Of a DNA stretch of 23,789 nt, positions 1 to 23,789 are shown one piece after another. The DNA is taken from IMG/VR virus record IMGVR_UViG_3300021137_000101, positions 1-23,789 of that record; one strand, given 5' to 3'. How positions within the stretch are numbered: the stretch's first letter is position 1; each line of letters starts with the position of its first letter. The notes under the pieces are model-generated. The model made no database searches and was not told where the DNA came from. It worked only from the letters and a program-made list of their open reading frames with translations. A program made the translations under genes and the position numbers. Origin of the DNA: a virus.

Positions 1-18
1 CATTCATTAAAAAATTAG

Positions 19-84
19 GGATTGTAAAGCCACGCCGGCCGGATTGTAAAGCCACGCCGGCCGGATTGTAAAGCCGCGCGCCTT
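19..84. repeat. 22-bp tandem repeats (iteron-like), left-end array
   Basis: Two perfect 22-bp units (19-40 and 41-62) are followed by a third (63-84) that matches for its first 13 bases and then diverges. Each contains ATTGTAAAG (starting at 21, 43 and 65) plus a GC-rich part that makes the palindrome CCGGCCGG at unit junctions. A 22-bp period is about two helical turns, so a bound protein would see all copies on one face of the DNA. The same 9-mer with the same spacing recurs inverted at 11191-11256. Seen: repeats and spacing. Inferred: initiator or regulator binding sites, possibly an origin. The array may continue outside the window. Confidence 0.7.
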
Positions 85-183
85 GCGTATAAATAATGGA
101 TAAAGTCTATATAAATCAAGGGTTTAGCTGATTTTGGGATATTATGTAAAGGAAGCAGTGCAGCATTTTACCTAAAAAATGAC

Positions 184-254
184 GATTTTAAGGTTTTACA
201 GGGAAAAAGCTAAAAAATCGGATTTTAAGGTTTTACAAGGAAAAAGCTAAAAAA
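184..254. repeat. 37-bp direct repeat pair, A/T-rich
   Basis: GATTTTAAGGTTTTACA followed by an A-rich tail occurs at 184-217 and again at 221-254, almost identical over 34 bp with a 37-bp period. A degenerate relative (CATTTTACCTAAAAAATGA) precedes it at about 163-182. The A/T-rich character beside GC-rich 22-bp repeats resembles an origin with a melting region, but function is not shown. The right copy overlaps the U-run of the RNA element at 249-326. Confidence 0.6.
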
Positions 255-326
255 GCGGGGGCTACTTACATTTTCTTAATCGGCTACGTCCTCACAACGC
301 ATTGGAATTAAATGCTTTCGCCCCCT
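249..326 (-). ncRNA. Structured leftward RNA ending in a U-run (terminator or small RNA)
   Basis: On the minus strand, GGGGGC (325-320) can pair with GCCCCC (262-257). The second arm is followed by GC and six T residues (254-249), the signature of an intrinsic terminator. Between the arms lies an internal hairpin (GCATT 315-311 with AATGC 303-299) and a repeated GTAGCC (287-282 and 265-260). The element starts 20 bp beyond the stop of the 53-aa gene, so it would end the replication transcript. The roughly 57-nt, partly structured interior is longer than a plain terminator needs, so it may be a stable 3'-derived RNA. No known RNA family was recognised and it does not fold as a tRNA. Confidence 0.4.
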
Positions 327-345
327 AAGAGGAGAGTACAACTCT

Positions 346-507
346 TTACTTGGGCGTGTGACCGCCGCCCTGTTTACCGTTCTCTCTTGCTGCTTTAACT
401 TTAGCTTCAGAGTTGGACTTACCGCCCTTTGAACCCATAGCTTTACCAGCCGAAGAAAGATTCGTATATTTAATTGAACCTGAATCGTTGCGTGTTGGTG
501 TACTCAT
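346..507 (-). CDS. Small basic Gly/Lys/Ser-rich phage protein (53 aa)
   Basis: The gene encodes 53 residues with the pattern SSAGKAMGSKGGKSNSEAK in the middle and a GKQGGGHTPK end. It has no membrane segment and few hydrophobic residues, so it is probably disordered and cationic. The ATG at 507 is preceded by AAGGA at good spacing. It is the last gene of the leftward replication block, 61 bp after the primase-helicase stop and just before the terminator-like RNA. The glycine-lysine pattern recalls small stress-type KGG-repeat proteins, but that is only a resemblance. Nucleic-acid binding is possible and unproven. It is probably real because of the RBS, position and codon-level composition. 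Confidence 0.65.
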   Translation of the reverse strand: MSTPTRNDSGSIKYTNLSSAGKAMGSKGGKSNSEAKVKAARENGKQGGGHTPK

Positions 508-530
508 ATCCGTATCCTTAAATATATTCT

Positions 531-548
531 AGCCCAAGCGTTTGGGCT
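531..548 (-). terminator. Hairpin between primase-helicase and the 53-aa gene
   Basis: AGCCCAA (531-537) and TTGGGCT (542-548) form a perfect 7-bp stem with a 4-nt loop. A further AGCCC at 558-562 can compete for the same GGGCT, giving two alternative pairings. On the minus strand the stem is followed by AGAATATATTT, only a weak U-rich tract, so it could slow or partly terminate transcription or protect an mRNA 3' end. Confidence 0.35.
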
Positions 549-564
549 GGGGGGTATAGCCCAT

Positions 565-594
565 GTTACTAGGCACTTCTCTTTATGTCTAGTA
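565..594. other. 3'-end hairpin of the primase-helicase gene (shared with 11342-11372)
   Basis: GTTACTAGGCAC, nine bases, then TGTCTAGTA form an imperfect inverted repeat with one mismatch inside a 9-bp stem. The primase-helicase stop codon (569-571) lies inside it. The same 12+9+9 arrangement, GTTACTAGACAC-N9-TGTCTAGTA, surrounds the stop codon of the peptidase gene at 11342-11371. There is no U-run directly after it, so processing, RNA stability or protein binding are as likely as termination. Confidence 0.5.
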
Positions 595-2920
595 CCACTG
601 CCTTTGGTTCAGGCGGGGCTTCAATCATACGGCGCAGCTCTGATTTGCTACGCTCTTTAGCAATCTGTGGGTCAGCAAAGATACGCTTCTTGTTTGGTTG
701 GTCAGCCGATGCAATGCGTCCACAATCTACCCAGCCAGCTTCCTTGAGCGCATGAAGCAAAGCGCTTTGGGGTACTTTGTTACGCTGTAAGCCTAATATA
801 TCAGCGATGCGATCACATACTGGATGCAATGGGCTACCAATTACACCTCTAGCAAACTCACCAGTGCGATGATGGATCATCTCAGCAATAGATGACTCAA
901 GGCTACTCATGCCAGACTCTAATAGATTGAGCTTGAACTCAGTCATGGCTGGGGATGCGCCCGGATTGAACTTAGATACATCACGCTTATACAACCATGC
1001 AGCGATATGTTCTAGGTTGCCGGCTTCATACCATTTAACTAGATCCGCGCCCGAACCAGCCTTGATCTTTTCCATTGGCGCAGCGTTTGAGCTAATGCAG
1101 AACCATCGACGATCTTGTGATGACAGGCTAATAGGTACTTGTTCATTCGAGAAAGCCAGCACAAACAGGCGATTGGCCACATCGTAACGCTTCTTACCCT
1201 TTGGATTAACTGAGAACATCTCAGGCGGAGCTGCAATGATCGGCTTGAGTTTGTTAGCTAGATCGCGGCGAGTGGCTGAGTCAGGCTCTTTCAACTCATT
1301 GAGTACCAAAATCTCTGATTCCAAATGCTCATTGAACTGTGATTGAATACGATCGCCATCAACAACAGCGAAGTTCTTTAGATAGACGCCGCACACTGCC
1401 CAGATAAAAGGTTTCCACATTAAATCCTTACCGCAACCCTCATCACCGATATGCAATACAGCGTGGTTGATTTTGCGCTTTGGGAACTGTAGCTTAAATG
1501 CCATGATGTCCCAGATATGATTTAACTCATCTTGATTGGGTACTAAGTGACGGCAGTGATCTAGCCAACGATCAATATTGCCGCCTGTCGATCTAATAGG
1601 CGGACGTGCATCGACCCAGCGATTGCCATACATATCACCTAGATGGCCAACAATGACGCTTTCGCCAGCAGCGTAAGTCAATCCACGCAAGGCTTTGGAA
1701 TCATGGGCTTGACGGTTTTCATCAAAGCAAACAGACGCTTCAATGCGACGGCCAGTGTGAATGGATTTGCAAGAAATATGGCGATAGATGGCGTTAAATG
1801 AGCTACGACTGATATCGTTACGAGCTACCAAATCAAAATAGGAATCATCCGATTGGATGTATGCGAACCTGTCGTACCATTCTTCCTTTTCTATGCGCCC
1901 AAGCTCCTTGCGCTCGACTTCAGCCAGCATCTTCTCAGGTGTCAGCTCAAACATTTTGGATGGGGTAATCTTTTCTAATGCTTTAACGAACGCATTGGTC
2001 AATAGCTCTGGGCGAACACCCGGCTCATGCTTGGCAGCGCCATTTTCAAAAGCCCACGCCAAATACTCGCGTGAGCCAAAGCCAGCGCAATGCTCATGGT
2101 AACAGCAGTAGGCACGATTGACCGGATGGTAACGACCTATTGGATTGCCGTCGCTATGCTCATTAGAATTAGGACAAACCACACCATACCAACCAGACTG
2201 ATTGGCGTTTTCTAATAGCATTCCATTGTCATCAATCCACTGCAAGATGTCATCATCGCCATCGTCTTTAAGATGGATTGAGCGCACTGAGGCAGTATCC
2301 GCCTCCTCTGGATTGACGCCTAGCGCATCACAAATTTGATCTAAGGTAAACTCGCGCTCTGGATGGAACTCAATGAGCTTAGAAGCAAAATGTTCTTTGC
2401 CGGGCTTGAGATTGACTGAGCCGGGCAACCGAAAGTTACGCACTGCGTTGATAGCCCCACCATCAGTAAAGCCAGCATCCGCAATCGCTTTGATCGCAGC
2501 AGTGAACTCACCCTTGGTTGGCGCGGCCTCGCAATCAAATACATAGCCCCACTGGTAATTATCAGGGGAAGTTTCCATGATCCATGTAGGCTCAATGGTA
2601 GGGATTTTAGATTTAGTGCCGATGTCATCTAACACCATCACAAGGATGTATTCGCAGTTGGCAGCAGAGGCGGAGATTTTGCCGTCTTGGAAGCGGTCAA
2701 TAATAAATGACGCCGTATTCCCGTACCAAGCGCCAGTAGGCTTGTAACGCTCAGGCAAGAACGCTGGCCAACTGTATTTCAAAGTACCGTCATTGTGCAT
2801 GGCTTGATTGCCATCGACCATAACAGGCTTTTGTCGCACTACTACAAAGGTTTCGCCTTGGGCGGCTAGTTTAGTGAGGTATTCAACGAATTCAATATTT
2901 GTTATACTCAGCGCAGTCAT
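569..2920 (-). CDS. DNA primase-helicase (AEP primase, Zn finger, SF3 helicase)
   Basis: This 783-aa protein combines primer synthesis and fork unwinding. Residues about 1-205 look like an archaeo-eukaryotic (RepB-type) primase: a hydrophobic strand ending in LDD (97-99) and the RLPGSVNLK element (164-172). Residues about 244-285 hold a Cys/His cluster (C249, H255, C272, C273, H275/H277, C278) suited to zinc. Residues about 450-660 are a DUF5906-like superfamily 3 helicase with Walker A GDEGCGKD (492-499), Walker B ILVLNE (537-542) and a SNEQVP...DRRWF sensor/arginine segment (591-607). The ATG at 2920 follows AGAGGA. It ends the core of the leftward replication operon after the polymerase. 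Domain calls come from visible motifs; the AEP assignment is less certain than the helicase. Confidence 0.88.
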   Translation of the reverse strand: MTALSITNIEFVEYLTKLAAQGETFVVVRQKPVMVDGNQAMHNDGTLKYSWPAFLPERYKPTGAWYGNTASFIIDRFQDGKISASAANCEYILVMVLDDIGTKSKIPTIEPTWIMETSPDNYQWGYVFDCEAAPTKGEFTAAIKAIADAGFTDGGAINAVRNFRLPGSVNLKPGKEHFASKLIEFHPEREFTLDQICDALGVNPEEADTASVRSIHLKDDGDDDILQWIDDNGMLLENANQSGWYGVVCPNSNEHSDGNPIGRYHPVNRAYCCYHEHCAGFGSREYLAWAFENGAAKHEPGVRPELLTNAFVKALEKITPSKMFELTPEKMLAEVERKELGRIEKEEWYDRFAYIQSDDSYFDLVARNDISRSSFNAIYRHISCKSIHTGRRIEASVCFDENRQAHDSKALRGLTYAAGESVIVGHLGDMYGNRWVDARPPIRSTGGNIDRWLDHCRHLVPNQDELNHIWDIMAFKLQFPKRKINHAVLHIGDEGCGKDLMWKPFIWAVCGVYLKNFAVVDGDRIQSQFNEHLESEILVLNELKEPDSATRRDLANKLKPIIAAPPEMFSVNPKGKKRYDVANRLFVLAFSNEQVPISLSSQDRRWFCISSNAAPMEKIKAGSGADLVKWYEAGNLEHIAAWLYKRDVSKFNPGASPAMTEFKLNLLESGMSSLESSIAEMIHHRTGEFARGVIGSPLHPVCDRIADILGLQRNKVPQSALLHALKEAGWVDCGRIASADQPNKKRIFADPQIAKERSKSELRRMIEAPPEPKAVVLDIKRSA

Positions 2921-2945
2921 GCAAATCCTCTAGTTTGTTTTGATT

Positions 2946-2981
2946 AAAAAGGCTTGGCTCTTATCGGGGTCAGGCCTTTTG
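2946..2981 (-). terminator. Terminator or attenuator hairpin between polymerase and primase genes
   Basis: AAAAGGC (2947-2953) pairs with GCCTTTT (2974-2980) across a 20-nt loop in the 87-bp gap between the polymerase stop and the primase-helicase start. On the minus strand the right arm ends in five T residues. The stem is short and the loop long, so partial termination or attenuation is more likely than a full stop. Confidence 0.35.
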
Positions 2982-3007
2982 CTTTTGTTTAAGAGTTGTC
3001 TATTCTA

Positions 3008-4954
3008 CTACTTCCCATACCGAAGCATGGCTTTTACTTCTACATTTAAGGGTAACTCCTTACACCAATCTGGAGGCGTACACATCACCGCCGTCATTTC
3101 TTTAATGATCTCATCTGGGCTATCAGTTTCTACCACGATCTCATCGTGGACATGAAGAACAACATTATCCAACTGGCGTAAAGAATGACGCAATAAATCA
3201 TTAGCAACAGCTTGAGTAATGTTCTCACACGCAAGGCCTTTCCATAGTCTAGCCCTTGGCCACTCTGTAGCATCGGCAGCCGGTTTCCACGCAGCTTTGG
3301 CGTAAGTAACCCCCTCCGAGTCGAGCTTGGCATAGGGATAGCATAACACCCTTCCAGACGGAAGTGCGTACCAAAGATGTTGTCTGTCATACATATAAAC
3401 GATGCGGCCAGCAGAGAATTCGTAGCCCGGATTACGCAGAGCTGCGGTATAGGCTTCTTCTAAATCTTGCCAGTATCTTACAGCCCAAGAGTTTGCGCGA
3501 CGCCACGCATTAACGGTACGCCGAGCATCGGATTCGGGAAGTACCACTCCATAGTTACGACCCATCGCAGCAAAAGCACCAATGCCACCACCATAACCAC
3601 ATGAAAGGATAGCGACCTTTCCAATCTGTCTTTTGCTATCAGTAACTTCATCTTCTGAACAGCTAAATATACTCGCAGCTTCCCTAACATAGATGTCCCT
3701 ATTCTTTCTGAATACGTCCAATACAGTATCAGCGTCAGGCTGATTTGACAACCAAGGATTGCAGCGCGCCTCGATGCCAGACCAATCAGCTACGACTAGG
3801 TATTTACCCTTGGCTGGTATCAGTGTAGGTCTGAGCATCCCCTTGAGGACATCGGTGACACGTTTTCCGAATTCTGGAACAATGCTTTTTCCATCAACCA
3901 TTGCTGCTCTAACAAGATCAGGTTGTTTAGCGCATTTTCTAGTGAAATTGTGGACTTGCGCTCCATACGAGGAAGCGCGACCTGTGGCGCTCCCGCCAGC
4001 AAAGACAAACGCGCCGCGAACTCGGTGATCCTCCTCATCAGAAAGCTGTGCAAGGCGGCTGAACTTCGCAACCGATGACGCCCAGAGATCGTCCGCACAT
4101 TGGATAACGTCTGCGACATCGGTGGGAACTTGATCTGGGTTCTCATCAGCAAAGATAAGGAGGTTGGCGCGGACTGTTTTATCAATACTATATTTTTTCT
4201 CGCCATCTTTGTATTTCTCCATCAATTTGAGGGCATCCTCGCCTACGCGAGCCATCACCCATTGTTTCATCTTGGAACTTCTAACGCTAGTGATCTCGCC
4301 CTGCGTAATCTCATCTACCAAGTTCTCGATCTCGCCTAGCTCGGTAGAGGCATAGCGCAAGGCGGCCTCTGCAAGTCGTACATCAACCAGTACGCCTCTG
4401 TCGTTAATCTTCTCATTGATATGGTAATCGAGCAACTCATCCGGTGACAGCGGGCGCATGGATTGGCTAACCAATCGCATAACTTTGACATCTTGCTCGC
4501 AATAAGCAATCATCTCAGCCATCAGCTCAGGTTCAGTGCCAAACGAGCCATCAGCGCGTGGAATGGATAGCAGACGGATCAATTGACTGCCTCGGTGATC
4601 CTTACGCATAGATGCGCCAGCGAAGCGCCCTACGTCCGCTAGTGAGCCGGGAGCGCAATTGGCTCTAGCCTGTGTAGCGGTGCAATAAAATTGCTCCAGC
4701 TTAAAATTAATCTGTAAAACATACCAGAATATCAGACGCTCAAAAGCCGCGTTGTGAGCGTAAATCATGCCTTCATGCCGCATGACTTCTTCGGGAAAAG
4801 CATCATGCGGAAGCCATGTCCTGACTTCTTCATCATCAAAAGCATACGACATACACAAGACTTCCGTACTGGGGTCTTGGGCGTAGTTATAAACGCCATC
4901 CGTCAGCAGATTGCAACGGCTACGCGTTTCAAAATCAATGTATAAAATAGTCAT
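3008..4954 (-). CDS. Family A DNA polymerase with 3'-5' exonuclease
   Basis: This 648-aa replicative polymerase is of the size usual for phage PolA enzymes. Exonuclease motifs are DFE (7-9), HNAAFE (67-72) and YCEQD (151-155), so proofreading residues look intact. The polymerase domain shows TGRASSY (324-330), motif A VADWSGIEAR (388-397) with catalytic D390, motif B R442...K446...Y454 and motif C HDE (603-605). There is no 5' nuclease domain. The ATG at 4954 has no clear Shine-Dalgarno; instead an inverted repeat (4963-5031) lies directly upstream and could control translation. It lies in the leftward replication operon between the SSB candidate and the primase-helicase. Strong call. Confidence 0.95.
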   Translation of the reverse strand: MTILYIDFETRSRCNLLTDGVYNYAQDPSTEVLCMSYAFDDEEVRTWLPHDAFPEEVMRHEGMIYAHNAAFERLIFWYVLQINFKLEQFYCTATQARANCAPGSLADVGRFAGASMRKDHRGSQLIRLLSIPRADGSFGTEPELMAEMIAYCEQDVKVMRLVSQSMRPLSPDELLDYHINEKINDRGVLVDVRLAEAALRYASTELGEIENLVDEITQGEITSVRSSKMKQWVMARVGEDALKLMEKYKDGEKKYSIDKTVRANLLIFADENPDQVPTDVADVIQCADDLWASSVAKFSRLAQLSDEEDHRVRGAFVFAGGSATGRASSYGAQVHNFTRKCAKQPDLVRAAMVDGKSIVPEFGKRVTDVLKGMLRPTLIPAKGKYLVVADWSGIEARCNPWLSNQPDADTVLDVFRKNRDIYVREAASIFSCSEDEVTDSKRQIGKVAILSCGYGGGIGAFAAMGRNYGVVLPESDARRTVNAWRRANSWAVRYWQDLEEAYTAALRNPGYEFSAGRIVYMYDRQHLWYALPSGRVLCYPYAKLDSEGVTYAKAAWKPAADATEWPRARLWKGLACENITQAVANDLLRHSLRQLDNVVLHVHDEIVVETDSPDEIIKEMTAVMCTPPDWCKELPLNVEVKAMLRYGK

Positions 4955-4962
4955 AATTAGGC

Positions 4963-5031
4963 GGGGCTAGACAGTCTTTTTAGTCTGAAATCTCTGCGAG
5001 CCATAGAGCTGAATAGTGTCAGCCTAGCCCC
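4963..5031 (-). promoter_or_regulatory. Structured leader hairpin in front of the DNA polymerase start
   Basis: On the minus strand GGGGCTAG (5031-5024) pairs perfectly with CTAGCCCC (4970-4963). The interior holds further short complementarities (AGACT/AGTCT type at about 4971-4986, and TGTC/GACA). The closing stem ends 8 nt before the polymerase ATG, where a Shine-Dalgarno should be, and no AGGA-like site is seen there. No U-run follows, so it is not an intrinsic terminator. A translational control element or autoregulatory site for the polymerase is inferred. Confidence 0.5.
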
Positions 5032-5037
5032 TGTTCG

Positions 5038-5706
5038 TTACACTGCTGCGCGCCGGCGGCGAGCTGGAGTTGCTGGAGCTTCTTCTGCAATAGAAGGCTC
5101 ATCCAATTCCAATTCAGGCGCTTTGTCACCTTCTTCAGCGTTCATATCCATCCAGTCAATCACTTCAAAGATCGGAGTAAAGATACGGCCATAAGACTTA
5201 TGGGAATAATGCTCTTTATTCAAAGTGATAATAGCTACTGGCTTAGTTGGGTCTTTCTCGATCTGAGCTGCAATCAACGCGCCCAAAGTTTGAACAGCAC
5301 GTTTACCGCCTACAGATGTAGTCGTAAAGCGAGCTTCCATACCCTTATCTTCACCAGATACACACTTGATTGACAAACCAACTTGAGTTTCCCAACCACG
5401 TTTAGCACCGGCTGGCGCTGGCTCTAACTCAGGCAAAGGCTGGCTAATAGAAACCATCTTCTCACCTAAAACATCACCATCACCCCAAGCGATATAGCCA
5501 TGAATAAATGAGAATGGGTTAACTGCCCATTCAGAGCCTTCTTCTACCTCGGTCTGATCTGCGCCAAATACCCAATGGCCGGTCTTGTCCATCTTGATGA
5601 TAACGCTACCGACTTCAGCTACGCTTTGTAGATTAGCCTTGAGAGCGCCGGCCAAGTCTTTTACTGCTGGTAAACCTGCTGCTTTAAATGTTGTCAAATT
5701 AGACAT
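5038..5706 (-). CDS. Putative ssDNA-binding protein of the phage replication operon
   Basis: This 222-aa protein lies between the DUF2800 nuclease and the polymerase, the slot filled in related modules by the DUF2815 ssDNA-binding protein. I cannot see convincing DUF2815 sequence motifs, so the role rests on position and composition. The body is mixed alpha/beta with many short hydrophobic strands. Residues about 190-213 are strongly acidic (EEGDKAPELELDEP), like SSB tails, but the last residues are basic (RRRRAAV). The ATG at 5706 has AAGGAAA upstream. It is probably an SSB or annealing partner for the polymerase and nuclease, and otherwise a hypothetical conserved replication protein. Confidence 0.55.
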   Translation of the reverse strand: MSNLTTFKAAGLPAVKDLAGALKANLQSVAEVGSVIIKMDKTGHWVFGADQTEVEEGSEWAVNPFSFIHGYIAWGDGDVLGEKMVSISQPLPELEPAPAGAKRGWETQVGLSIKCVSGEDKGMEARFTTTSVGGKRAVQTLGALIAAQIEKDPTKPVAIITLNKEHYSHKSYGRIFTPIFEVIDWMDMNAEEGDKAPELELDEPSIAEEAPATPARRRRAAV

Positions 5707-5720
5707 GATATTTCCTTACT

Positions 5721-6860
5721 TTAGTTTAGTTTAGAGAGGACAGCGCTGAGTTGCCGCCCGATTTGTAACACCGCTGGCCTTGGATCAGAGTCCTCAACCA
5801 ACGTACTACCAGAGGAGATAGCAACAACTAACTCCTTCGGTAATTCTTTTTTCTTTGCCTTCAACAGCTTTTCAGCTTGTGCAGGAGAAATAATTTTTTT
5901 AGTGTATAAAACATCGCTGCCTAACCCCAATGTGTAATTGAGCAAAGATTCACCATTAGCTAATGCTGCATCAGACCATTGGCGTGTAGCGCGCTTTGCC
6001 ACCAGCTTGTAGCCCGGTACACGAATGTCAGCCTCTAGCATCTGATGAGCTAATGAGCGTAAATCAGTGACCCATTGCTCGATCACATCGGCTTGGGCTA
6101 AGTAATGAGCAATCTTTGACGGCTCTAAGTCTTTTAGGGCAAGCTGCGTAGCCCGATCTACTGCGCCGGTCATCAGCGGGCAAGTAGGCTTGGCTGCACA
6201 CCAACGGCAATGGCTACCAGAAGCCATCGGTGCGTCAGGCTTTTGGGATTCTTTGACAGCAACTCGCAGCTCACGCTCGAATTGCTTGAGGCGATCAATG
6301 GTAGTTGTCCAACGACGGATTTCAGGCGGCTGAATAATAATGACTTCGACTTCATCGACATCATCAAAAATCCATTGGCACTTAGGGGTACGCATGGCAG
6401 CGCAAGCATAGAACATGGCCTGATCGTTTTCTTCGGCTTCAACTATTACGCCATCTCCAAATTTCCAATCAAGCACAATAGCTTTGCGGGCTGTCTTACC
6501 TAGCAAGTCTGCTGATCCAAACGCGCCTTCGATATAGTCACCAAAGTCAACCTCAGACTCAACCATGTATTCCATCTGAAAGTCAGGATCAACTTCATTC
6601 AAACGCATGAGAGCTGGCCAAATCTTACGCTCCAATAGTTCTTGAGTCATAACATGAGTTTTATATTTCATGCCAATCGTATCTTCGGGGCGTAGGTCTT
6701 TTTCAAGAATCTCTGCTATCACGTTATGACAGAGAGTGCCTTCGTCAGCATACTTGCTGGAGGGCTTGGGTGGCATCTTCGCTACTAAAGCGACTGATGC
6801 TGGGCAGTTGATAACTCGTTTAGCGGTTGAGCCGCCGACGATGCTTGAATGCTTTGCCAT
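5721..6860 (-). CDS. DUF2800 family Cas4/RecB-like nuclease
   Basis: This 379-aa PD-(D/E)XK nuclease is of the DUF2800 type found in phage replication modules. The N-terminus has HSSIVGGSTAKR, C19 and EGTLCH (40-45). The nuclease core has D118, D131-W-K133 (VLDWKFGDG) and a Q147-xx-xY motif (NDQAMFY). A late cysteine cluster C218, C221 and C227 together with C19 matches the four-cysteine Fe-S arrangement of Cas4/AddB-type enzymes. It is the first gene of the leftward operon, 93 bp from the divergent VRR-NUC gene, with a sigma-70-like promoter and AAGGA before ATG 6860. The likely role is end processing in recombination-dependent replication, as inferred from family and context. Confidence 0.88.
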   Translation of the reverse strand: MAKHSSIVGGSTAKRVINCPASVALVAKMPPKPSSKYADEGTLCHNVIAEILEKDLRPEDTIGMKYKTHVMTQELLERKIWPALMRLNEVDPDFQMEYMVESEVDFGDYIEGAFGSADLLGKTARKAIVLDWKFGDGVIVEAEENDQAMFYACAAMRTPKCQWIFDDVDEVEVIIIQPPEIRRWTTTIDRLKQFERELRVAVKESQKPDAPMASGSHCRWCAAKPTCPLMTGAVDRATQLALKDLEPSKIAHYLAQADVIEQWVTDLRSLAHQMLEADIRVPGYKLVAKRATRQWSDAALANGESLLNYTLGLGSDVLYTKKIISPAQAEKLLKAKKKELPKELVVAISSGSTLVEDSDPRPAVLQIGRQLSAVLSKLN

Positions 6861-6900
6861 TTGTGTCCTTAATTTAGATTACTTTACCTTTTGAACGTCC

Positions 6901-6928
6901 AGTGTAACACAAGAATTGTATAGCGCAA
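6901..6928 (-). promoter_or_regulatory. Leftward promoter of the replication operon
   Basis: On the minus strand TTGCGC (6928-6923), a 16-bp spacer and TACACT (6906-6901) form -35/-10 boxes. TG at 6909-6908 makes the -10 of extended type (TGTTACACT). The predicted start is about 35 nt before the DUF2800 ATG, leaving room for its AAGGA. The promoter at 8577-8604 has almost the same extended -10 and the same 16-bp spacer. Confidence 0.55.
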
Positions 6929-6937
6929 TACTTTTTG

Positions 6938-6946
6938 TGATATTAT
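6938..6946 (+). promoter_or_regulatory. Rightward extended -10 promoter giving a leaderless mRNA
   Basis: TGATATTAT is an extended -10 (TG-N-TATTAT). A weak TTGTAT lies 19 bp upstream of the -10. The -10 ends 7 bp before the VRR-NUC ATG at 6954, so transcription would begin at or next to the start codon. No Shine-Dalgarno is present between them. Confidence 0.45.
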
Positions 6947-6953
6947 TTTTTAC

Positions 6954-7244
6954 ATGACTAAAAAAGAATTAGAACGCGACATTGAAAAGCACTTTATTTG
7001 GGTGGTTGAAACCAGCGGGGGTAAGACCTATAAGTTTAAATCAATTACCCAGCGTGGCGTGTCAGACCGCATAGCGTGTTTACCTAATGGACAAACTTGG
7101 TTTGTTGAGTTAAAGCGAGCCAAAGGTGAGTTGTCAGCCATGCAAGAAATCTTTGCTGCGGACATGGTTGCCTTAAAGCAACAGTACGCTTGCCTATGGA
7201 GTAAAGAGCAAATTAATGAATGGCTGGCCAAGTGTTTAAGCTAA
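6954..7244 (+). CDS. VRR-NUC domain nuclease
   Basis: This 96-aa stand-alone VRR-NUC protein is a small PD-(D/E)XK nuclease common in phages, often next to SNF2 helicases; family members act on branched DNA such as Holliday junctions. Catalytic-type residues are D38 (GVSDRI), E52 and K54 (FVELKRAKGEL) and Q64 (SAMQ). The 96 aa are the full single-domain length. It starts the rightward operon, probably on a leaderless mRNA, and its 3' end overlaps the helicase gene by 25 bp, so the two are probably co-translated and may work together in recombination or replication-fork repair. Confidence 0.9.
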   Translation: MTKKELERDIEKHFIWVVETSGGKTYKFKSITQRGVSDRIACLPNGQTWFVELKRAKGELSAMQEIFAADMVALKQQYACLWSKEQINEWLAKCLS

Positions 7245-8572
7245 GAGATTATCAAGAGAAGGCCGCCGACTTTATCTTTGAGCGTGATAGGGCTATGGTA
7301 TTGGCCTCAGTGGGCGCAGGTAAAACCGCCATTACATTGACAGCCATGAAGGAAATGATTGATGCTGGCCATGTCAAACGCTGGCTAGTCCTAGCCCCCA
7401 AGCGTGTCTGCACTGACGTATGGCCAGTAGAGCTGCCCAAGTGGGCTGCCGGGCTAACCATGTCGATTTGTATCGGTACGCCAAGAGAACGTCTAAAGGC
7501 CTACGCTGCGGATACCCATGTCATGGTCATCAATTACGACAATTTGCAATGGTTGACTCAATTAAATTTAAACTTTGACGGCGTGGTATTTGATGAGTTG
7601 ACTCGCCTCAAGAACCCATCAGGCGCGCGATTTAAAGCACTATTAAAAGTAATTGAGCCAATGAAGATCAGGTGGGGATTGACCGGCAGCTTTACCAGCA
7701 ATGGCTTAGAGGATGTTTTTGGTCAATGCAAGATTGTGGATCAAACCTTGTTAGGCCGTAGCAAAGGAGCGTTCCAACAGCAATACTTTGTATGTATCAA
7801 CCGCGACTTTGGCCAATGGCAGCCTCGGCTAGGCTCATTAGAGAAGGTAATGCAGGTCATCAAGCCAGCTACCTTTTTATTGGAGTCCTCAGAGTATAAG
7901 GATACGCTGCCACCATTGCACACCATAGAGATGCGTTGCGATCTGCCAGATCGTGAGCCATACGAAAAGATGAAGAAGGATTTTGTTTATCAATTTCCAG
8001 ATGCCAAAGCTATTGCAGCTAACGCTGCGGTGGTTACTCAAAAGCTACAGCAGATGGGGTCAGGCTTTATCTACATCTCTGATCGTAAACCAGACCCTAC
8101 TAGCCCCGGCAAATTTATCATGAATCAACAGCCGGTGTGGTTTTCCAGCCACAAGTTTGAATTGCTTGATGATTTGCTGGCAGAGAACCAGCGAGCCAAT
8201 ACCATTATTGTCTACAACTACAAAGAAGAACTGGCTGAATTACAGCGCAGATATCCTCATGCCGAAACGATTGATGCGCCCAAAGCCATCGAGCGTTGGA
8301 ACGAAGGCAAAATCGAGCTACTCCTTATACATCCTAAGTCTGCGGGGCATGGCCTCAATTTACAATATGGCGGTAACAAGATTGTGTTTGTGTCTTTACC
8401 TTGGAGTTTAGAGCTGTATGAACAAACTGTAGGGCGTCTACATCGTGGCGGTCAAAAGCATGAAGTCTGGTGCTATATCCTGTTAACTAACAAAACAATT
8501 GATGAAAAAGTCTGGGCTGCCTTGGCCGATAAAAGGGCTATTTCAGAGATTGCTTTAGAAGAATTGAAATAA
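7220..8572 (+). CDS. SNF2-family DEAD/DEAH-type helicase
   Basis: This 450-aa superfamily 2 ATPase of the phage SNF2-like type shows a Q-motif-like LRDYQ near the N-terminus, Walker A VGAGKT (31-36), Walker B FDELT at about residue 124 (DELT in place of DEAH), GLTGSF as motif III, and the C-terminal helicase domain with SAGHGLNLQ and motif VI QTVGRLHRGGQ. The length is normal for a protein with both RecA lobes and few insertions. It overlaps the VRR-NUC gene by 25 bp, so coupling is likely. It probably remodels DNA or protein-DNA complexes for the nuclease. Confidence 0.93.
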   Translation: MAGQVFKLRDYQEKAADFIFERDRAMVLASVGAGKTAITLTAMKEMIDAGHVKRWLVLAPKRVCTDVWPVELPKWAAGLTMSICIGTPRERLKAYAADTHVMVINYDNLQWLTQLNLNFDGVVFDELTRLKNPSGARFKALLKVIEPMKIRWGLTGSFTSNGLEDVFGQCKIVDQTLLGRSKGAFQQQYFVCINRDFGQWQPRLGSLEKVMQVIKPATFLLESSEYKDTLPPLHTIEMRCDLPDREPYEKMKKDFVYQFPDAKAIAANAAVVTQKLQQMGSGFIYISDRKPDPTSPGKFIMNQQPVWFSSHKFELLDDLLAENQRANTIIVYNYKEELAELQRRYPHAETIDAPKAIERWNEGKIELLLIHPKSAGHGLNLQYGGNKIVFVSLPWSLELYEQTVGRLHRGGQKHEVWCYILLTNKTIDEKVWAALADKRAISEIALEELK

Positions 8573-8576
8573 TTGT

Positions 8577-8604
8577 TTTACATTACAAATAAATCTGTTA
8601 CATT
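8577..8604 (+). promoter_or_regulatory. Rightward promoter for the small-gene operon
   Basis: TTTACA (8577-8582), a 16-bp spacer and TACATT (8599-8604), with TG just upstream (TGTTACATT), form an extended -10 promoter. It starts at the last codons of the helicase gene and would initiate at about 8611, just before the GAAAGGA Shine-Dalgarno of the 73-aa gene. It resembles the leftward promoter at 6901-6928. Confidence 0.5.
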
Positions 8605-8628
8605 TAATGAACTTTGAAAGGATTAGCA

Positions 8629-8850
8629 ATGAAATGGTTTAAAAAAGATGAAACTCCAGTAAAGGCCTATAGCTGGAGATCACTAACAGATATTCTGTCT
8701 ACTTTGAGTGAAGCTGAAGTAGAGAGCCTGTTAGAAAAAGAACTTGAAGGTGAGAAGCGATGGTCAATTGTCCAGCGCTTACACCAACGGTACACCGTTC
8801 TTCGTGCGGCGAGAGAACGGAAAGAATTAAAGAAATTAGTAGCCGCTTAA
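8629..8850 (+). CDS. Hypothetical phage protein (73 aa)
   Basis: The start is the ATG at 8629, with GAAAGGA 7 nt upstream; a longer reading from a TTG at 8614 would run over that site. The 73-aa product begins MKWFKKDETP and continues with charged, helix-forming sequence (LSEAEVESLLEKELEGEKRW, then RAARERKELKKL), so it is probably a small helical cytoplasmic protein. It has its own promoter-like sequence upstream. No family recognised. Confidence 0.7.
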   Translation: MKWFKKDETPVKAYSWRSLTDILSTLSEAEVESLLEKELEGEKRWSIVQRLHQRYTVLRAARERKELKKLVAA

Positions 8851-8874
8851 TTTGATTTAACTAGAGGAAAAATC

Positions 8875-9093
8875 ATGAGAACACCTAACGTACCTTATAT
8901 TTGGACTGCATCTGGCACTGACATTACGACACGATGGCGCAATCAATATGGCTGGACACCGCCATCAGAGTTGCAAGAGTACCGCGATAAGTGGAAGTAT
9001 TACCAAGAGTTGCCATTACGCGCATTAGATGACGGCGCTAAAGAACTGTATGAGCAAACCTTAAAACGTGCCAAAGTAGCGAGGATCAAATGA
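8875..9093 (+). CDS. Hypothetical phage protein (72 aa)
   Basis: This 72-aa protein has AGAGGAAAAATC before the ATG, a strong Shine-Dalgarno. It is rich in Trp and Tyr in the first half (PYIWTASGTDITTRWRNQYG) and helical and basic at the end (LYEQTLKRAKVARIK). Its stop overlaps the start of the next gene as ATGA, beginning a run of coupled small genes that lasts to 11040. No family recognised. Confidence 0.7.
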   Translation: MRTPNVPYIWTASGTDITTRWRNQYGWTPPSELQEYRDKWKYYQELPLRALDDGAKELYEQTLKRAKVARIK

Positions 9094-9257
9094 ACACACT
9101 TCTAACTGATATCGCTCACGCTCGTCAGCTTATTAACCAAATCGAAATACTGTGTAATAACCAGCAGATCAATGGCCGCAAGCCTATTTACGATAAGGTT
9201 CAAGAGCTACAGACTTATGTTCAATTGCTATTACTCAAGACGGCAGACTACGCGTGA
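9090..9257 (+). CDS. Hypothetical small helical protein (55 aa)
   Basis: The ATG at 9090 overlaps the preceding stop by 4 bp (ATGA) and the reading frame ends at TGA 9255-9257, encoding 55 aa. The sequence (HARQLINQIEIL, then KVQELQTYVQLLLLK) suggests two amphipathic helices. Translation is probably by coupling, since GAGGATCAA lies close upstream inside the previous gene. It is shorter than common annotation cut-offs. Function unknown. Confidence 0.6.
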   Translation: MNTLLTDIAHARQLINQIEILCNNQQINGRKPIYDKVQELQTYVQLLLLKTADYA

Positions 9258-9355
9258 GCTGGGCTGACAAAGTGGCCATTGCCACCATTGCTATAGCTGC
9301 CGTCATTTTGATGTCAGTCCTTCGATTGGCCATTCGTATAGGGGGCTTAGTATGA
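9254..9355 (+). CDS. Single-pass membrane microprotein, GTG start (33 aa)
   Basis: GTG at 9254 overlaps the previous stop (GTGA), and the 33-aa frame ends at TGA 9353-9355, overlapping the next ATG. After a short polar start (SWADK) there is one hydrophobic segment (VAIATIAIAAVILMSVL) followed by an Arg-containing end, consistent with a membrane anchor. The evidence is the precise overlap on both sides and the membrane-like composition. Function unknown. Confidence 0.5.
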   Translation: MSWADKVAIATIAIAAVILMSVLRLAIRIGGLV

Positions 9356-9447
9356 CCGAGTTATTATTTCTTTTTTTATTAATTAGCGGTATAGCTGCTT
9401 GGGGTTTTATACTTTATATTTTAATTAAAGTAATAACACAATCATGA
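9352..9447 (+). CDS. Single-pass membrane microprotein (31 aa)
   Basis: ATG 9352 overlaps the preceding TGA, and the frame ends at TGA 9445-9447, which overlaps the next ATG. The 31 residues are almost entirely hydrophobic (LLFLFLLISGIAAWGFILYI) with a basic residue near the end. Being second of two tiny membrane proteins in tandem, it may form a pair with the 33-aa product, perhaps inhibiting a host membrane function; that is speculation. Confidence 0.5.
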   Translation: MTELLFLFLLISGIAAWGFILYILIKVITQS

Positions 9448-9614
9448 CTACTTGGACACTTTCAGAATTAGGTTGCAATGGTAATTGCCAACAAGGGCGC
9501 TTGCCTTGCAACTGTCAAGAACCTATACCATTCTTGGGCTGGATGCGATACGAGCCAGTAGTAATTGTTGAAAGCGGTGCAAGTGTTATGCCTAAACCAG
9601 AGGAACAAAAATGA
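9444..9614 (+). CDS. Small Cys-rich protein, possible zinc knuckle (56 aa)
   Basis: ATG 9444 overlaps the previous stop (ATGA), and the frame ends at TGA 9612-9614 overlapping the next ATG. The 56-aa product has C11, C15, C22 and C24 (LGCNGNCQQGRLPCNCQEP), a compact CxxxC...CxC set that could hold a metal or form disulfides. The remainder is Pro/Glu-rich. No family recognised; a small zinc-binding or iron-sulfur scaffold is possible. Confidence 0.55.
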   Translation: MTTWTLSELGCNGNCQQGRLPCNCQEPIPFLGWMRYEPVVIVESGASVMPKPEEQK

Positions 9615-10162
9615 TCTATCTAATTTATGCTTTATTAGTACCTATTAGTTTAATTTTGACTATTATTTCAATACCTTTAGCTCCCATTTTGGTATTGTTT
9701 GCTAGGCCGATCTTGGGCTGGTGTGATAATCATAGCTATGAGGCAGTAGAGCCACGATTGCCGACCTGTTTAGACTGGTTTATGACGCCAGATAATTCAC
9801 TTAATGGCGATGCTACTTTTCAAACAATGTTTCCGCCGGGTCAATGGTGGTCACAAGTTCATTGGCTATGGCGCAATCCAGCGTATAGCTTCGCGTTACG
9901 CTATTTAGGAACTCCTTATACCACTTCGGTACAGGGCGATAAAACAATTAAGGACAACGACAATGCGAAAGCGGGCTGGTGTAAGGTATCAGTTAATGGA
10001 CTATTTCAATTTACTCTTGTTACCCCTATTGGTTTTAGCCGTTGTATCTATGTTAATTTGGGCTGGAATATTCGTGGTCTGGTGGATGATAACGTCCAGC
10101 CTAAGCCGGATATTTGGCAAGCAACGTATGTTTTCTCGCCAAGAATCTCAGGATTCAGATAA
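9611..10162 (+). CDS. Phage membrane-anchored hypothetical protein (183 aa)
   Basis: The protein starts with a long hydrophobic stretch (residues 2-31, one or two membrane passes with a proline break), then a Trp/Pro-rich soluble part including PPGQWWSQVHWLWRNPAYSF and GWNIRGLVDD. It resembles uncharacterised phage proteins (DUF7338-like) known only by conservation; this match is from memory and tentative. The start overlaps the preceding stop (ATGA) and its TAA overlaps the next ATG (TAATG). The location after two membrane microproteins makes a membrane-associated role plausible. Confidence 0.7.
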   Translation: MIYLIYALLVPISLILTIISIPLAPILVLFARPILGWCDNHSYEAVEPRLPTCLDWFMTPDNSLNGDATFQTMFPPGQWWSQVHWLWRNPAYSFALRYLGTPYTTSVQGDKTIKDNDNAKAGWCKVSVNGLFQFTLVTPIGFSRCIYVNLGWNIRGLVDDNVQPKPDIWQATYVFSPRISGFR

Positions 10163-10326
10163 TGGATGAAATAGAGATTGCTAAGTTGCAAGAAAAGTTG
10201 GCTAAGGCTTTAGCTGACGCTGATTATTGGCGTCTAGCGTATGACAAGCTCATGAAGCATATCGACCATCAAAATAGCTATGTACGCCATTTAGAGCAAC
10301 AAGTTTGGGGAGGGAAAACATTTTGA
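10162..10326 (+). CDS. Small coiled-coil protein (54 aa)
   Basis: The start at ATG 10162 gives a TAATG junction with the upstream gene; a longer frame from 10114 would overlap that gene by 49 bp and is less likely. The 54-aa product is helical with heptad-like spacing (EIEIAKLQEKLAKALADADY) and ends in QQVWGGKTF. The stop overlaps a TTG start of the next gene. It probably dimerises through a coiled coil. Function unknown. Confidence 0.65.
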   Translation: MDEIEIAKLQEKLAKALADADYWRLAYDKLMKHIDHQNSYVRHLEQQVWGGKTF

Positions 10327-10673
10327 ACATTGGTGATGTGAATAGCACTGAAAAAGGCTCAGGCGCTCGTTATAACGCAGGTAAGCCTGATTTAAGCCTC
10401 ATTCCTCTTTGTACGCTTGAAGATGAAGCTAAAGTCTGGATGTATGGCAAACAAAAGTACGCTGCATGGAACTGGGCTAAAGGAATGGATTGGTCTGTAC
10501 CCTTGGCTTGTGCCTTGCGCCACCTGTCTAAATGGCAAGCTGGTGAGGAGAACGATGAGGAGTCGGGGCTACCTCACCTTGCTCATGCTATGTGCAATCT
10601 ACGGATGCTAACGCTGTTCTCTAAGACATATAAAGAAGGCGATGATCGCCCGCCATCAGAATTCATGCCATGA
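10323..10673 (+). CDS. DUF5664 protein (dATP/dGTP diphosphohydrolase N-terminal-like)
   Basis: The best start is TTG 10323: it overlaps the preceding TGA (TTGA), matching the 4-bp overlap habit of this operon, and GGGGAGGG lies 8 nt upstream. The 116-aa product carries ARYNAGKPDLSLIP, YGKQKYAAWNWAKG and ALRHLSKWQAGEENDEESG, then LPHLAHAMCNLRML, the conserved pattern of the phage DUF5664 family. That family has been linked to MazG-type nucleotide hydrolases (MazZ) that deplete dATP or dGTP. The Glu/Asp and His residues in the middle would bind metal. No purZ-like gene is in this window, so a base-Z pathway is not supported. The likely role is nucleotide-pool adjustment. Confidence 0.82.
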   Translation: MNIGDVNSTEKGSGARYNAGKPDLSLIPLCTLEDEAKVWMYGKQKYAAWNWAKGMDWSVPLACALRHLSKWQAGEENDEESGLPHLAHAMCNLRMLTLFSKTYKEGDDRPPSEFMP

Positions 10674-10900
10674 GTCAAACTAGACTAGGTTCGTTTATTG
10701 AAGCATGGGTGAATGTACTGATAGGGTTTACCATTAATTACATCGCCAATTTGTTGATATTCCCGCTGTTTGGCTTTCACATTAGTCTGTTAGCTAACTT
10801 CTATATGGGTCTGCTATACACTGTCATCTCAGTAATTCGTAGCTATGCTGTTAGGCGTTGGTTCAATGCAAGATTGCATCGTTTATTGGCCAATATATGA
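10670..10900 (+). CDS. Small phage membrane protein, two TM segments (76 aa)
   Basis: ATGA overlap joins it to the DUF5664 gene. The pattern RLGSFIEAWVNVLIGFTINY, a second hydrophobic segment (LANFYMGLLYTVISVI) and RSYAVRRWFNARL at the end match a widespread family of tiny phage membrane proteins (DUF7220-like, from memory). Two membrane passes with a basic C-terminal helix facing the cytoplasm are predicted. Members often sit near early or accessory genes; no molecular function is known. Confidence 0.72.
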   Translation: MSQTRLGSFIEAWVNVLIGFTINYIANLLIFPLFGFHISLLANFYMGLLYTVISVIRSYAVRRWFNARLHRLLANI

Positions 10901-11040
10901 GCAGTTGGTTAATTGTTCTTACAGGCTTAATCTACGCTTATATAGCGGCAGAACAGCTTTTCAAAGGCAATCCATATATGACGGTTGTATATGGCGGCTA
11001 TGCTTTCTCTAACATCGGGCTGTATTTGTTGGCTAAATAA
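10897..11040 (+). CDS. Small membrane protein (47 aa)
   Basis: The start is ATG 10897, overlapping the previous TGA; a longer reading from 10858 would cut 43 bp into its neighbour. The 47-aa product has a hydrophobic segment (SSWLIVLTGLIYAYIAA), a short polar turn (EQLFKGNP) and a second hydrophobic segment to the end (VVYGGYAFSNIGLYLLAK). It is the last gene of the rightward train; its TAA runs into the A-tract of a leftward terminator. Function unknown. Confidence 0.65.
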   Translation: MSSWLIVLTGLIYAYIAAEQLFKGNPYMTVVYGGYAFSNIGLYLLAK

Positions 11041-11061
11041 AAAAAGTTTCCCGAACGGGAA
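11036..11061 (-). terminator. Intrinsic terminator for leftward transcription
   Basis: On the minus strand TTCCCG (11061-11056) and CGGGAA (11053-11048) form a hairpin followed by AC and a long T-run (11045-11039) that extends into the end of the rightward operon. It would stop transcripts that run through from the peptidase gene before they enter the opposing genes. No T-run lies on the plus-strand side. The same arms are part of the direct repeat at 11046-11126. Confidence 0.5.
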
Positions 11062-11126
11062 GAATGTATGAAAAAGTGCATGAAATATCAATAAAGTTAC
11101 CGATCGGGGTATTTTGTACGAAAAGT
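11046..11126. repeat. Twin ~31-bp direct repeats with palindromic cores
   Basis: GTTTCCCGAACGGGAAGAAT... (11046-11077) and GTTACCGATCGGGGTATTTT... (11096-11126) align along their length: GTT, a palindromic CCGAACGG or CCGATCGG core, then TGTATGAAAAAGT or TGTACGAAAAGT. The centre-to-centre distance is about 49 bp. They look like two binding sites for a dimeric protein in the convergent intergenic region. Seen: repeat and palindromes. Inferred: operator or origin role. Confidence 0.5.
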
Positions 11127-11190
11127 CAGTAGCTTAAAAATGATTCATTAATAAGGCTTTATACATATACGGACTGCGTATTGAGTCATT

Positions 11191-11256
11191 AACTTTACAA
11201 TCCAATGTCAACAACTTTACAATCAGCCGTCAAAACTTTACAAAAATGTCAACAAA
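11191..11256. repeat. Iteron-like array, inverted relative to the left-end array
   Basis: AACTTTACA occurs at 11191, 11213 and 11234, spaced 22 and 21 bp; the first two continue as CTTTACAATC, the third as CTTTACAAAA. CTTTACAAT is the reverse complement of the ATTGTAAAG found three times with 22-bp spacing at 19-84. Each copy is followed by a GTCAA element, and a perfect TCAACA-AAAC-TGTTGA hairpin (11249-11264) ends the array. No gene lies in 11041-11357. Confidence 0.65.
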
Positions 11257-11298
11257 ACTGTTGATATGGCTACTTTTTGTCAATAACTGTACATATAG

Positions 11299-11325
11299 GT
11301 ATCAATATGTATAAAAAATTGATAC
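11299..11325. promoter_or_regulatory. 8-bp inverted repeat in the convergent intergenic region
   Basis: GTATCAAT (11299-11306) and ATTGATAC (11318-11325) are perfect arms around an 11-bp A/T-rich spacer. The size and symmetry suit a dimeric regulator site, or a small hairpin. No promoter or gene start is close by, so the purpose is unclear. Confidence 0.35.
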
Positions 11326-11341
11326 TTATAAGTTACATTTT

Positions 11342-11372
11342 GTTACTAGACACAAAATTATTTGTCTAGTAA
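11342..11372. other. 3'-end hairpin of the peptidase gene (shared with 565-594)
   Basis: TTACTAGACA (11343-11352) and TGTCTAGTAA (11363-11372) form a perfect 10-bp stem with a 10-nt loop that contains the peptidase stop codon. The arrangement GTTACTAGACAC-N9-TGTCTAGTA is the same as at the end of the primase-helicase gene. On the plus strand a weak T-run (AAGTTTTTATA) follows some 8 nt later; on the minus strand none does. Confidence 0.55.
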
Positions 11373-11786
11373 TGAATAAGTTTTTATAGGCTCATGGCTT
11401 TTTAAATCTACATTGCAAGCCCATTTAACTGCTTCTTCTGCGGACAAGCCCATTCTCATGCAGACTTCGGCTGCCATTGCACCAGAACCAATAGCCATAA
11501 AGGTTTTAGCGCGTTCCCATTCAAGATCGTCATTACAATAAAAAAGACCTTCTTTAGTTAGCCTAATAAAAGAACTACCAGGCTTGAGCTTTGGTTTAAC
11601 TTTGCTTTTCTTATTGATGTAATCCACTACTTTTTCGCAATCGCTCCAATTGCCGGCCACGCCTAACCACCCGCCATCTATTGCGACAATTTTTTCTTCA
11701 AAATATTTAATGCCAGTATCTTCGTCTGAAAATTGACTATCCGATACCAAGATTTTTTTGTCCCAATCACCAACGATAGTAGTCAT
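11358..11786 (-). CDS. HslV/proteasome-beta-like Ntn-hydrolase (142 aa)
   Basis: With ATG 11786 the protein begins MTTIVGD, so removal of Met leaves Thr1, as in HslV and proteasome beta subunits. This start overlaps the upstream stop as ATGA; an alternative GTG at 11801 would add five residues and hide the threonine. Counting from Thr1, D15 (VSDSQ) and K31 (FEEKIVAI) fall where HslV has D17 and K33. The later AIGSGAMAAEV and LSAEEAVKWACNVD match the HslV GSG helix and following helix. It is shorter than HslV (about 175 aa) and no HslU-type ATPase is nearby. It could be a self-assembling peptidase or use host HslU. Fold call fairly firm; activity and substrate unknown. Confidence 0.72.
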   Translation of the reverse strand: MTTIVGDWDKKILVSDSQFSDEDTGIKYFEEKIVAIDGGWLGVAGNWSDCEKVVDYINKKSKVKPKLKPGSSFIRLTKEGLFYCNDDLEWERAKTFMAIGSGAMAAEVCMRMGLSAEEAVKWACNVDLKSHEPIKTYSLLDK

Positions 11787-12766
11787 ACTTTTGTTATGCA
11801 CCCACGAAATTCTATTTCTCCGTTTTCTTCATCGGACACCATAATCATCTCTGGCATTAGCATCCGGCCTTGGTCAAAGGATAGCATCACAAAGCCACTG
11901 CGCCAATCTTTAGGAGAATCCTCGCAATACTCGAAGGTACTGGACATCGGATCGGCCAAACAACCGGTCTGGATGCCCCAAAATGTGCCTTGAAAATTGG
12001 AAATCGGCTGGCAAGCAAGGACGTGCGTATGGCCAGTGATAATGTTGGTATTACCCGCCGCCAGCAAATTGCTGTAGCCAGCGGTGCGGCCACCTTTAAA
12101 CCGGTGTTTTACTACGGTATCTTCGCCAATCCAGAATGACCAACAAGTTTCCCAGTTGGGGAAATGGTACTTTAATGAAAAGCCATCTACACCGCTGTAT
12201 TCGGGAACTTTATTGACTAGCCAAGCCTCGTATCTCATATCATGGTTACCCAACGTCCATATTAGTCGGCAGCCAGCAGGTCTATGTTTCTCGATTTCAT
12301 CTAAATGCTGACGGCAAGCCTTGAGTTCTTCTAGGACACTAGGCTTTTGATCGTAATTAATGCTTGGAAAACGGCTTAAAACCTGCCCATCGAACGCATC
12401 GCCGTTGCAGATGATGACTTCTGGCTTGAATTTTTTAATCATCAACAGGAGGGCTTTAAAGGCCGTTGTGGTGGTGTCGGTAAAGTGGGCATCTGAGAAC
12501 ACAATGATGCGTTTGACTTTATCTACCTCAATACCCCTTCGGACATTGTGAGCTGCCAACTCAACCTTTTTAGGTTTAGGCTTAATTTGATCGCGTTGGG
12601 AATTATGGGTAGCCAATTTAATGCCAAGCCGGGTTTCAATACTGCTTCGCCTTCTCATGACACTAGAAGAAGCAACACCCAGCTTTTCAGCCATTAAGAC
12701 AGGAGAGCCTAGTTTAGCCCAAAGGTCTATAAATTCTTGATCTGTGCATACAAGTTTCAGTGCCAT
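11783..12766 (-). CDS. Calcineurin-type metallophosphoesterase with N-terminal HTH-like region
   Basis: This 327-aa protein has the full metallophosphoesterase motif set: FSDAHF, NGDAFD, LGNHD and GHTH, giving a two-metal active site. The first 60 or so residues (DQEFIDLWAKLGSPVLMAEK, then SSSVMRRRSSIETRLG) read like a helix-turn-helix that usually recognises DNA, followed by a Lys-rich linker. Such phage proteins are thought to be DNA-linked phosphatases or nucleases, but no substrate is known. ATG 12766 has AGAAGGG upstream. Its stop overlaps the start of the HslV-like peptidase, so the two are co-produced. Confidence 0.88.
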   Translation of the reverse strand: MALKLVCTDQEFIDLWAKLGSPVLMAEKLGVASSSVMRRRSSIETRLGIKLATHNSQRDQIKPKPKKVELAAHNVRRGIEVDKVKRIIVFSDAHFTDTTTTAFKALLLMIKKFKPEVIICNGDAFDGQVLSRFPSINYDQKPSVLEELKACRQHLDEIEKHRPAGCRLIWTLGNHDMRYEAWLVNKVPEYSGVDGFSLKYHFPNWETCWSFWIGEDTVVKHRFKGGRTAGYSNLLAAGNTNIITGHTHVLACQPISNFQGTFWGIQTGCLADPMSSTFEYCEDSPKDWRSGFVMLSFDQGRMLMPEMIMVSDEENGEIEFRGCITKV

Positions 12767-12796
12767 AAGTACCCTTCTTTTTCTTGTTGTAATCGG

Positions 12797-12824
12797 ATAC
12801 TAACCGAACATTGTGTAAATACAA
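12797..12824 (-). promoter_or_regulatory. Weak candidate promoter before the metallophosphoesterase gene
   Basis: In the 76-bp gap, on the minus strand, TTGTAT (12824-12819), a 16-bp spacer and TAGTAT (12802-12797) could act as -35/-10. A small inverted repeat TCGG...CCGA overlaps the -10. The match is modest. Confidence 0.25.
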
Positions 12825-12842
12825 AGACTTATAAGGTATAGC

Positions 12843-13055
12843 TTATCTTTTACCTGTAATTTTCTTGAATTTTTGTTCTAGCTCGTAATCTTTGCGGCAC
12901 TCTGAGCCACAAAAACTACCTTGCTTGATAGGCTCATTGCAGTAAACACAATGGCCAGAGAAGCGCTCTTTCTCTCTAGCTCGAATTGCCTTAATTGCCA
13001 GCTCTCGATGCAAGGCTTCTAAATCCGAAGCATCGTCAAAAATATCGCTGCTCAT
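12843..13055 (-). CDS. TraR/DksA-like or DUF2116-type C4 zinc-finger protein (70 aa)
   Basis: The ATG at 13055 gives a 4-bp ATGA overlap with the transglycosylase stop; a longer frame reaching 13160 would run far into that gene. The 70-aa product has an acidic helical start (DIFDDASDLEALHRELAIKA), a C4 zinc motif (C36, C39, C48, C52 in CVYCNEPIKQGSFCGSEC) and a basic tail (KFKKITGKR). Length and order resemble phage TraR-like proteins that bind the RNA polymerase secondary channel, with acidic residues at the N-terminal tip. The spacing also fits generic DUF2116-type zinc ribbons. RNA polymerase modulation is an inference. Confidence 0.62.
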   Translation of the reverse strand: MSSDIFDDASDLEALHRELAIKAIRAREKERFSGHCVYCNEPIKQGSFCGSECRKDYELEQKFKKITGKR

Positions 13056-13501
13056 GCTACTGTTCCACCTACATTTTCGTAATAGGCTTTCAAGTGTTCC
13101 ATGTCGTTGACGTGTTGGCCATATTTTGCACCGGGCAGACTTGCCCAGCGCGTACTGCATTTATTAACTGCTTGCTCAAACTGGCCATCATTAATCAGAT
13201 GGTCAGCGCCGACTTCCTTAATCATCTGCATTGCAATCTGGTCTTGAGAAGCGGGGGAGAAATCTATTAGCTGTAATTGTTTCTTGTAGGCATCGAAATA
13301 GCGCTCTAGGATTTGATAGCGCCCGGCTGCGGTACTAGAAAGCCCATTGACTGTAATCAGTTTGCGAGGATGGTCAGCATAGCTTGAGAACAGTGTTCCG
13401 CCAAGCAAAACATTGTAGCCATTATCAGACTTGGCCAAAAGCGTTCTGCCGATCTCGGAGAAACCAATAGTGTCTAAAAGGGCTTTCTCGTTCTTTGTCA
13501 T
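13052..13501 (-). CDS. Endolysin: lambda R-like lytic transglycosylase (GH104)
   Basis: This 149-aa muralytic enzyme aligns along its whole length with the lambda R transglycosylase: LLDTIGFSEIGR with catalytic E16, GYNVLLGGTLFSSYADHPRK, SSTAAGRYQILERYFDAYKK, DFSPASQDQIAMQMIKE, and CSTRWASLPGAKYGQ. It cleaves the glycan strand of peptidoglycan, leaving 1,6-anhydro ends. No signal peptide or SAR domain is seen, so it would need a holin to cross the membrane. Its start overlaps the Rz stop (ATGA). The order holin-Rz/Rz1-endolysin differs from lambda, where the endolysin comes before Rz. Confidence 0.93.
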   Translation of the reverse strand: MTKNEKALLDTIGFSEIGRTLLAKSDNGYNVLLGGTLFSSYADHPRKLITVNGLSSTAAGRYQILERYFDAYKKQLQLIDFSPASQDQIAMQMIKEVGADHLINDGQFEQAVNKCSTRWASLPGAKYGQHVNDMEHLKAYYENVGGTVA

Positions 13502-13926
13502 TTACTTATCGCATCGTATTGGGCGTAACAGGCTTGGAGTCCTGACCTAATTTCGTCTGCTCTGGCAGCTTCCCTAATAAGAAATCCTGCATCTTCGGCA
13601 TAAAGGGTTGACCCAGTTCCACCCGATCTAGTTGCGGTGGTTTCGGTTCTACTGGGACGTGAACGCAACTGCATAAGAGCGTCAGCAAGCTGATCGTTAA
13701 TAGCTTTAATTTGAGCATTTTTGTCTTTCTCTATTTGGTCTGCGGCAGATTGATGTTGGTCTTGGAGCTTTTGAGTTTGCGCGGCTTGTTCAGCTTTATA
13801 GGCTTTAAAATCCAAATCGCGTATATGCCAGCCAACATAAATGCAGCCAAGTATGCCAAGGATTCCGGCAGCAATCTTGACGTAGTTAAAATACCCATTT
13901 AAAAGCCCTAACGCTTTTGACCACAT
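13498..13926 (-). CDS. Rz: Rz-like i-spanin
   Basis: This 142-aa inner-membrane spanin subunit has an N-terminal membrane segment (residues about 17-34, KIAAGILGILGCIYVGWHI), then a long charged coiled coil (KAEQAAQTQKLQDQHQSAAD onward) and a periplasmic end with repeated Arg/Thr/Gly. Spanins fuse the inner and outer membranes as the last lysis step in Gram-negative hosts. The start forms TAATG with the upstream holin-like gene; the stop overlaps the endolysin start. The outer partner is nested inside it in another frame, as in lambda. Confidence 0.88.
   Translation of the reverse strand: MWSKALGLLNGYFNYVKIAAGILGILGCIYVGWHIRDLDFKAYKAEQAAQTQKLQDQHQSAADQIEKDKNAQIKAINDQLADALMQLRSRPSRTETTATRSGGTGSTLYAEDAGFLIREAARADEIRSGLQACYAQYDAISK
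13506..13718 (-). CDS. Rz1: Rz1-like o-spanin lipoprotein, nested in Rz
   Basis: This 70-aa frame lies wholly within the Rz gene, shifted by one. It begins MLKLKLLTISLLTLLCSC, a lipoprotein signal with the likely lipidated Cys18 (box L15-C16-S17-C18), followed at once by a Pro-rich segment (VHVPVEPKPPQLD) typical of o-spanins. It would be carried to the outer membrane and bind Rz across the periplasm. The nested layout is the established lambda Rz/Rz1 arrangement, so this is not a shadow frame. Confidence 0.82.
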   Translation of the reverse strand: MLKLKLLTISLLTLLCSCVHVPVEPKPPQLDRVELGQPFMPKMQDFLLGKLPEQTKLGQDSKPVTPNTMR

Positions 13927-14156
13927 TATCTATCCTCAGTCTTTTGAGTCGCTGCTTTAGCCCCGATCATTACACCTGATCCGCCAAGGACTGTACCAAT
14001 CCCTACGCCGAGCTGAGAAAAATCAATATCTCTACCATGTAAGACATGAATAATAGCGATAGCCAAAAACCCAAAAATAGAAGCAATAGCTCCAACACGC
14101 GCAGCACAATAGGTTTGGTTATCATCTTCTGTAAGGATATCCTTAAAGAGTTTCAT
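13926..14156 (-). CDS. Holin candidate, two TM segments (76 aa)
   Basis: This 76-aa membrane protein has a polar start (MKLFKDILTEDDNQTYCAAR), hydrophobic segments at about 23-42 and 49-68 (the second rich in glycine, GVGIGTVLGGSGVMIGA) and a charged tail (TQKTEDR). Two segments, small size and its place immediately before Rz fit a class II holin. The start overlaps the upstream stop (ATGA) and its TAA overlaps the Rz ATG (TAATG), locking it into the lysis operon. The 87-aa protein two genes upstream is the rival holin candidate. Confidence 0.65.
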   Translation of the reverse strand: MKLFKDILTEDDNQTYCAARVGAIASIFGFLAIAIIHVLHGRDIDFSQLGVGIGTVLGGSGVMIGAKAATQKTEDR

Positions 14157-14350
14157 TTTTTCTTGGTTGTTGGCTTTTTAGCTACTTTGGTAGCTATCTT
14201 GGCAACAGTCTTTTTGACTGCTGGTTTGCGAGCTGTGGCTTTTTTAACCGCCGGTTTTTTTGGCTTTGCTGGTACTTCTACTGGGAAGTCAGGCAATTTT
14301 GCTTCTATTGGTTTGCGGCTTAATAGAGCGCAGATTTTACGGAAGATCAT
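14153..14350 (-). CDS. Histone H1-like Lys/Ala/Pro-rich small protein (65 aa)
   Basis: After about 28 ordinary residues (MIFRKICALLSRKPIEAKLP...) the protein turns into a low-complexity basic tail of KKPAVKKATARKPAVKK type ending in KKPTTKKK. Such tails occur in histone H1-like and AlgP-like bacterial DNA-binding proteins, and bind nucleic acid or anionic surfaces without sequence specificity. It overlaps both neighbours by ATGA and lies between two membrane-protein genes of the lysis cassette, an unexpected place for a DNA-binding protein. It may instead interact with membrane phospholipids or LPS. Role unknown. Confidence 0.7.
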   Translation of the reverse strand: MIFRKICALLSRKPIEAKLPDFPVEVPAKPKKPAVKKATARKPAVKKTVAKIATKVAKKPTTKKK

Positions 14351-14610
14351 TTGTCAACCTTTTGGTCTAGTTTAATCATGATTTGATCGAGGATATGCTC
14401 TATGCGGGATAGCCTGTAATCCAAATCAGTCTTTTTGACATATTCATTTGGTAGCTTTACTTCTAAATGCTGGAGCTTCTCTGTAAGGATTTTTTGGTCA
14501 GCTACTAAGGTGTCTTGGTTTTTGGATATCTGATTAACCCAATAACTAATAATTCCGTTAAATACCGTAACTATTATTGCTGCGCCGCCTACTATAGCTG
14601 ACCAATCCAT
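14347..14610 (-). CDS. XhlA/holin-like membrane protein with coiled coil (87 aa)
   Basis: One N-terminal membrane segment (residues 4-26, SAIVGGAAIIVTVFNGIISYW) is followed by a coiled coil (SKNQDTLVADQKILTEKLQH and RLSRIEHILDQIMIKLDQK). The short length and TM-plus-coiled-coil order resemble XhlA-type lysis accessory proteins, although those usually carry the membrane segment at the C-terminus. It lies 2 bp after the upstream stop and overlaps the next gene. It may be a holin partner, an antiholin or a lysis regulator. Confidence 0.6.
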   Translation of the reverse strand: MDWSAIVGGAAIIVTVFNGIISYWVNQISKNQDTLVADQKILTEKLQHLEVKLPNEYVKKTDLDYRLSRIEHILDQIMIKLDQKVDK

Positions 14611-14612
14611 GA

Positions 14613-14810
14613 TTATTGGATTACTTCTACCGGAGCTTCTTCAATTGGCGCTGGAGCATTAGCAGCTTCGGCTTCTTGAATCGCTTGGAATTGTGGGCTA
14701 CAAGTTTGGCCTAGAGCAGTCAGTAATTGAAACACCTCTTTAGCTGGGCGCGTTTCAAGATATTGAAATACGGCCAATACTAAGTCTGCATTAATCTTAA
14801 TTTCGTTCAT
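14613..14810 (-). CDS. Hypothetical phage protein (65 aa)
   Basis: This 65-aa protein starts with a helical, mixed region (INADLVLAVFQYLETRPAKE, VFQLLTALGQ) and ends in an Ala/Pro/Glu-rich disordered tail (EAEAANAPAPIEEAPVEVIQ). The ATG at 14810 has AAGGAT upstream, the first clear Shine-Dalgarno after the glycosyltransferase block, so it may begin the lysis translation unit. No membrane segment. Function unknown. Confidence 0.65.
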   Translation of the reverse strand: MNEIKINADLVLAVFQYLETRPAKEVFQLLTALGQTCSPQFQAIQEAEAANAPAPIEEAPVEVIQ

Positions 14811-14845
14811 CGGTTTATCCTTAATTGTTGGGCATCATTGCCAGT

Positions 14846-15301
14846 TCAAACTATATCATTTAATTGCTTTTTGTACAGAAAATCTACTACAACATCAGGT
14901 GTTACAAATCGTTCTGCTTTATGCTCTATAGAGTCCCACCATAAGAACTGATTAACTGCTAGATTATCGCGACTCTTTAGTAGATTCCAGTTTTCAGGAT
15001 GACCGTAGATTAATGGATCAGATACAGACCAAAGCACTATGCCCGGCTTGCCTTCATCCCATGCAAGGTGCTGGAAGAAGCTATCTATGCCAACCCATGT
15101 TCGACATTCGCGGATTAATTGACGCAGCTCAGACATGGGTAAATTTTTCCTGAAATCATCAACAAGTTGCGTTTCGCCTTCTACCCCAATCTGGATAATC
15201 GGCTCATCAATTGAGCTGATTAATTCTTTCCAATAAGGATAATTTTTAGGGTTTTCCCTAGTATTCATTAACGGTTTAGCATAAGGGTGAATAAGGATCA
15301 T
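14846..15301 (-). CDS. GT9 (heptosyltransferase-like) C-terminal half
   Basis: This 151-aa protein reads like the second Rossmann lobe of a GT9 glycosyltransferase: ILIHPYAKP at the start (the position where the second lobe of heptosyltransferases begins), EPIIQIGVEGE, then LRQLIRECRTWVGIDSFFQH, LAWDEGKPGIVLW and an AERFVTPDVVVDFL end. Full GT9 enzymes are over 300 aa with a first lobe carrying a GxGD motif. That lobe is missing here but appears as the C-terminus of the upstream gene, whose stop overlaps this ATG (ATGA). The two products may assemble into one GT-B enzyme. Transfer of a sugar from a nucleotide donor is the family activity; donor and acceptor are unknown. Confidence 0.72.
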   Translation of the reverse strand: MILIHPYAKPLMNTRENPKNYPYWKELISSIDEPIIQIGVEGETQLVDDFRKNLPMSELRQLIRECRTWVGIDSFFQHLAWDEGKPGIVLWSVSDPLIYGHPENWNLLKSRDNLAVNQFLWWDSIEHKAERFVTPDVVVDFLYKKQLNDIV

Positions 15302-16281
15302 AGATAGAGTTTCCTGTAAGCATTTTCTAGGCTATCTTTCCACTTCCATTGATCCATCTTCTTGTAAATGCTCCACTGGTCTAGGCTGCCGAATAAATGC
15401 TGCGCCTCCGCAATAGACCGCCCCGGTACGATCTCAGGATAGCAAGTGAAAACCATTGGGTTTTTAATTTCAGGCAGTACATGGTTAAAGACAATGTGAT
15501 CGCCTAACCCGCTATTTAAAACCACTATAGTATGATCTTGGTATATTAAAGTGTTCTTGAATATGTACTCATCGTGGTAGTACATCTCTTGTTTGGTTTC
15601 ACTGCGAATGCCGCCTTGCGGATTTTTCATGTGCCAAGTAATGGCATCTGGTACGGCCAAAATGACATAGCCCTTTTGGTGTAAGCCATAGGTGAATAGC
15701 GTTTCTTCACGATGCGCCACTCTGGACAGCCCCAGATTGTAGTCATGTACCCCAGCGCGATAGAGGAATGAACAATGCAGATGCTCTACTTCTTTAGAGC
15801 GTGTAATTTGACCCCATTGGATATTAGGCTCTGTATCTACATTGTTGATACGGCCAGTGACTTTGCGAGTATCTGGCATATTGGGCGGCGTTAGAATAGA
15901 CCCGCCAACTGCCCCGACTTTCATGCCCGCATCGCCAAGCTCTTTGGCATAGGCTGACAAGCGTTCTAGGACATTAGGCTCAGGGATGGCATCGTCGTCC
16001 ACCCGCCAAACCCACTCGTAGCCCATCGTATTAGCGCGCTGGTGGATATGGTGCTGGCCTTTCTTTTCGGCAAACAGCCATTCCCACTTGATGCCCTTGA
16101 TGTCTAGCATCTGAAAAAAGTAGCTATAGATTAGCTCTTTTCGCATATCCTGTGGCTCGTCATTATCGTCAAAAATTACCAGCTTATCTGGTAATCGGGT
16201 TTGGTTAATGATCGCGTTAAGGACTAAGGGCAGCGTTGTAAAGTAACGCCCCCTAGTGGCTACTGAGCAGAGTATTTGCAT
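15298..16281 (-). CDS. GT2 glycosyltransferase fused to a GT9-type N-terminal lobe
   Basis: The ATG at 16281 (MQILCSVATRGR) gives 327 aa; a TTG at 16296 adds five residues and is less likely. Residues 1 to about 240 form a GT-A family 2 domain: VATRGRYFTTLPLVLNAI, VIFDDND, VWRVDDDAIPEP with the metal-binding DDD (95-97), and a C-terminal HREETLFTYGL and ITWH. Residues about 250-327 (TIVVLNSGLGDHIVFNHVLP, EIKNPMVFTCYPEI) look like the start of a heptosyltransferase-type GT-B lobe with its GLGDH loop. The remainder of that enzyme is the next gene. It overlaps the upstream gene by 22 bp and the next by 4 bp. Confidence 0.78.
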   Translation of the reverse strand: MQILCSVATRGRYFTTLPLVLNAIINQTRLPDKLVIFDDNDEPQDMRKELIYSYFFQMLDIKGIKWEWLFAEKKGQHHIHQRANTMGYEWVWRVDDDAIPEPNVLERLSAYAKELGDAGMKVGAVGGSILTPPNMPDTRKVTGRINNVDTEPNIQWGQITRSKEVEHLHCSFLYRAGVHDYNLGLSRVAHREETLFTYGLHQKGYVILAVPDAITWHMKNPQGGIRSETKQEMYYHDEYIFKNTLIYQDHTIVVLNSGLGDHIVFNHVLPEIKNPMVFTCYPEIVPGRSIAEAQHLFGSLDQWSIYKKMDQWKWKDSLENAYRKLYL

Positions 16282-17540
16282 AGCATTAGATTGCAATTGT
16301 TTCCAACTCCTACAGACGCGGGAGTATCACTAATCTGCCCCGCTTCGTTAATATAGCTAAATTCAAACCCCGGAAAGTGGCTTTCCTTTAAGCCATGCAG
16401 CTTATGGTGATGCCCCCAAAAGCCTACCGGCTCATTATGCGGCACTGAAATCAATAGCCTATGGCAGTGTTTTTTTAGTTTTTCAACAATCTCTAGGCCA
16501 TTATTTAAATGCTCAATGACTTCAAAAGCAACGATATTAGCCGTCCAACCTAAATCATAGGTATTAATATCAGCATGAACAAAATTTCGGGTAAAACCCC
16601 AGTCTTGTTCTTTTGCTACTTCGATAATAGTGGCGTCATAGTCTATACCAACATAGTCATAATGCTGCGGAAAGAATTGGCTTCCATACCCTGTAGAGCA
16701 TCCGATTTCAATAATGTTAGCTCTGTCATCCAGATTTTTAGCTGCCCATTCATACCGCGTTTTTTCTCTGCAAAACTCAAGCGGATCGCCTTTAAGGATT
16801 ACGGCTCGCTCGTAATTATTGGTCAACAAAAAGCGGTAATAGTTAGGGTTGTACTTCTTGGCTAATCTAAGGGAATTCTTTGCAAAAGTGTTTTCCCAGT
16901 CTTGGACTAGCTCTGGATCATGGACAGTACCTTCACCCTTATGGTAAATCGGAAAGCCACCGGTAAAGATATTGCTGCCCCAATGCTTTTCAAAGACTTC
17001 GCAAACTTCAAAGCCAGCGTTCTCGGCCTCGATGCAAAATTCGGTATCCTCGCCAGCGCCTACGCCGTAGTCCTCATTGAGTAGGCCAATAGTATCAAAC
17101 ACTTTGCGGTCAACCATAACGCAAAAGAAGATGGCAAAGTCACGCCCAGCGGCTTCAGAGTGCGTCTTAATGATGCAAGAAATACCGCACTTAGGGTTGG
17201 CCTTAAATGGATTGTTTAAGATGTCTAACCATTGATTCTGAGGCTGATCGAGCAATAGAGTGTCATTGTTTAGCAAAATGATTTTATCGGCTGTACAAGC
17301 CTTAATGCCTTCATTGGTGGCTTTGGGATAGCCCAATGGCGCTACATTCCAAACTACGATCAGATTGGGTACAACAGTTGCTAAATAGGCTAAATACCAC
17401 TTAGTATTGTCCGTACATCCATTAGCAGAAATGACCAACTCTACGTCGGTCATTTCTGTGTATTTGAGTATGGACTCTATACAGGGCTTTAGGTATTTTT
17501 CGCAGTTATTGTAAGTGGGTATTACTATACTGACTTTCAT
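16260..17540 (-). CDS. GT2 glycosyltransferase - SAM methyltransferase fusion
   Basis: This 426-aa two-domain enzyme has a GT2 domain at residues 1 to about 240: VSIVIPTYNN, ISANGCTDNT, NEGI, LLNNDT (89-94, DxD-like) and GAGEDTEFC with the acidic catalytic-base region. Residues about 255-426 form a class I methyltransferase: IEIGCSTGYGSQFF (SAM loop), YVGIDYD (acidic D300), NIVAFEVIEHL and LISVPHNEP. Such fusions add a sugar and methylate it or a related group. The ATG at 17540 has AAGGAAA upstream. It is first in the three-gene glycosylation block downstream of the tail fibres. Substrate could be the phage fibre or a host polysaccharide. Confidence 0.87.
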   Translation of the reverse strand: MKVSIVIPTYNNCEKYLKPCIESILKYTEMTDVELVISANGCTDNTKWYLAYLATVVPNLIVVWNVAPLGYPKATNEGIKACTADKIILLNNDTLLLDQPQNQWLDILNNPFKANPKCGISCIIKTHSEAAGRDFAIFFCVMVDRKVFDTIGLLNEDYGVGAGEDTEFCIEAENAGFEVCEVFEKHWGSNIFTGGFPIYHKGEGTVHDPELVQDWENTFAKNSLRLAKKYNPNYYRFLLTNNYERAVILKGDPLEFCREKTRYEWAAKNLDDRANIIEIGCSTGYGSQFFPQHYDYVGIDYDATIIEVAKEQDWGFTRNFVHADINTYDLGWTANIVAFEVIEHLNNGLEIVEKLKKHCHRLLISVPHNEPVGFWGHHHKLHGLKESHFPGFEFSYINEAGQISDTPASVGVGNNCNLMLCKYSAQ

Positions 17541-17551
17541 AATTTCCTTGT

Positions 17552-17575
17552 AAAAGATATTGCATCATAAATATC
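17552..17575 (-). terminator. Weak terminator-like hairpin between tail and glycosylation genes
   Basis: On the minus strand GATATT (17575-17570), an 8-nt loop and AATATC (17561-17556) are followed by TTTT (17555-17552). The stem is only 6 bp and A/T-rich. It lies in the 42-bp gap before the GT2-methyltransferase gene and may reduce read-through from the tail operon. Confidence 0.35.
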
Positions 17576-17582
17576 CTACAAA

Positions 17583-17798
17583 TTATTTTACAGCTTCTTC
17601 AAATGGCGTTAAATCGTGACCAGCGTAGTAGTCCCCTTTAGCTAATTGGATATTTAAATGGTCAATATTGCGTTGTTTGCAGTCTTGCCAATCTTCATCA
17701 GTCATATCTTCAGGCTTACCAGCGTTGAGTAAGTTTACGCTATCAAGTGCTGCGGAATAACTGCGTTGTACTTCTTGTTCAGGTGTTAGTTCTAACAT
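17583..17798 (-). CDS. Hypothetical protein downstream of the tail fibre (71 aa)
   Basis: This 71-aa acidic helical protein (LELTPEQEVQRSYSAALDSV, PEDMTDEDWQDCKQRNIDHL, GDYYAGHDLTPFEEAVK) has no membrane segment. It lies directly after the fibre gene and a 29-aa frame whose stop overlaps its ATG. Small acidic proteins after tail-fibre genes are often fibre assembly chaperones, which is a reasonable but unproven guess here. No family recognised. Confidence 0.65.
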   Translation of the reverse strand: MLELTPEQEVQRSYSAALDSVNLLNAGKPEDMTDEDWQDCKQRNIDHLNIQLAKGDYYAGHDLTPFEEAVK

Positions 17799-17881
17799 TT
17801 TATAGTCCGTTTAAATGAATAATAGAGTTGAAGTGTGGCTAGTCCTGTAATCACTCCGCAAAAGAAACTATAAATATCCAT
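17792..17881 (-). CDS. Membrane microprotein linking fibre and downstream gene (29 aa)
   Basis: The ATG at 17881 shares its A with the fibre TAA (TAATG), and its TAG lies 4 nt inside the next gene (AAAATGTTAG). The 29-aa product (MDIYSFFCGVITGLATLQLY, then SFKRTIKC) is one membrane-like segment plus a basic end, similar to the microproteins at 9254-9447. It bridges the gap and would keep ribosomes flowing by coupling. Too short for confident calling. Confidence 0.45.
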   Translation of the reverse strand: MDIYSFFCGVITGLATLQLYYSFKRTIKC

Positions 17882-19905
17882 TATTGTCCTTTAAGGGTTG
17901 CGATTTCTACTGCTTGTGCTTCTAGTTTTACCGTTTGCTCATCGGAGATGAGTTTTAGTTCTTGAATAGCAGCGGTTAATATAGCTACTAATTTGCTTGG
18001 GTCAATACCTTGTGCTTTAATTGAACCATCTTCGTTCATCGCATCTTTTTCACCACTAACCGCTAATGGACAAACTTCTTGTAATTCGTGTGCAATAAAG
18101 CCTTCACCAGTTTCATTATCAGTATCTTTCCAAGTATAAGTAACTGGCTTGAGTGCAGAAACTTTAGCTAATGCGCCTGTCATTGGCGCAACATTTTCTT
18201 TTAATCGGTAATCCGATGAAGTAATGTAATTAACTGTTGTAGTTCCATTATGGCTAACACTACCGCAGTTTGTTCCTGCGGAGTTATAAAAAGCTATAAA
18301 GTTACCATTTAGCGTAGCATTAGTATCTTTTAATGTAAAGCCGTTAAATGCTTGACCATCAAAAGCAAGGTTTGATTTTCCGCTTCCAATCTGTGAAGTT
18401 GTACCAACCAACAAATTACCACTAGAGTCAATAACTTGTCTAGGATTCCCATAACCATCAGATAACACAATATAGCCACTTGCTGTACGAATGTCTAAAC
18501 CATAAGAGTTACCATTGTAGTTACCAAAAATACAATTATATGAACCTGTTGTAGTTAAAGAGCCTGATGAGTAATTTCCAATATACACATTTTGTGTGCC
18601 AGTTGTATTTGCGTAACCAGTTCCTTCACCAATAAATGTGTTGTAAGCTCCTGTTGTATTACTATACCCAGCTTGATAACCTACTGCGGTGTTGTTAGAG
18701 GCGGTGGTGTTTGCTTGTAGTGCTTGCCCACCTACAGCAGTATTAAAAGCGCCTGTAGAGTTTGTAGTTAATGCAGCAAGACCAAAAGCTGAATTCCAAC
18801 TTCCAGTTGAATTGGCTGTTAAAGATACACGCCCAACAGCAGTATTATATGCACCAGTTGTATTTGTATAAAGCGACTGCTGACCAATAGCAACAATATC
18901 ACCAGTAGTATTACTATATCCAGCCTGATAACCTACTGCGGTGTTATTAGATGCGGTGGTGTTTGAATAAAGTGCTTGGTTTCCGACTGCAACACTATTT
19001 GAACCTGTTGTATTTGCTTGCAAAGCATTAGCACCTATTCCCACTAAAGCCCCACCAGTAGTATTAGACTGCAATGCAATATAACCAAAAGCATCTACTT
19101 GACCTATTGTAGTTCCATATCCAGCTTTATATCCAGCAACAGTATTTGCTCCAGATGTTGTTATGCTATAACCAGCCTGATAACCTACTGCTGTGTTGCC
19201 AGATGCGGTGGTGTTTGAAAATAAAGAATAAAAACCTAACGAAGTATTTTGACTACCTGTGGTGTTTGCTTTTAGGGAATTTGTTCCCATAGCAATATTT
19301 TGCGTACCAGTAGTGTTGTTATAACCTGATTGATAACCAATAAATACTGTGCCGTTAGTTGTTTCTGTATTGTTATAACCGGCTTGATAGCCAATAGCTA
19401 CACCATAACTACCATTACCAGCATAATTAGCTTGATAACCAATACTGATATGACTTGTACCAGTTGTATTACTATACCCAGCTTGATAACCTACTGCTGT
19501 GTTGTTGGATGCTGTGGTATTGTTATATAAAGCTGATGAGCCTAAAGCAGTATTATTTCCACCAGTAGTATTAGCGTTTAAAGTGTTATAGCCACCAACA
19601 GCAGTATTTCCAGCTCCGGTTGTATTAAATTGTAATGCTCCGTAACCAATAGCTATATTTGCTGAACCACTAGAATTATTTTGTAAAGTTGTGTAACCCA
19701 AAGCAGTATTAACATACCCGCTATAGTTGGCCATCAATAAACGAACAGCGTTACCTGCTGCATTTTTATAAAATACTGCGCCATCGGCAGCATTTACGGC
19801 AATCTCAACGCCATTTGCGGTAGTTGTTAAATTACCGGCCGTAGGCGCATTACCAGCGGTAGTGCTACCGTAAAGAAGTACAGGGGTATATCCGGAAGCT
19901 GCCAT
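17881..19905 (-). CDS. Tail fibre with beta-repeat shaft and S74 self-cleaving chaperone domain
   Basis: This 674-aa trimeric fibre has residues about 66-490 built from repeats of the form NTAVGYQAGYSNTTG and variants (NTALG, NIAIGYGAL), rich in Asn, Thr and Gly and resembling YadA-type head or beta-roll fibres. A short linker domain follows, then a C-terminal S74 intramolecular chaperone from about residue 563 (SSDYRLKENV). It keeps the catalytic Ser564 and Lys569 spaced as in endosialidase chaperones, where they cut the chaperone off after folding, and ends in a coiled coil (LISDEQTVKLEAQAVEIATL). ATG 19905 has AAGGAA upstream. Likely a receptor-binding or side fibre. Confidence 0.88.
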   Translation of the reverse strand: MAASGYTPVLLYGSTTAGNAPTAGNLTTTANGVEIAVNAADGAVFYKNAAGNAVRLLMANYSGYVNTALGYTTLQNNSSGSANIAIGYGALQFNTTGAGNTAVGGYNTLNANTTGGNNTALGSSALYNNTTASNNTAVGYQAGYSNTTGTSHISIGYQANYAGNGSYGVAIGYQAGYNNTETTNGTVFIGYQSGYNNTTGTQNIAMGTNSLKANTTGSQNTSLGFYSLFSNTTASGNTAVGYQAGYSITTSGANTVAGYKAGYGTTIGQVDAFGYIALQSNTTGGALVGIGANALQANTTGSNSVAVGNQALYSNTTASNNTAVGYQAGYSNTTGDIVAIGQQSLYTNTTGAYNTAVGRVSLTANSTGSWNSAFGLAALTTNSTGAFNTAVGGQALQANTTASNNTAVGYQAGYSNTTGAYNTFIGEGTGYANTTGTQNVYIGNYSSGSLTTTGSYNCIFGNYNGNSYGLDIRTASGYIVLSDGYGNPRQVIDSSGNLLVGTTSQIGSGKSNLAFDGQAFNGFTLKDTNATLNGNFIAFYNSAGTNCGSVSHNGTTTVNYITSSDYRLKENVAPMTGALAKVSALKPVTYTWKDTDNETGEGFIAHELQEVCPLAVSGEKDAMNEDGSIKAQGIDPSKLVAILTAAIQELKLISDEQTVKLEAQAVEIATLKGQ
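18661..19530 (-). repeat. DNA-level superrepeats in the S74 fibre gene
   Basis: A segment of about 50-60 bp coding for NTAVGYQAGYS(N)TT occurs nearly unchanged at positions beginning 18661, 18913, 19165 and 19471. The first three are exactly 252 bp (84 codons) apart and the last 306 bp (102 codons). The sequence between them codes for more divergent units of the same fold, so conservation here is also at nucleotide level. Confidence 0.65.
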
Positions 19906-19933
19906 AATTAAATTCCTTTTTTAGCCATTATAT

Positions 19934-22900
19934 TTAAAAAGTTCCGCCATTGATACCACCTGTAATGGCATTAGTGGCTGCATCATAAGTTAAACCAGTA
20001 TTGACATAGTGCGTTTGGCTTCCTGATGTTCCTACAACAAACACTAAATAAGTAGGATTGCTAGTAGTGTTGGTTGAAACTACTGGCGTAATGCCACTGT
20101 AGCCTGAGATACCAGACCATCCAGAATAGCCAGAGATGCCTGATCCAGAATAGCCGCTAATGCCAGACCAACCAGAGTAGCCTGATATGCCTGAGCCAGA
20201 ATAGCCGCTAATACCAGACCAACCAGAATACCCGCTAATACCAGACCAGCCAGAGTATCCGCTGATACCAGAGCCACTATAACCACTGATACCAGACCAG
20301 CCAGAATAACCGCTGATACCTGACCAGCCAGAATAACCTGATACGCCTGATCCGCTGTAACCACTAATACCAGACCAGCCAGAATAGCCGCTGATGCCTG
20401 AGCCGCTGTAGCCGCTAATGCCAGACCAACCGCTGTAACCAGAGATTCCGCTAAAACCACTATAGCCACTAATGCCAGACCAGCCAGAGTAGCCGCTAAT
20501 CCCGCTACCAGAATAGCCGCTAATACCTGATCCGCTATAGCCTGAAATGCCGCTATATCCGCTGATGCCACTATAGCCAGAAATACCGCTGTAGCCTGAC
20601 TTCCCACTATAACCAGAGTAACCTGATTGACCATACATTACTTGTGTTGCGGTAAAGATTACAGATGGCGTTTCAGGATAAGTACCATTTCCAGCAATGG
20701 TTTCTAAAGAAACACTTGCATTATTAGTATCCCAATAAATTTCTACATAATCACTTGCATTTACATTAAATGCAAAATTGACAGTTAATATATTAGATGA
20801 ATAAATACCGCCAATTTTGTCTGGAACATCATAATGACTATTGGTATCAGAAATATTTGCGCCATTTTTCTTTAGCCAAACTTGCAAAGCACCCCATGAA
20901 TTGCTTGTATTAGTAATTTGAAGGGAAAAAGTAAGGCTATAAGTTCCAGCATTGGCAAAAGTTACTCTTGATCCGCTAACAACCGAAACTCCAGTATTGT
21001 TTGCGTCATAAGAATTAAAAGTAATTGCTGTTGGAGTATTGGCAGTTGTTGTTTGGGTTGTAGTATCCCAAAATGATCCCCAGTTACCAATAATACCGCC
21101 AGCGCCAACAGCACCAGAATATCCGCTAATACCAGAATAACCAGAAATGCCGCTGTAACCGCTAAAGCCTGAATAACCGGATACACCTGAGCCTGAATAA
21201 CCGCTAATGCCACTGCCGGAATAACCGCTGATACCAGACCAACCTGAATAGCCACTAATACCGCTAAAGCCTGATGCGCCGTTAATTCCGCTATAGCCGC
21301 TAATGCCAGACCGACCAGAGTATCCGCTGATGCCGCTGTACCCGCTGATGCCAGAACCAGAATAACCACTAATGCCAGACCAGCCACTATAGCCGGAGAT
21401 GCCAGACCAGCCACTATAGCCGCTAATGCCGCTGTACCCGCTGATGCCAGACCAGCCTGATACTCCCGAACCACTATAGCCTGAAATACCTGAATAGCCA
21501 CTAAAACCACTGATGCCACTAAAGCCACTGATACCATTGGCAACGGCAAAAATAACATTTTGATTATTACTAAAACCTGTAGTACCAGTCCCCGCAGAGG
21601 AAATTAAAGATACTGGAATAGTGAAATACCCGCCGGCATTAGTTGGTGTAGCGGTAATTTTCCACGTTTGAGAATTTGCACTATTACTTTGATCTTGAAT
21701 AACTACTTCTTCAGTTGTGGCCAGCAAAGCCAAGAACACACTGATATCAACGCTATTGGCTGTTAGATTGCTAACATTCAATTGAGTCGCGCTAGTTTGT
21801 ATTAGATTGTTCCAAAGCAGATAGTCAGCGCCCGGATCACCGCTAGTCGCTAAAGCATTCGCTTTATAGAAGTAGTAGCTACTGGATATACCGCTTGCGC
21901 CTGAGTATCCGCTGATGCCAGACCAGCCTGAATAGCCAGAAATTCCGCTATATCCTGAAATGCCAGAATAGCCTGAAATCCCGCTAAAGCCAGAATAGCC
22001 GCTGATGCCGCTATAGCCTGACTCTCCAGAAAAGCCAGAGTAACCAGAAATACCTGAGAAACCTGACTCACCAGAAAAGCCTGAATAACCCGATATACCT
22101 GAAAATCCAGAGTAACCAGATTCTCCAGAGAATCCGCTATAGCCTGAAATACCGCTAAATCCTGATTCGCCTGAAAATCCTGAATAACCCGAAATCCCGC
22201 TATCACCAGAATATCCAGAGATACCACTATAGCCAGACTCGCCGCTATAGCCGGAAATTCCGCTATAACCGCTGACGCCTGAAAATCCAGAATAGCCGCT
22301 GATACCAGACCAACCTGAAAAGCCGCTGATACCAGACCAACCTGAAAAGCCGCTGATGCCAGAGTCACCAGAATAACCAGAGATGCCTGACCAACCGCTG
22401 AGGCCAGAGTCACCAGAATAGCCTGAGATACCAGAATAGCCAGAAATGCCAGAACCCGAATATCCAGAAAAGCCTGAATAGCCCGATACACCGCTTCCGG
22501 AATATCCGCTAATGCCAGAATAGCCAGACTCACCAGACCAGCCAGAATAGCCGCTGATGCCAGAGTCACCGCTATAGCCAGACTCGCCACTGTAGCCCGA
22601 TATGCCTGAACCAGAGTAACCGCTAAAGCCTGAATAGCCAGAGAAGCCAGAATAGCCAGAATTGCCTTGGCCAGTTAATTGAGTAAAGGTAATTGGTGTA
22701 TGGTCGATGTAGCCCACTTCAGGAACAATCGCTACCCAGCCAGTGTTGGCATTTACACCGCCATTAATAATAAAAGTAAACGCGCCGGGGACTTCAGCCC
22801 AGACGGCCATATCCGCAGCTCGCGCCCATGCGCCAGATGAAGCTATATAGATGCCGTTGTAATTTGCATTGTCTTGATTTTTAACTAAGACGCGATCTTG

Positions 22901-23446
22901 ATCTACAGTTTGGTAACCATCAATAATTGGAAAACCAGATAAATCAATGTTTCCTTCCAATGGCGTAGTAGCGCACTGGCATTCTGGTTTTGGGCTAAAG
23001 CCAACAATGACGCTATCTAAATAAGCCTTATTCACTAAGTCAGTAGGATTTACTGGTACAGAGTCAACTTGACCTGTAGTAGTCCGCATATTATCAAAAT
23101 AAGCTGACAGTTCACCAGTCAATAATTGTGGGAATTGAACAAACGCATCACCAGTGCCAGCAGTCATTAAGTTGACTGCAAAATCGCCAGCCTTCCAAGC
23201 TCTAGGCGTTGTACCTTCTTGGCCGCGAACGACAGTCAGCGCATCGCCAACAACGGCGGTAACCAAAACAATCTCAACGATGAGGCTGTTTAACGCATCA
23301 ACTAAAGTGAGCTTAAAGGCTTCATCTACACCGGGATTCGGAAAGTAGGCTGCCGTACCACCCGCGACATAAAGCGTTGTTGCAGTGCTAGTAGCAGGGT
23401 AAGCTAAAGTAGTTTGAGCTTGATTCGCAAACAGTAGGATTGTCAT
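19934..23446 (-). CDS. Giant tail fibre with proline-free collagen-like repeats and a C1q-like domain
   Basis: In this 1170-aa protein residues 1 to about 260 form phage-type fibre domains (MTILLFANQAQTTLAYPATS, RGQEGTTPRAW, DLVNKAYLD, VLVKNQDNANYNGIY). Three collagen-like blocks of G-X-S triplets with X = Tyr, Ile, Phe or Trp follow, at about 261-519, 637-780 and 940-1119. Between them are a globular insert (about 520-636) and a C1q/TNF-like jelly roll (about 785-930, with GTYSLTFSLQITNTSN and YVEIYWD). The end is a 50-aa cap (YVNTGLTYDAATNAITGGIN). Two-residue breaks (GYS-GS-GIS) recur. It is probably a trimeric fibre that precedes the S74 fibre in the operon. Confidence 0.88.
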   Translation of the reverse strand: MTILLFANQAQTTLAYPATSTATTLYVAGGTAAYFPNPGVDEAFKLTLVDALNSLIVEIVLVTAVVGDALTVVRGQEGTTPRAWKAGDFAVNLMTAGTGDAFVQFPQLLTGELSAYFDNMRTTTGQVDSVPVNPTDLVNKAYLDSVIVGFSPKPECQCATTPLEGNIDLSGFPIIDGYQTVDQDRVLVKNQDNANYNGIYIASSGAWARAADMAVWAEVPGAFTFIINGGVNANTGWVAIVPEVGYIDHTPITFTQLTGQGNSGYSGFSGYSGFSGYSGSGISGYSGESGYSGDSGISGYSGWSGESGYSGISGYSGSGVSGYSGFSGYSGSGISGYSGISGYSGDSGLSGWSGISGYSGDSGISGFSGWSGISGFSGWSGISGYSGFSGVSGYSGISGYSGESGYSGISGYSGDSGISGYSGFSGESGFSGISGYSGFSGESGYSGFSGISGYSGFSGESGFSGISGYSGFSGESGYSGISGYSGFSGISGYSGISGYSGISGYSGWSGISGYSGASGISSSYYFYKANALATSGDPGADYLLWNNLIQTSATQLNVSNLTANSVDISVFLALLATTEEVVIQDQSNSANSQTWKITATPTNAGGYFTIPVSLISSAGTGTTGFSNNQNVIFAVANGISGFSGISGFSGYSGISGYSGSGVSGWSGISGYSGISGYSGWSGISGYSGWSGISGYSGSGISGYSGISGYSGRSGISGYSGINGASGFSGISGYSGWSGISGYSGSGISGYSGSGVSGYSGFSGYSGISGYSGISGYSGAVGAGGIIGNWGSFWDTTTQTTTANTPTAITFNSYDANNTGVSVVSGSRVTFANAGTYSLTFSLQITNTSNSWGALQVWLKKNGANISDTNSHYDVPDKIGGIYSSNILTVNFAFNVNASDYVEIYWDTNNASVSLETIAGNGTYPETPSVIFTATQVMYGQSGYSGYSGKSGYSGISGYSGISGYSGISGYSGSGISGYSGSGISGYSGWSGISGYSGFSGISGYSGWSGISGYSGSGISGYSGWSGISGYSGSGVSGYSGWSGISGYSGWSGISGYSGSGISGYSGWSGISGYSGWSGISGYSGSGISGYSGWSGISGYSGSGISGYSGWSGISGYSGITPVVSTNTTSNPTYLVFVVGTSGSQTHYVNTGLTYDAATNAITGGINGGTF
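20090..22666 (-). repeat. Collagen-like coding repeats in three blocks
   Basis: Blocks lie at 21888-22666, 21105-21538 and 20090-20627. All code for Gly-[Tyr/Ile/Phe/Trp]-Ser triplets, with a few Glu, Asp, Arg or Lys and no proline. Synonymous codons for Gly, Ser and the variable residue are mixed rather than copied, so most units differ in DNA. Long open frames in other phases within these blocks are by-products of the 9-bp period. Confidence 0.8.
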
Positions 23447-23789
23447 TTAGAATCCTGATGGCTGGATTGAAGTAGAAATTACGCTCCAATATACTCCATC
23501 CGATTGCAACAGACATGAAGTGCCAACCACATTACTTAAAATCGCTGTACCAGCGGTAGTTGTTCCAGAAGGAACTACATTACCAGACGCGCTAGTAATC
23601 GTGTTTCCGTTCGGGTTTTTAATCCACAATGTTGTACCGTAATAGGCCGCCGCGTTTAAAAGTGTCAATACAACATCAAACGCCGTTTCGATAATTAAAG
23701 TCGTATCGCTTGTTGTTTGCGAATAGAACGCATTAGTCACTTTGGTGACTGTAGGTGTATTAGTGGTAATCTGAGCAAAAGAGCCGGCA
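23447..23789 (-). CDS. Structural protein, C-terminal part (5' end outside window)
   Basis: The frame stays open to the right edge (the last complete codon ends at 23788). An internal GTG at 23740 could give 97 aa, but no Shine-Dalgarno precedes it and in-frame sequence continues upstream (AGSFAQITTNTPTVTK), so a longer gene cut by the window is more likely. The visible part (TTLIIETAFDVVLTLLNAAA, WIKNPNGNTITSASGNVVPS, LLQSDGVYWSVIST) is beta-rich and typical of phage tail or appendage proteins. Its TAA directly abuts the ATG of the 1170-aa fibre (no intergenic base), so the two are co-translated. Confidence 0.7.
   Translation of the reverse strand, partial: AGSFAQITTNTPTVTKVTNAFYSQTTSDTTLIIETAFDVVLTLLNAAAYYGTTLWIKNPNGNTITSASGNVVPSGTTTAGTAILSNVVGTSCLLQSDGVYWSVISTSIQPSGF

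Follow-up and report, generated by a model that had tools for sequence, protein, structure and literature searches.

Three-box arrays in phage genomes resemble the operator of a bacterial HTH-GHKL-STAS regulator and may serve as DNA decoys

CapK and CapS regulate immune operons of bacteria, and VapKSC is a related system (PMC13373217). CapK has the domain order HTH-STAS-GHKL and is encoded next to the gene for a STAS-wHTH repressor, capS; the system binds TTAA palindromes and controls an immune operon (PMC13373217). CapK acts as a sensor for single-stranded DNA, a form of DNA that phages produce, and the same has been predicted for VapK (PMC13373217). The bacterial regulator family considered here resembles these systems in combining HTH, GHKL and STAS domains in a DNA-binding, apparently autoregulated switch (PMC13373217), its own binding to DNA being putative. 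In contrast to CapK/CapS, it consists of a single protein with the order HTH-GHKL-STAS, and its operator is composed of three direct repeats at a spacing of 21/22 bp. With the order HTH-GHKL-DUF4325 and no capS-like neighbour, the family falls outside the definition of CapK/CapS (PMC13373217); neither a capS-like partner nor an immune operon was seen in seven bacterial neighbourhoods.

Putative copies of this operator are found in viral DNA. The window, i.e. the whole stretch of 23,789 bp that was analysed, is an IMG/VR record of a lake phage and probably a fragment. It carries a left and a central array in opposite orientation (Table 1). The initial annotation had placed three copies of a 9-mer at 21-73 and three reverse-complement copies at 11193-11244; these positions are exact, and the deviating third copy is TTTGTAAAG. 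Read in motif direction, the boxes are spaced at 22/22 bp in the left and at 21/22 bp in the central array, which upholds the view that both arrays share one motif with a phasing of two helical turns. A chance origin had been regarded as unlikely, and this was borne out by a comparison with 200 first-order Markov sequences matched to the window in length: four pairs of WTTGTAAAG at a distance of 20-23 bp are present in the window and none in any of the simulated sequences. An exact count over the whole record confined ATTGTAAAG to the left array and two of the central copies, so that the 9-mer is not evenly common.

Table 1. Boxes of the two arrays and the genes facing them in the window.
Feature	Position	Strand	Sequence or remark
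Left array, box 1	21..29	+	ATTGTAAAG
Left array, box 2	43..51	+	ATTGTAAAG; +22
Left array, box 3	65..73	+	ATTGTAAAG; +22
53-aa gene	346..507	-	3' end faces left array; conserved in L006, L009 and L011
60-aa gene	10858..11040	+	3' end faces central array; 7 of the 20 array records have this family
Central array, box 3	11193..11201	-	ATTGTAAAG; +22 in motif direction
Central array, box 2	11215..11223	-	ATTGTAAAG; +21 in motif direction
Central array, box 1	11236..11244	-	TTTGTAAAG in motif direction
147-aa HslV-like peptidase gene	11358..11801	-	3' end faces central array; phrog_1040, 2.6e-27

According to mechanical ORF calls, on which all statements on gene context are based, both arrays lie between convergent operons, and not simply downstream of a leftward operon as had been proposed. 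The central gap is bordered by a rightward gene ending at 11040 and the leftward gene at 11358-11801. The left gap is also convergent: in the related contig L006, which extends past the window end, genes face the array from the other side. The left gap further contains a 37-bp repeat, GATTTTAAGGTTTTACA(A/G)GGAAAAAGCTAAAAAA, in 2.3 copies at 172-258, of which L006 has a single copy; from 4690 on, past the left end of the window, L006 is GC-rich with many GGCC/GCGC runs. At 19934-23446, the window encodes a 1170-aa protein with long GYSG(I/W/F)SG repeats and a collagen-like look, which adjoins tail-fibre-like genes.

The arrays recur in relatives of the window phage, in part. L006 and G002 (48964-49016) share the left array together with its flank, and the central array is conserved in G002 at 10794 and in G005 at 12103; in G002, a record of 49.6 kb, the two arrays point in opposite directions, as they do in the window. 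Over a 1.4-kb central region, L124, L204 and L207 match the window at 99-100% identity. The expected conservation in relatives with conserved flanks does not extend to L011 (primase 83%), in which the gap matching the left-array gap lacks the array and the neighbouring genes are conserved. In this array-less gap (L011:3231-3290), AATGAGAATGATTCTCATTT and a variant of it form two palindromes that, by eye, are Fur-box-like and possibly a site of another host regulator. In L009 (10352-10771) and L011 (2491-2900), an extra gene lies between the primase gene and the 53-aa gene; its product looks like a GIY-YIG endonuclease with KGG-like C-terminal motifs, and similar KGG/NGK motifs were noticed by eye in the 53-aa protein, which has no match in PHROG.

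A scan of IMG/VR for three TTGTAAAG boxes, allowing a spacing of 19-25 bp, yielded at least 118 stretches with a ATTGTAAAG-type triple. Among the matches listed, the spacing is 21 or 22 bp in 120 of 127 array readings, with 21 followed by 22 in 81. The same matches comprise 72 distinct 21/22-bp arrays, in which the box (A/T)TTGTAAAGTT(A/T) is conserved and the spacers are variable, and their flanking DNA sorts them into at least eight unrelated groups. Viral contigs are mostly incomplete; a detailed scan covered 20 records, of which G033, G034 and a few more are partial or fragments. Two arrays are present in G002, G033 and the window and one in each of the other 17 records. No further degenerate arrays were detected in the 20 records by a relaxed scan, nor did any of them yield a triple with the backwards control motif. 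In many central-type arrays (e.g. L111, L114 and L137), a GACTTATTAAAGAGTC-like inverted repeat just past box 3 is followed by a conserved tail, CTTAAATA..TTAAAGCC; the central gap also has a CCCGAACGGG palindrome common to many phages.

Replication-initiator iterons or a pair of origins had been proposed as functions of the arrays. Like the iterons of plasmid origins, the arrays are direct repeats of about 22 bp in helix phase; those of the window lie in non-coding DNA, and both the window and G002 have two of them in opposite orientation. In contrast to plasmid iterons, however, they are freely located, usually as a single array per record, in unrelated places that include genes, and their bacterial counterpart is an operator array at a promoter (see below). 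As the initial annotation had already stated, no initiator gene is recognised: the gene families of the window comprise primase, polymerase, nucleases and helicase, an iteron-binding initiator was not recognised among them, and no initiator family is shared among the array records. The GC skew, suggested as a check for an origin, follows gene direction and gives no independent origin signal. Altogether, a role as replication iterons or origins is very improbable.

The spread of the array in phages is, at the level of sequence, wide and position-free and not special to the window phage. Arrays are located between convergent genes, past terminators, beside tRNA genes and within coding sequence, and the genes beside them vary between phages. 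Of the 72 distinct arrays among the matches listed, 41 are more than 200 bp away from any ORF start, and 15 are embedded in ORFs of at least 120 aa on either strand. An RNA-level element was rejected, the array strand being independent of transcription. A cobS-like phage gene illustrates how arrays occur in coding sequence: among 80 homologues, 56 have no box, five have one, nine have two, and ten have three. In the alignment, the boxes fall into a variable linker and the reading frame is kept, so that selection looks to act on the array rather than on the gene.

These settings bear on the possibility that the array is an operator that places a neighbouring phage promoter under the state of a host protein. 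The same site is promoter-proximal in bacteria, and 10 of the 72 distinct arrays among the matches listed are indeed found within 200 bp of an ORF start in host-like orientation. However, 56 of these 72 arrays are either farther than 200 bp from any ORF start or inside long ORFs, both window arrays lie between convergent 3' ends, and the neighbouring genes change from phage to phage. Control of a phage promoter is therefore rather unlikely. A capture site fits better than a promoter element because the copies seem to be free in position and strand.

The bacterial counterpart was identified in GTDB. Among 84,980 bacterial and archaeal species genomes, a strict triple, with ATTG required in all three boxes, is found in 20 stretches, which were divided according to spacer similarity (at least 69% versus at most 67% alike), the division being drawn after the matches were known. 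On this basis, 13 of the 20 are tandem repeats, none of which was assigned to the HTH-GHKL-DUF4325 family, whereas all seven non-repetitive matches are located directly upstream of an HTH-GHKL-DUF4325 gene. The titles of the respective genomes name Alphaproteobacteria, Gammaproteobacteria, Thiotrichales, Lysobacteraceae and Phycisphaeraceae. Ten carrier genomes were examined: in nine of them, of 1.6-4.5 Mb, the exact paired box is confined to the promoter of the regulator gene; G358, the tenth, lacks an exact pair, as one base of its array is changed. Within one class, 31 of the 369 genomes sampled have the family, with one match each, and further carriers were not found among 11 genomes of one order.

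The ends of Mu and Tn7-like elements offer another parallel, since MuA and TnsB ends consist of three sites per end of about 22 bp in opposite orientation. The window arrays resemble such ends in copy number, spacing and orientation and might thus be transposon ends with 22-bp transposase sites or decoy ends for target immunity. Most phages have only one array, though, and no transposase was evident by eye among the listed neighbour ORFs or the window families. The non-repetitive bacterial matches, moreover, are at the HTH-GHKL-DUF4325 promoter. On this basis, transposon ends appear exceedingly improbable.

The proteins encoded downstream of the bacterial arrays have about 350 aa and consist of an N-terminal MarR-like HTH, a SpoIIAB-like GHKL ATPase and the STAS-like domain DUF4325 (PF14213). 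Comparison with PADLOC and NCBIfam gave weak partial matches only, and the family is nearly absent from the literature, DUF4325 being hardly mentioned in the open papers searched. A de novo search, in which no box was assumed, recovered a repeat of three copies at 21/22 bp from most family members; it is located some 35-110 bp ahead of the start and exceeds shuffled sequences. In L303, L308, L320-L323 and L326, the repeat is near the null, so a clear array is not universal in the family. Box types include CTTTACAAT, TTTAAGAAA, TTGTCGA, GTTTACAAA, GTTGACAAA, TGTTGTCGA and others. The box type follows the regulator protein tree while the three-box 21/22-bp layout persists across the family, as would be predicted for an array that is the operator of the regulator itself. 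This correspondence of box and clade also lends indirect support to putative binding by the regulator.

An AlphaFold2 model of the regulator is fairly confident (mean pLDDT 81, pTM 0.68). The top match of the model among solved structures is the anti-sigma kinase SpoIIAB (1til, TM 0.75 by target length), via the GHKL domain. This predicted likeness recalls the partner switches SpoIIAB-SpoIIAA and RsbW-RsbV, from which the present family differs in that its GHKL domain is fused to an HTH domain, is encoded by a standalone gene and has no known sigma-factor role. Weaker matches of the model include TopoVI-B and GyrB. The GHKL fold and these weaker similarities would be compatible with an ATPase that closes round DNA and is loaded at the array for protection, condensation, segregation or silencing of the whole genome, like ParB at parS. 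One position-free array in most records and the ordered 21/22-bp geometry would also suit such a clamp. However, the best modelled match is an anti-sigma kinase, and the bacterial site is tied to one promoter with no sign of spreading, which makes loading of a DNA clamp improbable.

Based on the exclusive association with one gene family and the correspondence of box and clade, the identity of the site as an operator of the HTH-GHKL-DUF4325 family, ATTGTAAAG type, is well supported by sequence comparison. The window arrays have three direct boxes, the 21/22-bp spacing and a box sequence of the family. They are not at the promoter of a regulator gene, and phage arrays are mostly away from gene starts; for this reason, they are termed copies of the operator and not operators.

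The HTH-GHKL-DUF4325 gene is absent from the array phages examined, and the gene families of the window gave no match to the regulator. INPHARED and PLSDB contain no match to the regulator, and the idea that it is encoded by phages or plasmids was discarded. A phage-encoded binding factor was likewise rejected, as no protein family is common to all array carriers in the 20 records. Of the earlier proposal that the arrays are sites for a phage regulator, the part concerning a regulator site thus stands, while the phage-encoded candidates (primase-helicase and 53-aa protein) do not: the regulator appears to be a host chromosomal protein. Nine IMG/VR contigs, L327-L335, encode a family member; they are not among the array carriers examined and could be phage, prophage or host DNA.

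Other box types are also found in viral contigs. Triples of TTTCTTAAAGGA, the type in the promoter of the family member L307, are present on L362, L363, L364 and L367, two of which share the same array. L348 and L344, the latter with portal and terminase genes, carry TTTGTCAAC triples whose spacers have diverged. TTGTCGA triples in viral contigs are mostly coding or tandem repeats, with no convincing array. A host member with the form commonest in phages (21/22 bp, often with TTTGTAAAG first) was not found by the bacterial scan, which demanded ATTG in all boxes.

Taken together, the window arrays are probably copies of an operator with three boxes that belongs to a host HTH-GHKL-STAS protein, and the phage probably carries them as a DNA capture or decoy site; we hold this explanation with moderate confidence. 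We infer the decoy function from the distribution of the copies. It would involve binding of the protein to the array, a host of the window phage that has a family member with the matching box, and a benefit that lies in capture rather than in recruitment. Upon infection, the phage genome would provide the host regulator with extra sites, which phage replication would multiply, and the regulator would be pulled off its own promoter or kept in a DNA-bound state. A self-repressor that is titrated is made in larger amounts; therefore, such a decoy would need either host shut-off or an inactive bound state. Capture by phage DNA of a regulator of the type that senses single-stranded DNA is attractive by analogy with CapK, but the present family has a different domain order, gene context and operator.

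Titration by operator decoys has been described: when additional binding sites are present, less of a factor that regulates itself is free (e.g. PMC4374843). In contrast to such titration circuits, the present decoys would be natural, phage-borne and aimed at a host factor. No case of natural phage-borne decoy sites against a host factor was found in the open papers searched; precedents may exist elsewhere. Phage sponges for immune signals, such as Acb and Tad, are proteins that bind nucleotides and achieve counter-defence by sequestration. The arrays would share the principle of sequestration, whereas the sponge would here be DNA that binds a protein. More tentatively, and with less confidence than the decoy reading itself, many phage lineages may have independently built and kept operator copies as a new counter-measure made of DNA, which would trap the host HTH-GHKL-STAS sensor, akin in design to immune regulators that sense single-stranded DNA, and block the response to infection.

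The analysis flags a chromosomal sensor family as relevant to phages and provides a predicted binding site for several of its clades. If the decoy reading is true, a nucleic-acid sponge would join the known ways in which phages blunt host responses, and hosts of uncultured phages could be found by pairing the operator type of the phage with the regulator type of the bacterium.
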